Shown here: piece by piece, positions 1 to 64,000 of the stretch
Numbering within the stretch: the first letter of the stretch is position 1
Layout of the letters: the number at the start of each line of letters is the position of its first letter
DNA from: Allosphingosinicella indica
GTDB taxonomy: Bacteria > Pseudomonadota > Alphaproteobacteria > Sphingomonadales > Sphingomonadaceae
Reading direction: 5' to 3'
Assembly (NCBI RefSeq): GCF_900177405.1
Contig: NZ_LT840185.1
Span: 620,001-684,000, forward strand
DNA: 64,000 nt
Translations under genes and position numbers: made by a program
The notes under the pieces: generated by a model
What the model saw: the letters and a program-made list of their open reading frames with translations, nothing else
Told to the model about the DNA's origin: nothing
Databases searched by the model: none

Positions 1-1106
1 CGGTCGGTCATGCCGGCGATGAAATCGCCGATGGCGCGCAGTCGCGCGGTCTTTCCATCCTCCAGCGGCCGCCATTCGGCGGGCAGCAGGCCGGGATCGG
101 CGCGATAGGCGTCGAACAGGCGCGCCAACACCGCCTGCGCCTCGTCCGCCACTGCCTGCACCGCCGGCGCGCCATACATATTCGCATAGAGGAAGCGCTT
201 CAGTTCGCTCTCGCGCGCGGCCATGTCGGGTGAGAATCCGACGAGCGCCCGACCCGCAGCGCGTACGTCGTCGATGTCGCGGATGCCCGCCTCGGCGATG
301 CGCCGCTTCGTCTCGGCGATCAGATCGTTGACCATCAGCCCGATCTGATCCCGCACCAGCTCGCCGATGAGGCGTTCGACCGGCAGGCCAGGGAAGCGTT
401 GCAGCACACCGTTCCAGCATCGCGCGGCCAGCGGCACCGCCAACAATCCGTCGAGCGTGAACAGGCCCGCGCGTAGGCCGTCATCCACGTCGTGATTGTC
501 ATAGGCGATATCGTCCGCGATCGCGGCGACTTGCGCTTCCAGGCTCGGCCAACTCGCCAGATCGAGCGGAAATTCGGCGTCGGCCTCCGCCAGCGCCCAA
601 GGCGGATTGACCACCGGGCCATTGTGCTTGGCGAGCCCCTCCAGCGTCTCCCAGCTCAGGTTCAATCCGGCGTGGCGCGGATAAGGCGTCTCCAGCCGGG
701 TGAGCACGCGCAAGGTATGCGCATTGTGATCGAACCCGCCTGCCTCCGCCATCGCCGCCTGTAGCGCGTCCTCGCCGGCATGGCCGAAGGGCGGATGGCC
801 GATATCGTGCGCCAGGCATAGCGCCTCGGTCAGATCCTCGTTGAGCCCCAACGCCCGCGCAACGGTGCGGCCGATCTGCGCGACCTCGAGGCTGTGGGTG
901 AGGCGGACGCGGAAATGATCGCCGTCGGGCGCGACGAAGACCTGCGTCTTGTGGCGGAGGCGCCGGAAGGGCACCGAATGGATGATGCGGTCGCGGTCGC
1001 GCTGGAAGGCGTCGCGCGGCCCGCGCGTTTCCGATGCCGCGCCGCCCCCGTGCAGCCGCCCGCGCGATCGGACGGGATCGGCGGCATAAGGGGCTCTGGC
1101 GGTCAC
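1..1106 (-). CDS. dgt: dGTPase-like HD-domain triphosphohydrolase (3' end cut by window)
   Basis: Deoxyguanosinetriphosphate triphosphohydrolase-like protein, which cleaves dNTPs to nucleoside plus triphosphate and helps control dNTP pools in the cytoplasm. The N-terminal family signature [14 protein letters not shown] is at residues 43-56. The HD metal site shows as LTHS (His71) and [12 protein letters not shown] (His100-Asp101). At least 368 residues are visible and the frame leaves the window at ...GMTD, near the usual C-terminus. The start is GTG at 1106, because its GTGA overlaps the stop of the SPOR gene upstream (4-bp overlap), which implies translational coupling. The family assignment is strong. 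The preferred nucleotide cannot be told from sequence. Confidence 0.93.
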
Positions 1107-3037
1107 TTGGCGGGCAGCTTCTCGATCTCCTGCCCCGCGGGGCTCGTCCAGCTAAACCCCGAGAGTTTCTCCTTGGCAAGCGCGTTGACGAAGGTCTGCG
1201 CCTCGCCCTCGCTCTTGAACGGTCCGACCAGCAGCCGGTTGGTGGCGCGCAGCGGCGTCGTCCACGCACTCTTGCCCTTGAACAATGCGGGCGCCTGATC
1301 GCGCAGTTTGGAATAGGCTGCGGGCAGATCGCGCTTGTTGGCGCCACCCGCCACCTGCACCCAAATGCGGCTCGGCTCCTTGGGCGCGGCCGGCTTCTTG
1401 GGCTCGGGTTTCTTCGCCTCGGCCGCCGGCTTGGTCTCCGCGGGCTTCTTCACCTCGGCAGCCTTGACCGGCTCCGGCTTGGGCTTTTCCGCGGCGGGTG
1501 GCGGAGCAGGTCTCGCCGGTTCCGGAGCGGGCACCAGTTCCGGCTCGCCGCCGAGCCCCGCGACTAGCGATGCGATGCTCGCGAAGCCCGGTGCGGCCTC
1601 GACGGTAGGCGCAGGCGCTTGCGCACTGGTCGCAGGCGTATCGACCGCGACCGCAGAGGGGATCAAGTTCGTCGTCGCCACAGAAGGCGGACCCATCGGC
1701 GGCTGCGAGACCGGAGCCGGTGTCGCGGAGAGCGATGATGACGGGGCGGGCGTGGTGCTCTGCGTTATGTTCGGCGCAGTCGTTGTCGAAGGCGTAGGCA
1801 CCGCCGTGGATGTCGAGGTCGTCGGCGTCGGCGCCGCGGTGGAGACCGATGCAGGCGGACCGAGCGCCGGCCGCGGCGCGGTATCGGTCGTCGCCCAGCG
1901 GCGGACCGGCGCCGTCGGCGCTGGCGAGGGCTGGGTTACAGGAGGCGTTACCGCGCTGTTCGCGGCATATTGGCGCGCGGGAGGTGCTTCCTCCGGCTCG
2001 GTCGTCGAGGTCGGGATGCGCGATCCGACGCGGTCGGCGCGGTTGAGCGTGCGCCCCTCGTTGCGTTCGCTAGCCGGCGCGCGCGCGACGCGGCGCTGCT
2101 GCGGAGGCGGCGTCGTATCGGGGCCGGGGCGACGCCGCGGCTGCGAGGAAGGCGGCTCCTGCGCGGTGCGCCGCGTAGCGGTGGCGGGCGTCGTGCCGCT
2201 GACCGAACCGGCGGCGCCGGGATTGGGCGCGGTCGAGAAATTCTGGGCCATCTGCACCGGTCGGCCGTCCGACGGGAAGCGGCCGAAATGCACCGCCATC
2301 GCCTTTTGCGAGGGATTGAGCCCCGACAGTTGCGCGAAGAACGGACGAAGGCTCTCCGCCTGCGCCGGAATGACGGTCGCGGCGGTGCTGGTCGCGCCCG
2401 CCGGATCTCCGTTCAGCGCGAGAATGAAGGCGCGGGTTCGCCATGCTGCTCGCTCCTGCCGCCGAAGCTGCCCGTCGATCGCCGCCAGGGCCTCGTCGCG
2501 ATCGCCGCTGATCGCCAGCGAAAGCGCCAGCCGGCGTTCGATCTCATCGTCGGGGCGCGCGCGCAGCGCCGCCTGATAATCGCGCTGTGCCCGACGGGAA
2601 TCGCCGATCATGTCGTAGGCGAGGCCGCGATCCGCAGCGATCTCGCTCTCCGCAATGCCACTCCGCACCGCCTCGTTGAAGAATTTGATCGCGCTTTGCG
2701 GCTGCTCGAGCTTGACGAAGGCCGAGCCATAGCCCGCCTTGATCCGGGCATCGCGCGGATTGATCTCCTCCGCGCGCGCGAAGAAGGTGATCGCCGCATT
2801 GGCGTCGCCGAGTTCCAGCGCCGCCTGCCCGGCCCCCATCAAGGCGCCGACGCTCTTCGGCTCTTCGGACAAAGCGCGGAGATGGCGGCTCAACGCCTCG
2901 CCCGGATTCTCACGGTGCGGGACCTGCGCGCCATAAGGCTGTGCGGTCTGCGCGCCGGCGGGCATCGCCCACAGCGCCGCACCGGCGGCAAGCAGCGCGA
3001 GCCCGCGCCGGGGAGGCTTCATCGATCTGGAATGCAT
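1103..3037 (-). CDS. Exported TPR and SPOR-domain protein
   Basis: Predicted periplasmic protein of 644 aa. A signal peptide (MKPPRRG..., hydrophobic [18 protein letters not shown]) is followed by tetratricopeptide-type repeats (about residues 35-200), a very long Pro/Thr/Ala-rich linker, a Lys/Pro/Glu-rich stretch and a C-terminal SPOR domain ([13 protein letters not shown]... to the end). SPOR domains bind denuded peptidoglycan glycans at division sites, so a septum-associated role is likely given that ftsZ lies just upstream. The start is ATG at 3037 or the in-frame ATG at 3022, and the second gives a cleaner signal peptide. A terminator lies between ftsZ and this gene, so it probably has its own promoter. 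It overlaps dgt by 4 bp. Confidence 0.85.
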
Positions 3038-3134
3038 CGCTGCCGATAAGCCTGCCGCAGACTGAACCGGCAATGTCCGGACGCGGGTTCGCCCGAATGA
3101 ATCGGCGAGTCGAGCCGGAGCGGCGACGGGCCGA

Positions 3135-3175
3135 CACGAAAACGGCCGCGCCATCCGGAAGACGGCGCGGCCGAT
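3135..3175 (-). terminator. Intrinsic terminator after ftsZ
   Basis: Perfect 10-bp inverted repeat, CGGCCGCGCC at 3143-3152 and GGCGCGGCCG at 3164-3173, with an 11-base loop. On the minus strand it is followed by TTTTCGTGT. It begins about 20 bp past the ftsZ stop codon and is the likely end of dcw transcription. Confidence 0.8.
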
Positions 3176-3195
3176 TATCGAGCGCCGAAGCGCGG

Positions 3196-4659
3196 TTACT
3201 GGTTGTTCTGGCGGTTCAGAAAGCGCGGAATGTCGAGCGGATCGCGATCGGCAGTGCCGCGATCCTCGTCCACCTGCGCCTTGGCAGCACCGCGCGCAAT
3301 GCTCGACATGCGCTCGAACAAGGTGCCGCCTTCCCGACGCGGCGCGGGCTGCGGCGCAGGTGAGGCAGGTGCCTGCTCGGTGAGCCACGACCGCGTGCCA
3401 CCGGTCGGCGGCGTCGGCTCTTCCGGCTCGGGTGCCGGCGTCTCGATCGCTTCGACGCTGGCGTTGTCGAGCATCAGCTCGTCATTGTTCTCGGTCTCGG
3501 CGGTCTCGGTCAGCTCCAGCGGCTCGTCTTCGGCCTGCATGTCGGCGCCGAGCTCCAGCTCGGCCGGCTCGACTGCCGCCATCTCCGGCTCCGCCGCGAC
3601 TTCCGGCTCGGCCGCCGCAGCGGGCTTGGGCACTTCGACCGTGCGGGTGCTCGGGAACGCGAAAACCTTGGCGGGCGGCGCCTGATGCTCGGCGTCAGCA
3701 TCGATGCCGGTGGCGACGACCGAGACGCGGATCTTGCCTTCCAGATCGTTGTTGAACGCCGAACCCCAGATGATGTTGGCATCGGGATCGACCAGTTCCT
3801 TGATGTGGCTCGCCGCCTCGTCGACCTCCATCAGGCGCATGTCCTCGCCGCCGGTGATCGAGATGATGACGCCCTTGGCGCCGCGCATCGACACGCCGTC
3901 GAGCAGCGGGTTGGCGATCGCCTTTTCCGCCGCTTCGATCGCGCGATTGTCGCCGTCGGCCTCGCCGGTGCCCATCATCGCCTTGCCCATTTCGGACATG
4001 ACCGAGCGGACGTCGGCGAAATCGAGGTTGATGAGGCCGGGCATGACCATCAGGTCGGTGATGCCGCGCACGCCCTGCTGCAGCACCTCGTCGGCCATCT
4101 GGAACGCTTCCTTGAAGGTCGTGTTCGGGTTGGCGATGCGGAACAGGTTCTGGTTGGGGATGATGATCAGCGTGTCGACGTTCTGCTGAAGCTCGCTGAT
4201 GCCGGAATCCGCGGAACGCGAGCGGCGCGCGCCTTCGAAGCTGAACGGCTTGGTGACGACGCCGACGGTGAGGATGCCCTTGTCGCGCGCGACCTTGGCG
4301 ATCACCGGCGCGGCGCCGGTGCCGGTGCCGCCGCCCATGCCGGCCGCGATGAAGCACATGTGCGCGCCGTCGAGCGCAGCCTCGATCTCGGCGATCGTCT
4401 CTTCCGCCGCGGCCTTGCCGATCTCCGGCCGGCTGCCGGCGCCGAGGCCCTGCGTGATCTTGAGGCCGAGCTGGATGCGGCGATCCGCCTCGCTTGCGTT
4501 GAGCGCCTGCGCGTCGGTGTTGGCGACGATGAAGTCGACGCCCTGAACATCGCTGTGGATCATGTTGGCGATGGCGTTGCCGCCGGCCCCGCCGACGCCG
4601 ATCACGCTGATCCGGGGGCGGAGCTCGTCCACTTCCGGCCGGATGAAATCGATGCTCAT
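3196..4659 (-). CDS. ftsZ: Cell division protein FtsZ
   Basis: Tubulin-like GTPase that polymerises into the cytokinetic ring. 487 aa. The GTP-binding signature GGGTGTG is at residues 109-115 and the synergy-loop region includes [11 protein letters not shown]. The core is followed by an acidic, Ala/Pro/Glu-rich linker of about 130 residues and a conserved C-terminal peptide ([12 protein letters not shown]) that binds FtsA and other partners. ATG at 4659 has AGCAGG just upstream. It is the last gene of the dcw cluster, separated from ftsA by 111 bp that carries cell-cycle type sites, so it probably has its own promoter as well as read-through from ftsA. An intrinsic terminator follows. Confidence 0.98.
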
Positions 4660-4770
4660 GAGACCTGCTCTCCCCTAGTAATCAACACGCCCCGCGAAGC
4701 GTTCTCGCGGATTCTTTTGCACGATGCGATTCGCCCACGCGAGCAAAAAGTTAATGGCGATTCAATTTCC
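4660..4770 (-). promoter_or_regulatory. ftsA-ftsZ intergenic region: GANTC sites and CtrA-like box
   Basis: One of only two sizeable gaps in the dcw cluster. It holds three GANTC sequences (GATTC at 4710-4714, 4728-4732 and 4759-4763), the target of the CcrM adenine methylase in alphaproteobacteria. On the minus strand, TTGA-N7-TTAAC (4750-4765) matches the CtrA consensus TTAA-N7-TTAA with one mismatch. In Caulobacter, ftsZ transcription depends on CtrA and on GANTC methylation with GcrA. The same logic here is inferred. No clear -35/-10 pair was found. Confidence 0.5.
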
Positions 4771-6042
4771 TCAATATTGGCTCCGAAATGCTGAGATCAG
4801 CCGGCCGAAAAGGCCGCTCGCGTCCTGTTTCTGGACGGCCGAGCCGGTGCCGCCGATCGCCCGGATGTCGAGCTCGTCGGAGGCCGCGAACTGGGCAAGG
4901 CCGACCAGCGTAGCAAAGGCCGGGCCGCTGTGCGCTTCGGGCAGGCCGGGCAGCCTGGGCCGCCCGATCCGCACCGCCCGGCCTAGCACGCCCTGCGCAT
5001 AATCGGCCATGCCCTTGAGCTCCGATCCTCCGCCCGTGAGCACGATCTGCCGCCCGAACGGGCCGGAAAAGCCCAGTTCCTTCAGTGCCGCGGCGATCTC
5101 GCCCATAAGATGCTCGAGCCGCTGGCGGATCACGGCGATGAGCTGCGCCCGGCTGGCGCGCGAGGGCTCCACCCCTTCTTCCGCGCTGGCGAGCGGGTTG
5201 ACGTCGATCATGTCGTGATTGTCGCGCGGGCTCGTCATCGCCGAGCCGTAGAAGCATTTGATCCGCTCGGCCTCGGCGCGGCGCGTGCCGAAGGCCGAGG
5301 CGATATCGTCGGTGATGTCGATGCCGCCGCTGGGCAGCGACTTGAGGCCGACCAGCATCCCGCCCGCGAAGACCGAGACGTTGGTGACGCCCGCGCCAAG
5401 CTCGATCAGCGCAACGCCAAGCTCACGCTCCTCTTCGGTCAGGCACGCCTTGCCGGCCGCCACCGGCGCCGCGACGATCGCCTGCACGCCGAGATGCGCC
5501 GAGCGGACGCAGAGGTCGAGGTTGCGCACCGGCGAGGGCTCGGCGGCGATGACGTGGATGTCGACCGCCATCCGGTCGGCATGGAGACCGACGGGTTGCT
5601 TGACGCCGGTCATCCCGTCGAGCGTGTAGAAGGCGGGCATCGCGTGCAGCACCATCTTGCCGTCGGGCTCGATGGATTCCTTGCCGACACCCAGCAGCGC
5701 CTCGATGTCGCCCTTCTCGATCCGTCGCCCGCCGATCGCGACCTCGACCGAGGCGACCGTGCTGGACACGCCGCCGGCCGAATAGCCTACGAACACGTCG
5801 TCGATGTTGATGCCCGCGATCCGCTCGGCCTGCTCCACCGCCTCGCGGATGCTGCCCTCGGCCTTTTCCATGTCGGCGATGAAGCCGCTGCGGACGCCGC
5901 GGCTCTCGCGCTGGCCGGTGCCGAGAATGCGCAAGCTGCCGTCCTCGCCCGGCTCGGCGATGAGCGCGGAGATCTTGGACGATCCCACGTCGAGCGCGGT
6001 GACGAGCTTGCGGTTCTGCGGCGGCGGCAGGCGCGTCCTCAT
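4771..6042 (-). CDS. ftsA: Cell division protein FtsA
   Basis: Actin-like ATPase that tethers FtsZ filaments to the inner membrane and recruits later division proteins. 423 aa, normal length. The phosphate-binding loop ALDVGSSKISALI lies near residues 15-27, the second nucleotide motif is LIELGAGVTNVSVF, and the adenosine motif is IVLTGGGSELKG. The C-terminal amphipathic membrane-targeting helix is LFGRLISAF. The ATG at 6042 overlaps the ftsQ stop as ATGA. The next gene downstream is ftsZ after a 111-bp regulatory gap. Confidence 0.97.
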   Translation of the reverse strand: MRTRLPPPQNRKLVTALDVGSSKISALIAEPGEDGSLRILGTGQRESRGVRSGFIADMEKAEGSIREAVEQAERIAGINIDDVFVGYSAGGVSSTVASVEVAIGGRRIEKGDIEALLGVGKESIEPDGKMVLHAMPAFYTLDGMTGVKQPVGLHADRMAVDIHVIAAEPSPVRNLDLCVRSAHLGVQAIVAAPVAAGKACLTEEERELGVALIELGAGVTNVSVFAGGMLVGLKSLPSGGIDITDDIASAFGTRRAEAERIKCFYGSAMTSPRDNHDMIDVNPLASAEEGVEPSRASRAQLIAVIRQRLEHLMGEIAAALKELGFSGPFGRQIVLTGGGSELKGMADYAQGVLGRAVRIGRPRLPGLPEAHSGPAFATLVGLAQFAASDELDIRAIGGTGSAVQKQDASGLFGRLISAFRSQY

Positions 6043-6983
6043 ATCGTCGTCCTCGGATCGACCGGCGCGCCGTCGCCGGTGGGAACGGGCGCTTCGAGCA
6101 CCGGAACCGTGCTGCCCGGCTGATCGGTGACGCGGACGATCATCTTGCCCGGCACGCGCATGTCGAAACGGACGAGCCCGCGGCCGAGCAGTTGCGCCAT
6201 CTGGTCCATCCGCGCGAAATGGACGAGCGCCTTGGCGGCGCGCTCCTGTCCTTCCGGCAGCGCCAGCGTCTCGCCGGACTGAAACCGCAAATCCCAGCGC
6301 CGCCCGCCGACCCAGGTCGCGCCTTCCAGCATCGGCTTGAGCTGCGGTGCCGCGCCGATCAGCCGGGTCAGCGCATCCGCCTGGAGATTGGCGGCGGGGC
6401 CGATCACCAGCGGCAGATCGGGCATCTTGTCGAGCTTCACTTCCTCGAGCACTACGCCCGCGCGATCGACGAGGCTGAGGTGCTGGTTGTGCTGCCAGAT
6501 CGCCGCCGGCTGCCGCTCGACCACGTCGACGACCAGGGTGTCGGGCCAGCGGCGCGACACCCGCGCCTCCTCGATCCAGCCGAATTTGAGCAGCCGCGCG
6601 CGCGTCCCGTCGAGATCGACCAGCGGCAGCGCCATCGAATCCTGATCGAGCGCGACCGAATAGACCGGCAGCCGCTCCATCCGCTCGAGCCCCTTGATCT
6701 CCACGCGCTTCACCGTGAAGCCGGCATCGCCGATGCTTTCGCCGAGTGCGGTACCCACCGTCTGTGGCACGCGCATTGCGAAGGCGACGGCAAGCCCGAT
6801 CGCCAGCACCGCGAGGATCGCGAGCCACCAGAGCGCCGCGCGATAGCTTTCGGGCGAGGTCACCACGCCATCGACGAACCCTTGCTTCTTCGCAGGCCGC
6901 CGTCCACCGCCGCCCTTGCGTGCCGGCTGGCGCGTGCGCGCCTTGGCCTTGCCCTGATTGCCGCGGGCGATCCGCGCGCTCAT
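6039..6983 (-). CDS. ftsQ: Cell division protein FtsQ
   Basis: Bitopic inner-membrane protein of the divisome that links early and late division proteins (FtsQLB complex). 314 aa. A very basic cytoplasmic tail (residues 1-45, rich in Lys, Arg and Gly) is followed by one transmembrane segment (WWLAILAVLAIGLAVAFAM), a POTRA domain (FTVKRVEIKGLERM...) and the FtsQ periplasmic domain (RRWPDTLVVDVVERQPAAIW). The C-terminal tail is Pro-rich. The ATG at 6983 overlaps the ddl stop and its own stop overlaps the ftsA start, both as ATGA. Confidence 0.95.
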   Translation of the reverse strand: MSARIARGNQGKAKARTRQPARKGGGGRRPAKKQGFVDGVVTSPESYRAALWWLAILAVLAIGLAVAFAMRVPQTVGTALGESIGDAGFTVKRVEIKGLERMERLPVYSVALDQDSMALPLVDLDGTRARLLKFGWIEEARVSRRWPDTLVVDVVERQPAAIWQHNQHLSLVDRAGVVLEEVKLDKMPDLPLVIGPAANLQADALTRLIGAAPQLKPMLEGATWVGGRRWDLRFQSGETLALPEGQERAAKALVHFARMDQMAQLLGRGLVRFDMRVPGKMIVRVTDQPGSTVPVLEAPVPTGDGAPVDPRTTI

Positions 6984-7912
6984 GCCGCGCGCTCCGCCAA
7001 GGCTTCGTCGACGATGCGCTGGACGAGTTCGGCGTAGCTGAGCCCGATATGCCGCCCCTGCTCCGGCACCAGGCTGAGCGGCGTCATCCCCGGCTGGGTG
7101 TTGACCTCCAGCAGATAGAGGCCATCGATCCCCTTCTCGTCGTCCCAGCGGAAATCGGAGCGCGAGGTGCCCTTGCAGCCGAGGATGCGATGCGCCTCCA
7201 GCGCCATGCGCAGGCACTCGGCGCGGATATCACCGGGAATGTCCGCCGGGCAGACGTGCTGCGTGAGCCCGTCGGTATATTTGGCGTCATAATCGTAGAA
7301 GCCGGACTTGGGCTTGAGCTCGGTCACGGCAAGCGCCTCGTCGCCCAGCACCGCGGTGGTCAGTTCTCGCCCGCGGATGAAAGGCTCGGCCAGCAGCCGG
7401 TCGAAATGCCGCCACGGCCCCTCGGTATCGCGGCCGATCGGGCTGCCATAATTGCCGCCCTCGGTGACGATCGCGACGCCGACCGACGAGCCTTCGTTGA
7501 CCGGCTTCAGCACATAGGGCCGCGGCAGCGGATCGGTCTCGTAAAGCGTCTCGCTGGCGACGATCCGCCCTTCGGGCATGCGGATGCCCTGCGGCACGAG
7601 CTGCTGCTTGGTCAGCTCCTTGTCGATCGCGATGACCGAGGTAACGAGCCCGGAATGGGTATAGGCGAGGCCCATCAGGTCCATCAGCCCCTGCACCGTG
7701 CCGTCCTCGCCGGGCGTGCCGTGTAGCGCGTTGAACACCACGTCGGGTTTCGCTTCGGCCAGCCGCTCGGCGACATCGTGGCCCATGTCGATCCGCGTGA
7801 CGCGATGGCCGAGGCTCTCCAGTGCGTCGGCGACGCCCGCGCCCGAAGACAACGACACCTCGCGCTCGGCCGACCAGCCGCCCATCAGCACCGCGACGTG
7901 AAGACCACTCAT
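6980..7912 (-). CDS. ddl: D-alanine--D-alanine ligase
   Basis: ATP-grasp ligase that joins two D-alanines for the peptidoglycan stem peptide in the cytoplasm. 310 aa, the size of DdlB-type enzymes. Visible motifs are VAVLMGGWSAEREVSLSSG at the N-terminus, LHGTPGEDGTVQGL, the ATP-grasp segment PYVLKPVNEGSSVGV and the metal-site segment LEVNTQPGMTPLS near the C-terminus. The ATG at 7912 overlaps the murB stop (ATGA) and the stop overlaps the ftsQ start. Product feeds MurF in the same operon. Confidence 0.97.
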   Translation of the reverse strand: MSGLHVAVLMGGWSAEREVSLSSGAGVADALESLGHRVTRIDMGHDVAERLAEAKPDVVFNALHGTPGEDGTVQGLMDLMGLAYTHSGLVTSVIAIDKELTKQQLVPQGIRMPEGRIVASETLYETDPLPRPYVLKPVNEGSSVGVAIVTEGGNYGSPIGRDTEGPWRHFDRLLAEPFIRGRELTTAVLGDEALAVTELKPKSGFYDYDAKYTDGLTQHVCPADIPGDIRAECLRMALEAHRILGCKGTSRSDFRWDDEKGIDGLYLLEVNTQPGMTPLSLVPEQGRHIGLSYAELVQRIVDEALAERAA

Positions 7913-8823
7913 TCCGGAACGCCCACTCGTTGAATTTCCCACTCCAGCACGACGCCGGTCGCTTCGCACACGCGGCGGCGCACTTCTTCGCCCAAGGCCT
8001 CGATGTCCGCGGCGCTGGCATTGCCCAGATTGAGCAAGAAGTTGCAATGCTTCTCAGAGACCTGCGCGTCGCCCATCGTCAAGCCGCGGCATCCCGCGGC
8101 GTCGATCAGCCGCCAGGCCTTGTCGCCGGGGGGATTCTTGAAGGTCGATCCGCCGGTGCGGCTGCGCAGCGGCTGGCTCGCCTCGCGCTCGGCGGCGATC
8201 CGGTCCATCTCCGCGCCGATCGCCGCCGGATCACCGGGAACGCCGTGGAACAGCGCCTCGACGACGATCGCACCCTCGGGCGTCTCGCTGTGGCGATAGG
8301 TGTAGCCGAAGCGTGCGGCGGGCCAGGTCTCGACCCGCCCGTCGCGCAGCACCACCGTCGCCTCGACCAATATGTCGGCGACCTCGCGGCCATAGGCGCC
8401 CGCATTCATCTTCACCGCGCCACCCGCCGTCCCCGGTATGCCGCGCAGGAACTCGAGCCCCGCGATCCCGGCATCGCGCGCCTTGGACGCGACGGTGATC
8501 CCCATCGCCCCGCCGCCGGCGCGGACGCGGTTGCCCGGCTCGACCGAGACCTTGGCGAGCAGCTTAGGAAGCCGAACCACGACGCCCGGCACCCCGCCGT
8601 CGCGGACGATGAGGTTGGAGCCGACGCCCACCGGCAGCACCGGCACCGCCGGATCGAGCGCCGAGAGGAAGGCCGCGAGATCCTCGACACTGTCTGGCTT
8701 CACTAGCCATTCGGCCGGTCCGCCGGTGCGGAACCAGATGAAATCGGCAAGGCTGCCGTTCGGCGTGATCTCGCCCGCCAAATCCATCGTTTGTGCCGGG
8801 TTCGGGTTCGAGCTTGCGCTCAT
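7909..8823 (-). CDS. murB: UDP-N-acetylenolpyruvoylglucosamine reductase
   Basis: FAD-dependent reductase that converts UDP-GlcNAc-enolpyruvate to UDP-MurNAc. 304 aa, type I-like. The FAD-binding PCMH domain shows [16 protein letters not shown], and the catalytic serine region is [12 protein letters not shown], followed by [12 protein letters not shown] and HCNFLLN. The ATG at 8823 was preferred to an in-frame upstream start because it forms an ATGA overlap with the murC stop. The murC-murB-ddl-ftsQ order is typical of alphaproteobacterial dcw clusters. Confidence 0.97.
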
Positions 8824-10235
8824 TTGCTGAGCCTCGCCTGCAGAATGCCGTCGGCGAGCTTGGCGGCCCATTTGGTGATGTCGCCCGCGCCGAGGCAGAT
8901 CACCATGTCGCCGCGCGCCGCGATGTCGCGGAGCTGGCGGCAGAGATCGTCGGCATCCTCGACCAGCTTCACCGCGCGGTGGCCGCGCTGCTTCAATCCC
9001 TCGACCAGCGCCTCGGAATCAGCGCCTTCGATCGGTTCTTCGCCCGCGGCATAGACCGGCGCGACATAGACGATGTCGGCATCGTTGAACGCGCCTTGGA
9101 AGTCCTCCATCAGATCGCGCAGCCGCGTGTAGCGGTGCGGCTGGACGACCGCGATCACGCGCCCTTCCGCGCCCTCGCGCGCCGCCGCGAGCACCGCGCG
9201 GATCTCCACCGGGTGGTGGCCGTAATCGTCAATGATCGCGACGCCATCCAGCTCACCGACCTTGGTGAAGCGCCGCTTGACCCCGCCGAACTGGTCGAAG
9301 CCGCGCGCGATCACCTCGTCGGGAATGCCGAGCTCGACCGCGACGCCGATCGCGGCGAGCGCGTTCTGGACGTTGTGGCGGCCGGGCATGGGGAGGTGGA
9401 TGCCGGCGATCGAGCGGACCTCGCCCGTGCGGTCGCGCACCGCGATGTCGAAGCGGTTGCCGCCCGGCACCGGCGTCACATTGTCGGCGCGGATGTCGGC
9501 CTGCGCCGCGAAGCCGTAGGTGACGATCCGCCGGTCGCGCAGCCTCGGGATGATCCCCTGCACTTCGGGGTGATCGACGCAGAGCAGCGCGGCGCCGTAG
9601 AAGGGCACGTTCTCGACGAACTCGACGAAGGCGTCCTTGACCTGATCGAACCCGCCGTAATGGTCGAGATGCTCGGGATCGATGTTGGTGATCACCGCGA
9701 TCGTGCCGTCGAGCCTGAGGAAGCTGCCGTCGCTCTCGTCGGCCTCGACCACCATCCAGTCGGACGAGCCCAGCCGCGCGTTGGAGCCATAGGCGTTGAT
9801 GATGCCGCCGTTGATGACGGTGGGGTCGATGCCGCCCGCATCGAGCAGCGCGGCGACCATCGACGTCGTTGTCGTCTTGCCGTGGGTGCCCGCCACCGCG
9901 ACGGTGGACTTAAGCCGCATCAGCTCGGCGAGCATCTCGGCGCGGCGGACGACGGGGATGCGCCGCTCATAGGCGCATTCGACCTCGGGATTGGTGCTGC
10001 GGCTGACGGCAGTGGAAGTTACCACCACCGCCGCATCGCCCAGATTGTCCGCGGCATGGCCGATCGCCACCGGAATGCCGCGCTTGCGCAGGCCCTCGAC
10101 GACATAGCCCTCGGCCACGTCCGAACCCTGCACCTTGTATCCGAGGATATGCATCACCTCGGCGATGCCCGACATGCCGATCCCGCCGATGCCGACGAAA
10201 TGGATCGTGCCGATGTCGGTGCCCACACCCCTCAT
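8820..10235 (-). CDS. murC: UDP-N-acetylmuramate--L-alanine ligase
   Basis: First of the ATP-dependent Mur ligases, adding L-Ala to UDP-MurNAc. 471 aa. The N-terminal UDP-binding domain has [16 protein letters not shown], the P-loop is [14 protein letters not shown], the central domain has [11 protein letters not shown], and the C-terminal domain has [15 protein letters not shown] and the PHRYTR motif. Length is normal for the family. The ATG at 10235 overlaps the murG stop (ATGA), and the stop overlaps the murB start. Confidence 0.98.
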
Positions 10236-11482
10236 GCGTAGGCACCGCTAGGCAGCGAGGCGTGGCGCGTCTCGGCAGCGCCGACCAGTTCCTCGCCGCG
10301 GGTGCGGCCGGTGCGCTCGACCAGATCGGCGAGCGCGCTGGCCGCATCGGGCCGACCGAGCGCACGAGCGCGTTCTGCCGCGTTGGCGAGAGCACCCGGC
10401 TCAAGTGCCAATTTTTGCATTTGCCGGCTCAGCTCCAGCGGGGTGAAGCGGCCAGTCGTGTGCCTACGCTCTTCCCCCACCGGCACGATATCGACGTCAG
10501 CGATATCGGCGAGGCTGAGCTTCGTCTGGCGCATCACGCGAGCGCCCCCCGCTTTCGCCATTTCCAAGGCATTGGCCGTCTGATGATCGTCGGTCGCGCT
10601 GGGTAGAGGGATCAGGATTGCTGGTCGTCCGGCCACGGTCAACTCGGCGATCGTCGATGCGCCAGCGCGACCAATGACGAGGTGCGCCCAGGACAACCGC
10701 TCGGGAAGATCAGGCATATAGGTTGAGAGGTCGGCAGGAATGCCGAACCGCGCATATTTCGCCCGCACTGCAACAATGTCCTCGGCGCGACATTGTTGGG
10801 TCACTTGCAGACGCTGGCGAAAAGCTTCCGGAAGTAGTGCCAAACCGTCCGGAACGACCTCCGCGAAGATCGACGCCCCTTGGCTCCCGCCGGTCACCAG
10901 CAGCCGGAAGATGCCGTCGCCCGAGAGCGCCGGGAACGGCTGATCTCGGAGCGCGATCACCGCGTCGCGCACCGGATTGCCGACCAGCACGGCCTTGCGC
11001 TCCTGCGCCTTCGCCATGCGGTCGACATGATCGTAGGAGGTGGCGATCGCATCGACGCGGCCCGCCATCAGCCGGTTGACCCGGCCGAGCACCGCATTCT
11101 GCTCGTGGATCAGCGTCGGGATGCGCTGGCGCTGCGCGGCGAGCAGCGCGGGGAGCGCCGGATAGCCGCCGAAGCCGATCACCGCGGACGGCGCAAAGGT
11201 CTCGTAGAGCCGCGACGCCATCGCCCGGCCGGTCAATATCTTGCGAAACGCCTTCCACCAGCCGACCGGCCCGCCGCCGAGCCGCCCGGCGGGGAGGATG
11301 TGAACCTGGACGCCGTCGAACAGCCCCGGGATGCGCGCGCCGCGATCGTCGGTGACGAGCGCGACGCGGTGGCCGCGCCGCATCAGCTCTTCGGCCAGCG
11401 CGTGCGCGGGGGTCATATGCCCCCCGGTGCCGCCCGCCGCGAGGACATAATGGCGCGATATGATGCTCAACGGCCGCTCCAT
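10232..11482 (-). CDS. murG: Undecaprenyl-PP-MurNAc-pentapeptide GlcNAc transferase
   Basis: Peripheral membrane GT-B glycosyltransferase that converts lipid I to lipid II on the inner face of the cytoplasmic membrane. 416 aa, somewhat longer than the roughly 355-370 aa of many homologues because of a C-terminal extension. Motifs are the glycine-rich loop [16 protein letters not shown], the second G-loop LVTGGSQGA and the UDP-GlcNAc site [24 protein letters not shown]. It starts 16 bp inside the end of ftsW and overlaps murC by ATGA. Confidence 0.97.
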
Positions 11483-12672
11483 TTCACCACATAGGGAGAC
11501 CGGTGAAGATAGGGGTTTCGCCGCGTGAAGGCGAGGAGGAGGCCCATGCCGATCGACAGCGCGATCATCGACGATCCGCCGTAGGAGATGAACGGCAAGG
11601 TCATGCCCTTGGACGGCGCGATCTGGACGTTGACCGCCATGTTGATCAGCGCCTGCAGGCCGAACTGGCAGACCAGCCCGGCGGTCGCGAGCACCAAGAA
11701 ATTATCTTCCTCGTGCAGCAGCTTGATCAGCACGCGCGCGACGATCGCCATGTAGAGCGCGGCGATGGCGAGGCAGGCGATCATGCCGAACTCCTCCCCG
11801 ATCACCGAGAAGATGTAATCGGTATGCGGCTCCGGCAGGTGGAACTTGCGCGTGCCGCCGCCCGGCCCGAGGCCGAACAGCCCGCCCGCGGTCAGCGTCC
11901 TCAGCGCACTGTCCGTCTGGTAGGTGTCGACATCGCCCGCGCCCCCGAACAGGAACGCGTCGACCCGCACCGTCGCCACCGGATAGAAGAAATAGGCGAG
12001 CACCAGCGCACCGAGGCCGGCAAGCCCGATCAGGATCAGGAAGCGCATCGGCACGCCCGCCAGCGTCAGCAGCAGCACCCAGATCGCCGCGAAGATCACC
12101 GTCTCGCCGAGGTTGGGCTGCTGCATCAGCAGCACCGCGACCAGCGCGGTCAGTACGCCGGTCAAGGGCACGACCGGCAGGCTCGCATCCTTGGCGCGGA
12201 GCGACAGCAGCCAGGCGAGCGTCACGATGAACAGCGGCTTCAGGAACTCCGACGGCTGGAATTGCGCAAAGCTGAAGCCCAGCCAGCGCCGCGCGCCGTT
12301 CACTTCCTGGCCGATCACCGGCACCAGCATCAGGCAGAAGATGAAGAAGCCGGTGCCGATCAGGCACAGCCGCCGCGCGGTCGGCTTGGGCAGCATCGAG
12401 ACCGCGATCATCACCGGGATGCCGGCCATGATCCAGACCAACTGGCGGTAGAAATAATGGAGCGGCGCATAATGAATCGCACCGCCCGAATAGCGCATCG
12501 CGGCGGCCGGCGATGCGGCCGCGACGGCGACCAGGCCGATCGAGATCAGCACCGCGACCAGCAGCAGCAGGACGCGGTCGATCTCCCAGAACCAGCGCCC
12601 CATCGCGCTTCGGTCGGTCCGGCCGAACTTGACCGCCTGGTTCCGGCGCATATCCCCCCGCACCATATTCAT
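11467..12672 (-). CDS. ftsW: SEDS glycosyltransferase FtsW
   Basis: Septal peptidoglycan glycan-chain polymerase of the SEDS family, which works with the FtsI transpeptidase. 401 aa with about ten hydrophobic segments. Family-typical stretches are NGARRWLGFSFAQFQPSEFLK, QPNLGETVI, the periplasmic loop with GLGPGGGTRKFHLPEPHTDYIFSVIGEE and the C-terminal SKGMTLPFISYGGSS. The ATG at 12672 overlaps the murD stop (ATGA), and a second ATG lies two codons later. The cytoplasmic N-terminus is basic. Confidence 0.97.
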   Translation of the reverse strand: MNMVRGDMRRNQAVKFGRTDRSAMGRWFWEIDRVLLLLVAVLISIGLVAVAAASPAAAMRYSGGAIHYAPLHYFYRQLVWIMAGIPVMIAVSMLPKPTARRLCLIGTGFFIFCLMLVPVIGQEVNGARRWLGFSFAQFQPSEFLKPLFIVTLAWLLSLRAKDASLPVVPLTGVLTALVAVLLMQQPNLGETVIFAAIWVLLLTLAGVPMRFLILIGLAGLGALVLAYFFYPVATVRVDAFLFGGAGDVDTYQTDSALRTLTAGGLFGLGPGGGTRKFHLPEPHTDYIFSVIGEEFGMIACLAIAALYMAIVARVLIKLLHEEDNFLVLATAGLVCQFGLQALINMAVNVQIAPSKGMTLPFISYGGSSMIALSIGMGLLLAFTRRNPYLHRSPYVVKWSGR

Positions 12673-14075
12673 GCCAATGCCTCCACCGCCGCGCGGAACG
12701 CGGCACCCCTGGCTTCATAATCCTTGAACTGATCGAACGAGGCGCAGGCGGGCGAGAGCAGCACCACCTCCCCCGCATCCGCCGCCGCCGCCGCGTCGTT
12801 CACCGCCTGCCCGAGCACGCCGCTTTCGGTGACCGACTTCCCTGCATCGCGCAGGATCGCCGCAAACCGCGGCCCCGCCTCGCCGATCGTATAAGCTGCG
12901 CGGACATGATCGAAATGCGGGGCACAGGCGTCGAGATCGTCGCTCTTGGCGAGCCCGCCGAGGATCCAGTGGACCGACGGATAAGCGGCCAGCGCCGGCG
13001 CGGTCGAATCCGGATTGGTCGCCTTGCTGTCGTTGACGAACAACACCCCAGCCCGCTCGCGCACCCGCTCCATGCGGTTGGGCAGGCCCGGGTAGGACTT
13101 CATAGCTTCACGGATAATTTCTCCGCCTACGCCGAGCCTCACTGACGCCTGAATAGCCGCAAGGGCATTTTGCGAGTTGTGAGGTCCCTGCAGCGCTGGC
13201 CATTCTTGCTGCATCAACGTGTAACCGCCAACATGCCGGGGGGAGTCTTCACGCCGCGCATGGCGGAGGCGATTTGATATCGAGCGCGACGCCCTATCGG
13301 TACCCACCACAATTGCGTCATGACCGCCCGACTGCATCGCGAACAGTCGCTCTTTGGATCGCGCATAAGCCTCGAACCCGTCATAGCGGTCGAGATGGTC
13401 CGGCGTGATGTTGAGCAGCACTGCCACGTCGCAATCGAGGCTGTGGGTCAGGTCGATCTGGTAGCTGGACAGTTCCAACACATAGACACCGCCTTCGGGC
13501 AGCGGGTCCTGACCGAGGATGGGCAGGCCGATATTGCCGCCCATCGTGCTCGGCACGCCCGCGGTCTGGAGGATGTGGTGGACAAGCGCGGTGGTGGTCG
13601 ATTTGCCATTGGTGCCGGTGATGCCGACCACCTTGTGCGGCGGCAGCTCCGCGCGCGCCTGCGCGAACAGCTCGATATCGCCGATCAGCGGCACCCCCGC
13701 CGCCCGCGCCCTGGCCGCGATCGGGTGGCGGTTGATCGGAACCCCCGGCGAGACGACGACGCCGTCGAAACCGGTCAGGTCAATCTCGAGAGGATCGGCG
13801 AGCCGCACCAAATCCTCCCCGGTACGGGGAGGGGGACCGGCCGAAGGCTGGTGGAGGGGGGCGTGAGACCCGCTCCCAACCCCCTCCACCACGCCGCTTC
13901 GCGGCGCGGTCCCCCTCCCCGTTCCGGGGAGGATCTTTTCGCGCGCACCCTCGTCCGCGTCCCACGCCACCACCTTAGCGCCGCTCGCCGCCAGCGCTTC
14001 TACGGTGGCGCGGCCCGATCGGGCGAGGCCGAGCACCGCATAGCGTTTGCCGGCGAAGGCGCGCGCCGTGATCAC
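12669..14075 (-). CDS. murD: UDP-MurNAc-L-Ala--D-Glu ligase with an in-frame palindromic repeat insert
   Basis: Mur ligase that adds D-glutamate to UDP-MurNAc-L-Ala. 468 aa. The dinucleotide-like loop [15 protein letters not shown] is at residues 14-28, the P-loop GTNGKST at 154-160, then [13 protein letters not shown] and the C-terminal [15 protein letters not shown]. Residues 48-88 are encoded by a 123-bp palindromic repeat (13812-13934) lying in the first, UDP-binding domain after [10 protein letters not shown]. Without it the protein would be 427 aa, close to other sphingomonad MurD proteins. Catalytic motifs are intact, so the gene is probably functional. GTG at 14075 is chosen because GTGA overlaps the mraY stop. 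The stop overlaps ftsW. Confidence 0.96.
13812..13934. repeat. Palindromic repeat inserted inside murD
   Basis: A 123-bp inverted repeat bounded by ATCCTCCCC (13812-13820) and GGGGAGGAT (13926-13934). Each arm is itself a small hairpin: CCTCCCCGGTACGGGGAGG on the left and CTCCCCGTTCCGGGGAG on the right. The arms continue inward through GGGGGACC / GGTCCCCC to GTGGAGGGGG / CCCCCTCCAC, with an inner hairpin CGCCGC-TTC-GCGGCG. Its length is exactly 41 codons, and it is read as a Gly/Pro/Arg-rich segment of MurD. It resembles the short palindromes commonly found between genes in sphingomonads. Confidence 0.9.
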
Positions 14076-15142
14076 CGCAGCTTCAGCGTGGAGAGGCCGG
14101 CGAGCGCCAGCACGAAGCTGATGATCCAGAAGCGGATGACGACGGTCGGCTCGCTCCACCCCATCTGCTCGAAATGATGGTGGATCGGCGCCATCTTGAA
14201 GATGCGCCGCCCGGTCCGCTTGAAGAAGAAGACCTGGATGATCACCGACATAGCTTCGAGCACGAACAGCCCGCCGATGATGGCCAGCACCAGTTCGTGC
14301 CGCGTCGCCACCGCGATCGCGCCCAGCGCGCCGCCGAGCGCCAGGCTGCCGGTGTCGCCCATGAAGACGGCGGCGGGCGGCGCGTTGAACCACAGGAAAG
14401 CGAGCCCCGCGCCGACGATCGCCATGCACAGCACCGAAAGGTCGCCCGCACCCAGCACGTGCGGGATGCCGAGATATTGCGCGTAGATCGCGTTGCCGAC
14501 GAGATAGGCGATCATCAGAAAGGCGAGGCTGGCGATGATCACCGGCATCGTCGCGAGCCCGTCGAGCCCGTCGGTGAGGTTCACCGCATTGCCCGCGCCG
14601 ACCACCACTAGCGCGGCGAAAGGAATGTAGAACCAGCCGAGATCGACCACCGGGCCGGTGAAGAAGGGAATGTAGAGCTCGGTCCCAACCCGCGATACGA
14701 TGATCGCGCAGCCGATCCCGGCGATGACGAACTCGGCGAGCAGGCGGACCTTGCCCGATACGCCCTTGTGGCTGCGCTTACGGACCTTGTCGTAATCGTC
14801 GAGGAAGCCGATCAGCCCGAAGCCGACGGTGATGAAGAGGCACGCCCAGACATAGGGGTTCTCGAAATCCATCCACAGCAGCATCGCGATGGAGACGGAG
14901 GTCAGGATCATCAGCCCGCCCATCGTCGGCGTGCCGCGCTTGGCGAGATGGCTCTGCGGCCCGTCGGCGCGGATCGGCTGGCCCTTGCCCTGCCGGATGC
15001 GCAGCCAGCCGATAAATTTGGGGCCGATGAGGAGGCCGATTAGCAGAGCCGTCGCCGTCGCCCCGCCCGCGCGCACCGTGGTGTAGCGGAAGAGGTTGAG
15101 GAAGCCCTCGAAGTTGAACAGCTCTGCGATGAATAGGAACAT
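14072..15142 (-). CDS. mraY: Phospho-MurNAc-pentapeptide transferase
   Basis: Integral membrane enzyme that transfers phospho-MurNAc-pentapeptide to undecaprenyl phosphate, forming lipid I. 356 aa with about ten membrane segments. Family motifs are [13 protein letters not shown], the aspartate pair in [33 protein letters not shown] and the histidine cluster [13 protein letters not shown]. The ATG at 15142 shares one base with the murF stop (TGATG) and fits the [10 protein letters not shown]-terminus seen in homologues. The stop overlaps the murD GTG start. Confidence 0.97.
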
Positions 15143-16521
15143 CAGTCTTTCCCGCCGGCCAGCGCTTCGACCACAGCCGAAAGCCCGACGCTGTTGGAAC
15201 CCTTGACGAGGATGGCGTCGCCCGGTGCCATTGCGCTTCGGGCTTCCTGTGCGGCCTCCGCCGCGCCGGCCACATGCGTCATTTTGATCGTCGGGCCAAG
15301 CGCCGATGCGAGCGGCGCCATTTCTTCGCCGACCAATATGACCCGATCGACACAGGCGGCGGCGATCGGCGCGGCGAGCGCGGCATGATAGGCGTCCGAG
15401 CCTTCGCCCAATTCCTTCATCGCGCCGAGCACGGCGATACGTTTTCCCGAAACGCCGGTCGCGCCGAAGCTCTTGAGCGTCGCCGCCATCGATGCGGGAT
15501 TGGCGTTGTAGCTTTCGTCGATCAGGAGCGCCTCGCCGCCCGGCAGCATGATCCGGTGCCGCTCGCCGCGCCCCTTGAGCCCCGCCATGTCGGCGAGCGC
15601 CAGCCCCGCCGCCGCAAGATCGCCGCCCATCGCCTCCACCGCACCGAGCACCGCCATGGCGTTGCCGATCCAATGCTCGCCGGGCTGCGAGATGGTGAAG
15701 GTGAGTTCCGCGGTCGGCAGCACGGCGGTAACCAGGCTGCCGCCGTTCGACGCCGGAACGTGATCACGCGCGCGGATGTCGGCGCCGTCGCCCAGGCCGA
15801 AGGTCAGCACCTGCGCGGCATGGGGCCGCGCGGCGGCGAGCAGGCGGTCGCGATGCGGGCTGTCGAACGGCACGAGCGCGGTGCCGCCCTCCTCCAGCCC
15901 CTCGAAAATCTCTCCCTTGGCATCCGCGATCGCCTCGTCGCTGTCGAACCAGGCGCGGTGCGCGGGCGCGATGGCGGTGACGATCGCGACATGCGGGCGG
16001 ACCAGCCGGGTGAGCGCCGCAAGCTCGCCGGCGGCGCTCATCCCCATCTCGAAAATGCCGAAGCGCGTCTCGCGCGACATCCGTGCAAGGCTGAGCGGCA
16101 CGCCGGTATGGTTGTTGTAGCTCTTGACCGAGCGGTGGCCACGTCCCGGCATCGCCCGGTCGAGTGCAAGAAAGAGCGCTTCCTTGGTTCCCGTCTTGCC
16201 GACCGATCCGGTGACCCCGGCGATCTTGGCGGACACGCGTGCGCGGGACGCCTGGGCCAGCAGGTCCAGAGCGGCGTTGGGATCATCGACTCGGACGTGC
16301 GGCTGTGCCGTCTCTTCGGAAACCAGCGCCCCGGCCGCGCCCGCGGCATAAGCCTTGTCGAGAAAGCGATGGCCGTCGGTGGCTTCGCCCCGCATCGCCA
16401 CGAACAGATCACCCGCCTCCACCTCGCGCGAGTCGAAGGTAACGCCGGTGACGGAAAAATCGCCCTGCGCCGTCCCACCGGTGGCGGTCGCGATTTCCTC
16501 GGAGGTCCAGAGCACACTCAT
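15142..16521 (-). CDS. murF: UDP-MurNAc-tripeptide--D-Ala-D-Ala ligase
   Basis: Mur ligase that adds the D-Ala-D-Ala dipeptide to complete the UDP-MurNAc-pentapeptide. 459 aa. The P-loop [15 protein letters not shown] is near residue 110, the conserved [13 protein letters not shown] follows, and [11 protein letters not shown] is in the C-terminal half. The start ATG at 16521 is set by a strong ribosome binding site, GGGGAGAGG. That site is part of one arm of the palindromic repeat at 16524-16654, so it may be masked in the mRNA. It is separated from murE by a 272-bp repeat-filled gap and coupled to mraY by TGATG. Confidence 0.97.
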
Positions 16522-16523
16522 AG

Positions 16524-16654
16524 CCCCTCTCCCCTTGCGGGAGTGCAGGGTCGGATCGCCCCCCGGGCGGTCCTCAATCGTGCGGGGCACGATTGACCCT
16601 GCACTGGTTGCGCAGATTTGGCAGCTTGCTGCCTAGTCGGAGCTGGGAGAGGGG
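16524..16654. repeat. Palindromic repeat in the murE-murF gap, including the murF ribosome binding site
   Basis: A 131-bp inverted repeat. The outer arms CCCCTCTCCC (16524-16533) and GGGAGAGGGG (16645-16654) are perfect. The middle arms GTGCAGGGTC (16543-16552) and GACCCTGCAC (16595-16604) are perfect. The inner hairpin is TCAATCGTGC-GGG-GCACGATTGA (16574-16596). The outer left arm contains the murF Shine-Dalgarno sequence on the minus strand. Confidence 0.85.
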
Positions 16655-16770
16655 TAAGCGCTCGCATCGCGAGCGCGCGAGCCTGCGGCTCGCTCACCCT
16701 CATCCAACTGCGCCTAGGCTCCTGCGTCGCCAAGGCTGCGTATCCTTCTCCCATCAAGGGAGAAGGGTTT
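16655..16770. repeat. Cluster of three short hairpins in the murE-murF gap
   Basis: Directly next to the larger palindrome are three perfect hairpins: an 8-bp stem GCGCTCGC / GCGAGCGC (16658-16676), a 7-bp stem GCGAGCC / GGCTCGC (16677-16693) and a 9-bp stem CCTTCTCCC / GGGAGAAGG (16744-16766). None has a T-tract on the minus strand, so they do not look like terminators. They may form part of the same repeat or a second, adjacent copy. Confidence 0.65.
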
Positions 16771-16786
16771 CGTATGAGGAACACAC

Positions 16787-18214
16787 TCACGCCGCGCACT
16801 CCCGTGCCACCGTGACATCGTCAAAGGGCAACACCTGATCGCCGACGATCTGGCCTTGCTCGTGCCCCTTGCCGGCGAGCAGCACGATATCGTCGGCGCC
16901 CGCTTCGGCCACCGCCGCGGCGATCGCGTCGCGGCGGCCGGCGACTTCGCGCGCACCCGGCGCCGCAGCGAGGATCGCGCGGCGGATGAGTGCCGGATCC
17001 TCGCCGCGCGGATTGTCGTCGGTGACGATCACCACGTCTGACAGCCGCGCCGCGACCTCGCCCATCTCCGGCCGCTTGCCCGCGTCGCGATCCCCACCCG
17101 CGCCGAAGACGGTGATCAGCCGCCCGCGGACGTGCGGGCGCAGCGCCTCGATCGCCGAAACGAGCGCGTCGGGCGTATGCGCATAATCGACATAGACCGG
17201 CGCGCCGGCGCGGGTGATCACCGCGCGCTCGAGCCGGCCGCGCACCGGCTGGAGCCGCGCCGCATTGGCGAGCACCTGATCGACCGCGCCGCCGGTAGCG
17301 ATCGCAAGGCCGCAGGCGGTGAGCACGTTCGCCGCCTGATAGGCGCCGATCAGCGGGATCTTGACGTGCCGCGTCTGGCCGTTCGCTTCGATCGTCAGCG
17401 TCTGGCCGAGTTGGCTGGTGCTGCGATCGACCAGCTTCAGCGTCTCGCCACGCCGCCCGACGGTCAGTAGATTCAGGCCACGCGCCTTCACGCGTGCGAT
17501 CACATCGTCCGATTTCGGATCGTCGGTCCAGACGACCGCCGCGCCGTCCGCCGCGACGACTTCGTCAAACAGCCGCATCTTGGCTTCGAAATAGGCGTGC
17601 ATCGTTTCGTGATAGTCGAGATGGTCGCGGCTGAAATTGGTGAAGGCGGCGGCGGCGACCGGCAGCCCTTCGGTGCGATATTGCGAGAGGCCGTGGCTCG
17701 ACGCCTCGAACGCAGCGTGGGTGATCCCCTCGCGCTTCAATCCCGCCATATTGGCGAGAAAGGTGACGACGTCGGGCGTCGTCAGCCCCGTCGTCACCTG
17801 GTCATCGGCAGTGGTGACGCCCAACGTGCCGATCGAGGCGGAGGGGTGCCCGGCCATGCGCCAGAGCTGTCGGACCATCTCGACGTTCGAGGTCTTGCCG
17901 TTGGTGCCGGTGACCGCGACCACGGTGCCGGGAAACGGCTGGAAGAAGCGCGCGGCGAGACCTGCGAAGGCGCGGCGCGGCTCCTCTGCAGCCACATGCG
18001 CGGCGCCGGCGACCGCTACCTCGGGCCGCGCGACCACCGCAACCGCACCGGCGCGCACCGCGTCGTCCACGAAATCCTCGCCGTTGAAGCGCGTGCCGCG
18101 GAAGGCGCCGAACACCGTGCCCGGCGCGACCTTGCGATGATCGATCGCGAAGCCGGTCACTGCAACGTCCCCATGTTGCTCCGCGTCGCTGCCGATCAGC
18201 GTGCCGAGCCGCAT
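16787..18214 (-). CDS. murE: UDP-MurNAc-tripeptide synthetase, meso-DAP adding
   Basis: Mur ligase that adds the third stem-peptide residue. The DNPR motif (TDDNPRGEDP) in the C-terminal domain marks the meso-diaminopimelate-adding type. 475 aa. The P-loop is AVTGTNGKTSNVEMV, with FTNFSRDHLDYHETM in the central domain and VYVDYAHTPDALVSAIEAL later. ATG at 18214 is preferred to the adjacent GTG at 18217, because AAGGGGA then has better spacing and the start shares one base with the ftsI stop (TGATG). The downstream murF is reached only after a 265-bp repeat-rich gap. Confidence 0.97.
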   Translation of the reverse strand: MRLGTLIGSDAEQHGDVAVTGFAIDHRKVAPGTVFGAFRGTRFNGEDFVDDAVRAGAVAVVARPEVAVAGAAHVAAEEPRRAFAGLAARFFQPFPGTVVAVTGTNGKTSNVEMVRQLWRMAGHPSASIGTLGVTTADDQVTTGLTTPDVVTFLANMAGLKREGITHAAFEASSHGLSQYRTEGLPVAAAAFTNFSRDHLDYHETMHAYFEAKMRLFDEVVAADGAAVVWTDDPKSDDVIARVKARGLNLLTVGRRGETLKLVDRSTSQLGQTLTIEANGQTRHVKIPLIGAYQAANVLTACGLAIATGGAVDQVLANAARLQPVRGRLERAVITRAGAPVYVDYAHTPDALVSAIEALRPHVRGRLITVFGAGGDRDAGKRPEMGEVAARLSDVVIVTDDNPRGEDPALIRRAILAAAPGAREVAGRRDAIAAAVAEAGADDIVLLAGKGHEQGQIVGDQVLPFDDVTVARECAA

Positions 18215-19896
18215 CACTTCCCCTTGACGCGCACCAGCGGCCGCAATTCGGAAACGTCTACGTCGCGCGTGTCGGACGGCGCGATGCCCAGCGAGGGCGC
18301 GGCGCGGTCGATCACCTTCTTCACGATCGGGGCGGAGACCCAGCCGGCGGTGGTGTAGCCGTGGGTGTCAGGCGTAGCCTTGGGCGCATCGAGCATGGCG
18401 ATCACCACATAGCGCGGATCGTCCATCGGGAAAGCCGATGCGAAGGTGGAGACGTTCGTCCGCTTCTGGTAGCCGCCCGCGCTCGTCTTCTCCGCGGTGC
18501 CGGTCTTGCCGCCGACGCGATAGCCCGCCGCATTGGCATTCTTGCCGCTACCTTCGAGCACGACCATCCGCAGCAGCCCCCGCATCCGCGCGCTCGTCGA
18601 TTCGGAGTAGACGCGCCGGCCTTTGGGCGGATTGGTGGTCTTATACACCGTCGCCGGACGCCAGATGCCGCCGTTGACCAGCGCCGAATAGGCACTGGCG
18701 AGATGCAGCGGCGTAATCGCGACGCCGTGGCCGAAGCCCGCGGTCAGCACCGTCGCCCGGCCCCATTCGCGCGGCCACAGCGGCTTGCTCTTCTCGGCAA
18801 GCTCGATGTGCGCGGCCTGGTCGAAGCCCAGCGCGCGGAAGCTCTTCTGCATCCGCTCCATGCCCATTTCGTCGGCGATGCGGGCGGTGGCGGTGTTGGA
18901 GGAGTAGACGAGCACTTCGGGCACGCTCAGCGGCCGGTTCTCGCCCTTATAGTCGGTGATGCTGAACCGGCCGATCGTCACCGGAATGCCCGAATGCCAG
19001 CGGCGCGACATCGAGGTGATGACGCCCGCATCGATCGCGGCGGCGATGGTGAGCGGCTTGAACACCGAACCGAGCTCGTAAACGCCCATCGTCGCGCGAT
19101 TATACTGCGCGTCGGGCGGCGACTGGCCGGCGGCGTTGGGGTTGAACGTCGGGAAGGACGCCATGGCGATGATCTCGCCGGTGCGGACATCCATCACGAT
19201 CCCCGCCCCACCCTCGGCGCTATGCTTGGTGACCGCGGCGCCGAGCTCAGACTCCATCGCGGCCTGGACGCGGCTGTCGATCGAGAGGGCAACCGGCTGG
19301 CCGCGCTTCGCCGGATCGGACAGGCGGTCGTTCAGCACGCGCTCGACGCCCGCGACGCCGCGCCCGTCAAAATCGGTCCAGCCGAGCACATGCGCGGCGA
19401 GCCCGGTCTGCGGATAGAGCCGCTCGGGCTCGCGGTCGAAGGCGATTGCGGGCTCGCCGAGCGCATTCACCGCCGCCACCTGCTCGGGCACCGCGCGGCG
19501 CTTCAGATAGACGAAATTCTTGTCCGATTTCAGGATCGCGCGATATTGCGCCTCGGTCCGCTCGGGGAACATGGCGGCGAGTTTGGGCGCCAGATCGTCG
19601 GGGCTGCCGAGCAGCTTGTTCGGGTGGATGCCGATCGACCAGGCGTCGAAGGTCCGCGCCAGCGGCACGCCGTTGCGGTCGGTGATGTCGGCGCGCACCG
19701 GGATCAGCGGATCGCGCGCCGCGACCGTGCTGCGATCGGCGAAAATCTCCAGATAGATCAGCCGCGCCGCAATGAGCACGGTGACACCCATGAACAGCAG
19801 CATGATGAGCATCAGCCGCTGATAGGTGAGCGCCAGCGCGTCCCGGCCTTTGCTGTCCGGCGCGGTCCGCGGTGCAGGAGCGGCGATCGCGGTCAT
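18214..19896 (-). CDS. ftsI: Septal peptidoglycan transpeptidase FtsI (PBP3)
   Basis: Class B penicillin-binding protein that cross-links septal peptidoglycan in the periplasm, partnered with FtsW. 560 aa. One N-terminal membrane anchor (LMLIMLLFMGVTVLIAARLIYL) is followed by the pedestal domain (RADITDRNGVPLAR) and the transpeptidase domain. The active-site motifs are SVFK (277-280, nucleophile Ser277), SSN (332-334) and KTGT (464-467). The ATG at 19896 overlaps the ftsL stop (ATGA). The C-terminus shares one base with the murE start. Confidence 0.97.
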   Translation of the reverse strand: MTAIAAPAPRTAPDSKGRDALALTYQRLMLIMLLFMGVTVLIAARLIYLEIFADRSTVAARDPLIPVRADITDRNGVPLARTFDAWSIGIHPNKLLGSPDDLAPKLAAMFPERTEAQYRAILKSDKNFVYLKRRAVPEQVAAVNALGEPAIAFDREPERLYPQTGLAAHVLGWTDFDGRGVAGVERVLNDRLSDPAKRGQPVALSIDSRVQAAMESELGAAVTKHSAEGGAGIVMDVRTGEIIAMASFPTFNPNAAGQSPPDAQYNRATMGVYELGSVFKPLTIAAAIDAGVITSMSRRWHSGIPVTIGRFSITDYKGENRPLSVPEVLVYSSNTATARIADEMGMERMQKSFRALGFDQAAHIELAEKSKPLWPREWGRATVLTAGFGHGVAITPLHLASAYSALVNGGIWRPATVYKTTNPPKGRRVYSESTSARMRGLLRMVVLEGSGKNANAAGYRVGGKTGTAEKTSAGGYQKRTNVSTFASAFPMDDPRYVVIAMLDAPKATPDTHGYTTAGWVSAPIVKKVIDRAAPSLGIAPSDTRDVDVSELRPLVRVKGK

Positions 19897-20582
19897 TGGC
19901 CGGTGGCGGCTCCCTTGCGGGCGATCTTCTTCTCGGCGCTGGCGGCGGCGTCGAGGCTGTCCATGAGGCTGTCGTTGATCAGCGCGGCCTTGCGCGGCGC
20001 CGGCTGCGCGACCGGGGCCGCCGCCTTGACGACGGCCGCAACCGATTCGAGCCGCGGCGCGGAGGCCTTGATGACGCGCGGTTCGCGCTGCGGCGGCGCG
20101 ACGGTCTCGCGGACCGGAGCCGCCTCGGGCAGCGTGGTCAGGCTTGCGCGGCGGACCAGCGGCGCGGGCTCGCGCTCGGCGGCTTCGGCGGCGGCGGCAT
20201 AGTCACGCGGCGCGATCGCGGGTGCGGCCTGCTGCACCGGCGCTTCCGCCGACGCGAGCTGGACCGTCGTGCGCTCGCCGATCGTCTTGTCGCGCTGGTC
20301 GAAGCGCGCCAGCATCACCTCGTCCTCGAGATACTGGTTGGAGGCGGGCGACGAGAGCGCGAGGATCTCCGCATTCCACTGCTCGAGCTGCGACATCCGC
20401 CCGCGCGTGCCGAGCTCGGTCTGCTTCGATCGGATGTCCTGCTTGGCGAGGATGATCTGCCGCTCCAGGCTCGCCAGTTCGGCGCGCTCCGCGGCGACGT
20501 TCAAGGACAACATATAGCAGCCGAGCGCCGCTCCGGCGACGGCGGCGACCCACGCGACGGGCTTGAATCCACGGGCGATCAT
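19893..20582 (-). CDS. ftsL: Cell division protein FtsL, long form
   Basis: Bitopic membrane protein of the FtsQLB divisome complex. 229 aa, about twice the usual FtsL size. An N-terminal membrane segment ([19 protein letters not shown]) is followed by a coiled-coil-like heptad region ([23 protein letters not shown]...). A long Ala/Pro-rich C-terminal periplasmic tail of about 120 residues is not part of the canonical family. The position between rsmH and ftsI and the ATGA overlaps on both sides support the assignment. Sequence similarity alone would be weak, as usual for FtsL. Confidence 0.88.
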
Positions 20583-21556
20583 GATGCTGTCCTCTCCTGG
20601 ACATGGGGCCACGGCGACGCTGCCGTGCGGCGCGCGACCCGGAGCGTTGCGGATCGGGCGCGGGGGTTGCGGGCAAGCTCGCCGGCGCCGGGACGGACCG
20701 GCTTGGCGACCGCCTCGAAGCTGGGCGGATGGGCGGCGGCGACCGTGGGGCGATGGCGCGAACCGGCCGGCACGTCGCCGCTCCGCTCCTTCAGGAAGCG
20801 CTTCACCATCCGGTCTTCGAGACTGTGGAAGGTGACGACGGCGAGACGGCCGCCCGGTTTCAGCACCTGCTCCGCCGCTTCCAGCCCGCCCTCGAGCTCG
20901 GCGAGTTCCTCGTTGAGATGGATGCGGATCGCCTGGAAGGTCCGCGTCGCGGGATCCTTCTTCATGCCCGGGTGATGGCCGAGCGCCTTGCGCACGACAT
21001 CGGCAAGCTCGCCGGTGCGCGCCAACGGCCGCGCGGCGACGATGGCGCGGGCGACGCGGCGCGCCTTCGGCTCCTCGCCATAATGATAGAGCACGTCGGC
21101 GATCTCGGCTTCGTCCGCCTCGTTGACGAAATCGGCGGCGCTGCGGCCCGACTGGCTCATCCGCATGTCGAGCGGCCCGTCCGACTGGAACGAGAAGCCG
21201 CGATCGGCGCGATCGAGCTGCATCGACGAGACGCCGATATCGAGCGTCACGCCATCGACTTCGTCCACCCCGTGCGCGGTAAGCGCCTGACGCATCCGGG
21301 AAAAACGCTCCGGAACCAGCGTCAGGCGCCCCCCGCTCGCCGCGATGAGGTCTTCCCCTTCGCGGATTGCATCGGGATCCCGATCGAAAGCGAACAGGCG
21401 CGCCGCCCCGGCATCCAGGATGGCGCGCGCATATCCCCCCGCCCCGAAAGTCCCATCGACGTGGGTCTCGCCGCTAGACACGGCGAGGCCCGCGACCACT
21501 TCGTCGATGAGGACGGGGATGTGCGGGGCGGCGGAATGCATGTCGGCGGGGATCAC
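20579..21556 (-). CDS. rsmH: 16S rRNA m4C1402 N4-methyltransferase
   Basis: SAM-dependent methyltransferase (MraW) that modifies the N4 of C1402 in 16S rRNA. 325 aa. SAM-binding [13 protein letters not shown] near residue 36, then [28 protein letters not shown] and the C-terminal [14 protein letters not shown], all characteristic. The start is GTG at 21556 with a GTGA overlap on the mraZ stop. An in-frame ATG at 21541 is the alternative. The stop overlaps the ftsL start. Confidence 0.97.
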
Positions 21557-22032
21557 AGCGCGATCCCCTTTTCCTCGAGCCGCCAGGCGGCGAGATCGCG
21601 CAGGTCCGCATCGCCGCTGTCGAGCGCGAGACGCGGGTTCCAGATTTCGAAGGTGCCGCCGACGCCGAGGAACAGGGCAAGATCCTCGATCTGGCCCTTG
21701 CGGCGCATCATCGCCGGCAGGATGATCCGGCCGGAGGTGTCGTAAGGCACTTCTTCGGTCAGGCCGAAGGTGCGGCGTGCGCGGGCGTGGTGCGCGGCGG
21801 GGTCGGACCCCTCCTCGATCAGCCGGCGGCGCTCGTTCTCGGCGAAGAGGTTCTTGGCGTAGCCGCGGTCATAGGCGTTGAGGCAGGGCGACACCTCGTG
21901 CATGCCGATGACGATCGCCTTGGCATCGGACCGGCGCTCGACCACTCCACGGATGAACGACGGCACGGACAGACGCCCTTTGGCGTCCACCGCGCTCAGC
22001 GCGCTCCCGTTGAAGAGGTGTTCCAAGTCCAC
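21553..22032 (-). CDS. mraZ: Transcriptional regulator MraZ
   Basis: First gene of the dcw cluster. MraZ is an AbrB-fold DNA-binding protein that represses the dcw promoter in other bacteria by binding repeats upstream of itself. 159 aa with two SpoVT/AbrB-like halves: [18 protein letters not shown] at the N-terminus and [19 protein letters not shown] in the second half. The start is GTG at 22032 with AGGGGG about ten bases upstream. Candidate binding repeats lie at 22164-22207. Confidence 0.96.
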
Positions 22033-22361
22033 CCGGCGATGCCCCCTTTGTTACGCACAAGGGCTCCCGCTCGCGGAACGCGCGCCGACGCGCCCCGCGC
22101 TGACATGATCGCCAACGGAAAAAGCCCTGAAACTCGAGCGACGGTGGATAACCGAACGCCCCAGGGGATGGAAGGGGTTTTCATGCCCTACTTGGGGATT
22201 TCATGCCATTACACGGCATTCTTACATGTTTTCGTGGTTTGTTCTACACATATTTCTTGTTCTGTTCACATTTCCGAGGCTGTGGATAAGTCTGTGCAGA
22301 CGATGAAGCGTGGCGTGACGGGGACGACTCCGCGCGCAGGCGCCGGCCAAAATCTCCCCGG
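22033..22361 (-). promoter_or_regulatory. mraZ upstream region: candidate MraZ operator and DnaA boxes
   Basis: 329 bp without a gene. It is relatively AT-rich between about 22190 and 22275. GGGG tracts start at 22164, 22174 and 22194, on a 10-bp period. Two form a 14-bp direct repeat, GGGGTTTTCATGCC (22174-22187) and GGGGATTTCATGCC (22194-22207), spaced by 20 bp. MraZ boxes in Escherichia coli are TGGGN repeats with a 10-bp period, so this is a good operator candidate. A perfect DnaA box (TGTGGATAA, 22281-22289) and an 8/9 match (GGTGGATAA, 22143-22151) flank it. No confident -35/-10 was identified. Confidence 0.5.
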
Positions 22362-22655
22362 TCAGCGGACCGGTTCGTTCACCCGCGCGGGGTTGGGCGT
22401 GATCGTCGGTTCAGGCTCAGGCGCAGTCGCGATGGCGTTGGTCTCTGACCCCCCCGGAGCGACGCCGAGCTCCGCCAGCGGCTCTTTGGGCGCCGGGGCG
22501 GGAGACGGCTCGGCCGGCTCGGAATCGGTCCGCGCACGTTCGATCGTGTTCGCGGTGATCGGCGCTTCTTCGCTCGGATTGGTGAACACTGCCGCGAGCA
22601 GCACCAATACGAAAACGAAGGCGAGCCCCGTCAGGCCAATGCGGACGCGCTGCAT
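22362..22655 (-). CDS. Small single-pass membrane protein with Pro/Glu-rich tail
   Basis: About 97 aa. It has a basic N-terminus (MQRVRIG), one membrane segment (LTGLAFVFVLVLLAAVF) and a Glu/Pro/Ala-rich tail containing EPAEPSPAPAPKEP. Type II topology, with the tail in the periplasm, is predicted from the positive-inside rule. The start could be ATG at 22655 (AAGGA about 12 bases upstream) or the in-frame ATG at 22691. Function unknown. It is divergent from the lipoprotein gene at 22820 and lies upstream of the mraZ promoter region on the same strand. Confidence 0.7.
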   Translation of the reverse strand: MQRVRIGLTGLAFVFVLVLLAAVFTNPSEEAPITANTIERARTDSEPAEPSPAPAPKEPLAELGVAPGGSETNAIATAPEPEPTITPNPARVNEPVR

Positions 22656-22819
22656 CCCCCGACCATATCCTTCGCCGTTGAAACCAGCCATGAATGCTAA
22701 CCGCTGTCGGGACGCTTGTCGAACCCTGCCGACCGTTCGTCGAAACGCAAAGCTTGCAGCGCTATACCGCAATGCAAAAATACTTGACGATTTCACGGGC
22801 AACGGCGAAGGGGCCGCGC

Positions 22820-23203
22820 ATGGCTATATCGTATCGTATACTCGCAGCCGCCCCGGTCGCGGCGCTCTTCGCCCTCGCGGGCTGCAACACCGAGCCGGAG
22901 ACCATCGTCGCCGGGCAGGACGATCCGCAGGCGGCGGATCTGGCGGAGGCGCCCCCCGTGGAGCTGCCGCCCTCGATCGCCGCGACCCGCACGTATCGCT
23001 GCAAGGACAACAGCCTCCTTTATGCGGACTATTACACCAACAACACCGTGCAGGTCCGTGCCAAGCGCACCGACGAGCCGGTCATCCTTACCACGGAAAC
23101 CGGCACCCCGCCGTTCACCGCGGAAGGCTATTCGATCAGCGCCAACGCCGATCAGGTCACCTACACCGCGCCGGGCAAGGGCACCCAGAGCTGCCACGTC
23201 TAA
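22820..23203 (+). CDS. Lipoprotein with MliC-like domain
   Basis: Predicted lipoprotein of 127 aa. The signal peptide [22 protein letters not shown] ends in the lipobox LAGC, followed by an acidic linker. The C-terminal domain from [18 protein letters not shown] to QSCHV has two cysteines placed as in MliC/PliC membrane-bound inhibitors of c-type lysozyme. That assignment is inferred from pattern and not certain. GAAGGGG precedes the ATG at 22820 with good spacing. A strong intrinsic terminator follows at 23225. Confidence 0.8.
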
Positions 23204-23224
23204 ACGCGCGAATGCATCCAACCG

Positions 23225-23266
23225 AAAGGCCGGCGAAGGAATGCCTTCGCCGGCCTTTTGTTTTTC
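23225..23266 (+). terminator. Intrinsic terminator after the lipoprotein gene
   Basis: Perfect 15-bp stem, AAAGGCCGGCGAAGG (23225-23239) and its complement at 23244-23258, with a 4-base AATG loop and TTGTTTTT after the stem. Confidence 0.93.
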
Positions 23267-23298
23267 GGGCCTGAAAGTCCCTACGCGAACCTCGCATA

Positions 23299-23326
23299 AG
23301 CCCCTCCCCTTGATGGGGAGGGGTTT
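23299..23326. repeat. Short palindromic repeat
   Basis: CCCCTCCCC (23301-23309) and GGGGAGGGG (23315-23323) form a perfect 9-bp stem with a 5-base loop, extended by AAG and TTT outside. It is related in sequence to the outer arms of the repeats in murD and the murE-murF gap. Confidence 0.7.
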
Positions 23327-23555
23327 GCGCTCGACCATGTCCTACACCTTGGATTTCTGCGACAACATTCGGCTCTTTCGCATCGCCCGCATGAAAATCG
23401 CTCGCCGCCACCCCCATGATCAGTGCGAACATTGGGAACATTCGCGCCTCGCGCATCGTCCCGTCCGACTCCTCAGCCTCTACGAATGGACGTCGCTGAA
23501 ATTCCCCTGCCGCGCCCCTTCGACAAATGGCGGGGGATCGGCTAGGCGCGCGGCC
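23327..23555. other. Gene-free stretch upstream of purL
   Basis: About 230 bp with no convincing reading frame. The heptamer GAACATT occurs twice (23427-23433 and 23436-23442) inside a longer imperfect inverted repeat with arms GCGAA and TTCGC. It could be an operator for purL, but no known consensus was matched and no clear promoter hexamers were seen. Confidence 0.4.
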
Positions 23556-25706
23556 ATGAGCCAGATCACCCCCGAAATCGTCGCCGAGCACGGCCTGTCC
23601 CCGGAAGAATATGAGCGCGTCCTCGGCGCGCTGGGACGCGAGCCGAACCTCACCGAACTCGGCATATTCTCGGTGATGTGGTCGGAGCATTGCAGCTACA
23701 AATCGAGCCGCATCCACCTCAAGAAACTGCCCACCGAGGCACCCTGGGTGATCTGCGGCCCCGGCGAGAATGCGGGCGTCATCGACATCGGCGACGGTCA
23801 GGCGGCGATCTTCAAGATGGAGAGCCACAACCATCCCTCGTACATCGAGCCTTATCAGGGCGCGGCGACTGGCGTGGGCGGCATCCTGCGCGACGTCTTC
23901 ACCATGGGCGCGCGACCGGTCGCCAACATGAACGCGCTCCGCTTCGGCCGGCCCGATCATCCCAAGATGCGCCACCTGATCGCGGGCGTCGTCCATGGCA
24001 TCGGCGGCTACGGCAATTGCGTCGGCGTGCCGACCGTCGGCGGCGAGGTGAACTTCCATTCCGCCTATGACGGCAACATCCTCGTCAACGCGATGACCGT
24101 GGGCGTCGCCGATACCGACAAGATCTTCTATTCGGCCGCATCGGGCGTCGGTAATCCGATCGTCTATGTCGGCTCCAAGACCGGCCGCGACGGCATTCAC
24201 GGCGCGACGATGGCCTCCGCCGATTTCGGCGAGGATGCCGACGAGAAGCGCCCTACCGTCCAGGTCGGCGATCCCTTCACCGAAAAGCTGCTCATCGAGG
24301 CGTGCCTCGAGCTGATGGCCTCCGACGCGATCGTGGCGATCCAGGATATGGGCGCCGCGGGCCTCACCTCCTCCAGCGTCGAGATGGCGTCCAAGGGCGG
24401 CGTCGGGCTGCTGCTCGACATGAACAAGGTGCCGCAGCGCGAAGCCGGCATGACCGCCTACGAAATGATGCTGTCGGAATCGCAGGAGCGGATGCTGATG
24501 GTGCTGAAGCCCGGCCGCGAAGCCGAGGCCGAGGCGATTTTCCACAAATGGGAGCTGGATTTCGCGGTGATCGGCGAAGTCACCGACACCGGCCGGATGA
24601 TCCTCGTCCACAATGGCGAAACCGTCTGCGACATCCCCCTCGCCCCGCTCGCCGACGATGCGCCGCTTTATGATCGCCCGCACGTGCCGACGCCGAAGCG
24701 CGCGCCGCTGGCGGATGTGCCGGAGAGCGCCGACATCGGCGCCGACCTGCTGACCGTGATGGCATCGCCCGACATCGCCAGCCGCCGCTGGATCTGGGAG
24801 CAGTATGACCACATGGTCGGCGCGGACACCGTCCAGCGCCCCGGCGGCGACGCCGCGGTGGTGCGCATCCACGGCACCGCCAAGGGCCTTGCCATCACCA
24901 CCGATTGCACTCCGCGCTATTGCTTCGCCGATCCGGCCGAGGGCGGCAAGCAAGCGGTGGCCGAGGCCTATCGCAACCTCTCCGCGGTCGGCGCGACGCC
25001 GCTCGCCGTCACCAACTGCCTCAACTTCGCCAACCCGCAGCGCCCCGAGATCATGGGTCAGATCGTCGGCTGCCTGGAGGGCATGAGTGAGGCATGCCGC
25101 GCGCTCGACTTCCCGATCGTGTCGGGCAACGTCAGCCTCTACAACGAGAGCAAGGCGACCGGCGGCGGCTCCGCCATCCTGCCGACACCCGCGATCGGCG
25201 GCGTCGGTCTGCTCGCCGACTGGTCGAAGAGCGCGACCATCGCCTTCAAGGGCGAAGGCGAAGGCATCTGGCTGATCGGCACGCCAAAGGGTCATCTCGG
25301 TCAGTCGATCTGGCTGCGCGAGGTCCATGGCCGCGAGGAGGGCCCGCCGCCGCCGGTCGATCTCGCCACCGAAAAGGCAAATGCCGAAAAGGTCCGCGCG
25401 CTGATCGCCGAGGGCCGCGTCACCGCCGTCCACGACGTGTCTGACGGCGGCGTTCTGGTCGCGGTCGCCGAGATGGCGCTGGCCGGCAATGTCGGAGCGC
25501 GGCTCGACGGCTTCGACAATGCCGCCGACGCGTTCGGCGAGGACCAGGGCTGCTACATCGTCACCGCGACCGGCGACATCCCCGGTGCCCGCCGGATCGG
25601 CACCACCGGCGGCGACAGCGTCGGAGGGGTTTCGCTCGATGCGCTGCGCCAGGCGCATGAGGGTTTCTTCCCGAAGCTGATGGGCGCCGACGCCGCGCTC
25701 GCCTGA
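23556..25706 (+). CDS. purL: Phosphoribosylformylglycinamidine synthase subunit PurL
   Basis: Purine biosynthesis enzyme that converts FGAR to FGAM using ATP and ammonia delivered by PurQ with PurS. 716 aa, the small PurL type rather than the roughly 1300-aa fused enzyme. Visible are [14 protein letters not shown] near the N-terminus, [27 protein letters not shown] (ATP and metal site), MQDMGAAG-like [17 protein letters not shown], the second-half [13 protein letters not shown] and [11 protein letters not shown], and VHDVSDGG. The start is taken at MSQITPEIV. purS and purQ are not in this window. bfd follows 69 bp downstream. Confidence 0.97.
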
Positions 25707-25728
25707 GCGACCGCATAATAAAACTATT

Positions 25729-25747
25729 GAGACACATTCGCATTATC
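25729..25747. promoter_or_regulatory. Candidate Fur-type operator upstream of bfd
   Basis: On the minus strand, GATAATGCGAATGTGTCTC matches the 19-bp Fur consensus GATAATGATAATCATTATC at 13 of 19 positions. It lies about 28 bp before the bfd start, in a promoter-like AT-rich stretch. The octamer TAATGCGA recurs in the candidate operator of the PepSY operon at 34420-34438. Iron control fits bfd, but the true regulator (Fur, Irr or another) is unknown. Confidence 0.4.
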
Positions 25748-25775
25748 GGTAAAGGTGATTCGTCTGGAGGGGCGA

Positions 25776-25946
25776 ATGGTCGTCTGCGTTTGCAATGCTC
25801 TCAAGGAATGCGATGTCCGCCGCGCCGCGCGGGGTGGCGCAGGTTGTCCGACCAGCGCCTATCGCGCGCTCGGTCGTAAGCCCCGCTGCGGACAATGTTT
25901 TTCCTTCGCGCGAGAATTGATCGCCGCGGAAACTGCTTCTGCTTAG
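25776..25946 (+). CDS. bfd: Bacterioferritin-associated (2Fe-2S) ferredoxin
   Basis: Small [2Fe-2S] protein that reduces the ferric core of bacterioferritin so that iron can be released. 56 aa. The four ligand cysteines are in CVCN at the N-terminus and CGQC near residue 40, the CXC...CXXC spacing of Bfd. The start is fixed by a strong GGAGG five to six bases before ATG at 25776. bfr follows 84 bp downstream, so the two genes probably act together. A Fur-like site lies just upstream. Confidence 0.93.
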   Translation: MVVCVCNALKECDVRRAARGGAGCPTSAYRALGRKPRCGQCFSFARELIAAETASA

Positions 25947-26030
25947 CAAAAACGATTGAATCGAAAGCATTTTTTCGTTTCAATTCTTGTGCGGCATTGG
26001 TTATGCGCACGCCTCTGACAGGAGGCCATC

Positions 26031-26516
26031 ATGCGCGGCGACCCCAAGGTCATCGAATTTCTCAATGAATCGCTCAAGAATGAGCTGACTGCGGTCAATC
26101 AATATTGGCTGCACTATCGCCTGCTCGATCATTGGGGCGTGCAGCGGCTCGCCGAATTCGAGCGGCACGAGTCGATCGACGAGATGAAGCATGCCGATCA
26201 GCTCTCCGAGCGGATCCTGTTTCTCGATGGCTTGCCCAACTTCCAGCTCCTCGGCCGCCTCCGCATCGGCGAAAGCGTCGAAGAGGTTTTGAAGTCCGAC
26301 CTCGCGCTGGAGGAAGAAGCCGTCGTTCAGCTCAAGGGCGCGATCGAATATTGCGAGAGCGTGCGGGACTATGTCAGCCGCGATCTCTTCGCCGAAATCC
26401 TCGCCTCCGAGGAAGAGCATGTCGACACGCTCGAGCGCCAGTTCGACATGATCGAGCGGATGGGCATCCAGAATTACATCCAGCTCAATTCCAAGCCGGC
26501 CGAAGAGCAGGAGTAA
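26031..26516 (+). CDS. bfr: Bacterioferritin
   Basis: 24-subunit haem-containing iron-storage protein. 161 aa. All ferroxidase ligands are in the canonical positions: Glu18, Glu51, His54, Glu94, Glu127 and His130. The haem-ligand methionine is Met52 (in SIDEMKHAD). GGAGG lies seven bases before the ATG at 26031. It is paired with bfd immediately upstream. A palindromic repeat of the GAGCTTGTCGAAG type follows the stop codon. Confidence 0.98.
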
Positions 26517-26537
26517 CCGGCGATCGCTCCCGACCGC

Positions 26538-26616
26538 TCAGGCTGAGCTTGTCGAAGCCTTGCCCTTGCTCTGGGCGCTGGGAGGAAGACAGGACAGTCC
26601 TTCGACTAGCTCAGGA
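26538..26616. repeat. Palindromic repeat between bfr and the Hpt gene
   Basis: Left arm TCAGGCTGAGCTTGTCGAAG (26538-26557) and right arm CTTCGACTAGCTCAGGA (26600-26616) are inverted copies with one or two mismatches, separated by about 42 bp. This GAGCTTGTCGAAG type of arm is widespread between genes in sphingomonads and other alphaproteobacteria (from general knowledge). It lies between two convergent genes and may help end transcription. Confidence 0.7.
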
Positions 26617-26630
26617 CCGGCGGTGTTTGT

Positions 26631-27026
26631 TCAGCCGCGTACCCGCCGCCGCTCGGCGAGCGGGTTGACCTCGCGCTCCACTAGATCGACCGTCTCGCGA
26701 TAGAGCGGACGCAGGCGCGACACCGCAGGGATCAGCTCGTCGGGAAAGACGCGCATCTCGATCGCGCGGCGCGCGGTCGTCTCGATCGTCTCGGCGAGTT
26801 CGCTCAGCGGCGCAGCGCCCAGCTCGTGCGCACCGGTCTCCAGCGTCTGCGCGGGGCGGACCAGCGCCGCGGCGTCGCGGCGGCGCATCGCCTGCTCGAT
26901 CCGCTCGATCGCGGTCTCGCCGTCCTCGCGGAAATAGCCGAGGATGCGGATGAATCCCGGCCCCATCTCCGCCCGCGCGCGCGCGAAGATGTCCCAATCG
27001 ATGATCGACGAATCGCTGTCCTGCAC
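26631..27026 (-). CDS. Degenerate Hpt-domain protein lacking the phospho-histidine
   Basis: 131 aa, all-helical, covering a histidine-phosphotransfer (Hpt) fold. The family core normally reads AHTLKG-SS-x-LGA-x-x-LSEL. Here the matching stretch is PAQTLETGAHELGAAPLSEL, so the phosphorylatable His is Gln60 (codon CAG at 26847-26849) and the conserved Lys is Glu63. The protein therefore cannot act as a standard phosphorelay intermediate and may be a docking or inhibitory partner. The start is taken as GTG at 27026 (no upstream ATG in a plausible place), with a weak ribosome site. Neighbour der on the same strand ends 92 bp upstream. Confidence 0.7.
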   Translation of the reverse strand: MQDSDSSIIDWDIFARARAEMGPGFIRILGYFREDGETAIERIEQAMRRRDAAALVRPAQTLETGAHELGAAPLSELAETIETTARRAIEMRVFPDELIPAVSRLRPLYRETVDLVEREVNPLAERRRVRG

Positions 27027-27118
27027 GGCTTTGCTGTCCACTGGCTGGCGGACGGCAAGGAATAGGCCCAGCCGGTAAACAGTCGATTGACGAAATGGAC
27101 GGGAGAGCCCGCCAAACT

Positions 27119-28477
27119 TCAGCGATCGAACGGATTTTGCGGTGCGCGGAGCGTCAGGCGGATGGGCACGCCGTGGAAGTCGAACTTCTTGCGCATGCCG
27201 TTCACCAGATAGCGCCGGTAGCTCTCGGGAAGCTGGTCGACCCGCGTGCCGAACAGCACGAAGCTGGGCGGCCGCGTCTTGGCCTGGGTGATGTAGCGCA
27301 GCTTGATCCGCTTGCCGCCCGGCGCCGGTGGCGGGTTCTTTTCCGCGGCATCCTCCAGAAACCGGTTGAGCTGCCCGGTTGTGACACGCCGCGACCAGGT
27401 GTCGCGCAGCTCGAATGCCGCGCCAACGAGCGTGTCGAGCCCTTTGCCGGTGCGCGCCGAGACGGCGAGCAGCGGCACGCCCGGCGCCTGTGCCAGCCCC
27501 TCGCCCAGCGCCGCGCGGACGCCCTGGAACAGCGAGCTCTGGTTTTCCGCGACGTCCCATTTGTTGAGCGCGATGATGAGCGCGCGCCCTTCCTGCAGCA
27601 CCTGATCCGCGATCTTCAGATCCTGCAGTTCCAGCCCGAGCGTCGCATCGAGCAGCAGTACGACCACTTCGGCGAAATCGACCGCGCGGCGCGCGTCGGC
27701 CACGGAGAGCTTCTCCAGCTTGTCCTGCACCCGCGCCTTCTTGCGCATGCCCGCGGTGTCGATCAGCCGCACCGGGCGCGGCCCGTCCGGCCCCAGCCAT
27801 TCCCATTCGATGGCGATCGAATCGCGGGTGATGCCGGCTTCCGGCCCGGTGATCAGCCGCTCCTGTTCGAGCAGACGATTGATGAGCGTCGACTTGCCCG
27901 CATTCGGCCGCCCGACGATGGCAAGCTTGAGCGGCCCGTTCTCGTCCTCCCCTTCCGCATCCTCCGCTTCGTCGCCTTCGCGCTCGAGATAGGGAAGCAG
28001 CGACTGGAAGAGGTCGGCGATGCCCTCGCCATGCTCGGCGCTGATCGCGATTGGCTCGTCGAAACCCAGTGCGTAGGATTCGAGCAGGCCGCTCTCCGCC
28101 GCCCGACCCTCGGCCTTGTTGGCGGCGAGCACGACCGGCGTGTCCTCGCTCCGCAGCCAGCGCGCGATCTCCTCGTCGAGCGGGGTCACCCCGGCGCGGC
28201 CGTCGATCAGAAACAGCGCGGCATCGGCCTCGCGCACCGCGGCCATCGTCTGCGCGCGCATCCGGCCCGGCAGCGTATCGGGATCCTCGTCCTCGTACCC
28301 CGCCGTGTCGATGACGCGGAACTGGAGGCCAAGCAGATCGGCATCGCCCTCGCGCCGATCGCGGGTCACCCCCGGCCGGTCATCGACCAGCGCGAGCTTC
28401 TTGCCCACCAGCCGGTTGAACAGCGTGGACTTGCCGACATTGGGACGGCCGACGATCGCGACGGTGGGCTTTGCCAT
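27119..28477 (-). CDS. der: Ribosome biogenesis GTPase Der (EngA)
   Basis: Essential double-GTPase needed for 50S ribosomal subunit maturation. 452 aa. Two tandem G domains, with P-loops GRPNVGKS near the N-terminus and GRPNAGKS in the middle, G3 motifs DTAGYED and DTAGMRK, and G4 motifs NKAE and NKWD. An acidic linker joins the domains and a C-terminal KH-like domain follows (KLRYITQAKTRPPSFVLF). ATG at 28477 (MAKPTVAIV) is chosen, with AGGG upstream. An in-frame GTP-type upstream start at 28495 is less likely. Confidence 0.97.
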   Translation of the reverse strand: MAKPTVAIVGRPNVGKSTLFNRLVGKKLALVDDRPGVTRDRREGDADLLGLQFRVIDTAGYEDEDPDTLPGRMRAQTMAAVREADAALFLIDGRAGVTPLDEEIARWLRSEDTPVVLAANKAEGRAAESGLLESYALGFDEPIAISAEHGEGIADLFQSLLPYLEREGDEAEDAEGEDENGPLKLAIVGRPNAGKSTLINRLLEQERLITGPEAGITRDSIAIEWEWLGPDGPRPVRLIDTAGMRKKARVQDKLEKLSVADARRAVDFAEVVVLLLDATLGLELQDLKIADQVLQEGRALIIALNKWDVAENQSSLFQGVRAALGEGLAQAPGVPLLAVSARTGKGLDTLVGAAFELRDTWSRRVTTGQLNRFLEDAAEKNPPPAPGGKRIKLRYITQAKTRPPSFVLFGTRVDQLPESYRRYLVNGMRKKFDFHGVPIRLTLRAPQNPFDR

Positions 28478-28530
28478 GCCGGTGCCCTGGGGCAAGCGAG
28501 GCAGCCGGTCAATGGCAGGCTAGGCCCGCG

Positions 28531-29106
28531 CTATCGCCGCGTGCGCGTGCAGAGCACGTCCGCCAGATAATTGCGGCCGCGCACCGTCTCCTGCGTCTCG
28601 TAGGACGATGCCGTCCAGCCTTCCGACCTGCAGAAGCGATCCGCTGCCTCGGCGGCGCAGGCGGCGCTGCCCTGGCGGCAGGATTCGACCCGGCCGCGGC
28701 GATCCGACGGTGCGCGGAAGAATTCGGCGCTCATGCCGCGGAGCGAAGCGCCGCCGCCTCCGATCGGCGGTTCGGGCCGCGGCGGCGGGCCGGGCCGATC
28801 GGGGCGGTCCGGACGCGCCGAGGCAACATTCTGGCGGATGCTGGCGATGTTCTGATTGATGCGGGTGCAGCCGCGATATTCGGTGCGCTCGCACACCTCC
28901 CACGTTTCGCCCGGCGCCACGCGGATCGAGCGCACCGTCCATGGCACCGCGACCACGCCGCGCGGACCGGTGACGGTATAGCTGCGCCCGGCATAGCGGA
29001 TATCGCTGTAGAGCGTCATCTCGCCAGGCCGCTGCGCGGCGGCCGCCTGCGGCAACGCCAAGGCGGCGAAGGCGACGGGAATGAGGGTGAGGACAGCGCG
29101 TTTCAT
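28531..29106 (-). CDS. Exported beta/gamma-crystallin-like protein
   Basis: 191 aa with a signal peptide (MKRAVLTLIPVAFAALALPQAAAAQ). The following domain MTLYSDIRYAGRSYTVTG...VRSIRVAPGETWEVCERTEYRGCTRI resembles one beta/gamma-crystallin motif pair (the F/YxxRxxxxxG pattern and the paired strand). A Pro/Arg-rich linker and a Cys-containing C-terminal part (CRQGSAACAAEAADRFC) follow. Function unknown. AGGAG precedes the second of two ATGs, so the start is set at 29106. It is downstream of rplQ on the same strand but separated from it by a terminator. Confidence 0.75.
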   Translation of the reverse strand: MKRAVLTLIPVAFAALALPQAAAAQRPGEMTLYSDIRYAGRSYTVTGPRGVVAVPWTVRSIRVAPGETWEVCERTEYRGCTRINQNIASIRQNVASARPDRPDRPGPPPRPEPPIGGGGASLRGMSAEFFRAPSDRRGRVESCRQGSAACAAEAADRFCRSEGWTASSYETQETVRGRNYLADVLCTRTRR

Positions 29107-29168
29107 CATCTCGCTCCTGCTCGTTACGGGCAAGATACGAGCGGCGCGCGATCAGGTTCCCGTAAATG

Positions 29169-29203
29169 AAAAGGGCCGCCCCAATGGAGCGACCCTTTCA
29201 AAA
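29169..29203 (-). terminator. Intrinsic terminator after rplQ
   Basis: On the minus strand AAAGGGTCGCTCC and GGGGCGGCCCTTTT pair (two G-U pairs) around an ATT loop, followed by TTTTCATTT. It lies 18 bp after the rplQ stop codon. Confidence 0.75.
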
Positions 29204-29220
29204 TCTCGCGATACGGCCGA

Positions 29221-29643
29221 TCAGGCGGCTTCGTCGAAATTCTCTTCCGTCTGCACCGGGCCCGAATCCTGGCCCTTGGCCGATACGTCGCGGTCGACGA
29301 ACTCGATGATCCCCATCGGCGCGGCGTCGGAGGCGCGGATGCCGGCCTTGATCACGCGGGTGTAGCCGCCGGCGCGATCCTTGTAGCGATCGGCGAGGAC
29401 GTCGAAGAGCTTCTTGAGCTGCGTGTCGTCCATCAACCGCGCATGAGCGAGGCGGCGGTTGGAAAGGCCACCCTTCTTCGCCAGCGTCACCAGCTTCTCG
29501 GTGTACGGGCGCAGTTCCTTCGCCTTGGCGAGGGTGGTGGTGATCTGCTCGTGCTTGATGAGCGCGGCCGCCATGTTGCGGAACAGAGCCGCGCGGTGGC
29601 TCGAGGTGCGCTGGAGCTTACGCCCGCCGACGCGATGACGCAT
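29221..29643 (-). CDS. rplQ: 50S ribosomal protein L17
   Basis: Large-subunit ribosomal protein. 140 aa. The N-terminus [20 protein letters not shown] and [24 protein letters not shown] are diagnostic. The C-terminal acidic extension is seen in alphaproteobacteria. AAAGGA precedes the ATG at 29643. rplQ normally follows rpoA, but here the upstream side is a divergent unknown gene at 29873, so this copy has been separated from the alpha operon and needs its own promoter. A terminator follows. Confidence 0.97.
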
Positions 29644-29722
29644 GAAACTATCCTTTCGTTCGTCCGGAAGCCGTGCAAGGCACTTCCGGCCGGGCGGTGA
29701 AACGGGGCGCCGCCCAGACCCC

Positions 29723-29791
29723 AAAAACAAAAGCGGAGCGCGAAGCCCCGCCGTGCGCGCGCCGAAAAGCGCATCCGCGGCCGAAAGTCAA
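29723..29791 (-). promoter_or_regulatory. rplQ leader with a terminator-like hairpin
   Basis: On the minus strand, a stem GCGGGGC / GCTCCGC (29733-29751, one G-U pair, loop TTCGC) is followed by TTTTGTTTTT (29723-29732). This has the form of an intrinsic terminator inside the leader, about 80 bp before the rplQ start. A possible -35 (TTGACT, 29786-29791) lies upstream, but the -10 at the right distance (TTTTCG) is poor. It could be an attenuator or the remnant end of a former upstream gene. Confidence 0.4.
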
Positions 29792-29872
29792 GATTTCCCG
29801 CCAGCGGACGGCTTGCGACAATGCGGCCACGGCGGCAAGCTGGACTTCGGGTTCGCGTTCGAGGGGGAAAGA

Positions 29873-30802
29873 ATGGCATCGGGATTCAACTGGCGCGCGG
29901 CGATCGCGATCGCGGTTTTCGCGGGCGGCGCGCAGGCGCAGTCGATCAGCAGCGGCACCTATGTGCTCGACGGCGGCAGCTATTCGATCGAGGTGATCAA
30001 CCAGGGCGATACCCTGCTGGTGAAAGAGCCCAATCGCGATTCGCCCTATAAGCGGCACCCCGACGGGAGCTGGCGCTTCTACAACCCTAACACCGACGCC
30101 AATTACGCCATCCGCTACATCGATCCCGCGACGATCGAGGCGTACAAGCCCGATCAGCCGGGCAACGTCCCGTCGCGGTTAAACCGCCTCGGCGGCGCGC
30201 CTGCGGCCGAAGCTGCACCCGCGGCGCCCGCCGCCGCTCCATCGCCTTCAGGCCGCACCGACTTCGGATCGATTGCCGACGGCTACATGCGCCGCGCGCT
30301 CGACGAGCCGGACGACGTGCAGGTGTGGAGCTTCTGCGCCGCCGCCGCCAAGAAGCGCGAGGTCTCCACGGCAGCCGAGGCCGATGCTTATGCGCTGAAG
30401 GCCGCGGAATCGCTGAAATTGATCCTTACCGACACAAGCCGCTCGCCCTGCGAGGACGTGATCTCACCGACATTGTGGAGCGTCGGCGGCAGCGGTGACG
30501 GCGCCAGCGCTGCAACGCCCCTGCCCCGCCCCGAGCTCAGCGACGCCGACAAGGCGCGGCTCGCCGACCTCAATGCCAAGGCGGACGCCCGCGCCGAAGC
30601 CGGCAAGGCCGAGGCGGCGCGGTTCGAGGCGGCGCAGCAGGCCTATCGCGACCGCGTCGCCGAGGTGAAGGGCGCCGAAGCGAAATTCGCGCGCGACCAG
30701 GCGGCCTATGAAGCGGAGGCCGCGCGCGTAAAGGCCGCCGAGGAGGCCTATCAGCGGCAGATGGAGGAATGGCGCCGGGCGACGGGCAACCCGGGCGCCT
30801 GA
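29873..30802 (+). CDS. Exported protein of unknown function with a coiled-coil C-terminus
   Basis: 309 aa. A signal peptide (WRAAIAIAVFAGGAQAQ) precedes a small N-terminal domain (SGTYVLDGGSYSIEVINQGDTLLVKEPN...) that looks like a beta-rich lipocalin-type start. A Pro/Ala linker, a helical middle with two cysteines (WSFCAAAAKKREV, SPCEDVI) and a long Ala/Glu/Arg-rich coiled coil (from about residue 225 to the end) follow. No family recognised. AGGGGG lies six bases before the ATG. It is divergent from rplQ and convergent with the TonB receptor, with a 7-bp gap. Confidence 0.8.
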   Translation: MASGFNWRAAIAIAVFAGGAQAQSISSGTYVLDGGSYSIEVINQGDTLLVKEPNRDSPYKRHPDGSWRFYNPNTDANYAIRYIDPATIEAYKPDQPGNVPSRLNRLGGAPAAEAAPAAPAAAPSPSGRTDFGSIADGYMRRALDEPDDVQVWSFCAAAAKKREVSTAAEADAYALKAAESLKLILTDTSRSPCEDVISPTLWSVGGSGDGASAATPLPRPELSDADKARLADLNAKADARAEAGKAEAARFEAAQQAYRDRVAEVKGAEAKFARDQAAYEAEAARVKAAEEAYQRQMEEWRRATGNPGA

Positions 30803-30809
30803 TCCCTTC

Positions 30810-33035
30810 TTACTGCAGGTCGATCGACGCCGAGAGCTTGAAGGTGCGTGGGCCGCCCTGCAGGATCTGCGTGCCGAACGAGCTGAACGCCGATGCCCAG
30901 TAGCGCTTGTTGGCGACGTTATCGACGCCGAAGCGCAGCGTCAGCGGGCTTTCGCCGACCAGCGCGACATAGCGCGCGCCGACGTCGAACCGCGTCCAGG
31001 ACGAAAGCTCGAGCGTGTTCGTCGCGTTTGCGGCCTGCTCGCCGGTGTGGACGACGCGGCCGGTGAGAGTCAGCGCCGGCAGGAAGGGCAGATCCCATTC
31101 GACGTTGGCGTTGGCGGTCCACTCGGGGATGCCGGGCGCGTCATTGCCCTGGTTGACCGCGCCCGGGGTGCGGCGAAGCTCGGGATCGTTGATCGCGAGA
31201 CCCCCGATAACGCGCAGCCCCTCGACCGGCTCGCCGTCCAGCGTGAACTCGATGCCGCGGTTCCGCTGCTCGCCGAACGGCCCGAAGATCAGCTGCCCGG
31301 CGTTGTTCGGATCGACGCGATAATCGGAATTGGGCCGGTCGATCTGGAACAGCGCCAGCGCAGCGTTGAACCGGCCGAAGCTCAGTTTGCCGCCGATCTC
31401 GTACTGAACCGAGGCGTAAGGCGGCAAGATTTGCCCGCCGTTCGTGACGATGATGTCCGGTCCGCCGCCCGCGTCCGCAACCACGGTCGGCGCAGTGGCG
31501 CCCGGCTCAAGACCCTCGATGCGATTGGCGTAGAGCGACAGGCCTTCGGCCGGCTTGACGACGACGCCGACGACCGGCGTGACCGCATCTTCGCGATAGC
31601 CGCTGGTCTGGTCGCCGGCTTGCACCGTGCCGAAGCTGTTATAGGCATAGCCCTTGGTCTGGATCTGCTGGAGACGAAGGCCGCCGGTCAGCAGGATGCG
31701 ATCGTTCCAGAACCCCAGCGTGTCGGACGCGAAGGCGCTGGCGACGCGGCTGCGCGAGATCGGAAACGGATCGTCGAGATCGCCACCGAGGAAGCCGCCA
31801 CCGGTATCGACTGCCGATAGCGGCACGCGCACCGGATCGTAGAGGTTGTTCGCGAAGCTGCCGCCGAAGAAATTATAGGCGTTGCGGTTCACCTGCCAGC
31901 TCGCCGATCCGCCGAAATTGATCTCGTGGCTGATGCCGGCGCCTTCCAGCTTCACGCGCATTCCGGCGATGAACGCCTCGTTGTTGTCCGTGCGCGGCAC
32001 GAAGGAGCCGCCGCCGGTGCCGTCACCGGTCACCGGGTTCAGCAATGTGAACGAACTTGTGGTCTGATCCTCGCGGCCGTCGCGTGCGCCGAACTTGGCA
32101 TAGAGCAGGGCATTTTCGGCGACGTCATATTCGAGGCTGAGCGCGCCGAACACGTCCTCGGTCTCGATCGCGCTCCACGGCTGGGCATAATTGACGCTGG
32201 CGCCGGGTGCGCGCGGGATGGCGGTGCTCACCGCGACCTTCGGCCGCCAGTTCGCCTGCCGCAGCCGCTGATAGTTGAGGTTGAGCGAGGCACGGAACGG
32301 CCCGCCGTCATAGTCGACGGTGCCGCCCAGCACGTAGCTCGAATGGAATTCGTCATCGATCGCGATGTCGCCGCGGCGCGCCGATCCGTTGATGCGGACG
32401 CCCCATTCGCCGCCGCTGCCGAAGCGCCGTGCGACGTCGAACGCGCCGGCGAACTGCGCATCGCTGACATAGCCCAATGTGATGCGGCTGAGATCGCGCG
32501 TCGCACTCTTGGGGATGAGGTTGACGCTGCCGCCGATGCCGCCGCCGCTGGGCGCCGCGCCGTTGATGAAGGCGCTGGCACCGTTGATGACCTGCACCGA
32601 GGAGAACAACTCGGGCGCGACGAGCTGGCGCGGGGTGATGCCGTAGAGCCCGTCGAAGCCGACATCGTCGGAGCTCAGCGCGAAGCCGCGGATCACGAAC
32701 ACCTCGCCCGCGATGCCGAAGCCGATCGTGGTGCGGATCGTCGGATCATTCTCCAGCACCTCGCCCAGCGAGTCGGGCTGCTGGTTGAGGATCAGCGACT
32801 CGCCATAGCTGCGGATGCTGAACGGCACGTCCTCGGCCGGCTTGTCGCCGAAGATGCCGACGCTGCCGCCGGCGCGGACCTCGGTCTGGTTGTTGCGCTG
32901 CGCGGTGACGATGATCGATTCATCGTCGCGCGGCTCGCTCTGAGCGGGCTGCTGCTGCGCCAACGCCGGCATCGCCGCGCTCAGCGCGACCACCGCGATC
33001 GTGGCGCGGAGCGCCGCCTTGGTCTTGATGTTCAT
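30810..33035 (-). CDS. TonB-dependent siderophore receptor
   Basis: Outer-membrane receptor that imports ferric siderophores using TonB energy. 741 aa. Signal peptide (ATIAVVALSAAMPALAQ), TonB-box-like ESIIVTAQ, plug domain (DVPFSIRSYGESLI..., INGASAFINGAAPSGGGIGGSVNLIPK) and a C-terminal beta-barrel ending in the usual aromatic-rich strand (TFKLSASIDLQ). The start is the second of two ATGs (33035), which has better spacing to GGGGG. A PepSY membrane protein and a 59-aa protein upstream on the same strand form a likely iron-uptake operon with a Fur-like site at its head. Confidence 0.93.
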   Translation of the reverse strand: MNIKTKAALRATIAVVALSAAMPALAQQQPAQSEPRDDESIIVTAQRNNQTEVRAGGSVGIFGDKPAEDVPFSIRSYGESLILNQQPDSLGEVLENDPTIRTTIGFGIAGEVFVIRGFALSSDDVGFDGLYGITPRQLVAPELFSSVQVINGASAFINGAAPSGGGIGGSVNLIPKSATRDLSRITLGYVSDAQFAGAFDVARRFGSGGEWGVRINGSARRGDIAIDDEFHSSYVLGGTVDYDGGPFRASLNLNYQRLRQANWRPKVAVSTAIPRAPGASVNYAQPWSAIETEDVFGALSLEYDVAENALLYAKFGARDGREDQTTSSFTLLNPVTGDGTGGGSFVPRTDNNEAFIAGMRVKLEGAGISHEINFGGSASWQVNRNAYNFFGGSFANNLYDPVRVPLSAVDTGGGFLGGDLDDPFPISRSRVASAFASDTLGFWNDRILLTGGLRLQQIQTKGYAYNSFGTVQAGDQTSGYREDAVTPVVGVVVKPAEGLSLYANRIEGLEPGATAPTVVADAGGGPDIIVTNGGQILPPYASVQYEIGGKLSFGRFNAALALFQIDRPNSDYRVDPNNAGQLIFGPFGEQRNRGIEFTLDGEPVEGLRVIGGLAINDPELRRTPGAVNQGNDAPGIPEWTANANVEWDLPFLPALTLTGRVVHTGEQAANATNTLELSSWTRFDVGARYVALVGESPLTLRFGVDNVANKRYWASAFSSFGTQILQGGPRTFKLSASIDLQ

Positions 33036-33057
33036 CATATCCCCCAATCGAAATCCG

Positions 33058-33237
33058 TCACGTGCGCCGCGCCTTCATCGCCCAGCCCACCGCGGCGACC
33101 GGCACGCCGAGCGCCGCCCAGGACAAAGCGTCGCGAAATCCATCGCCGGTCAGCGCGCTGACCAGGCCGACGATGCTGAACAGCGCGATCGCCAGCGGCA
33201 GGGCGAAGATCGCGCGCATCGTCTGGCGACGCCTCAT
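33058..33237 (-). CDS. Small membrane protein of the iron-uptake operon
   Basis: 59 aa with two hydrophobic segments (IFALPLAIALFSIVGLVSAL and LSWAALGVPVAAVGWAM) and basic ends. The ATG at 33237 overlaps the stop of the PepSY gene (ATGA), and the TonB receptor starts 22 bp downstream. Such small proteins are common between PepSY proteins and siderophore receptors in alphaproteobacteria. Function unknown. Confidence 0.8.
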   Translation of the reverse strand: MRRRQTMRAIFALPLAIALFSIVGLVSALTGDGFRDALSWAALGVPVAAVGWAMKARRT

Positions 33238-34400
33238 TCGGCCGGCACCAGCACGCCGCCGCTCTCGACCTCGCGCACCCGCGCATCGAGCGGGGTGCGG
33301 CGCTTGCCGAGCCAGAGGTAGAGGCCGGAGCCGAGAATGATGATCGTGAAGATGTCGAGCACCGCCCACAGGATCTTAAGCGGCAGCCCGCCGTAATCGC
33401 CGAAGTGGAGCGGCTGCGAGAGTGCCAGTGCCTGATTGTACCAGGGCATGGGCCGTGCATCGGTAAAGGCGCCGGTCTCGGCGTCGATCAGCGCCGGGGT
33501 GAGCAGCCGCTCGGTCAGCGGCGTCGCGCCCTGGAAGAAGACCGCATAATGATGCTTGCTGCTGTAGGCGCCGCCGGGAAAGGCGATGAACTGCGGATTG
33601 TTGCCGGGAAGCGCCTTGCGCGCCTCCGCCATCGCCTTGTCGAGCGAGCCGTAGCGCGACGGCGGCAGCGCCTCGCGCCCGTCATAGGCGCGCGTCATTT
33701 CTGCAAGCTCGGTGCGCTGCCACAGCTCCATGATCGGCGTCGCGAGCGCGTTGATGATGCCTGTGACGCCGACGACCAGCATCCAGGCGAGCGCGACGAC
33801 GCCGAGCAGATTGTGATAGTCGAGCCACTTCACGCGGCGGCTGCGCGAGGCGCGGAGCGTGCCGAATTCGAGCTTGCGCATGAACGGCGCGTAGAGGACG
33901 ACGCCCGAGACGATCGCGGCGACGAATAGTACCCCCATCAACCCCAGGAACAGCATCCCCGCCAGCCCCAGGAACATGTCGGTGTGGAGCTGGAGCAGGA
34001 AGTGCATCACGCCGCTCTCGTCCACCGCCCCCGTGGGTTCGCCGGTCGCGCGATCGAAGAGCTGGATGGTCATCGTCTCGCCCGGCGCATCGGGCGCGGG
34101 CGCGGTGGTGATGGTCATCTGCGGCCGCTCGTTGTCGAAGGCCATGAACACCGGCACTTCGCCCGGCCGTGCGGCGAGCGCCTTGGCCAGCATCTCGTCG
34201 AGCGGCTTCAGCCCCGGCCCTTCGCCCGATGAAGCGAGACCGCCCTCGGCCAGAGCCGCGGGCTCGCCGCTCAGCACGTCGATTTCGTGATGGAAAATCA
34301 GCGGCAAGCCGGTGATGCACAGCATCAGCAGGAAAGCGGTGCAGACGATGCTGCTCCACTTGTGCACGAGATACCAAGCCCGGATGCTGCTGCGCGTCAC
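33234..34400 (-). CDS. PepSY-associated membrane protein, probable ferric-siderophore reductase type
   Basis: 388 aa inner-membrane protein of the PepSY_TM family, often placed beside TonB siderophore receptors and thought to reduce or release iron in the periplasm. Four membrane segments are visible: residues about 14-36 (WSSIVCTAFLLMLCITGLPLIF), 148-172, 200-222 and near 345-370. His-containing ends (LVHKWSS, YHNLLG, LHFGDYGG) could bind haem. The start is taken as GTG at 34400 with a weak ribosome site. It heads the operon with the 59-aa protein and the receptor. Confidence 0.87.
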   Translation of the reverse strand: MTRSSIRAWYLVHKWSSIVCTAFLLMLCITGLPLIFHHEIDVLSGEPAALAEGGLASSGEGPGLKPLDEMLAKALAARPGEVPVFMAFDNERPQMTITTAPAPDAPGETMTIQLFDRATGEPTGAVDESGVMHFLLQLHTDMFLGLAGMLFLGLMGVLFVAAIVSGVVLYAPFMRKLEFGTLRASRSRRVKWLDYHNLLGVVALAWMLVVGVTGIINALATPIMELWQRTELAEMTRAYDGREALPPSRYGSLDKAMAEARKALPGNNPQFIAFPGGAYSSKHHYAVFFQGATPLTERLLTPALIDAETGAFTDARPMPWYNQALALSQPLHFGDYGGLPLKILWAVLDIFTIIILGSGLYLWLGKRRTPLDARVREVESGGVLVPAE

Positions 34401-34419
34401 GACGGAGAATCCAAATCCT

Positions 34420-34438
34420 GCTAATGCGAGGGATAATC
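34420..34438. promoter_or_regulatory. Candidate iron-responsive operator of the PepSY-receptor operon
   Basis: GCTAATGCGAGGGATAATC lies 20 bp before the PepSY start. Read on the minus strand it matches the Fur consensus at 12 of 19 positions, with both ends conserved. It shares TAATGCGA with the site upstream of bfd. Confidence 0.35.
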
Positions 34439-34574
34439 AATAGCGCCCCTATGACCGTCGGCGACGCATTGCAACAGCCTTTGTGGGGCGCAGCGGGTTA
34501 GGCTAGGAAAGCGGTGGCCGAACCGCGCCCGTGCGGTGGAGCCGAGCCGTCACCGGCCCCGCAGGAGAAGACCG

Positions 34575-35339
34575 ATGCGCGTCACCCTGGCTTCCATCAT
34601 CCTCATGGCTTCGCTCTCAGTTCCAGCGCTCGCGCAGACGCCGCCCGGGCTTCGCGATCTGGTCGGCGCGCGCGGTAGTTCGGGCGAAACGCAGTTGCAG
34701 GCGCGCGGCTATCGCTACGTTTCGGGCCAGACCGGCGATGATCGCGTCTGGACCAACTGGTGGAATGCGCGGCTCGGCCAGTGCGTGACCGTGGCGACCG
34801 TCAACGGCCGCTACGATTCGATCACCGAGACGCCTGCACCGGACTGCGGCCAAGGATCTGCGTCGGAAGGCCGGGACGACCGGCGCCCCGGCAGCCCGGC
34901 GAGCGGTGCCGACGACCGCGACATCAACATCGGGCTCGTCTGTTTCGGCGAGGGGCAGCGGCCCGAGCTTGCCACGCGCTACGGCTGGCAGTGGAACGAG
35001 CGCCGCGGGCGCTATGATTACGGCAACCGCACCGAGATCGCGCCGCGCGATTTCGACGCCGCGGTCACCGTCCAGGTCTGGGGTGACGGCGGGCGTATCC
35101 TGCTGCCGCGCAAGCTCATTCCGCCGATCAACTCGCGCGGCAATGACGGCTGGTGGGACCTGACAAATGTGGACGAAGGCCCCGATCAGATCCGCGCGAC
35201 CTACCGGCTAAACGGCCTCAACCGGCCCAAGGTCACCATCGATCGCCGCAGCGGCCGCATCTCGATCCAGGGCACCGGAGATTATGCGTTCCGGGGCACC
35301 TGCGACCGGGCGGACGGCGACGATCACCGGCGGTTCTAA
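34575..35339 (+). CDS. Exported protein of unknown function
   Basis: 254 aa. Signal peptide MRVTLASIILMASLSVPALAQ. An N-terminal domain (LRDLVGARGSSGETQLQARGYRYVSGQTGDDRVWTNWWN...) with a Trp-rich strand resembles small periplasmic domains found in proteobacterial exported proteins. A second domain (INIGLVCFGEGQRPELATRYGWQW...) ends with FRGTCDRADGDDHRRF. Two cysteines near the ends could pair. No family is recognised with confidence. AGGAG precedes the ATG at 34575. The gene stands alone, divergent from the PepSY operon. Confidence 0.8.
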   Translation: MRVTLASIILMASLSVPALAQTPPGLRDLVGARGSSGETQLQARGYRYVSGQTGDDRVWTNWWNARLGQCVTVATVNGRYDSITETPAPDCGQGSASEGRDDRRPGSPASGADDRDINIGLVCFGEGQRPELATRYGWQWNERRGRYDYGNRTEIAPRDFDAAVTVQVWGDGGRILLPRKLIPPINSRGNDGWWDLTNVDEGPDQIRATYRLNGLNRPKVTIDRRSGRISIQGTGDYAFRGTCDRADGDDHRRF

Positions 35340-35366
35340 GATACCTCCGCGGGGGCGCGCCGGACG

Positions 35367-36032
35367 ATGGATCTTCTGAAGCTCATCCGCTCCTTCGAAG
35401 AGTTGCTCTTCGAAGTGCTGACGTGGCTGATCTATTATCCGCGCACCTTGGGGCTCATCGCGCGGCGCCCCCTGCGGATGATCCGCTATTCGAACCACGA
35501 GCTGAAGGACAGCGAGGAAGAGCAATATACCGACACCCTCAGTCCGCCGCTTTTACTGCTCATTACGATCGGCCTGATGCACCTGATCGAGCTTGGCATG
35601 CCTCAGCGCGATGTACTTACCGGCCGCGCCGCGCAGGCGATTTTCCAGTCCGATCAGAATGTGGTGATGCTGCGGTCCTTCCTGTTCGGGCTGCTCTCGC
35701 TGTTCGCGGCGCTTGCCGTCGTGCGAAACCGCCGCCAGCCGCTCGAACGCAAACTGTTGCGCGCGCCCTTCTACGGGCAATGCTATCTCGCCGCGGTCTA
35801 CGCCTTGTTGGTGTCGCTGGCGGGACTGGCGGCGAAAACGGGCATTCCGCATGCGGGCCCAATCGGGGTGGCGGGGCTGCTGGCGGCGACGATCTGGTAT
35901 CTGGTCGTCCAGACGATGCAATTCCGCCAGGCGCTGACTGTGTCATGGGGACGCGCGGCCGGGATCTCGGCACGCGTCTATCTTGAAGCGGTCTTCGCCG
36001 TCATCGTCATCGCCCTTATTCTGCAGAGCTAG
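35367..36032 (+). CDS. Membrane protein of unknown function
   Basis: 221 aa. A cytoplasmic helical N-terminus (MDLLKLIRSFEELLFEVLTWL, then YYPRTLGLIARRPLRMI) is followed by about five hydrophobic segments, including PPLLLLITIGLMHLIEL, SFLFGLLSLFAALAV, YLAAVYALLVSLAGLAA, IGVAGLLAATIWYLVV and YLEAVFAVIVIALIL. The overall look resembles Yip1-like or permease-type small membrane proteins. It starts 27 bp after the gene at 34575 and may share its transcript. Confidence 0.8.
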   Translation: MDLLKLIRSFEELLFEVLTWLIYYPRTLGLIARRPLRMIRYSNHELKDSEEEQYTDTLSPPLLLLITIGLMHLIELGMPQRDVLTGRAAQAIFQSDQNVVMLRSFLFGLLSLFAALAVVRNRRQPLERKLLRAPFYGQCYLAAVYALLVSLAGLAAKTGIPHAGPIGVAGLLAATIWYLVVQTMQFRQALTVSWGRAAGISARVYLEAVFAVIVIALILQS

Positions 36033-36121
36033 CCGCCCCGACGGGGTGCTTGTCTGCCCCCACCAAGCTGCTACGGCAAAGGGGCAAAAGGCACCGCGTA
36101 TGAGCGCGGGAAGGAAGGGGC

Positions 36122-37084
36122 GTGGCGGCGAGCAAGCGGGCGTTGGTGATGGGCAATCCGCTGGCGCTCGCCCATGCGGTGATCGGCGACGCGTGGACGC
36201 AGCTCATCCTGCGTGAAGCCTTTCACGGCGTCCGCCGCTTCACCGATTGGAGCACGAACCTGCGCATCCCGCGCACCGTCCTTTCCGGCCGGCTGAACCG
36301 GCTCGTCGAAGCCGGAATCATGGAAGTGAAGGTGCCGCCGGGCGCCAAGCGCGGCGAATATCGCCTCACCGAAATGGGGATCGATCTCTACGGCGTCGCG
36401 CTGATGCAAGGCATGTGGGAGCGCGACCATGCACCCTCGGTCCTCCAGCGCCGCTACGCCCTCTCCTTCCACGATGCGCGGACCGGAAAGCCGATCGTCC
36501 CGGCGGTGCTCGACCGGCCCGGCGGCAAGCCGATCGATCCGCGCGACGTCGGCATCGTCGAGGGACCGGGGCTGATCGAACGCAGCGCGCCGGCGCACCG
36601 CCGGTGGAGCGGCGGCCGCGCGCCCGCCGAGCGGCCGATGATCGAGCGATCGGTCGACATCATAGGCGATCATTGGAGCTGGTCGATCCTCGCCTGCGCG
36701 TTTCTCCGCATCCGCCGCTTCGACGACATGCTGGAGGCGACGGGGATGGCGCCCAACATCCTCTCCGATCGGCTGACCCGGTTGGTCGGATCGGGTATCC
36801 TCGCGCGCATCCCCTACCAGACGAGCCCGGTGCGCCACGAATATCGGCTCACCGAAGCGGGGCTCGAACTCTATCCGATGGTGCTCGCGATGCACGGCTG
36901 GTCGGAGCGCTGGCTGTGCGATTTCGACGATCCGCCGCTGAAGCTCGTCCATCTCTCGACCGGCGAGCGGATCACGCCTGCGGTCTGCGACCTCCTGACC
37001 GGGCAGCCGATCCGCGCGCGCACCACCCGCTGGCGGCTCGAAGCGCCCGGCACCGAGCGGCCCCGCCCTCAGCCCGCGGCATAA
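36122..37084 (+). CDS. Tandem HxlR-type winged-helix regulator
   Basis: 320 aa with two HxlR-family DNA-binding domains in one chain. The first is about residues 14-105 (AVIGDAWTQLILREAFHGVRRFTDW, then IPRTVLSGRLNRLVEAGIM). The second is about 173-265 (ERSVDIIGDHWSWSILACAFLRIRRFDDM, then APNILSDRLTRLVGSGIL). Normal HxlR proteins are about 110-150 aa and dimerise, so this may act as an intramolecular dimer. The start is GTG at 36122 after AAGGAAGGGG. It is convergent with the CoA ligase gene, overlapping it by 16 bp. Given its place at the edge of the catabolic island it is the best candidate for its regulator. Confidence 0.88.
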   Translation: MAASKRALVMGNPLALAHAVIGDAWTQLILREAFHGVRRFTDWSTNLRIPRTVLSGRLNRLVEAGIMEVKVPPGAKRGEYRLTEMGIDLYGVALMQGMWERDHAPSVLQRRYALSFHDARTGKPIVPAVLDRPGGKPIDPRDVGIVEGPGLIERSAPAHRRWSGGRAPAERPMIERSVDIIGDHWSWSILACAFLRIRRFDDMLEATGMAPNILSDRLTRLVGSGILARIPYQTSPVRHEYRLTEAGLELYPMVLAMHGWSERWLCDFDDPPLKLVHLSTGERITPAVCDLLTGQPIRARTTRWRLEAPGTERPRPQPAA

Positions 37085-38574
37085 GCGGCGCGCAACGCCT
37101 TCTTGTCTGGCTTGCCGAGCGCGGTGAGCGGCAGCGCATCGACGACATGCACCGCCTTGGGCGCCATCACCGGCCCCTTGGCCTCGCGCACGGCCGCGAT
37201 CAGTTCCGCAGGGTCTGGCCGCCGGTCCTGACGCGGCACCACCACCGCCGTAACCGCCTCCCCCCATTTTGCATTAGCGACGCCGAACACCGCGACTGCC
37301 GCGACGCCGGGCTGCGCGGCGATCACCTCCTCCACCTCCTTGGGATAGACGTTGAAGCCGCCGGTGATGATCATGTCCTTGCGGCGGTCGACGATCCGCC
37401 AATAGCCGTCGCCATCGACAACGCCGATGTCGCCCGTGTGCAGCCACCCGCGTTGCATCGTCTCGGCAGTGGCATCGGGCATGCCGTGATAGCCGCTCAT
37501 CAGCAGCGGCCCGCGCACGCAGATTTCGCCCGCCGTCCCCGGCGGCACCGCCGCACCGCTCTCGTCGCACAGCGCGACCTCGATCCCGTCGAACGGCCGC
37601 CCTGCGCTCCCTGGTTTCGCCATATGATCGGCGCGCGACAGATAGAGGATGGTGTTGGGCGCCTCGGTCTGGCCGTAGCATTGCGCCAAAATCGGGCCGA
37701 AGCGGTCCACTGCCGCCCGTACCTGCGCCTCCGGCATCGGCGCGCCCGACCAGATCAAGGTCTCAATTCCCGCAAGGTCTGCGTCTGGCAGATCGAGCAG
37801 CGCGCCGATCATGGTGGGCACTAGCCAGGTGACGGTCGCGTGGTGGCGCTTCGCCGCCGCGCAGAAGCGCGCCGCATCGAAGCCGCGCTGCAGGATCACC
37901 GTCCCGCCGAGCGCCAGCACCGGCGCGACGATCGACCCCGCGCCGTGCGAGATCGGCGCCGGACAGAGGTAGCGGAGATCGCCTTGCGGCCACTCGATCC
38001 CCGCCAGCGCCATCCGCGTGTTCGCGGCGAGAGCGCGCGCGGAGAGCATCACCCCCTTCGGCCGCCCCGTGGTCCCGCCGGTATAGGCGAGGCGGACGAT
38101 GTCCTCGGCATCCCCCGCCGACGTTTCCGGCAAGGATCGGATTTCGGCAGGTACGTCCCAGAACGATGGCAATCCACCGCCGTGGCCGAATACAGCCTGC
38201 ACGCCCAGTGTAGCAGCCCGTCCGGCATGGGCGGCGTCGGCAATCAGCAGCCTAGCGTCGCTGTCGGCGAGAATATGCGCCTGATCAGCAGCGCCGCCCA
38301 GCGGGTGCAGCGTCACCGAGCGGTAGCCGCCGATATAGGCCGCCGCCATCACGGCATATTGATCGACGCAATTGCCGGCGATCTGCGCCACCGTCTCGCC
38401 TCGCTTCAGCCCAAGCGCGTCGAGGATCGCCAGCGCCTGCGCGACGCGTGCGCCGAAGGCGGCATAGCTCAGCGTCGCGCCGCCCTCGATGAAAGCGGTG
38501 CGCGGCCCATGCCGGCGGATCGCGTCGAGCAGGATGTCGCCGATCCGCCCGCCGCAGTCCGGCGCGCCGGTCAT
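37069..38574 (-). CDS. Class I adenylate-forming enzyme, acyl-CoA ligase type
   Basis: 501 aa ANL-superfamily enzyme that activates a carboxylic acid as its adenylate and then CoA thioester. P-loop-like YTGGTTGRPKGVML in the middle, then the motif around CYGQTEAPN, HTGDIGVVDGDGYWRIVDRRKDMIITGGFNVYPKEVEE (hinge and C-terminal domain) and the catalytic-lysine region LPLTALGKPDKKALR near the C-terminus. Substrate unknown. ATG at 38574 overlaps the upstream gene as ATGA. It is last in a four-gene operon with the TonB receptor at 39924. Confidence 0.92.
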   Translation of the reverse strand: MTGAPDCGGRIGDILLDAIRRHGPRTAFIEGGATLSYAAFGARVAQALAILDALGLKRGETVAQIAGNCVDQYAVMAAAYIGGYRSVTLHPLGGAADQAHILADSDARLLIADAAHAGRAATLGVQAVFGHGGGLPSFWDVPAEIRSLPETSAGDAEDIVRLAYTGGTTGRPKGVMLSARALAANTRMALAGIEWPQGDLRYLCPAPISHGAGSIVAPVLALGGTVILQRGFDAARFCAAAKRHHATVTWLVPTMIGALLDLPDADLAGIETLIWSGAPMPEAQVRAAVDRFGPILAQCYGQTEAPNTILYLSRADHMAKPGSAGRPFDGIEVALCDESGAAVPPGTAGEICVRGPLLMSGYHGMPDATAETMQRGWLHTGDIGVVDGDGYWRIVDRRKDMIITGGFNVYPKEVEEVIAAQPGVAAVAVFGVANAKWGEAVTAVVVPRQDRRPDPAELIAAVREAKGPVMAPKAVHVVDALPLTALGKPDKKALRAAYAAG

Positions 38575-38999
38575 CGGCCTGGCGGCTCCAGCAGATCCTG
38601 CGCATAGTCTGGTAGCGCGGCGGTGCCGGTGATCTGTCCATCGACCAGCGCGCGGTCGAAATAGTCGCGCCAGTCGGTGATCAGCCCGTCGCGGAAGGTG
38701 AGAACGCCCGCATAGGGCACCAGCACGCTGCGACCCGCCGCGGTATCGAAATCCTCGACCGCTTCGATGAAAAGCGTGTCGCCGTCTTCCGCTGCGCGGA
38801 GCAGCCGCAAGCGCGTCGCGACCGCCCCGGCGGCATATGCGGTGAGAAACGCCATGATCGCCTCGCGCCCGATCGCGGGCGGCTTGGTGGCGGCGGAGAA
38901 ATGCCAGACCGCATCGGCCGCGAAGCGGTCGGCGATCGCCTCCAGCCGCCCAGCCCACCAGTCGTCGAACAACGCTTCGAGCGTTGCGCGATGACTCAC
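38571..38999 (-). CDS. NTF2-like protein, limonene-epoxide-hydrolase type
   Basis: 142 aa alpha+beta cone fold of the SnoaL/NTF2 superfamily. The C-terminal stretch LTFRDGLITDWRDYFD matches the DGKIxxWRDYFD pattern of limonene-1,2-epoxide hydrolases, in which the Arg and Asp act in catalysis. Epoxide hydrolysis is therefore plausible but not proven, because many non-enzymatic or isomerase relatives share the fold. The start is GTG at 38999 with a GTGA overlap on the upstream SDR. It overlaps the CoA ligase by ATGA. Confidence 0.78.
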   Translation of the reverse strand: MSHRATLEALFDDWWAGRLEAIADRFAADAVWHFSAATKPPAIGREAIMAFLTAYAAGAVATRLRLLRAAEDGDTLFIEAVEDFDTAAGRSVLVPYAGVLTFRDGLITDWRDYFDRALVDGQITGTAALPDYAQDLLEPPGR

Positions 39000-39901
39000 G
39001 ATACCACCTTCGCCAGATCATTCTCCAGCCGCGCGATCACCTCATCGGGGGTGGCGAGCGCGTCGCGGGTGCGCGCATAAGCATGGGCGGTGCGCGCTTT
39101 GCGATCGAACCAGAGAGCGCCCGGCTCTGGCGTCGGACGCTGCGCGGCGAGCCAAAGCACGGTATCTCCGCCCTGCGCCGTGGTACGGAGCAATGGCCCG
39201 ATCCGCCGGTCCATCCAGGGCAAGGCGGAGCGCACGCCCTCGGTCCGCACCCAGCCCGGATGCATCGTGTAGGCAACGAGCCCCGGCGCGGCGCCGGTCC
39301 ATGTGTCCGACAGCACGATCTGCGCGCGCTTGTGCGTGGCATAAGCGACGAAGCCGTTGAAGCTCTTCGCCGGCGCGTCGAGCCCGGGAAGGTTGAGCGG
39401 CGCATTGTAGAGCCCGCCCGACGCGACGTTGACGATCGCGCCGCCGTCGAGCTTGCCGTCGGCGATCAGCCGCTCGGTCAGCGCGAAGGGCGCAAGCAGG
39501 TTGGTCGCATACATCCGTCCGACACCCTCGGCGGTCGCGTGATGGCGCGTTTCGAGCATCCCGACATTGTTGACCAGCACATCGACCCGCGACGCTTCTT
39601 GGGCCAGCAGCAGATTGTCGGCGACGAGCGAGAGATCGCGCTGGACGGGGATGATCCCCGCGCCGCCTTCACGCGCCAGATCCGCCAGCGCTTCTGCGCG
39701 CCGCGCGACCGCCAACACCTTCGCGCCACGTGCCGCCGCGCCGAGCGCGATCGCGCGGCCGATGCCGCCGCTTGCGCCCGTCACCACCCAGGTCTGTCCG
39801 CTGAAATCGGCTTTGACAGCGCGCAGCGGCAGGCCGCGCGCGACATAGCCGATGCCGGTGAATGACGGGAGGAAGCGGCCGTAGAAGTAGAGCGCCTTCA
39901 C
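38996..39901 (-). CDS. Short-chain dehydrogenase/reductase
   Basis: 301 aa NAD(P)-dependent oxidoreductase. An N-terminal extension (MKALYFYGRFLPSFTGIGYVAR) precedes the Rossmann fold. Cofactor motif TGASGGIGRAIAL, NNVG and the catalytic YATHK are visible, with the catalytic Ser in VASGGLYN. The arrangement recalls DHRS12-like SDRs. The start is GTG at 39901 with GGGGAAG upstream. It lies 22 bp after the TonB receptor and is coupled to the LEH-like gene. Confidence 0.9.
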   Translation of the reverse strand: MKALYFYGRFLPSFTGIGYVARGLPLRAVKADFSGQTWVVTGASGGIGRAIALGAAARGAKVLAVARRAEALADLAREGGAGIIPVQRDLSLVADNLLLAQEASRVDVLVNNVGMLETRHHATAEGVGRMYATNLLAPFALTERLIADGKLDGGAIVNVASGGLYNAPLNLPGLDAPAKSFNGFVAYATHKRAQIVLSDTWTGAAPGLVAYTMHPGWVRTEGVRSALPWMDRRIGPLLRTTAQGGDTVLWLAAQRPTPEPGALWFDRKARTAHAYARTRDALATPDEVIARLENDLAKVVS

Positions 39902-39923
39902 GTCGTCCGCTTCCCCGTCATCG

Positions 39924-42302
39924 TCAGTAGCGCAGGCTGAACTGCAGGCTCAGCGAGCGGCCGCGTGAGGTGGACGCATATTGCGTGTTCGCGCCCACCG
40001 AGGATGCGAACGGCACGTTGGCCGAGAAGGTGAGGAAATTCTCGTCGAGCAGGTTCTTGCCGATCACCGCCACGTCCCAATGCTCGGTGCCGACGCCCAG
40101 CCGCGCGTCGACGATCGCATAGCCGTCGACCCGGCCCAGCGCGTCGAGATTGTCGTGGACGTTGTGCGCGCTCTTGTAGCTGGCGTCGAGCGCGCCGCGG
40201 ATGTTGAGCGAGTCGGTGAGCGGCCGGTCTACCGCCAGCGATCCCGACAGGTTCCACTTGGGCGTGAAGCGTCCGCGCCGGCCGGTGTAATCGCACAGCC
40301 GCACGCCGTTCACGACATCGCCGTCTGGCACCTCGCCGAACGCGCAATTGCCGCGGCGGAAATCGAGATATTTGAAGTCGAGGTAGGAGAGTGCGCCGCC
40401 CAGCGTCACCCCGTCCGCCACCGCATAGCGCATGTCGGCCTCGAAGCCCTGCGCGCGGGTGCGGCCCGCATTGCCGACGTTGAAGCCGACGGTGCCGTCG
40501 AACTGGCTGATCTGGAGATCGGAATAGGTTGCGCGATAGGCGGTGAGGCCGACCGAGCCGCGGTTGCCCGCGATCCGCGCGCGGATGCCCGCTTCCCACG
40601 CCGAGACCGTCTCGTCGTCAAACACGAAGTTGGCGTTATTGTTGGCGCGCGCGTTGAAGCCGCCGCCTTTGTAGCCTTCCTTGTAGGAAGCGAAGGTCAG
40701 CACGTCGGGGCTCACGTCATATTCGACGGTGACCGATGGCGTGAAGCGCGTGCGCCCGCGCTCGCCGGCGATGTCGTGCCCTGCGCCACCCGGATTTTCG
40801 AGCGAGAAGCCGAGGCCCGCCTGAAGCGTACCGATCACCGCCGGCGCGGTAATGACGGCGCCATTGTAATCGAACTGGCCGGCGCGCGCGACGAGCAGGC
40901 GTGTCGCCTCCTTCTCGTCGCGTGTGATGCGGACGCCGCCGATCAGCCGCAGCGCGTCGGTTGCGCGGAACGTCACCTGGCCGAAGGCCGCGTAGCTGTC
41001 GCTCTTCTGCCGGAAATCGCGGCGTACGCCGACATTGGCGATCACCCCGAAGCCGAGCTGGGCGAGGTTGGGGCCGAGGCCGGTGATGTCGAGATAGTCG
41101 AGCGTGTTATGTTCGTAGTAGAGACCGCCGACGAAGGAGAATTGCGCCTCCGCGGGCGTGACGAAGCGGATTTCCTGGCTGAACTGATCATAGCCTTCGC
41201 GCCCGTTACCGCCGATGATGTTGGCGGCGGTAAAATCGAGATCGAACTGCGAGTTGCGCTTGTAATCGAGATAACCGGTGACCGTGGTCAGCACGGAATC
41301 GCCGATGTCGGTGTCAGTGGTCAGCGTGATATTGGCGAGCCGGGTACGATCGAACTCGGGCAGCTCCGCCTGGCGGCGATAGTTGAACTCGGTATCGACC
41401 AGCGCGCCGGTGAGCCCCTGGAGGTTGAGCGCCGTTCCGTAGGTCAGCGGCGTGCCGGCGAGCGGCCCTGCGGGGATGGCGCGCGTCGGCACGTCGAACA
41501 CCACTTCGAGCTCGCGGCCGGTGGAGTTGAAGCGCGAATATTCGCCCTTCAGGTTCGCGCGGAAACCGGCGCCTTCATAGGCGAGCATGGCACGGCCGGC
41601 GAACTCGCGGTTGCGCGGCTCGTCGCGGTCTTTGGTGATGTTGTAGACGTAGCCGTCGTCGGTGTTGTGGCGGAGCGCGATACGGCCTGACAGGCTGTCC
41701 GACAGTGGGCCAGAGACGAACGCGGTCGTCTCAACCTGATCGAAGGTCGGCGTGAAGGTGGAGGTCAGCCCCGCGGCGAGTTCGCTGGTCGGCTGCGCGG
41801 TGATGATGCTGACCGCGCCCGCGGTCGAGTTCTTGCCGAATAGGATCGACTGCGGCCCGCGCAGCACCTCGATACGCTCGACGTCGAAGAACGGCGCACG
41901 AGTGAGCTGCGCGCGGCCGTAGCTGACGCCGTCGACATATTGCGCGACCGACTGCTCGAACGCCGGATCGTTGCCCGATCCGATGCCGCGGATGAACGTC
42001 TGTGTCGTCAGCCCCGTCTTGGTGATCTGGAAGTTGGGGATCGACAGCGTCATGTCCTGCAGGTTGCTGACCGATTTTTCGGCCAGCGATTCCCCGCCGA
42101 CGACGGTGATCGAGATCGGAACCCGCGTCGCCGATTCCTCGCGCCGCTGCGCGGTGACGACGATGTCCTGAAGCTGCGGCCCGCTGCTTTCCGCCACAGG
42201 CGGCGGCGCCGCTGCCGCGGGATCCGCGGTCTGCGCCTGCGCCGATGAAATCGCCAGTCCGGTAAGCGAAACCCCGCAAATCGCCAGCCAACGCACCCGC
42301 AT
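39924..42302 (-). CDS. TonB-dependent receptor of the catabolic island
   Basis: 792 aa outer-membrane receptor. A signal peptide (WLAICGVSLTGLAISSAQAQ) is followed by the TonB-box-like LQDIVVTAQRREESATRVPISITVV, typical of the large sphingomonad receptor family for organic substrates. The plug region includes VERIEVLRGPQSILFGKNSTAGAVSIIT and the barrel ends RSLSLQFSLRY. It heads an operon with an SDR, an epoxide-hydrolase-like protein and a CoA ligase, and is divergent from the nine-gene degradation operon. Uptake of the hydrophobic substrate of this island is therefore a better guess than siderophore uptake. Confidence 0.92.
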   Translation of the reverse strand: MRVRWLAICGVSLTGLAISSAQAQTADPAAAAPPPVAESSGPQLQDIVVTAQRREESATRVPISITVVGGESLAEKSVSNLQDMTLSIPNFQITKTGLTTQTFIRGIGSGNDPAFEQSVAQYVDGVSYGRAQLTRAPFFDVERIEVLRGPQSILFGKNSTAGAVSIITAQPTSELAAGLTSTFTPTFDQVETTAFVSGPLSDSLSGRIALRHNTDDGYVYNITKDRDEPRNREFAGRAMLAYEGAGFRANLKGEYSRFNSTGRELEVVFDVPTRAIPAGPLAGTPLTYGTALNLQGLTGALVDTEFNYRRQAELPEFDRTRLANITLTTDTDIGDSVLTTVTGYLDYKRNSQFDLDFTAANIIGGNGREGYDQFSQEIRFVTPAEAQFSFVGGLYYEHNTLDYLDITGLGPNLAQLGFGVIANVGVRRDFRQKSDSYAAFGQVTFRATDALRLIGGVRITRDEKEATRLLVARAGQFDYNGAVITAPAVIGTLQAGLGFSLENPGGAGHDIAGERGRTRFTPSVTVEYDVSPDVLTFASYKEGYKGGGFNARANNNANFVFDDETVSAWEAGIRARIAGNRGSVGLTAYRATYSDLQISQFDGTVGFNVGNAGRTRAQGFEADMRYAVADGVTLGGALSYLDFKYLDFRRGNCAFGEVPDGDVVNGVRLCDYTGRRGRFTPKWNLSGSLAVDRPLTDSLNIRGALDASYKSAHNVHDNLDALGRVDGYAIVDARLGVGTEHWDVAVIGKNLLDENFLTFSANVPFASSVGANTQYASTSRGRSLSLQFSLRY

Positions 42303-42481
42303 GTCCCCATCTCCCCAACGGAAGCCTGTTTCCGGCCTCTCGATCCAGGCAGTTCCCGCAACCGCCCTCCGGCATGACTATTATTAGTGGACCGGTATTG
42401 CAAGCATGTCGGAGCGCCGATATCGAATCGAAACCGGAGCGGCGTAAGCGGGAGCGAAATCGAGCGAATGAAGTTGCTGTC
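42303..42481. promoter_or_regulatory. Divergent promoter region of the catabolic island
   Basis: 179 bp between the TonB receptor and the plus-strand operon. A short AT-rich patch contains ACTATTATTAGT (42377-42388), with symmetric ends ACTA/TAGT, next to the palindrome ACCGGT (42391-42396). These are candidate operator half-sites for a regulator that controls both directions. No clear sigma-70 hexamers were seen. If translation of the plus-strand gene began at an in-frame ATG at 42374 the region would be shorter. Confidence 0.35.
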
Positions 42482-43432
42482 GTGATCGCAAACGGCTGGA
42501 CCTTGAGCGCCGCAGCGGCGTTGACAGCGATCTGGCTGACCCTCGTTCCGCGGGGGACGCGCGGGGCGAACTGGCACTATATCCACGCCCTCCTTCCGCC
42601 GCTCGCAATCGCGCTGATCCTGCTGCTGCCGCTGGGCATTCTGAGAGACACGCTGACGCACTGGCTGGCCGGCGGGCTGGCCGCGCTGGCCGTCATCGCC
42701 GCGGCGTGGCTGCTCGGCACCCTGCTCCGCAATCACGGCATGATGGATGTCGCCTATCCCATCGCGCCGATGGCGATCGCCTGGACGGTTGCTGCGCGGA
42801 TGGCGCCCGACGTTTCCGCCACCGGCTGGACGGCACTCGGGCTCGTGTCGTTGTGGGGCGTCCGCCTCTCCATCCAGACGCTGCGCGACAATCACGGCAG
42901 TGAGCGCGAACCCTATGCCACCTGGCGCGCCCGCGGCGGGCGGCGTTGGCTATGGTGGAGCGCCTTCCAGGTCCACCTTCTCCAGTTCGTCACCATCTGG
43001 ATCTGGAGCCTGCCGCTCGCGTTCGCGGTGACCGCGCCGGGCAACAGTCTGGCGATCGTCGCGGGCGTCGCGATCTGGCTCGCCGGCTTCGCGTTGCAGG
43101 CGAGCGCGGACATGCAGCTCGCCCGCTTCCGCCGCGATCCCGCGCGCCGCGGGCGGATCCTCGACAGCGGCGCGTGGGGGTTCGTACGCCAGCCCAATTA
43201 TCTCGGCGAGGCGCTGATGTGGTGGGGCTATTTCGGCTGCGCGCTGGCGCATCCCTGGGGCGCGCTCGCCATCGCCGGGCCCCTCTACGTCACCTGGTTC
43301 ATGGGCTTCGGATCGGCCGGCCCTTTCAAGGAGCGCCACATGGCGCGCACCCGCGGCGCTGCGTGGGACGCCTATTGCGCCCGCGTTCCGCGCTTCTTCC
43401 CCTGGCCGCGCCCGCAAGTGCAGGAAAGCTGA
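42482..43432 (+). CDS. DUF1295 / steroid 5-alpha-reductase-like membrane protein
   Basis: About 316 aa integral membrane protein with seven or so hydrophobic segments. The C-terminal part, with FRRDPARRGRILDSGAWGFVRQPNYLGEALMWWGYFG and a final WDAYCARVPRFFPW, is the DUF1295 signature, related to steroid 5-alpha-reductase and isoprenylcysteine methyltransferase folds. RQPNYLGE is the cofactor-binding core. The start is uncertain: GTG at 42482 (VIANGWTLSAA) or ATG at 42374. It opens the plus-strand operon. A role in reducing or processing a terpenoid substrate is an inference. Confidence 0.8.
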   Translation: MIANGWTLSAAAALTAIWLTLVPRGTRGANWHYIHALLPPLAIALILLLPLGILRDTLTHWLAGGLAALAVIAAAWLLGTLLRNHGMMDVAYPIAPMAIAWTVAARMAPDVSATGWTALGLVSLWGVRLSIQTLRDNHGSEREPYATWRARGGRRWLWWSAFQVHLLQFVTIWIWSLPLAFAVTAPGNSLAIVAGVAIWLAGFALQASADMQLARFRRDPARRGRILDSGAWGFVRQPNYLGEALMWWGYFGCALAHPWGALAIAGPLYVTWFMGFGSAGPFKERHMARTRGAAWDAYCARVPRFFPWPRPQVQES

Positions 43433-43433
43433 T

Positions 43434-44477
43434 ATGCGCGTCATCCAATGGGCGACGGGATCGGTGGGGCGGACGACGCTTCGCCGTGTCATCGACGATC
43501 CCGATCTCGAGCTCGTCGGCGTCTACGTCACCAACCCGAAGAAGGTCGGCCGCGATGCCGGCGCGATCGCCAAGCGGCCTGACACGGGCATTCTCGCCAC
43601 CGACGATATCGAGGCGATCCTCGCGCTCGACGCCGATGTTGTGATCCACGTGCCGCTGCTCAGCATTCCCTATGACAAGCAGAATGAGGAGGTCGCGCGG
43701 CTGCTCGCCAGTGGCAAGAACGTCGTCTCGACCAACGGCTTCTTCCGCCCCGACGCGCATGGCGAGGCGTATGCCGCGCCGCTCCGCGCCGCCTGCGCTG
43801 CCGGCAATGCGACGCTCGCCGGAATGGGACTCAACCCCGGCTTCATGGCCGAGCGCCTGGCGACCACACTCTCGGGCATGATGATGCGGCTCGACAGCAT
43901 CCGCTGCCACGAAGTGTTCGATGCATCGCTCACCGCGTCCGCACCGCTGCTGTTCGACGTGATGGGCTTCGACACCGATCCGGCGCAGACCGACCTCACC
44001 CGCGGGCCGATCGCCGCGACTTACGACAGGCTGTATGCAGAGGTGTTCGATCAAGTCGCCGAGGCGCTCGGCACGCGCGTCGCGACGATCGCGCCCGCGC
44101 ACGAACTGACGCTCGCTCCGGAGGATTTGGCGCTCACCGCCGGCACCATCCGCAAGGGCCATGTCGCGGCGACCTGCTGGCGCTGGACGGCTCTGTTCGA
44201 GAATGGCGTGGCGATGGATCATTCGATCCTCTGGACGTCTTCGCACGCGCTGCACGGCGAGAGCGAGACGGCGCACTGGCTGGTCGAGCTCGGCGGCCGT
44301 CCGAACCTGCGCATGACGCTGGAACTGACCGATCCCGATCCCGCCGCGCCGCCTTCGCGTCCACCGATGGATGCGACCGCCGCGACGGTCATCAATGCCC
44401 TTCCCGCGGTCGTCGCGGCGGCGCCGGGCTTCTTCAAGCTCCCGACATCGCTGCCTTTTCGATCTGGCTTGCGCTAA
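43434..44477 (+). CDS. DapB-like NAD(P)-dependent oxidoreductase
   Basis: 347 aa. The N-terminal Rossmann fold (MRVIQWATGSVGRTTLRRVID, then DLELVGVYVTNPKKVGRDAG) resembles dihydrodipicolinate reductase and 2,4-diaminopentanoate dehydrogenase relatives. GMGLNPGFMAERL follows in the catalytic half. Such dihydrodipicolinate-reductase-like proteins are frequent in actinobacterial and sphingomonad catabolic clusters with unknown substrates. It starts two bases after the DUF1295 gene stop, so the genes are co-translated. Confidence 0.85.
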   Translation: MRVIQWATGSVGRTTLRRVIDDPDLELVGVYVTNPKKVGRDAGAIAKRPDTGILATDDIEAILALDADVVIHVPLLSIPYDKQNEEVARLLASGKNVVSTNGFFRPDAHGEAYAAPLRAACAAGNATLAGMGLNPGFMAERLATTLSGMMMRLDSIRCHEVFDASLTASAPLLFDVMGFDTDPAQTDLTRGPIAATYDRLYAEVFDQVAEALGTRVATIAPAHELTLAPEDLALTAGTIRKGHVAATCWRWTALFENGVAMDHSILWTSSHALHGESETAHWLVELGGRPNLRMTLELTDPDPAAPPSRPPMDATAATVINALPAVVAAAPGFFKLPTSLPFRSGLR

Positions 44478-44518
44478 TGGACCGAATATGCGAACTTTTG
44501 CCGTGAAGGAGAGAGAGG

Positions 44519-45955
44519 ATGGCCACTTCCGCCTCCCCGGCGCCCGGCGCCGAGCCAAACGTCAATGATCTGAACCCCTATGTCCACGGTCTCTATGCGC
44601 CGCAGCGCGAGGAGTTCACCGCGGTCGATCTGCCGGTGATCGGCAAGCTGCCGAACGACCTTTGGGGCGCCTATGTGCGCAACGGTCCCAACCCGGCGCA
44701 CGATCCCACGGGCATGCACCATTGGTTCGACGGCGACGGGATGGTCCACGCCATTTATTTCGAGAACGGCAAGGCGGAATATCGCAACCGCTACGTGCGA
44801 AGCGACGACAATGTCGCGGATCGCGCCGGCGGCTGCGGCGCTGGCGGGGTGATGCTGCCCTCCACCCGGTCGCGCGGCGAAAAGGTCTACAAGGATACCG
44901 CCAACACCGATCTCGTCTTCCACAATGGCGAGCTGATGGCGCTCTGGTATATCTCCGGCACGCCCGTCCGCATCAACGCGCGCACGCTTGATACCGTCGG
45001 CAACGAGAGTTTCGGCGGCAAGCTGCCGCGCCATGTCTCGGCGCACTCCAAGGTCGATCCGGTGAGCGGCGAGTTCGTCTTCTTCGACTATTCGCTCTAC
45101 GAGCCTTGGATGAGCTTCGGCACCGTCAGCCGCGACAACGAGCTCACCCATTTCTCGCGCGTCGAACTGCCCGGGCCGCGGCTGCCGCACGACATGGGGC
45201 TGACCGAGAATTACATCATCCTCCACGATCTGCCGGTGGTGTTCACCGAGCAGGGGCTGCGCCAGAATATGTGGCGCATCCACACGGAGGATCGACCCGC
45301 ACGCTTCGGCGTGGTGCCGCGCACCGGCGAGGGCAGCGAGATCCGCTGGTTCGAGACCGATCCCTGCTACATCTATCACGTCGCCAACAGCTGGGAGGAC
45401 GGCGACGAGGTGGTGATGCATGCCTGCAAGATGATCCCCAACGGCCATCCGGCCAATCCCGCCTACGGCCCCTATGCGCCGATGGTGAACGTGCTGGCGC
45501 TGAACGCGGTGCCGACCGAATGGCGGATGAACATGCGCACCGGCGCGGTGAAGCAGCGCCAGCTCGACGACCGGCTGAGCGAATTTCCCGCGATCAATCT
45601 CGATCATGCCGGTCGCAAGAGCCGCTGGTCCTACAATGTCTCGATCGCGCCCGAAGAACTGCAGCGCTTCGACGGGCTCTACAAGCTCGATCTCGAGCAG
45701 GGCAGCGGCGCGTTCCACCGCTTCGCCGAGGGCAGCGCCGGGTCCGAGCCCGCCTTCGCGCCGCGCGTCGGTGGCAGCGGCGAGGACGATGGCTATGTCA
45801 TCACCTTCGTGACCGCGGCCGACGGCAGCTCCGAAGTGCAGGTTCTCGCCGCGCAGGCCTTCTCGGACGGGCCGATCGCGCGCATTCCGTTACCCGCCCG
45901 CGTGCCTGCCGGCTTCCACGGCACCTGGGCACCCGGAGACCAGATCCGCCATTGA
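44519..45955 (+). CDS. Carotenoid cleavage oxygenase family dioxygenase
   Basis: 478 aa non-haem iron(II) dioxygenase of the CCO/RPE65 family, which splits a C=C bond to two carbonyl products. All four iron-ligand histidines are present: His176 (VSAHSK), His224 (RLPHDMG), His287 (YIYHVANSWED) and His467 (GFHGTW). N-terminal RNGPNP and HHWFDGDGM are conserved family sites. Length fits bacterial apocarotenoid and lignostilbene oxygenases. Lignostilbene enzymes usually have a lysine in the LLALKE stretch, where this one reads LMALWYIS, so a 4-hydroxystilbene substrate is not favoured (from memory, uncertain). A GGAGAGAGAGG ribosome site precedes the ATG. Confidence 0.93.
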   Translation: MATSASPAPGAEPNVNDLNPYVHGLYAPQREEFTAVDLPVIGKLPNDLWGAYVRNGPNPAHDPTGMHHWFDGDGMVHAIYFENGKAEYRNRYVRSDDNVADRAGGCGAGGVMLPSTRSRGEKVYKDTANTDLVFHNGELMALWYISGTPVRINARTLDTVGNESFGGKLPRHVSAHSKVDPVSGEFVFFDYSLYEPWMSFGTVSRDNELTHFSRVELPGPRLPHDMGLTENYIILHDLPVVFTEQGLRQNMWRIHTEDRPARFGVVPRTGEGSEIRWFETDPCYIYHVANSWEDGDEVVMHACKMIPNGHPANPAYGPYAPMVNVLALNAVPTEWRMNMRTGAVKQRQLDDRLSEFPAINLDHAGRKSRWSYNVSIAPEELQRFDGLYKLDLEQGSGAFHRFAEGSAGSEPAFAPRVGGSGEDDGYVITFVTAADGSSEVQVLAAQAFSDGPIARIPLPARVPAGFHGTWAPGDQIRH

Positions 45956-45980
45956 TGCCCTTGCGCAGGACAGACCAACC

Positions 45981-47156
45981 TTGACCGACGTGTTCCTCTA
46001 CGATGCCGTGCGCACCCCGCGCGGCAAGGCCCGGCCCGACGGGGCGCTGGCCAGCCTCCAGCCGCACGAGCTCGTCCGCCAGTGCATCACGGCAATCGAC
46101 GACCGTACCGGCGGCGGCGTCGCGAGTGCGGAATCTTTGCTGCTCGGCTGTGTCGGGCAGATCGGTGCGCAGGGCGCCAATGCCGCGATCGTCGCCAAGA
46201 TGCACGCGGGGCTCGACGATGCGGTGTCGGCCTGGACGATCAACAATTTCTGCGTGTCCGGCCTGAGCGCCGTCGGTCAGGCTGCGGCGCGGATCGCGAG
46301 CGGTGACGAGCAAGCCTCGCTCGCGGGCGGCGTCGAGATGATGTCGCGCGTGCCCTTCATGGCGGACCGTGCCGATTATTACGCCGATGCCGCCTTTCCG
46401 CCGCGCACGCGCTACGTGCCCGTCGCCGTCGCCGCCGACCGGCTCGCGGCGACCTGGGACGTGGGCCGCGACGCGCTCGACGCAATGGCGCTCGCCTCGC
46501 AGAGCCGCGCGGTTGAGGCCGATGCAGCGCTTGGCGCGTCGCGCATCGCGGTCACCGGTGGCGACGGCGCGACCCTGCTCGACCAGGACGAATGCGTGCG
46601 GCCCGTCTCCGCGGAAAAGCTTGCCGCGATGGAGCCCGCGTTCGGCGAGATCATCGGCGCCTATGCGGGCGCGCTCGCCGGCGAGACGATCACCCCCGTC
46701 CATACTGTCGCCCACGCGCCGCCGATGTGCGATGCCGCCGCGATCGCGCTGGTCGGCGGCGAAGGCGCGGTCGACGCAGCACCGCGCGCGCGCATCCTGG
46801 CCTTTGCCGAGGCCGGCGGCGATCCGCATGCCTCGCTCACCGCCGGCTTTGCGGCGATGGACAAGGCGCTCGCCAAGGCAGGGCTCGCGCTCGGCGAGAT
46901 GGACCGGATCGAGTTCATGGAGGCGTTTGGCGTCACCATCGCCCGGTTCCTTCGTGATTACGACGTCGATCCGGCGCGGGTGAATGTCGGCGGCGGGCAT
47001 CTTGCGCGCGGTCATCCATTGGGCGCCAGCGGCGCGATCCTTCTTTCCACGCTCCTCGATGCGCTCGACGCCTGCGAAGGGCGCTACGGCCTCGTCGTCA
47101 CCAGCGGCGCGCAAGGCGTCGGTGCGGCGATGGTGGTCGAGCGGATGGCGCGCTGA
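45981..47156 (+). CDS. Thiolase-family protein lacking the second catalytic cysteine
   Basis: 391 aa thiolase fold. The acyl-accepting cysteine is Cys91 in NNFCVSGLSAVG and the catalytic histidine is His345 in ARGHPLGASGA. The C-terminal CxGGGQG motif, whose Cys acts as the base, reads VTSGAQG here (Val373 in place of Cys), and NEAFA reads MEAFG. Normal thiolytic turnover may be altered, or it may belong to a divergent subfamily. The start is TTG at 45981 (weak AGGA upstream), with a GTG three codons later as the alternative. It follows the dioxygenase gene closely and precedes the PaaN-like gene by 2 bp. Confidence 0.85.
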   Translation: MTDVFLYDAVRTPRGKARPDGALASLQPHELVRQCITAIDDRTGGGVASAESLLLGCVGQIGAQGANAAIVAKMHAGLDDAVSAWTINNFCVSGLSAVGQAAARIASGDEQASLAGGVEMMSRVPFMADRADYYADAAFPPRTRYVPVAVAADRLAATWDVGRDALDAMALASQSRAVEADAALGASRIAVTGGDGATLLDQDECVRPVSAEKLAAMEPAFGEIIGAYAGALAGETITPVHTVAHAPPMCDAAAIALVGGEGAVDAAPRARILAFAEAGGDPHASLTAGFAAMDKALAKAGLALGEMDRIEFMEAFGVTIARFLRDYDVDPARVNVGGGHLARGHPLGASGAILLSTLLDALDACEGRYGLVVTSGAQGVGAAMVVERMAR

Positions 47157-47158
47157 GC

Positions 47159-48871
47159 ATGGCGACGCAGGCGGCACCGGACGATCGGCTCGCGGCGCTC
47201 GTCGCGCGGCACCGCCCCACGTTGGATGCCGCGATCGAGGCGGTCTCCACCCGCGCGGCCTGGAGCCCCTATTCCGATTCCCCCTCGACCAAGATCCACG
47301 GCGCCGAGAAACCAGCGGCGGGCAAGGCGGCGTTTGAGGCGCGGCTCGGCACACGCTTCGAAATCGACCAGCCTGGCATCGCCGATTGGGTCGGCGCCGA
47401 AGTCTCGCCCTACACGCGCACGCCGCTCGGCATCACCTATCCGCAGAGCGACCCCGCCGCGCTGATCGCCGCCGCCACGGCTGCGATCCCCGCCTGGCGC
47501 AAGACCGACTGGGAAGTCCGCGTCGCGCTCTGCCTAGAGATCGCAGCGCGGCTCTACGCGCGCAATTTCGAGATGGCGCAGGCGGTGATGCACGTCGCCG
47601 GGCAGAGCTACGTCCAGGCCTTCGCAGGCAGCGGCCCAAATGCGCTCGACCGCGGCGTCGAGGCGCTTGCCTATGCCGCCAAGGCGATGGCGGACGTCAC
47701 GCCGCACACCGTGTGGCGCCGCCGCTTCGGCGCCGACGATGTCGCGCTCGACAAGACCTATGCGATGGTGCCGCGCGGCGTCGGCCTCGTCATCTGCTGC
47801 GCCTCCTTCCCGACGTGGAACGCCTACCCCGCGATGTTCGCTGATCTTGCGACCGGCAACCCGGTGATCGTCAAGCCGCACCCCATCGCCGTCCTGCCGA
47901 TGGCGATCGTCGTCGAGGAAGCGCGTGCGACGCTCGCCGAGCATGGCTTCGATCCCAACCTCGTCACGCTCGCGGTGGACACGGTCGAGGCGCCGGTCGC
48001 GCAGCGGTTCATTGACGATCCGGCGATCGGCATCGTCGATTTCACCGGCAGCCCGCGCTACGGCCAGCAGCTCGAGCGCACCGTCACCGGCAAATTGCTC
48101 TTCACCGAGACGGCGGGCGTCAACAGCGTGGTGATCGAGTCGGTCGCCGATCTCGCGCAGACCGCCACCGCGATCGCGCGCTCGACTTCGCTCTTCTCCG
48201 CGCAGATGTGCACCAGCCCGCAGACGATCTTCGTGCCGCGGGATGGCATCCGCGCGGGCGAGGGCCATGCGAGCTTCGACGAAGTCGCCACCGCGATTGT
48301 CTCCGCGGTGGATGCGGTGGCGAACGATCCCGCCGTCGCCGCCGGCATCATGGGCGCGATCCAGGGACAGGTCAGCATCGACGTCATCGATCGACTGCGC
48401 GACGCGCTCGGCGCGCAGGATGGCGCGGCGGTCCTTCGCGATGCCGCCCCCTACCCGCATCCCGAATATCCCGATGCGCGCACGCTGACCCCGCTGATCG
48501 CGACGGTCGATGGCCGCGCGCGGCATCTCTATGCCGAGGAGCAGTTCGGTCCGGTGCTCTTCATCGTCGCGGTGGACGACGCCGATGCCGCGGTGGCCGA
48601 AGCGACCGAGCTTGCTGCCACGCGCGGCACGATCTCGACCTATCTCTATTCGACCGACGAAGGGTTCATCGCGCGCTCCACCGATGCCTATGAGGAGGCG
48701 GGCGCAAACCTGTCGATCAACCTCCATGGCGCGATGTGGATCAACTTCGCCGCCGCCTACAGCGATTATCACGTCACCGGACTCAACCCGGCTGGCAACG
48801 CCTGCCTCGCCGATCTCGCCTTCGTCGCGTCGCGCTTCCGGATCGTGCAGCGCCGCCGCCCCGCTGCGTGA
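47159..48871 (+). CDS. PaaN-like aldehyde dehydrogenase
   Basis: 570 aa aldehyde dehydrogenase of the PaaN type found in phenylacetate-type pathways. The N-terminal TRAAWSPYSDSPS and EVSPYTRTPLGITYP are typical of this subgroup. Catalytic Glu317 (LLFTETAG) and the nucleophile Cys351 (SAQMCTSPQ) are both present, and PRGVGLVICCASFPTWNAYPAM marks the cofactor region. Unlike E. coli PaaZ it has no hydratase domain. It could oxidise the aldehyde made by the dioxygenase encoded two genes upstream. The stop overlaps the next thiolase start (GTGA). Confidence 0.88.
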   Translation: MATQAAPDDRLAALVARHRPTLDAAIEAVSTRAAWSPYSDSPSTKIHGAEKPAAGKAAFEARLGTRFEIDQPGIADWVGAEVSPYTRTPLGITYPQSDPAALIAAATAAIPAWRKTDWEVRVALCLEIAARLYARNFEMAQAVMHVAGQSYVQAFAGSGPNALDRGVEALAYAAKAMADVTPHTVWRRRFGADDVALDKTYAMVPRGVGLVICCASFPTWNAYPAMFADLATGNPVIVKPHPIAVLPMAIVVEEARATLAEHGFDPNLVTLAVDTVEAPVAQRFIDDPAIGIVDFTGSPRYGQQLERTVTGKLLFTETAGVNSVVIESVADLAQTATAIARSTSLFSAQMCTSPQTIFVPRDGIRAGEGHASFDEVATAIVSAVDAVANDPAVAAGIMGAIQGQVSIDVIDRLRDALGAQDGAAVLRDAAPYPHPEYPDARTLTPLIATVDGRARHLYAEEQFGPVLFIVAVDDADAAVAEATELAATRGTISTYLYSTDEGFIARSTDAYEEAGANLSINLHGAMWINFAAAYSDYHVTGLNPAGNACLADLAFVASRFRIVQRRRPAA

Positions 48872-50109
48872 GCGACCGCGTCCACATCGCCGGAATCGGC
48901 TGCACCGCGCTGGGTAAGCGGCTGCACGACAGCGTCAAGGCGCTGACCGCCGAAGCCGTGATCCTCGCGCTCGCCGACGCCGGCGCCGATGTCGCGGACG
49001 TCGAGGCCGCCTGGTTCTCCAACACTCGCCAGCCGATTCTGGAAGGACAGAACACGATCCGCGGCCAGGTTGCGCTCCGCCCATTGGGGTTCGAGGGTAT
49101 TCCCGTCGTCAATGTCGAGAATGCCTGCGCCAGCGGGTCGAGCGCCGTGATCCAGGCGATGGCGCACATCCGCGCCGGGATGATCGACATCGCTCTCGTC
49201 GTCGGCGCGGAGAAGATGGTCTTTCCGGACAAGGCCGATGCCGTCGCCGCCGCCTTCCGGGGCGGCACCGACGTGCACGACATCGAGGCCACGCGCGATT
49301 ATGCGCGCCGGCTCGGCGCCGAGGTCGATGACGAGAGCGCGGCCAAGCGCAGCATCTTCATGGATCTCTACGCCGCTCAGGCGCGCGCGCACATGGGCCG
49401 CTTCGGCTCCACCCAGGCCGATTTCGCCGCTGTCGCCGCCAAGAACCACGGCCACGCCCAACACAATCCGCGCGCGCAATATCGCACCCCGATGAGCGTC
49501 GATCAGGTGCTCGCCGACAAGCCCATCGCCTTTCCGTTCACCCGCGCGATGTGCGCCCCGGTCAGCGACGGCGCCGCGGCGGTGATCCTGTGCAGCGACA
49601 AGGGCCTCGCGAAGATCGGCGCGGCGCCTCGCGCCGTGACGATCCGCGCCAGCGTCCTCCGCTCGGGCAGCGAGCGGGCGCCCGACGCCTTCGATCGCCA
49701 CATCGGCCGGCTCACGGCACTCGCCGCTTACGAACAGGCGGGTATCAGCCCCGAGGATGTGGATGTGGCCGAAGTCCACGACGCGACTGCTTATGCCGAG
49801 GTGCAGCAGATCGAAAATCTCAGCCTCGCCGAGCCGGGCAGCGTCGGCGAGCGACTGCGGCGCGGCGATTTCGCACTTGGCGGGCGCCAGCCGGTCAGCG
49901 CGTCGGGCGGGCTACTCGCCAAGGGCCACCCGGTCGGCGCGACGGGAATCGTCCAGCTCCACGATCTCGTCCTGCAATTGCGCGGCGAGGCCGGTGCGGC
50001 ACAGGTGGAAGGCGCACGGATCGCGGTAGCGGAAAATGGGGGCGGCTTCCTTGGGGGCGAGGAAGCGGCGACGGCCGTGACGGTGCTCGAAGCGCCGCCG
50101 CGGGCATGA
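48868..50109 (+). CDS. SCPx-type thiolase / lipid-transfer protein
   Basis: 413 aa thiolase-superfamily protein of the sterol-carrier-protein-x type, which cleaves branched or ring-bearing 3-ketoacyl-CoAs. The nucleophile cysteine sits in VENACASGSSAV, with VHDATAYAE, the histidine in AKGHPVGATG and NGGGFLGG at the C-terminus. The start is GTG at 48868 overlapping the PaaN-like stop (GTGA). It is the second thiolase in the operon and the more conventional of the two. Confidence 0.9.
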   Translation: MSDRVHIAGIGCTALGKRLHDSVKALTAEAVILALADAGADVADVEAAWFSNTRQPILEGQNTIRGQVALRPLGFEGIPVVNVENACASGSSAVIQAMAHIRAGMIDIALVVGAEKMVFPDKADAVAAAFRGGTDVHDIEATRDYARRLGAEVDDESAAKRSIFMDLYAAQARAHMGRFGSTQADFAAVAAKNHGHAQHNPRAQYRTPMSVDQVLADKPIAFPFTRAMCAPVSDGAAAVILCSDKGLAKIGAAPRAVTIRASVLRSGSERAPDAFDRHIGRLTALAAYEQAGISPEDVDVAEVHDATAYAEVQQIENLSLAEPGSVGERLRRGDFALGGRQPVSASGGLLAKGHPVGATGIVQLHDLVLQLRGEAGAAQVEGARIAVAENGGGFLGGEEAATAVTVLEAPPRA

Positions 50110-50152
50110 CGAGGCGACGCGGCAAAGCCGCGCACCGGTTGGAGAGAATGGC

Positions 50153-51862
50153 ATGATTATCGTTCCCGAAGAACGCATCGCGGAGATGAAGCGGCAAGGC
50201 TGGTGGGGCGACGACACCGCCGACGATCTGCTCGCCCGCCACGTCGCCACATTCGGCGACGGCGAAGCCCTCATCGATCCGCCCAACCTCGAATCGATCG
50301 CCGGTCTCGCGCCGCAGCGGTTGCGCTGGAACGAAGTGGAAGCGGGCGTCGCGGCGCGCGCCGCGCTGCTCCATGCGCACGGGCTCGGCAAGGACGACGT
50401 CGTGCTGCTCCAGCTCCCCAACAGCGTAGAGCAGACGCTCTTCTATCTCGCCTGCTTCCGGCTCGGCATCATCGTCTCGCCGGCGCCCGCGCAATATCGG
50501 CTCGGCGAGCTGACCGGCATCGCGCGGCGCACCGACGCCAAGGCCGCGATCACCACCGCGCGGATCGGCACCCATGCGCATGGCGAGACGATGCTGGCGC
50601 TCAAGCGCGAATGGCCGGCGCTGAAAGCGCTCTTCGTCCTGGGCGACGCGCCAGAAGGCACCGTCGCGGTCGAGCCCGCGCTGGCCGCGATCGGCGATGC
50701 GGAGATCGCCGCCGCCGCCGAAGCCGCGCGCGCCGCGGGCGTCACCGCCGACGACGTCGCCACCATCTGCTGGACGTCGGGCACCGAGGCCGAGCCCAAG
50801 GGCGTCCCGCGCAGCCACAACGAGTGGATCATCATGGGCGATGCGGTCGCCCGCGGCGCGCGGCTGGAAGGCGGCGCGCGGGTGCTCAACCCCTTCCCGA
50901 TGGTCAATATGGCGGGGCTTTCCACCGGCCTCTTCAACTGGCTCGCGTGCGGCGGCGTTCTGGTCCAGCATCACCCCTTCGATCTCGGCGTCTTCCTGGC
51001 GCAGATCCGCGAGGAGAAGATCGAATATACGGTGGCGCCGCCCGCGGTGCTCAACGCCATGCTCAACAATCCGGCGTTGGTGCAGGGCGTCGATTTCACG
51101 CGACTGAGCCGGATCGGATCGGGCTCCGCACCGCTATCCGAATGGATGGTGCGCAGCTTCGACGAAACCTATGGCGTCGAAATCCTCAACATCTTCGGAT
51201 CGAACGAGGGCGCGTCCTTCCTCTCCTCCTCCACCGACGTTCCCGATCCCGGCACCCGCGGCCAATGCTTCCCGCGCTTCGGCGAACACGGCTTCGAATG
51301 GGATTATCATTACGCGCCCTCGCTCCGGACCCGGCTGGTCGATCCCGACAGCGGCCTCGAAGTCACCGAGCCCGAACAGCCCGGCGAGATGCGGATCAAA
51401 TCGCCGATGATCTTTTCGGGCTATTGGCGCGCGCCCGATGTCACCGCCCGCGCCTTTGACGAAGACGGCTGGTTTCGCACGGGCGATCTCTTCGCCATCA
51501 CCGGCGACGACGGGCGCTATTACCGCTTCGTCGGCCGTCACAAGGATATCGTGATCCGCGGCGGCATGAACATCTCTGCCGAGGAGATCGAGAACCACCT
51601 GCTCGGCCACCCCGCGGTCGTCGACGTTGCGGTGGTCGGCGCTCCCGATGCCGACATGGGCGAGCGGCTCTGCGCCTGCATCGTCGCGCCTGAAGGGATC
51701 AGCATGGAGGCGCTCAACCGCTATCTCGTCGAGGAAAAGCGCGTCGCAATCTTCAAGCAGATCGAGCGCCTCGAGTTGATGGATGCGCTGCCGCGCAATC
51801 CCGTCGGCAAGGTGCTGAAGCGCGAGCTCCGCGCCCAATTGTTCGGACAGGGACATGCATGA
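50153..51862 (+). CDS. Acyl-CoA ligase
   Basis: 569 aa ANL-superfamily ligase. Phosphate-binding CWTSGTEAEPKGVPRS, then FGSNEGASF, TGDLFAITGDDGRYYRFVGRHKDIVIRGGMNISAEEIE (hinge) and the C-terminal catalytic-lysine region PRNPVGKVLKREL. The P-loop has Glu-Ala-Glu in place of the usual Thr-Gly-x, which is a variant of the family. It probably activates a carboxylic acid formed by the aldehyde dehydrogenase. GGAGA precedes the ATG at 50153, and the stop overlaps the next gene as ATGA. Confidence 0.92.
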   Translation: MIIVPEERIAEMKRQGWWGDDTADDLLARHVATFGDGEALIDPPNLESIAGLAPQRLRWNEVEAGVAARAALLHAHGLGKDDVVLLQLPNSVEQTLFYLACFRLGIIVSPAPAQYRLGELTGIARRTDAKAAITTARIGTHAHGETMLALKREWPALKALFVLGDAPEGTVAVEPALAAIGDAEIAAAAEAARAAGVTADDVATICWTSGTEAEPKGVPRSHNEWIIMGDAVARGARLEGGARVLNPFPMVNMAGLSTGLFNWLACGGVLVQHHPFDLGVFLAQIREEKIEYTVAPPAVLNAMLNNPALVQGVDFTRLSRIGSGSAPLSEWMVRSFDETYGVEILNIFGSNEGASFLSSSTDVPDPGTRGQCFPRFGEHGFEWDYHYAPSLRTRLVDPDSGLEVTEPEQPGEMRIKSPMIFSGYWRAPDVTARAFDEDGWFRTGDLFAITGDDGRYYRFVGRHKDIVIRGGMNISAEEIENHLLGHPAVVDVAVVGAPDADMGERLCACIVAPEGISMEALNRYLVEEKRVAIFKQIERLELMDALPRNPVGKVLKRELRAQLFGQGHA

Positions 51863-52812
51863 CCGGTAACTATCCCTTCGGCCTCCGCCTGCCCGTGGTG
51901 GCGGCGCCGATGTTCCTCATTTCCGGCCCCGATCTCGTCGTCGCCGCGTGCGAAGCGGGGGTGATGGGCAGCTTCCCGACGCCCAATTGCCGCACGCTCG
52001 ATCAGCTCGACGAATGGATGGATACGATCGTCACCCGGCTCGACGGCGCGCGCGCCGCCGGGCAACCGGTCGCGCCCTGGGCAGCCAACCTCGTCACCCA
52101 CCGCACCAACAGCCGGCTGGCCGAGGATCTGGCGCTGGTCGCGCGCCACAAGCCGCCGCTCGTCATCACCGCGCTCGGTTCGCCGATCCCTGCGATCGAG
52201 ACGGTCAAATCCTATGGCGGCCAGATCTATGCCGACGTCGGCAGCATCGCGCTGGCCAAGAAGGCGGCGGACGCCGGGGTCGATGGGCTGGCGCTGCTCA
52301 CCGCAGGCGCAGGCGGCCACACCGGCCATCTCTCGCCCTTCGCCTTCGTCTCCGCGGTGCGCGAATTTTTCGATGGGGCGCTGGTGCTGTCGGGCGGGAT
52401 CGCCGACGGCCACGGCGTCGCTGGTGCGATCGCCGCGGGCGCCGATCTCGTCTATATGGGCACGCGCTTCCTGGCGGCCGAGGAAAGCCTCGCGCCCGAC
52501 GCCTACAAGCAGATGATCGTCGATCACGGGCCGGACGATCTCATCGTCAGCGCCGCGATCACCGGAACCGCGGCATCGTGGCTTCGCCCCAGCCTCATCG
52601 AATGCGGCTTCGATCCCGACAATCTCCAGCCCCCGGCGGAGGGGCGCAATTACGATTCGGGCAACACCAGCCAGAAGCGTTGGAAGGATGTGTGGGCCGC
52701 GGGCCAAGGCCTCGGCGCGATCACCGCCGTTCAATCCACCGCCGCGATCGTCGATGATCTGGAGCGCCAGTTCGCTGAAGCGACCGCGCGCTTCAAGGCA
52801 ATCACCGCATAG
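51859..52812 (+). CDS. Nitronate monooxygenase / enoyl reductase-like flavoprotein
   Basis: 317 aa FMN-binding TIM-barrel protein of the 2-nitropropane dioxygenase family. N-terminal LPVVAAPMFLISGPDLV, phosphate-binding ALLTAGAGGHTGHLS with the His of the active site, LSGGIADGHGVAGAIAAGADLVYMGTRFLAAEE. Members also act as FabK-like or CoA-ester reductases, and in catabolic operons they may oxidise or reduce acyl-CoA intermediates rather than nitronates. ATGA overlap with the CoA ligase. Confidence 0.88.
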   Translation: MTGNYPFGLRLPVVAAPMFLISGPDLVVAACEAGVMGSFPTPNCRTLDQLDEWMDTIVTRLDGARAAGQPVAPWAANLVTHRTNSRLAEDLALVARHKPPLVITALGSPIPAIETVKSYGGQIYADVGSIALAKKAADAGVDGLALLTAGAGGHTGHLSPFAFVSAVREFFDGALVLSGGIADGHGVAGAIAAGADLVYMGTRFLAAEESLAPDAYKQMIVDHGPDDLIVSAAITGTAASWLRPSLIECGFDPDNLQPPAEGRNYDSGNTSQKRWKDVWAAGQGLGAITAVQSTAAIVDDLERQFAEATARFKAITA

Positions 52813-52831
52813 GATTTTCCGGGAGACGACG

Positions 52832-53722
52832 ATGAAGGAAACAGCACGGCGCGCCGCAATCGTGACCGGCGCAGGCGGTGGGCTCGGCGCGGCCTTCGCC
52901 ACCGGGCTGGCGCGCGCGGGATTGTCAGTGCTGGTCAACAACCGCCACCGCGGCGACGGCGCGCCTTCCGCCGATGCGCTGGCAAACCGGCTGACGGCGG
53001 AAGGCCTTAGCGCCGCACCCGATCGCCATGCCGTCGATGCGCCGGGGGCCGCACAGGCGATTGTCGAAGCGGCACTTGAGGCCTTCGGGCGGCTCGACGT
53101 GCTGGTGCTCAACGCCGGCATCAACGGCGCCGCTGGGAAGATCGGCGCCGCGCCGCCCGAGGATCTGGCCGAGGTGATGGCGATCAACTTTTTCGCCAAT
53201 GCCGCGCTCGTCTCCGCCGCGCTGCCGCACATCCAGGCAAGCCCCGCGGGCCGCATCCTCTTTGTCTCCTCGACCGCGGGTCTTCACGGTCTCCGCGGGC
53301 GTGCGGCCTATGCGGCGTCGAAGGGTGCGCTCAACGCCTATGCCGTTTCGCTTGCCGACGAGCAGCGGCGCGCGGGCGTCGGCGTCAACGTGCTGATGCC
53401 TTATGCCGAGACCAAGATGACCGGCGGCGCAGCGGGCGACGCGCTGATCGCTTTCCCGCCCGAGCGAGTCGCGCCGGCCGTCGAATGGCTTACGAGCGCG
53501 GACTGCACCGACACCGGCCAGCTTTGGGTGGCGGGCGGCGGGCGCTATCGCCGTGCTTTCATGGTCGAGACGCCGGGTGCCGGCGATGTCACGGGCAACG
53601 CGGCCTGGATCGCGGACCGGCGCGACGCCATCGCCGACCGCAGCGAGGCACGCATTTTCCGTGGGGGCGAGGCCGCTTTCGCCGACATGCTGGGCGACGT
53701 GCAGGCAATGGCAAAGGGCTGA
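52832..53722 (+). CDS. Short-chain dehydrogenase, beta-oxidation-like
   Basis: 296 aa SDR. TGAGGGLGAAFATGLARAG, then LVLNAGINGAAGKIG, VSSTAGLHGLRG and the catalytic YAASKGALNAYA. It resembles the dehydrogenase part of multifunctional enzyme type 2 (17-beta-hydroxysteroid dehydrogenase 4), so it may oxidise a 3-hydroxyacyl-CoA before thiolysis. GGGAG precedes the ATG at 52832. It is the last gene of the nine-gene operon. Confidence 0.9.
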   Translation: MKETARRAAIVTGAGGGLGAAFATGLARAGLSVLVNNRHRGDGAPSADALANRLTAEGLSAAPDRHAVDAPGAAQAIVEAALEAFGRLDVLVLNAGINGAAGKIGAAPPEDLAEVMAINFFANAALVSAALPHIQASPAGRILFVSSTAGLHGLRGRAAYAASKGALNAYAVSLADEQRRAGVGVNVLMPYAETKMTGGAAGDALIAFPPERVAPAVEWLTSADCTDTGQLWVAGGGRYRRAFMVETPGAGDVTGNAAWIADRRDAIADRSEARIFRGGEAAFADMLGDVQAMAKG

Positions 53723-53772
53723 TCCGCCTGTGCCATTTGCGCAACGCTCCACGCGATAGTGCGACGCGGACG

Positions 53773-53798
53773 GGAACAAGCCGCCTCTAACTTAGGTT
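53773..53798 (+). promoter_or_regulatory. Candidate EcfG (general stress) promoter
   Basis: GGAAC (53773-53777), a 17-bp spacer and GGTT (53795-53798) match the alphaproteobacterial EcfG promoter GGAAC-N16/17-CGTT with one mismatch. The transcript would begin about 120 bp before the small gene at 53926 and include the hairpin at 53880. Confidence 0.4.
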
Positions 53799-53879
53799 AT
53801 GCCCCCGACTGTCGCTCCGTTCGGCGAGCGGTCCTGTGCTTTCTCCATCGCATGATGCGGCATGTTCGCCGCAAGGAAC

Positions 53880-53910
53880 CTGCCTTCGCCCCTCCGCCGG
53901 GCGAAGGCAG
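53880..53910. repeat. Perfect 12-bp hairpin upstream of the 63-aa gene
   Basis: CTGCCTTCGCCC (53880-53891) and GGGCGAAGGCAG (53899-53910) pair perfectly around a 7-base loop, ending 15 bp before the ATG at 53926. No T-tract follows, so it is not a terminator. It could be a palindromic repeat unit or an mRNA structure near the start codon. Confidence 0.7.
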
Positions 53911-53925
53911 AACCGACCAAGAGCA

Positions 53926-54117
53926 ATGACCACGACGCCGCCATCCCCAAAGCAGCAACTGCACCCGGCACCTTCCGGCGCCGATTATCTGCGCGAGCAG
54001 GCGGCGCGGTCGCGGCGGCTGGCGGCGTCCACGCCTGATCGCGATCTCGCCAATCGCCTCAACGCCATCGCCGACGATTTCGACCGCGAAGCGCGCGCGA
54101 TCGACCGCCGGTCATAG
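53926..54117 (+). CDS. Small soluble protein of unknown function
   Basis: 63 aa, helical, rich in Arg, Ala and Asp ([45 protein letters not shown]). No ribosome site is evident. Similar short helical proteins are common in sphingomonads without known function. A candidate EcfG promoter lies upstream. Its last 6 bp overlap the convergent glycosyltransferase gene. Confidence 0.65.
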   Translation: MTTTPPSPKQQLHPAPSGADYLREQAARSRRLAASTPDRDLANRLNAIADDFDREARAIDRRS

Positions 54118-55284
54118 CAGCGATTCCACGGCGTCCACGGTGCTCTCTTCCATCGTCCGGTCGTAGCGCGCCTGAAAGACCGGCGCCGCCGCCCGCGCCC
54201 GCGCCGCCAACGCCTCGTCCTCGTACAATTGCACCAGCGACCGCGCGAACGCCTGCGGATCGAGATCGAAGGCGCCCACATAGCCGCCGAGGTTGAGGCG
54301 GGTAACGGCGCGGCCGTGGATCAGCTTCTCAAGATCGAGATGCATCACGACATGCGGAATGCCCATCAGCAGCCCCCCGCAGACGAAACCGTGCCCGCCG
54401 TGCGAGATGAGGATGCGCGCCCGCCGCCCGATCTCGGGAAGCGGCAGCGGCTGCGTCTCGACCGCGAAACCGAGCCGCCGCAGCTCGGCGCGATAGGCCT
54501 CCCCCACGCCGGTCGCATAGACACGCACCGGCAGCCGCGACAGCGCGAGCCCCTTCCAGATCGGCGCGTCGATCGACAATTGCTCGGGCGTATAGACGAA
54601 CACCTCGCGCCCGCCGCCGGGCGACAGCTCGGGCGGCGGATCGGTTAGCGAGGGCTTGGACATCGGCCCGGTCCGCCATTCGGCATAGGGATCGAGCTCG
54701 GCATAGGTGGCCGGCATCTCGCGATCGGCCTGGAAGAGCTGCGGCAGGGTCTCGATCGGCGTTGCGCCTCCCAGCCGCGTCGCTTCCCGCGCGCATTCGA
54801 TTCCGAAATCCTCGGCATAAGCGTGCGGCTGGCCGGTGAGGCTCGGAAAGCGCGGCATGGTCGAGGGCGGCGTGTCGAAACCGGTACCCGCCGAGACCGT
54901 CCGCACCTTGCCGCGCGCCGCGGTGAGCAGGAACGGCGCGAATTCGGCGATGATCGCATCGGGGCGGATCGCCGTGAGCATCCGGTCCCAGCTCCGCAAC
55001 ATCGCACCCACGATCGGCGGCTCGTCAAGGCCGAGGCGCAGCACGATATCCGCCATGCTGTGCGATATGACGCGCGGCTTGGCGGTGTTGATGAGAAGGC
55101 GCGGCGTGATCGGCGCTGGCCAGACCGGATCGCCGCGCGCCACCTCCGGCGCGACGACATCGACCCGCTGCACCGCGAAGCTCAGGCGATGGCCGCGCCG
55201 CCGCAGCTCACGCGTGATCTGCGCCAGCCGCACCGCATGGCCGCGATTGCCGCCGAGCTCCCAGCCGATCAGGATATGCGCCAT
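54112..55284 (-). CDS. UGT-like GT-B glycosyltransferase
   Basis: 390 aa. The N-terminal MAHILIGWELGGNRGHAVRLAQITREL and the donor-site motif ILISHGGHGFVCGGLLMGIPHVVM are typical of GT1 family UDP-glycosyltransferases. The middle segment YTPEQLSIDAPIWKGL fits the inter-domain region. Acceptor unknown (glycolipid or secondary metabolite glycosylation is possible). Start ATG at 55284. It is 8 bp downstream of the CinA-like gene on the same strand. Confidence 0.86.
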   Translation of the reverse strand: MAHILIGWELGGNRGHAVRLAQITRELRRRGHRLSFAVQRVDVVAPEVARGDPVWPAPITPRLLINTAKPRVISHSMADIVLRLGLDEPPIVGAMLRSWDRMLTAIRPDAIIAEFAPFLLTAARGKVRTVSAGTGFDTPPSTMPRFPSLTGQPHAYAEDFGIECAREATRLGGATPIETLPQLFQADREMPATYAELDPYAEWRTGPMSKPSLTDPPPELSPGGGREVFVYTPEQLSIDAPIWKGLALSRLPVRVYATGVGEAYRAELRRLGFAVETQPLPLPEIGRRARILISHGGHGFVCGGLLMGIPHVVMHLDLEKLIHGRAVTRLNLGGYVGAFDLDPQAFARSLVQLYEDEALAARARAAAPVFQARYDRTMEESTVDAVESLL

Positions 55285-55292
55285 GCGCGCGT

Positions 55293-56048
55293 TCAGATGC
55301 CGCCGGACACCGGCGTGCGGCCCGCCGCAACCAGCCGGGCTTCGAGATCGGCGACGCAGCCGTCGAGCGCCGCGGCGTCGGCACTGCGCACGACGAAATT
55401 GGCGCCGACTTTGCCGTCGCGGAAGAAAGGATAGCTGCCGATCTGGCATCCTTCGTGCGCCTTCTCGGTGTCGCGCAGCAGGTCCGCTACCTCGCTCTCG
55501 GGCACCCAGCAGCCGATCGTTTTCGACAGCAGCGGACGCCCGCCCTCCAGCGTCCCCGACAGCGCCTCCAGCATCAGCGTCGCGATATGCGGCACGCCGG
55601 CGAGGATGAAGATGTTGCCGGTGCGGATGCCCGGCGCGCCGGACATCGGATTTTCGATCAGCTCCGCGCCCGCGGGCACCCGCGCCATGCGGAGTCGCGC
55701 CTCGGTCAGCCCGCCGCGCGTAGCGTAGTGCGCCTCCAGCACCGCGCGCGCCTTGGGATGCACTTCGACCCCGACGCCGAGCGCGCTGGCGATTGCGTCG
55801 ACGGTGATGTCGTCGTGCGTCGGCCCGATCCCGCCGGTGGTGAACAGATAGTCGTTGCGGGCCCTGAGCGCATTCACCGCCTCGACGATCGCTTCTTCGA
55901 CATCGGGCACGATCCGCACCTCGGCGAGTCTTATGCCCTGCAGGTTCAGCCAGCCCGCGATCTGCGCGACGTTCCTGTCCTGCGTGCGGCCCGAGAGGAT
56001 CTCGTCGCCGATGATCGTCAGTCCAGCCGTCCAGATCCGCTCGCTCAT
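55293..56048 (-). CDS. CinA-like molybdopterin-binding domain protein
   Basis: 251 aa. MoCF-like N-terminal domain of CinA: TIIGDEILSGRTQDRNVAQIAGWL, then YLFTTGGIGPTHDDITVDAIASALG and MSGAPGIRTGNIFILAGVPHIATLMLEAL. The C-terminal nicotinamide-nucleotide deamidase domain of full-length CinA is absent, which is normal for this short subfamily. Function in the cell is unclear. The start is taken as ATG at 56048 by homology. An upstream ATG at 56096 is possible. It is divergent from map. Confidence 0.88.
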   Translation of the reverse strand: MSERIWTAGLTIIGDEILSGRTQDRNVAQIAGWLNLQGIRLAEVRIVPDVEEAIVEAVNALRARNDYLFTTGGIGPTHDDITVDAIASALGVGVEVHPKARAVLEAHYATRGGLTEARLRMARVPAGAELIENPMSGAPGIRTGNIFILAGVPHIATLMLEALSGTLEGGRPLLSKTIGCWVPESEVADLLRDTEKAHEGCQIGSYPFFRDGKVGANFVVRSADAAALDGCVADLEARLVAAGRTPVSGGI

Positions 56049-56121
56049 CCCTGCCGCATATCCAGTTTTGCGGCGTGCGGCGAGGGTGGTTCGCATGCCC
56101 CTTCATCGCTATATGGCCGGC

Positions 56122-56952
56122 ATGACCGAATATCAGACCATAGAGCGCGAGGATGTCGCGACCTATCGCAGCGGCGCGATCAAGCTGCACGGCGCCGAAG
56201 GCTTCGAAGGCATGCGCAAGGCCGGCCGTCTTGCCGCCGAGATCCTCGACATGCTGGTGCCGCACATCGTCCCCGGCGTGACGACGCAGGAGATCGACGA
56301 TCTCGTCCACGCGCATATGATGGCGGCCGGCGCGATCCCCGCGACGCTCGGCTATCGCGGCTACAACAAGAGCTGCTGCACCTCGATCAATCATGTCGTC
56401 TGCCACGGCATCCCCGGCGATCGCGCGCTGAAGGACGGTGACATCGTCAATATCGACGTGACGCCGATCCTCGACGGTTGGCACGGCGACACCAGCCGCA
56501 TGTATCTGGTCGGCGACGTGCCGCTGAAGGCGCGGCGGCTGGTCGAGGTCACCTACGAATGCCTGATGCTGGGGCTGGAGCAGGCGCGGCCCGGGAACCG
56601 GCTCGGCGACATCTCCGCCGCGATCCAGCAGCATGCCGAGAGAAACCGCTATTCGGTGGTCCGCGATTTCTGCGGCCACGGCCTGGGCCGCGTCTTCCAC
56701 GATGCGCCGGAAGTCGTCCACGCCGGCCGCCCCGGCACCGGCCCCGAGCTACGCCCCGGCATGTTCTTCACCGTCGAGCCGATGATCAACCTCGGCAAGG
56801 CCGCGACCAAGGTGCTGGAGGACGGCTGGACGGCCGTGACCCGCGACCGCAGCCTCTCCGCCCAGTTCGAACATTCGATCGGCATCACAGACGGCGCCTG
56901 CGAGATTTTCACCGCCAGCCCCAAGGGCCTCGACGCCCCTCCTTATGCGTGA
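56122..56952 (+). CDS. map: Methionine aminopeptidase type I
   Basis: Removes the initiator methionine from nascent proteins. 276 aa from ATG at 56122, which gives the N-terminal extension usual in sphingomonads. ATGs at 56113 and 56095 are alternatives, and the last has a GAGGG site upstream. The five metal ligands are in VNIDVTPILDGWHGDTS (two Asp), CGHGLGRVFHDAP (His), FTVEPMINLG (Glu) and QFEHSIGIT (Glu). The family core RKAGRLAAEILDML is close to the N-terminus. The stop lies inside the start of the TonB_C gene (8-bp overlap). Confidence 0.95.
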   Translation: MTEYQTIEREDVATYRSGAIKLHGAEGFEGMRKAGRLAAEILDMLVPHIVPGVTTQEIDDLVHAHMMAAGAIPATLGYRGYNKSCCTSINHVVCHGIPGDRALKDGDIVNIDVTPILDGWHGDTSRMYLVGDVPLKARRLVEVTYECLMLGLEQARPGNRLGDISAAIQQHAERNRYSVVRDFCGHGLGRVFHDAPEVVHAGRPGTGPELRPGMFFTVEPMINLGKAATKVLEDGWTAVTRDRSLSAQFEHSIGITDGACEIFTASPKGLDAPPYA

Positions 56953-57652
56953 CGGCCGCTCGTTCCTGCTGCTGATCATTGCCGGATTTGCCGCAGCAAC
57001 AGGCGCGACATCCGCAGAGGCTCAGCAGAGACTGGGCGATCCCGAAGCGTGGGTTACCGGCGCAGACTACCCGGCCGCTTCGATCGCGCGGAAGGAACAG
57101 GGGCCGGTGACGGTCGACCTCGACATTTCGCCCGAAGGCCGCGTCGCCAAGTGCAAGGTGGTATTCGCTTCCAAGAACCCCGCCCTCGGGAAGGCGACCT
57201 GCGCCGCCCTCGAACGGCGCGCGCGATACACGCCGGCCGGCAGTCCGGACGGGACCCGGGTGGCTTCGAAGGATACCTACGCAGTGCGATGGCGCATCCC
57301 GCCCGAGCAGACGCGCGCGCTGGAAAGCGATTTCGGCGGAGCGGTCGCGATCGGCAGTCCGTCGATGTGGTTCACGGATCGCGACCTGCCCGATCGCATG
57401 GCGAAGCGATCCGGTTCGGGGTCGGTCGGTCGCGCTGGCGTTCGATATCGGCCGGGATGGACGTATCGGGCACTGCGAACCGGTTGGCCCCAGCGGCGAC
57501 GCGGCTTTCGATACGCGAAGCTGCGCGCTGCTAAAGTTGCGGGCTCGATTTGCAATGCCACGCGACGAGCGCGGTCGGCCGCTTGCAACCAAAGGAAAGG
57601 TCGTGGTCCATTGGAGCGTCCGCTGATTTGCGAACGCGTCCATCGGCGATAG
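56945..57652 (+). CDS. Exported TonB_C-domain protein, C-terminal half frameshifted
   Basis: 235 aa as read. Signal peptide (SFLLLIIAGFAAATGATSAEAQ) and one TonB C-terminal-like domain (YPAASIARKEQGPVTVDLDISPEGRVAKCKVV...CAALERRARYTPA), ending near PSMWFTDRDLPDRMAKRSGSGS. After about residue 160 the sequence turns into Arg-rich nonsense. A second TonB_C domain is intact in another frame (57426-57626). A tandem TCGG duplication at 57422-57429 explains the shift: removing 4 bp restores a two-domain protein ending in VVHWSVR at 57626. It may be a pseudogene, a slippage-variable gene or a sequencing error. It overlaps map by 8 bp. Confidence 0.75.
   Translation: MRDGRSFLLLIIAGFAAATGATSAEAQQRLGDPEAWVTGADYPAASIARKEQGPVTVDLDISPEGRVAKCKVVFASKNPALGKATCAALERRARYTPAGSPDGTRVASKDTYAVRWRIPPEQTRALESDFGGAVAIGSPSMWFTDRDLPDRMAKRSGSGSVGRAGVRYRPGWTYRALRTGWPQRRRGFRYAKLRAAKVAGSICNATRRARSAACNQRKGRGPLERPLICERVHRR
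57426..57626 (+). pseudogene. Displaced second TonB_C domain after a 4-bp duplication
   Basis: Read in the +1 frame relative to the gene start, this segment gives SVALAFDIGRDGRIGHCEP, then SGDAAFDTRSCALLKLRARF and GKVVVHWSVR before TGA at 57624-57626. It mirrors the pattern of the first domain (VTVDLDISPEGRVAKCKVV...CAALERRARY). There is no start codon, so it is expressed only if the frameshift is bypassed. Confidence 0.75.
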
Positions 57653-57662
57653 ACTGCGCCCC

Positions 57663-58447
<785 letters not shown>

Positions 58448-58460
58448 CCCTTCGCGCCGC

Positions 58461-58673
58461 ATGGTAGACGATCCCCGCCTCGCTTCCATGTCGCCCGAGG
58501 AATTGCGGGCGGCGATGCGGACGCTCGGCTATCGCACCCAGGCCGACGTCGCCTCCGCGATCGGTGTCAACCGCTCCACGGTGAGCCTCTGGCTCGACGG
58601 CAAGGTCGGCGTGCCGCGCCCAGTGGCGATGCTGCTGCGCATCCTCGTCTCGGCGCAAAGACGCGCGCACTGA
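58461..58673 (+). CDS. Small HTH protein between glnB and glnA
   Basis: 70 aa. Contains a helix-turn-helix pattern (TQADVASAIGVNRSTVSLWLDGKVGVPRPVAMLLRIL) like XRE-type or phage-type small regulators, with a short N-terminal tail. It begins 13 bp after the glnB stop with no obvious ribosome site, so it is probably coupled to glnB translation. A role in local control of glnA is possible but not shown. An insertion between glnB and glnA is unusual. Confidence 0.7.
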   Translation: MVDDPRLASMSPEELRAAMRTLGYRTQADVASAIGVNRSTVSLWLDGKVGVPRPVAMLLRILVSAQRRAH

Positions 58674-58843
58674 GCGCGCCCGCGGCGCAATTTCCTTCTC
58701 CGCACCGCTATCCACGTGAATAGTTCACCGCGGCGCACGCAGCGGTGGACGACTCGGCCTCATGATGGGAGGAAGGCGCCACGCCGCGCCGCGACATCCC
58801 CCGCACGCGGCACTCTCTCAACCGCACGAAGGCAGGCATCCCC

Positions 58844-60256
58844 ATGGCGAACGACGCAGGCACCATCCTCAAGCGCATCAAGGACGAGGAGATCGACTGG
58901 GTCGACCTTCGCTTCACCGACCCCAAGGGCAAGTGGCAGCACCTCTCGATGTGCTCGGGGCTGATCGATGAGGACCAGCTCACCGACGGCTTCATGTTCG
59001 ACGGCTCCTCGATCGGCGGCTGGAAGGCGATCAACGAGAGCGACATGATCCTGCGCCCGGATCTCGACGCCGTCTATGTCGATCCCTTCTCGGCGACGCC
59101 GATGCTGATCCTGTTCTGCGACGTGGTCGACCCGGGCACCGGAGAGCTCTACGCCCGCGATCCCCGTTCCACCGCCAAGCGCGCCGAATCCTATGTGAAG
59201 TCGATCGGCGTGGGCGACACCGTCTATGTCGGCCCGGAAGCCGAATTCTTCCTGTTCGACGATGTCCGCTTCGAGGACGGCTACAACACCAGCTATTTCC
59301 GCATCGACGACATCGAGCTGCCGACCAATTCCGGCCGCGAATATGATGTCGGCAACATGGGCCACCGGCCGCGCGCCAAAGGCGGCTATTTCCCCGTCGG
59401 CCCGGTCGACAGCGCCGTCGACATCCGCGGCGAGATGGTCTCGACGATGATCGAGATGGGCCTGCCGATGGACAAGCACCATCACGAGGTCGCCGCCGCG
59501 CAGCACGAGCTGGGCCTCACCTACGGCACGCTGGTCGAGACCGCGGACCGGATGCAGATCTACAAGTACGTCGTCCACCAGGTTGCGCACGCTTATGGCA
59601 AGACGGCGACGTTCATGCCCAAGCCGATCGCGCAGGACAACGGATCGGGGATGCACACCCATTTCTCGATCTGGAACGGCGGCAAGCCGAGCTTCGCGGG
59701 CAACGGCTATGCCGGCCTGTCGGAGATGGCGTTGTTCTTCATCGGCGGCGTCATCAAGCACGCCCGCGCGATCAACGCTTTCACCAATCCGACCACCAAC
59801 AGCTACAAGCGCCTCGTGCCGGGCTTCGAGGCGCCGGTGCTGCTCGCTTATTCGAGCCGCAACCGCTCCGCCTCGTGCCGCATTCCTTATGGCTCGGGCG
59901 AGAAGTCGAAGCGCGTCGAGTTCCGCTTCCCCGATGCGCTGGCGAACCCCTATCTCGCTTATGCGGCGCTGCTGATGGCCGGGCTCGACGGCATCCAGAA
60001 CCGCATCCAACCCGGCGATCCGATCGACAAGAACCTCTACGATCTGCCGCCCGCGGAGATGGTCAACGTGCCGACCGTCGCGGGTTCGCTCCGCGAAGCG
60101 CTGGTCGCCCTGCAGAACGATCGCGAGTTCCTGACCAAGGGCGACGTCTTCAGCGAAGACCAGATCGACGCCTATATCGAACTCAAGTGGGACGAGGTCC
60201 TTCGCTGGGAGACGACCCCGAGCCCCGTCGAGTTCGACATGTATTACAGCTCATAA
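58844..60256 (+). CDS. glnA: Glutamine synthetase type I
   Basis: Dodecameric ATP-dependent enzyme that forms glutamine from glutamate and ammonia. 470 aa. The metal and substrate sites are in [43 protein letters not shown] and [11 protein letters not shown], then [18 protein letters not shown] and [11 protein letters not shown]. The adenylylation-site tyrosine is in [16 protein letters not shown] precedes the ATG at 58844. PII in the same operon controls its adenylylation state. A 170-bp gap from the small HTH gene could hold a nitrogen-responsive promoter, but no clear sigma-54 site was found. Confidence 0.98.
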
Positions 60257-60281
60257 GGGCATTCGCTCCCAAGCCGTCATG

Positions 60282-60353
60282 CTGAACTCGTTTCAGCATC
60301 CATGCCGATGACGATCGCGATCGTCTCCAAGATGGACCCTGAAACGAGTTCAG
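60282..60353. repeat. Palindromic repeat after glnA
   Basis: Perfect 15-bp arms CTGAACTCGTTTCAG (60282-60296) and CTGAAACGAGTTCAG (60339-60353), extended on both sides by GTCA..TGAC and TCCA..TGGA with mismatches. In the loop is a perfect 16-bp palindrome GACGATCGCGATCGTC (60310-60325). This CATGCTGAACTCGTTTCAG type of element is widespread in sphingomonads (general knowledge). It lies between convergent genes. Confidence 0.85.
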
Positions 60354-60378
60354 GGTGACGGCCGAGGAGAGACGTTGG

Positions 60379-60645
60379 TCAATCGTCGCGCTCGCGCTTG
60401 ACGATCTTCATCGTCTTGGGATCGATCTTGATGTCCCAGCGGACATTGTCCTTGCCGCGGGCGTCGTCGACCTCCCAGCGCGGGCCGTCGTCGTCGAGCT
60501 CGACTTCCTCCCAGGAGACGAAGCCGTTGGCGCGCAGCACCTTCTCGACGGCAGCGCGCTCCTGCGCATTGGGCGCGCGATCGGCGAGGGCGGGCGTGGC
60601 GATCAGCGCCGCAGCCGCGGCAGCGATAAAGAGGCTCGGTTTCAC
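60379..60645 (-). CDS. Periplasmic PepSY-domain protein
   Basis: 88 aa. Signal peptide (LFIAAAAAALIATPALA) and one PepSY-like domain: AAVEKVLRANGFVSWEEVELDDDGPRWEVDDARGKDNVRWDIKIDPKTMKIVK. Small PepSY proteins occur in many proteobacteria, and the role is unknown. The start is GTG at 60645 with AAAGGA upstream. Confidence 0.85.
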   Translation of the reverse strand: MKPSLFIAAAAAALIATPALADRAPNAQERAAVEKVLRANGFVSWEEVELDDDGPRWEVDDARGKDNVRWDIKIDPKTMKIVKRERDD

Positions 60646-60696
60646 GTCGGTCCTTTCGTTCGGGAATGATACTTGCCGAACGGCCCGAACGCCCGC

Positions 60697-61158
60697 TTAG
60701 TTGCGGATTGGTCGCAAATAGTGCGCCGCGATCAGCCCGATCGGCAGCCCGACAAGCAGCATCATGAATGCCATCGCACGCTGGATGTGGCCGGGCTCCA
60801 GCACCGGGAACATCTCGGGCCAGCGCAGCGGCAGCACCACCAGCTCCATCACAATGTAGACGCCGAGCCCGTAACTGAGGCCCCAGAGGACCGGCTTCTC
60901 GATCAGCATCGGCAGCCGCCGCGCGGCTAGGACGAAGATCGTCACGATCACCGCCATGATCGTATAATGGACGGCGGCGCCGGCGATGGCCGCGCCCGCG
61001 CCGCCCTGCCGCACCGCATCCCCGAACGGGCCCGAGGCGACGAAGCGCAACACCTTGCCCGCCGACCCTCCGGCCAGGATCGAGGATAAGCAGGCCGCCG
61101 TCAGATCGAGCGTGCCCGCCACCAGCGTGCCCGCCGCTATCGCCTTCGCCTCGCCCAT
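60697..61158 (-). CDS. Small multi-pass membrane protein
   Basis: 153 aa with four hydrophobic segments (IAAGTLVAGTLDLTAACLSSIL; IAGAAVHYTIMAVIVTIFVLAAR; KPVLWGLSYGLGVYIVMELVVL; MAFMMLLVGLPIGLIAAHYL). No family is recognised with confidence. It resembles YagU-type membrane proteins in layout. ATG at 61158. Confidence 0.75.
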   Translation of the reverse strand: MGEAKAIAAGTLVAGTLDLTAACLSSILAGGSAGKVLRFVASGPFGDAVRQGGAGAAIAGAAVHYTIMAVIVTIFVLAARRLPMLIEKPVLWGLSYGLGVYIVMELVVLPLRWPEMFPVLEPGHIQRAMAFMMLLVGLPIGLIAAHYLRPIRN

Positions 61159-61249
61159 TGCCGGTCTCCCTTGGTGCAGCCCTGCTAGCGCCGTGCCCGC
61201 CGCGGCCGCGCCGCGGTTCGACCGGGCGCGGGGCGGCTTCGACGAAGCG

Positions 61250-62542
61250 TCAATCCTCCAGGATCAGGCTGTGGTCGCGCGTGTCCCGCATCCGCAGATA
61301 CACGATCAGCGACAGCCCGATCATCCCCGCGACATACCAATAGAAGGCACGCTCCACCCCCCAGTCCTTGAGCTGGAAGGCGACATATTCGGCCGTCCCG
61401 CCGAACATCGTGTTGGCGATCGCATAAGGCAGCGCGACGCCCAGCGCGCGGATGTGCGCGGGAAACAGCTCGGCCTTCACCACCGCGTTGATCGACGTGT
61501 AGCCGGTGACGATCACCAGCGCGCCGAACACGAGCGCGAAGGCGGCGACGGGATCGCGCACGCTCTCCAGTGCGGTGAAGATCGGTACGGTGAAGATCAC
61601 CCCGAGCACCCCGAACGCCACCATCACGGGCTTGCGCCCCACCCGGTCCGACAGCGCGCCCGACAGCGGCTGCAGGCACATGAAGAGGAACAGCGCCAGC
61701 GTCATCACCTGGCTCGCCGTCTGCCGGTCGAAGCCCGAGGTGTTGACCAGGAATTTCTGCATGAAGGTGGTGTAGGCGTAGAAGGCGAGCGTGCCGCCCG
61801 CGGTCAGCGCCATCACCAGCAGCGCCTGGCGCGGGTGATCGCGGAAGAGGTTGATCCCGCTCGATCGCGGCGCGTCGCTCGCCTTGGCGTTGGTGAAGCT
61901 CTCGGTCTCGGCGAGGCGGCGGCGGATGTAGAAGACGACCACCGCAAGCACCGCACCCAGCGCGAAGGGGATGCGCCAGCCCCATGCTTCGAGATCGGCC
62001 TCCGACATCGCGAACTGGAGCAGCAGCAATATGCCGAGCGCGACGAGCTGGCCCGAGATCAACGTGACATATTGGAAGCTTGAATAGAAACCGCGGCGGC
62101 GCTTGCCCGCCATCTCGCTGAGGTAGGTCGCGCTCGCGCCATATTCGCCGCCGACACTCAGCCCCTGCATCATCCGCGCGATCACCAGCAGCGCGGGCGC
62201 CCAGGCGCCGATCGACGCATAGGTCGGCGTCAGCGCGATCAGCAGCGAGCCGAGGCACATCAGGGTGACGCTGACCGAGAGACCGGCCTTGCGCCCATGC
62301 CGATCGGCATAGATGCCCATGATCCACGCGCCAATCGGCCGCATGACGAAGCCGACCGCGAAGATCGCCGCGGTGTTCAGGAGCTGCGCGGTCTGGTCGC
62401 CCTCGGGAAAGAAGACCGGCGCGAAATAGAGTGCGAAGGCGGCGTAGACATACCAGTCGTACCATTCGACCAGATTGCCCGCCGATCCGCCGATGATGGC
62501 ACGGATGCGGTGCGGATTGGCGCGAACGACGTCGTTGCTCAT
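61250..62542 (-). CDS. MFS transporter, KgtP / metabolite:H+ symporter family
   Basis: 430 aa, twelve membrane segments. The N-terminus GGSAGNLVEWYDWYVYAAF and the loop motif GIYADRHGRKAGL are characteristic of the metabolite:proton symporter family (alpha-ketoglutarate permease KgtP and relatives). ARMMQGLSVGGEYGASATYLSEMAG is the helix-4/5 motif, and GALSDRVGRKPVM is the second-half repeat. The exact substrate is not certain, but a dicarboxylate is likely. Start ATG at 62542. The lipoprotein gene upstream is 4 bp away. Confidence 0.9.
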   Translation of the reverse strand: MSNDVVRANPHRIRAIIGGSAGNLVEWYDWYVYAAFALYFAPVFFPEGDQTAQLLNTAAIFAVGFVMRPIGAWIMGIYADRHGRKAGLSVSVTLMCLGSLLIALTPTYASIGAWAPALLVIARMMQGLSVGGEYGASATYLSEMAGKRRRGFYSSFQYVTLISGQLVALGILLLLQFAMSEADLEAWGWRIPFALGAVLAVVVFYIRRRLAETESFTNAKASDAPRSSGINLFRDHPRQALLVMALTAGGTLAFYAYTTFMQKFLVNTSGFDRQTASQVMTLALFLFMCLQPLSGALSDRVGRKPVMVAFGVLGVIFTVPIFTALESVRDPVAAFALVFGALVIVTGYTSINAVVKAELFPAHIRALGVALPYAIANTMFGGTAEYVAFQLKDWGVERAFYWYVAGMIGLSLIVYLRMRDTRDHSLILED

Positions 62543-62546
62543 GCCG

Positions 62547-63176
62547 CTAGCGTCCCACCGTGATCGTCTTGATCTGCAGCGTGAAATAGGGCTGTTCGCG
62601 CTGGCTGATCTCGATCCGCCGCGGCCAGACCATTCCCGCGACGTCGATGCGGCCCGAGAAGCGGAACCGCTGGTTCACCGGCTTCGGACTGCCTCCCGGA
62701 TCGATCACCACGTTGCGCGCGCCGATCAGCCGCCCGCCGCGATCGAAGCGGAAGGTGGTGGAAGGAATGTCGGGCGCGGACCCGCCCAGCGTCACGCTCT
62801 CGCCCGCTCGCGTGGCGGAAAGCGGAATGGCCTGCTGCATCAGCGCGTAGATCGCGAATTGCTGCTTCTCGTGGCGCCACATCGGCTCGGGCATTTCGGT
62901 CCGCTCGCCGTTGACCTCAAGCCAGCCGCCCTTCTCGCCGACTACCAGCGAGCGGCGCCTCTCCGGCCCCTCGGTCAGCAGCCAGGTGTCCGACCGCGCC
63001 TCGCGGAACGGCGTCATCTTGGTCTCGACGCCGATCTCGACCGGGCCGGTGTTGGTGTGGACGATCGCCGTGCCGGTCCACGACAGCGGCTTCGGCTCCA
63101 CAGCCTTGGGCGCCTCGGGCGCGGGCTTGCACGCGGCGAGCGCCGCCAGCGCGATCAGCGCCGCGATCCGCCTCAC
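62547..63176 (-). CDS. Lipoprotein of unknown function
   Basis: 209 aa. A short signal peptide MRRIAALIALAALAAC ends in a lipobox (LAAC). The mature part is beta-rich (SWTGTAIVHTNTGPVEIGVETKM..., FRFDRGGRLIGARNVVID, RFRFSGRIDVAGMVWPRRIEI) and may be a LolA/LolB- or outer-membrane-lipoprotein-carrier-like fold. No specific family is assigned. The start is GTG at 63176 with a GTGA overlap on the permease upstream. Confidence 0.75.
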   Translation of the reverse strand: MRRIAALIALAALAACKPAPEAPKAVEPKPLSWTGTAIVHTNTGPVEIGVETKMTPFREARSDTWLLTEGPERRRSLVVGEKGGWLEVNGERTEMPEPMWRHEKQQFAIYALMQQAIPLSATRAGESVTLGGSAPDIPSTTFRFDRGGRLIGARNVVIDPGGSPKPVNQRFRFSGRIDVAGMVWPRRIEISQREQPYFTLQIKTITVGR

Positions 63177-64000
63177 GCCTTGCGCGCCAGGCTGTGCCGC
63201 GCGCCGTAGCCGAAATAGAACAGGAAGCCGACGACATGCGCGAGGACGAAATAGAGCTGCGTCGACTGCGGCAGGCTGAGGAACAGGTAAAGGCAGCCGA
63301 GGATCGCAATCCCGCCGACGATCGGCGCCGCGGGCGTGCGGAAGGTACGCGGCGCATCCGGCGCGCGGCGGCGCATGATGAGCATGCAGAGTGCCACTGC
63401 GGCGAAGGCGGTGAGCGTTCCCGCATTGGCGAGCGCGGCCAGCTCGGCGAGCGGGATGAACCCGGCAAGCACTGCGACGATCGATGCGGTGAAGATGGTG
63501 ATCCGCACCGGCGTGCCGCGCGACGACACTTTCGCCAGGCCCTCCGGCAGCAGCCGGTCGCGCGCCATGACGAAGAAGATGCGGCTCTGGCCGTAGAAGA
63601 AAGCGAGGATCACGGTCGGCAATGCCACCACGGCCGACACCGCGAGGAAGGTCGCCGCGCCGCCCTGCCCGATCTCGCGCAGGATCAGCGCCAGCGGCTC
63701 GGGGCTGTTGGCGAAGCGGGTGTAGGCGATCGCGCCGATCGCGCAGGCCGCGACGGCCATGTAGATGGCGATGCAGATGAACATCGATCCGACGATGCCG
63801 ATCTTGAGATCGCGGGCGGGATTCTTGGTTTCCTCTGCCGCGGTCGCGATCGCGTCGAAGCCGTAGAAGGCGAAGAAGATGATCGCCGCCGCCGCCATCA
63901 CGCCACGCTCGACGCCGTCCGGCCCCATATGCTTGGCGAAGCCGAACGGGCTGAACGGCTCGAAATTGGCGGCGTTGAAATAGGGCAGAGTGACCGCGAC
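63173..64000 (-). CDS. APC-family amino acid permease (5' end outside window)
   Basis: At least 276 C-terminal residues of a cationic-amino-acid-transporter-like permease (APC superfamily). FFAFYGFDAIATAAEETKNPARDLKIGI is the signature region of this family. Further segments include LALILREIGQGGAATFLAVSAVVALPTVILAF and SRIFFVMARDRLLPEGLAKVSSRGTPV. The C-terminal membrane helices end at YGARHSLARKA. The stop overlaps the lipoprotein gene start. Substrate not determined. Confidence 0.9.
   Translation of the reverse strand, partial: VAVTLPYFNAANFEPFSPFGFAKHMGPDGVERGVMAAAAIIFFAFYGFDAIATAAEETKNPARDLKIGIVGSMFICIAIYMAVAACAIGAIAYTRFANSPEPLALILREIGQGGAATFLAVSAVVALPTVILAFFYGQSRIFFVMARDRLLPEGLAKVSSRGTPVRITIFTASIVAVLAGFIPLAELAALANAGTLTAFAAVALCMLIMRRRAPDAPRTFRTPAAPIVGGIAILGCLYLFLSLPQSTQLYFVLAHVVGFLFYFGYGARHSLARKA

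What the first reader, a model, noticed from the sequence alone, without database searches (positions are those of the whole stretch)
12669..14075. A 123-bp palindromic repeat has been inserted in frame into murD, an essential gene
The sequence shows an inverted repeat at 13812-13934 that is exactly 41 codons long. It begins precisely on a codon boundary (residue Ile48) and adds 41 Gly/Pro/Arg-rich residues to the UDP-binding domain of MurD. All catalytic motifs are present on both sides, and removing it leaves a protein of normal length (427 aa). Known parallels are the Rickettsia palindromic elements that insert into genes in frame. In sphingomonads such palindromes are normally intergenic. 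This may be a coding-tolerant mobile or repeat family, and it probably forms a surface loop.
Basis: partly seen in the sequence, partly recalled or inferred. Interest (0 to 1): 0.75.

Follow-up and report, generated by a model that had tools for sequence, protein, structure and literature searches.

The report
Palindromic mobile repeat inside murD
A short palindromic repeat sits in frame inside an essential cell-wall gene of a sphingomonad; such repeats have landed again and again in the same few protein loops, and they look like gene-less copies of a tiny mobile element that carries a DNA-cutting enzyme.

Summary
A 123-bp palindrome (13812-13934) adds 41 residues in frame to the genome's only murD. 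It is one of 7 full-length copies found here; 5 of the 7 lie in frame inside genes: murD, truB, ligD, rnr and a hyuAB-like gene. Sister species carry inserts at the same murD and truB sites. These are of several types, hardly more alike than other copies, and the murD family-A carriers are not a clade. A few loops thus seem to be recurrent landing sites.

New lead: two DUF559 (PD-(D/E)XK nuclease) genes here sit between such arms, one in a 446-bp element with matching outer ends. In the genus, 28 of 30 DUF559 loci tested (of 119 matches) have hairpin inverted repeats on both sides; controls 0 of 49, 0 of 28, 1 of 400. The murD repeat is probably a gene-less derivative. RAYT, the usual REP mobiliser, was not found here. 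Movement by DUF559 is inferred. In-frame palindromes are known from Rickettsia; I saw neither murD as a site nor the DUF559 link in what I read.

The parts
12669..14075 (-). murD, carrying the insert; only murD match in the genome
   Evidence: translation; TIGR01087 E 5e-106; single match
13812..13934 (-). 123-bp palindromic element (family A), read in frame as residues 48-88 (ILPGTGRG...GPPPRTGED)
   Evidence: 67 matches at E <= 10, both strands and fragments counted, in the own genome
13880..13934 (-). arm 1: outer hairpin plus inner hairpin, ending GGTGGAGGGG; like the arm beside the DUF559 gene at glyQ-glyS
   Evidence: arm structure
13812..13860 (-). arm 2, inverted; its peptide [16 protein letters not shown] resembles the C-terminal tail PLHQAAAGPPPRAGED of the DUF559 frame
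13861..13879 (-). short spacer between the arms; in the element at glyQ-glyS this place holds 348 nt with a DUF559 gene
13593..13619 (-). MurD ATP-binding motif (TGTNGKSTT), intact downstream of the insert
   Evidence: invariant in 21 aligned sequences

Best explanation
The 123-bp sequence is a non-autonomous mobile palindrome made of two inverted arms. Each arm has two short hairpins. The parent is a ~450-bp element in which the same arms flank one gene for a small DUF559 (Vsr-like, PD-(D/E)XK) nuclease. Copies insert at many places without target duplication. Being GC-rich they have few stop codons in any frame, so a copy whose length is a multiple of three can be read through. Selection then keeps only copies in loops that tolerate an extra ~40 Gly/Pro-rich residues, which is why the same few sites (murD, truB, rnr, hyuAB, ligD, coaBC) are filled repeatedly, at murD and truB by different element types. 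Shown: the family, the in-frame insertions, the shared sites, the arm-DUF559-arm architecture. Inferred: that the nuclease cuts and moves the element, that the gene-less form derives from the gene-bearing one, and that MurD keeps its function.
For: Family and in-frame copies. Shared sites: murD; truB; rnr; hyuAB, ligD, coaBC. Independence: elements at the same site in different genomes are 0.823 identical on average (28 pairs), other pairs between genomes 0.810 (5949 pairs), copies within one genome 0.855 (464 pairs); murD family-A carriers are not one clade (AU p 1.7e-6). Parent: 446-bp arm-DUF559-arm between glyQ and glyS with the same outer ends; a second pair at C1:908903-909339; in G006 a DUF559 gene lies between perfect 55-nt inverted family-A arms. 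Association: 28 of 30 DUF559 loci flanked by inverted hairpin arms versus 0 of 49, 0 of 28 and 1 of 400 controls. murD inserts of types A, B, C, D match DUF559 arms (scores 28-45, controls 11-13). Covarying inner hairpin (27 arms, 42 double changes vs 16.3 in shuffles).
Against: No movement was observed and no target duplication found (39 copies). DUF559 and the element do not always go together: G012 and G023 have DUF559 but no element match at E <= 0.001, G013 has 2 element matches and no DUF559. The 30 loci tested mostly carry type C/D arms; of three further held loci with a family-A element beside DUF559, one (G006) has inverted arms on both sides, one (G005) only on one side, one is cut by the contig end. 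At class level 12 of 21 DUF559 loci have the flanking repeat. The idea that the nuclease-tail frame is specially kept open fails: in copies outside genes all three frames have stops equally rarely (28, 28, 25 of 160). Genomes with RAYT have more element matches (p 0.011). Some inserts (G001, G070 murD; G005, G009, G019 truB) do not match DUF559 arms.
Confidence: 0.62

Rival explanations
1. Each site was filled once in a common ancestor. Elements were then lost in many lineages and homogenised within each genome by gene conversion, so they look independent.
For: The left insertion point in truB is the same codon in the family-A carriers and the same frame is used per gene; short remnants exist (truB G003, G011; perhaps murD G005); the close pair G014/G015 shares the hyuAB copy at 0.91 and G008/G004 the ligD copy at 0.90.
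Against: Different element types occupy the murD and truB sites; family-A murD carriers not a clade; same-site identity hardly above background; 15 of 26 genus genomes lack the murD insert.
Confidence: 0.25
2. A REPIN mobilised by a RAYT (Y1 transposase).
For: Two inverted hairpin units; 11 of 26 genomes have PF01797 and these have more element matches (mean 68 vs 29, p 0.011; match numbers are capped because at most 137 candidates per genome were scored).
Against: No PF01797 match in the own genome nor in carriers such as G011, G004, G017; of 10 RAYT loci only one has a weak element match, and most have other repeats at their flanks (GGGACAGT or GTGACAGT types).
Confidence: 0.1
3. Site-specific insertion: the nuclease recognises murD, truB and other sites, as a homing enzyme would.
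For: Repeated hits at the same codon; weak flank preference AR|ATCC...GGAT|YT in 39 copies with clean ends, of 113.
Against: Repeats of other kinds (CGTC-like and SPEPVEG-like, names recalled) use the same truB site; most of the 113 copies are elsewhere.
Confidence: 0.15
4. The 41 residues are an adaptation of MurD.
For: Inserts are kept in frame at this site in many species.
Against: Sequence, length and element type vary freely; 15 of 26 genus genomes have none.
Confidence: 0.03

Closest known systems
Rickettsia palindromic elements (RPE)
   Same: 105-146 bp palindromes inserted in frame in conserved genes, truB among the hosts; orthologous genes hit at the same places, for RPE-4/6/7 sometimes by different groups (PMC3767692, PMC2229807, PMC3733652: passages or one section read)
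   Different: GC-rich sphingomonad family with its own two-hairpin arms and a nuclease-bearing form; sequence relation to RPE not tested
GTAG/CGTC-tagged REPs (PMC3733652)
   Same: hairpin repeats with intragenic copies; truB hit in S. alaskensis and E. litoralis (section 15 read)
   Different: no GTAG or CGTC tag at the ends of family A; ~50-nt arms rather than 20-40 nt; the word murD does not occur there
REPIN/RAYT
   Same: paired inverted hairpin units and a dedicated DNA-cutting enzyme gene flanked by them
   Different: enzyme is PD-(D/E)XK (DUF559), not HUH/Y1; no RAYT match in this genome
MITEs
   Same: gene-less elements sharing terminal inverted repeats with a gene-bearing form
   Different: no target duplication seen

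Membership tests
Rickettsia palindromic element | 100-150 bp palindrome read in frame inside unrelated genes | tested here: met
Rickettsia palindromic element | sequence homology to RPE families | not tested
   no RPE sequence was fetched
REPIN/RAYT | RAYT (PF01797) in the genome | tested here: not met
   0 in own genome; control rings in 5 of 14
REPIN/RAYT | RAYT gene flanked by the same repeat | tested here: not met
   10 RAYT loci: one weak match, other repeats at most flanks
GTAG/CGTC REP | GTAG or CGTC tag at one end | tested here: not met
   ends are ATCC...GGAT in the aligned copies
MITE | terminal inverted repeats shared with a gene-bearing parent | tested here: met
   446-bp DUF559 element
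MITE | target site duplication | tested here: not met
   39 copies: flank matches of 2, 3 and 4 nt in 2, 2 and 1; about 2.6, 0.7 and 0.2 expected
DUF559-associated hairpin element (proposed here) | DUF559 gene between inverted hairpin arms | tested here: met
   28 of 30 genus loci, class level 12 of 21; own loci
DUF559-associated hairpin element (proposed here) | nuclease acts on the arms | not testable with these tools
   needs purified protein

The most novel reading that the evidence does not exclude
DUF559 genes with their hairpin arms are a distinct class of minimal mobile element: a ~450-bp unit coding one ~100-residue PD-(D/E)XK nuclease, whose gene-less derivatives are abundant GC-rich palindromes of sphingomonads and perhaps other Alphaproteobacteria. 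It is a second, RAYT-independent way to make REP-like repeats, and it repeatedly writes new loops into essential proteins.
Probability: 0.5. Interest if true: 0.87.

Novelty: new variant of a known kind. Interest (0 to 1): 0.8.

Why it matters
The R. japonica paper (PMC3767692, passages read) leaves open whether same-site palindromes are hotspots filled by different elements or one old insertion that diverged. Here several element types share the murD and truB sites, murD across several genera, which favours hotspots and makes the question testable. If DUF559 moves these repeats, a family annotated as 'unknown function' gains a role, and the source of palindromes in genomes without a RAYT is explained. 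The sites also mark loops in essential enzymes that nature shows will accept about 40 extra residues.

Tried and rejected
RAYT as mobiliser: no match in the genome, and RAYT flanks mostly carry other repeats. Rfam: no match in the window at gathering thresholds. Target duplications: none above chance. Special openness of the nuclease-tail frame: rejected, although by my count, 20 of 26 copies use that frame in the right half, or 8 of 12 distinct sites (23 of the 26 are internal, two lie at an N-terminus and one at a C-terminus). Structure model of MurD: tool switched off, so nothing here shows that the insert is a surface loop; only lists solved MurD relatives. Trees of the elements themselves were not attempted; only pairwise identity. 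The truB count was run before G014 was read as a decayed family-A copy and G008 as another type.

Full report
OBSERVATION. The palindrome lies at 13812-13934, in frame in murD on the - strand. The insert is residues 48-88 of 468. Its fold is far better than 200 shuffles, as RNA and as DNA. The genome (2,807,253 bases, one contig) has one murD match, so the insert-bearing gene must supply MurD; that it works is inference from the essential role of MurD (established knowledge).

FAMILY IN THIS GENOME. A search with the 123 bp gives 67 matches at E <= 10, counting both strands and fragments, among them 7 full-length copies at 76-100% identity. Contexts (names by NCBIfam): murD, truB, ligD, rnr and a hyuAB/caprolactamase-like gene, all inside the gene and in frame; one at the very start of a YbbP-like permease; one just upstream of paaB. 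The rnr match is just below its curated cut-off, and the hyuAB-like and YbbP-like matches are well below theirs. Three reading frames are used. Seven related elements with other end hairpins (L012-L018) look intergenic: no coding frame runs across them.

GENUS SAMPLE. A covariance model finds the element in 24 of 26 genomes of the genus at E <= 0.001 (at most 137 candidates per genome were scored, so numbers of matches are lower bounds) and in 51 of 119 genomes sampled from the family at E <= 1e-5 with stricter filters (43 of 96 genera). I classified 113 copies (7 own, the 26 loci L179-L204, and 80 fetched from its listed best matches) with a codon model trained on the window. 16 pass the strict in-frame test with 150-nt flanks and 17 with 240-nt flanks. 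I then read the spanning frames of 20 candidates, besides own copies and the G024 murD: 22 of the 113 are internal and in frame by this reading. With the murD copy of G011, which is not among the 113, that makes 23, and 21 of these 23 fall in six genes: truB 5, hyuAB 5, murD 3, rnr 3, ligD 3, coaBC 2; mfd and glyS have one each. Host names were checked by NCBIfam for most; truB and rnr of other genomes; hyuAB of G025, G014 and G015 by eye.

SHARED SITES. murD, 26 genus genomes: family A in G000, G011, G024; other palindromic types in G001, G002, G008, G010, G016 (the last partly masked); a solo hairpin in G021; a possible remnant in G005; none in 15; G022 unreadable. In the family, 146 of 149 genomes have a murD match. 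I fetched 13 places picked for broken or long alignments: 10 carry an insert at this site, G104 and G066 do not, G032 could not be read, and G077 reads oddly. This is a lower bound, not a rate; the ten lie in 8 genera other than that of the window. Named carriers include MAGs of Rhizorhabdus, Novosphingobium and Sphingomonas, S. prati and Sphingomonas sp. TREG-RG-20F-R18-01. truB, 24 of 26 genomes readable (G004 and G024 not): family A in 10 (two decayed), other repeats in 4, short inserts in 3, remnants in 2, none in 5. RNase R has at least three insert sites. Types other than A were assigned by eye from hairpins and peptides.

INDEPENDENCE. Mean identity is 0.855 within a genome, 0.823 at the same site between genomes and 0.810 for other pairs between genomes (464, 28 and 5949 pairs). 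Several nearest neighbours are copies of the same genome; against this, G014/G015 hyuAB (0.91) and G008/G004 ligD (0.90) are alike. On a MurD+TruB tree built without the insert columns, the three family-A murD carriers are not one clade (AU p 1.7e-6); the fewest changes are 3 for murD family A, 7 for three murD states and 8 for truB family A (before two truB recodings). Many branches are weakly supported (11 of 27 strong) and the outgroup is not one clade. Gene conversion is not excluded.

A NUCLEASE-BEARING FORM. Between glyQ and glyS two half-copies flank 348 nt, 446 bp in all. The pair is 52 nt with its flanking bases, 87% complementary, and has the outer ends of the murD element. The gene between them is DUF559 (E 2e-28, also similar to the MTES_1575 nuclease family). 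A second pair (34 nt, 97%) flanks a DUF559 gene at C1:908903-909339. The third own DUF559 gene has arms of another type. In the genus DUF559 gives 119 matches in 25 of 26 genomes. I tested 30 loci (the best of each of the 25 genomes and five more): 28 have an inverted repeat of score 16 or more within 200 nt on either side; L378 and L381 do not. Controls are 0 of 49 window genes, 0 of 28 truB/rnr/murD genes and 1 of 400 random stretches. Of three further held loci with a family-A element beside DUF559, G006 has perfect 55-nt inverted arms on the two sides (the far one part of a full palindrome), G005 has none on the other side, and G011 is cut by the contig end. In the class it is 12 of 21 (one of the 21 is of the same family; 8 weak matches among the 29 new loci were left out; shuffled flanks reach at most 12). 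murD inserts of types A-D match DUF559 arms at scores 28-45 against 11-13 for control stretches; those of G105 and G080 score 22 and 17 (controls 10 and 11); truB of G008 scores 16 (control 12); inserts of G001, G070 (murD) and G005, G009, G019 (truB) do not match (9-13). In 28 of 31 loci with a repeat (cut-off 13 here) the DUF559 frame runs into the downstream arm and in 26 through it, so the arm codes the tail of the nuclease frame: PLHQAAAGPPPRAGED in the own element, close to [16 protein letters not shown] in MurD.

ARM STRUCTURE. Each arm has an invariant outer hairpin and an inner hairpin whose pairs change together: 27 arms of one length class (2 of 29 with the 11-nt inner part, but of other total length, left out), 100% paired, 42 double changes against 16.3 in shuffles. 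The arms were selected by a sequence pattern that fixes the outer hairpin, so only the inner one is informative. Shuffles do not correct for relatedness. A hairpin read by a protein would give this.

AGAINST. No frame is specially free of stops outside genes, so read-through is explained by composition. No target duplication. RAYT-bearing genomes have more matches, perhaps through genome size. DUF559 presence and element number disagree in G012, G013 and G023. A Caulobacter DUF559 protein, VsrA, has been proposed as a mismatch-repair nuclease (PMC12907096, passages read), so a repair role is possible for some members.

LITERATURE. In-frame palindromes: RPE (PMC3767692, PMC2229807, PMC10969869: passages) and REPs (PMC3733652: section 15 and passages). 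The latter already reports truB as a host in S. alaskensis and E. litoralis, and RPE-1 in R. conorii truB. An RPE paper asked for by a recalled DOI is not held. Fourteen held papers contain the word DUF559; I saw their listing and opened one. The listings show no title or abstract start that links DUF559 to palindromic repeats. 'murD' does not occur in PMC3733652; it was not searched for elsewhere. Most subscription papers and all preprints are outside this library.

Noticed in passing
L032 (murD of G021): The murD site holds a near-perfect solo hairpin (AAATTCCTCCCC...GGGGAGGAATTT), a single arm hairpin or remnant rather than a full element.
   Followed up: partly
L063 (Sphingomonas sp. TREG-RG-20F-R18-01): Two murD N-terminal stretches lie near each other; one runs into stop codons among further palindromic sequence, the other reads through its insert.
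   Followed up: no
L338 (rnr of G018): RNase R carries two family-A inserts at different sites in one protein.
   Followed up: partly
L273 (glyS of G017): A second, shorter insert-like stretch (QSSPAFAGEGDQPKAGGG) upstream of the full element.
   Followed up: no
L169-L178: RAYT-like (PF01797) loci of the genus mostly have other repeats at their flanks, of GGGACAGT or GTGACAGT type.
   Followed up: partly
window 60263-60372: A 61-nt inverted repeat, 79% complementary, whose arms overlap (palindrome); not examined.
   Followed up: no
L414 (G266, 38% GC): A DUF559 locus in a low-GC genome has a 64-nt flanking inverted repeat, so the arrangement is not tied to high GC.
   Followed up: no
L298, L296, L299 (truB of G005, G009, G020): The truB site is also used by CGTC-like repeats (RHPGES-type peptides; name recalled); those of G005 and G009 do not match DUF559 arms.
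   Followed up: partly
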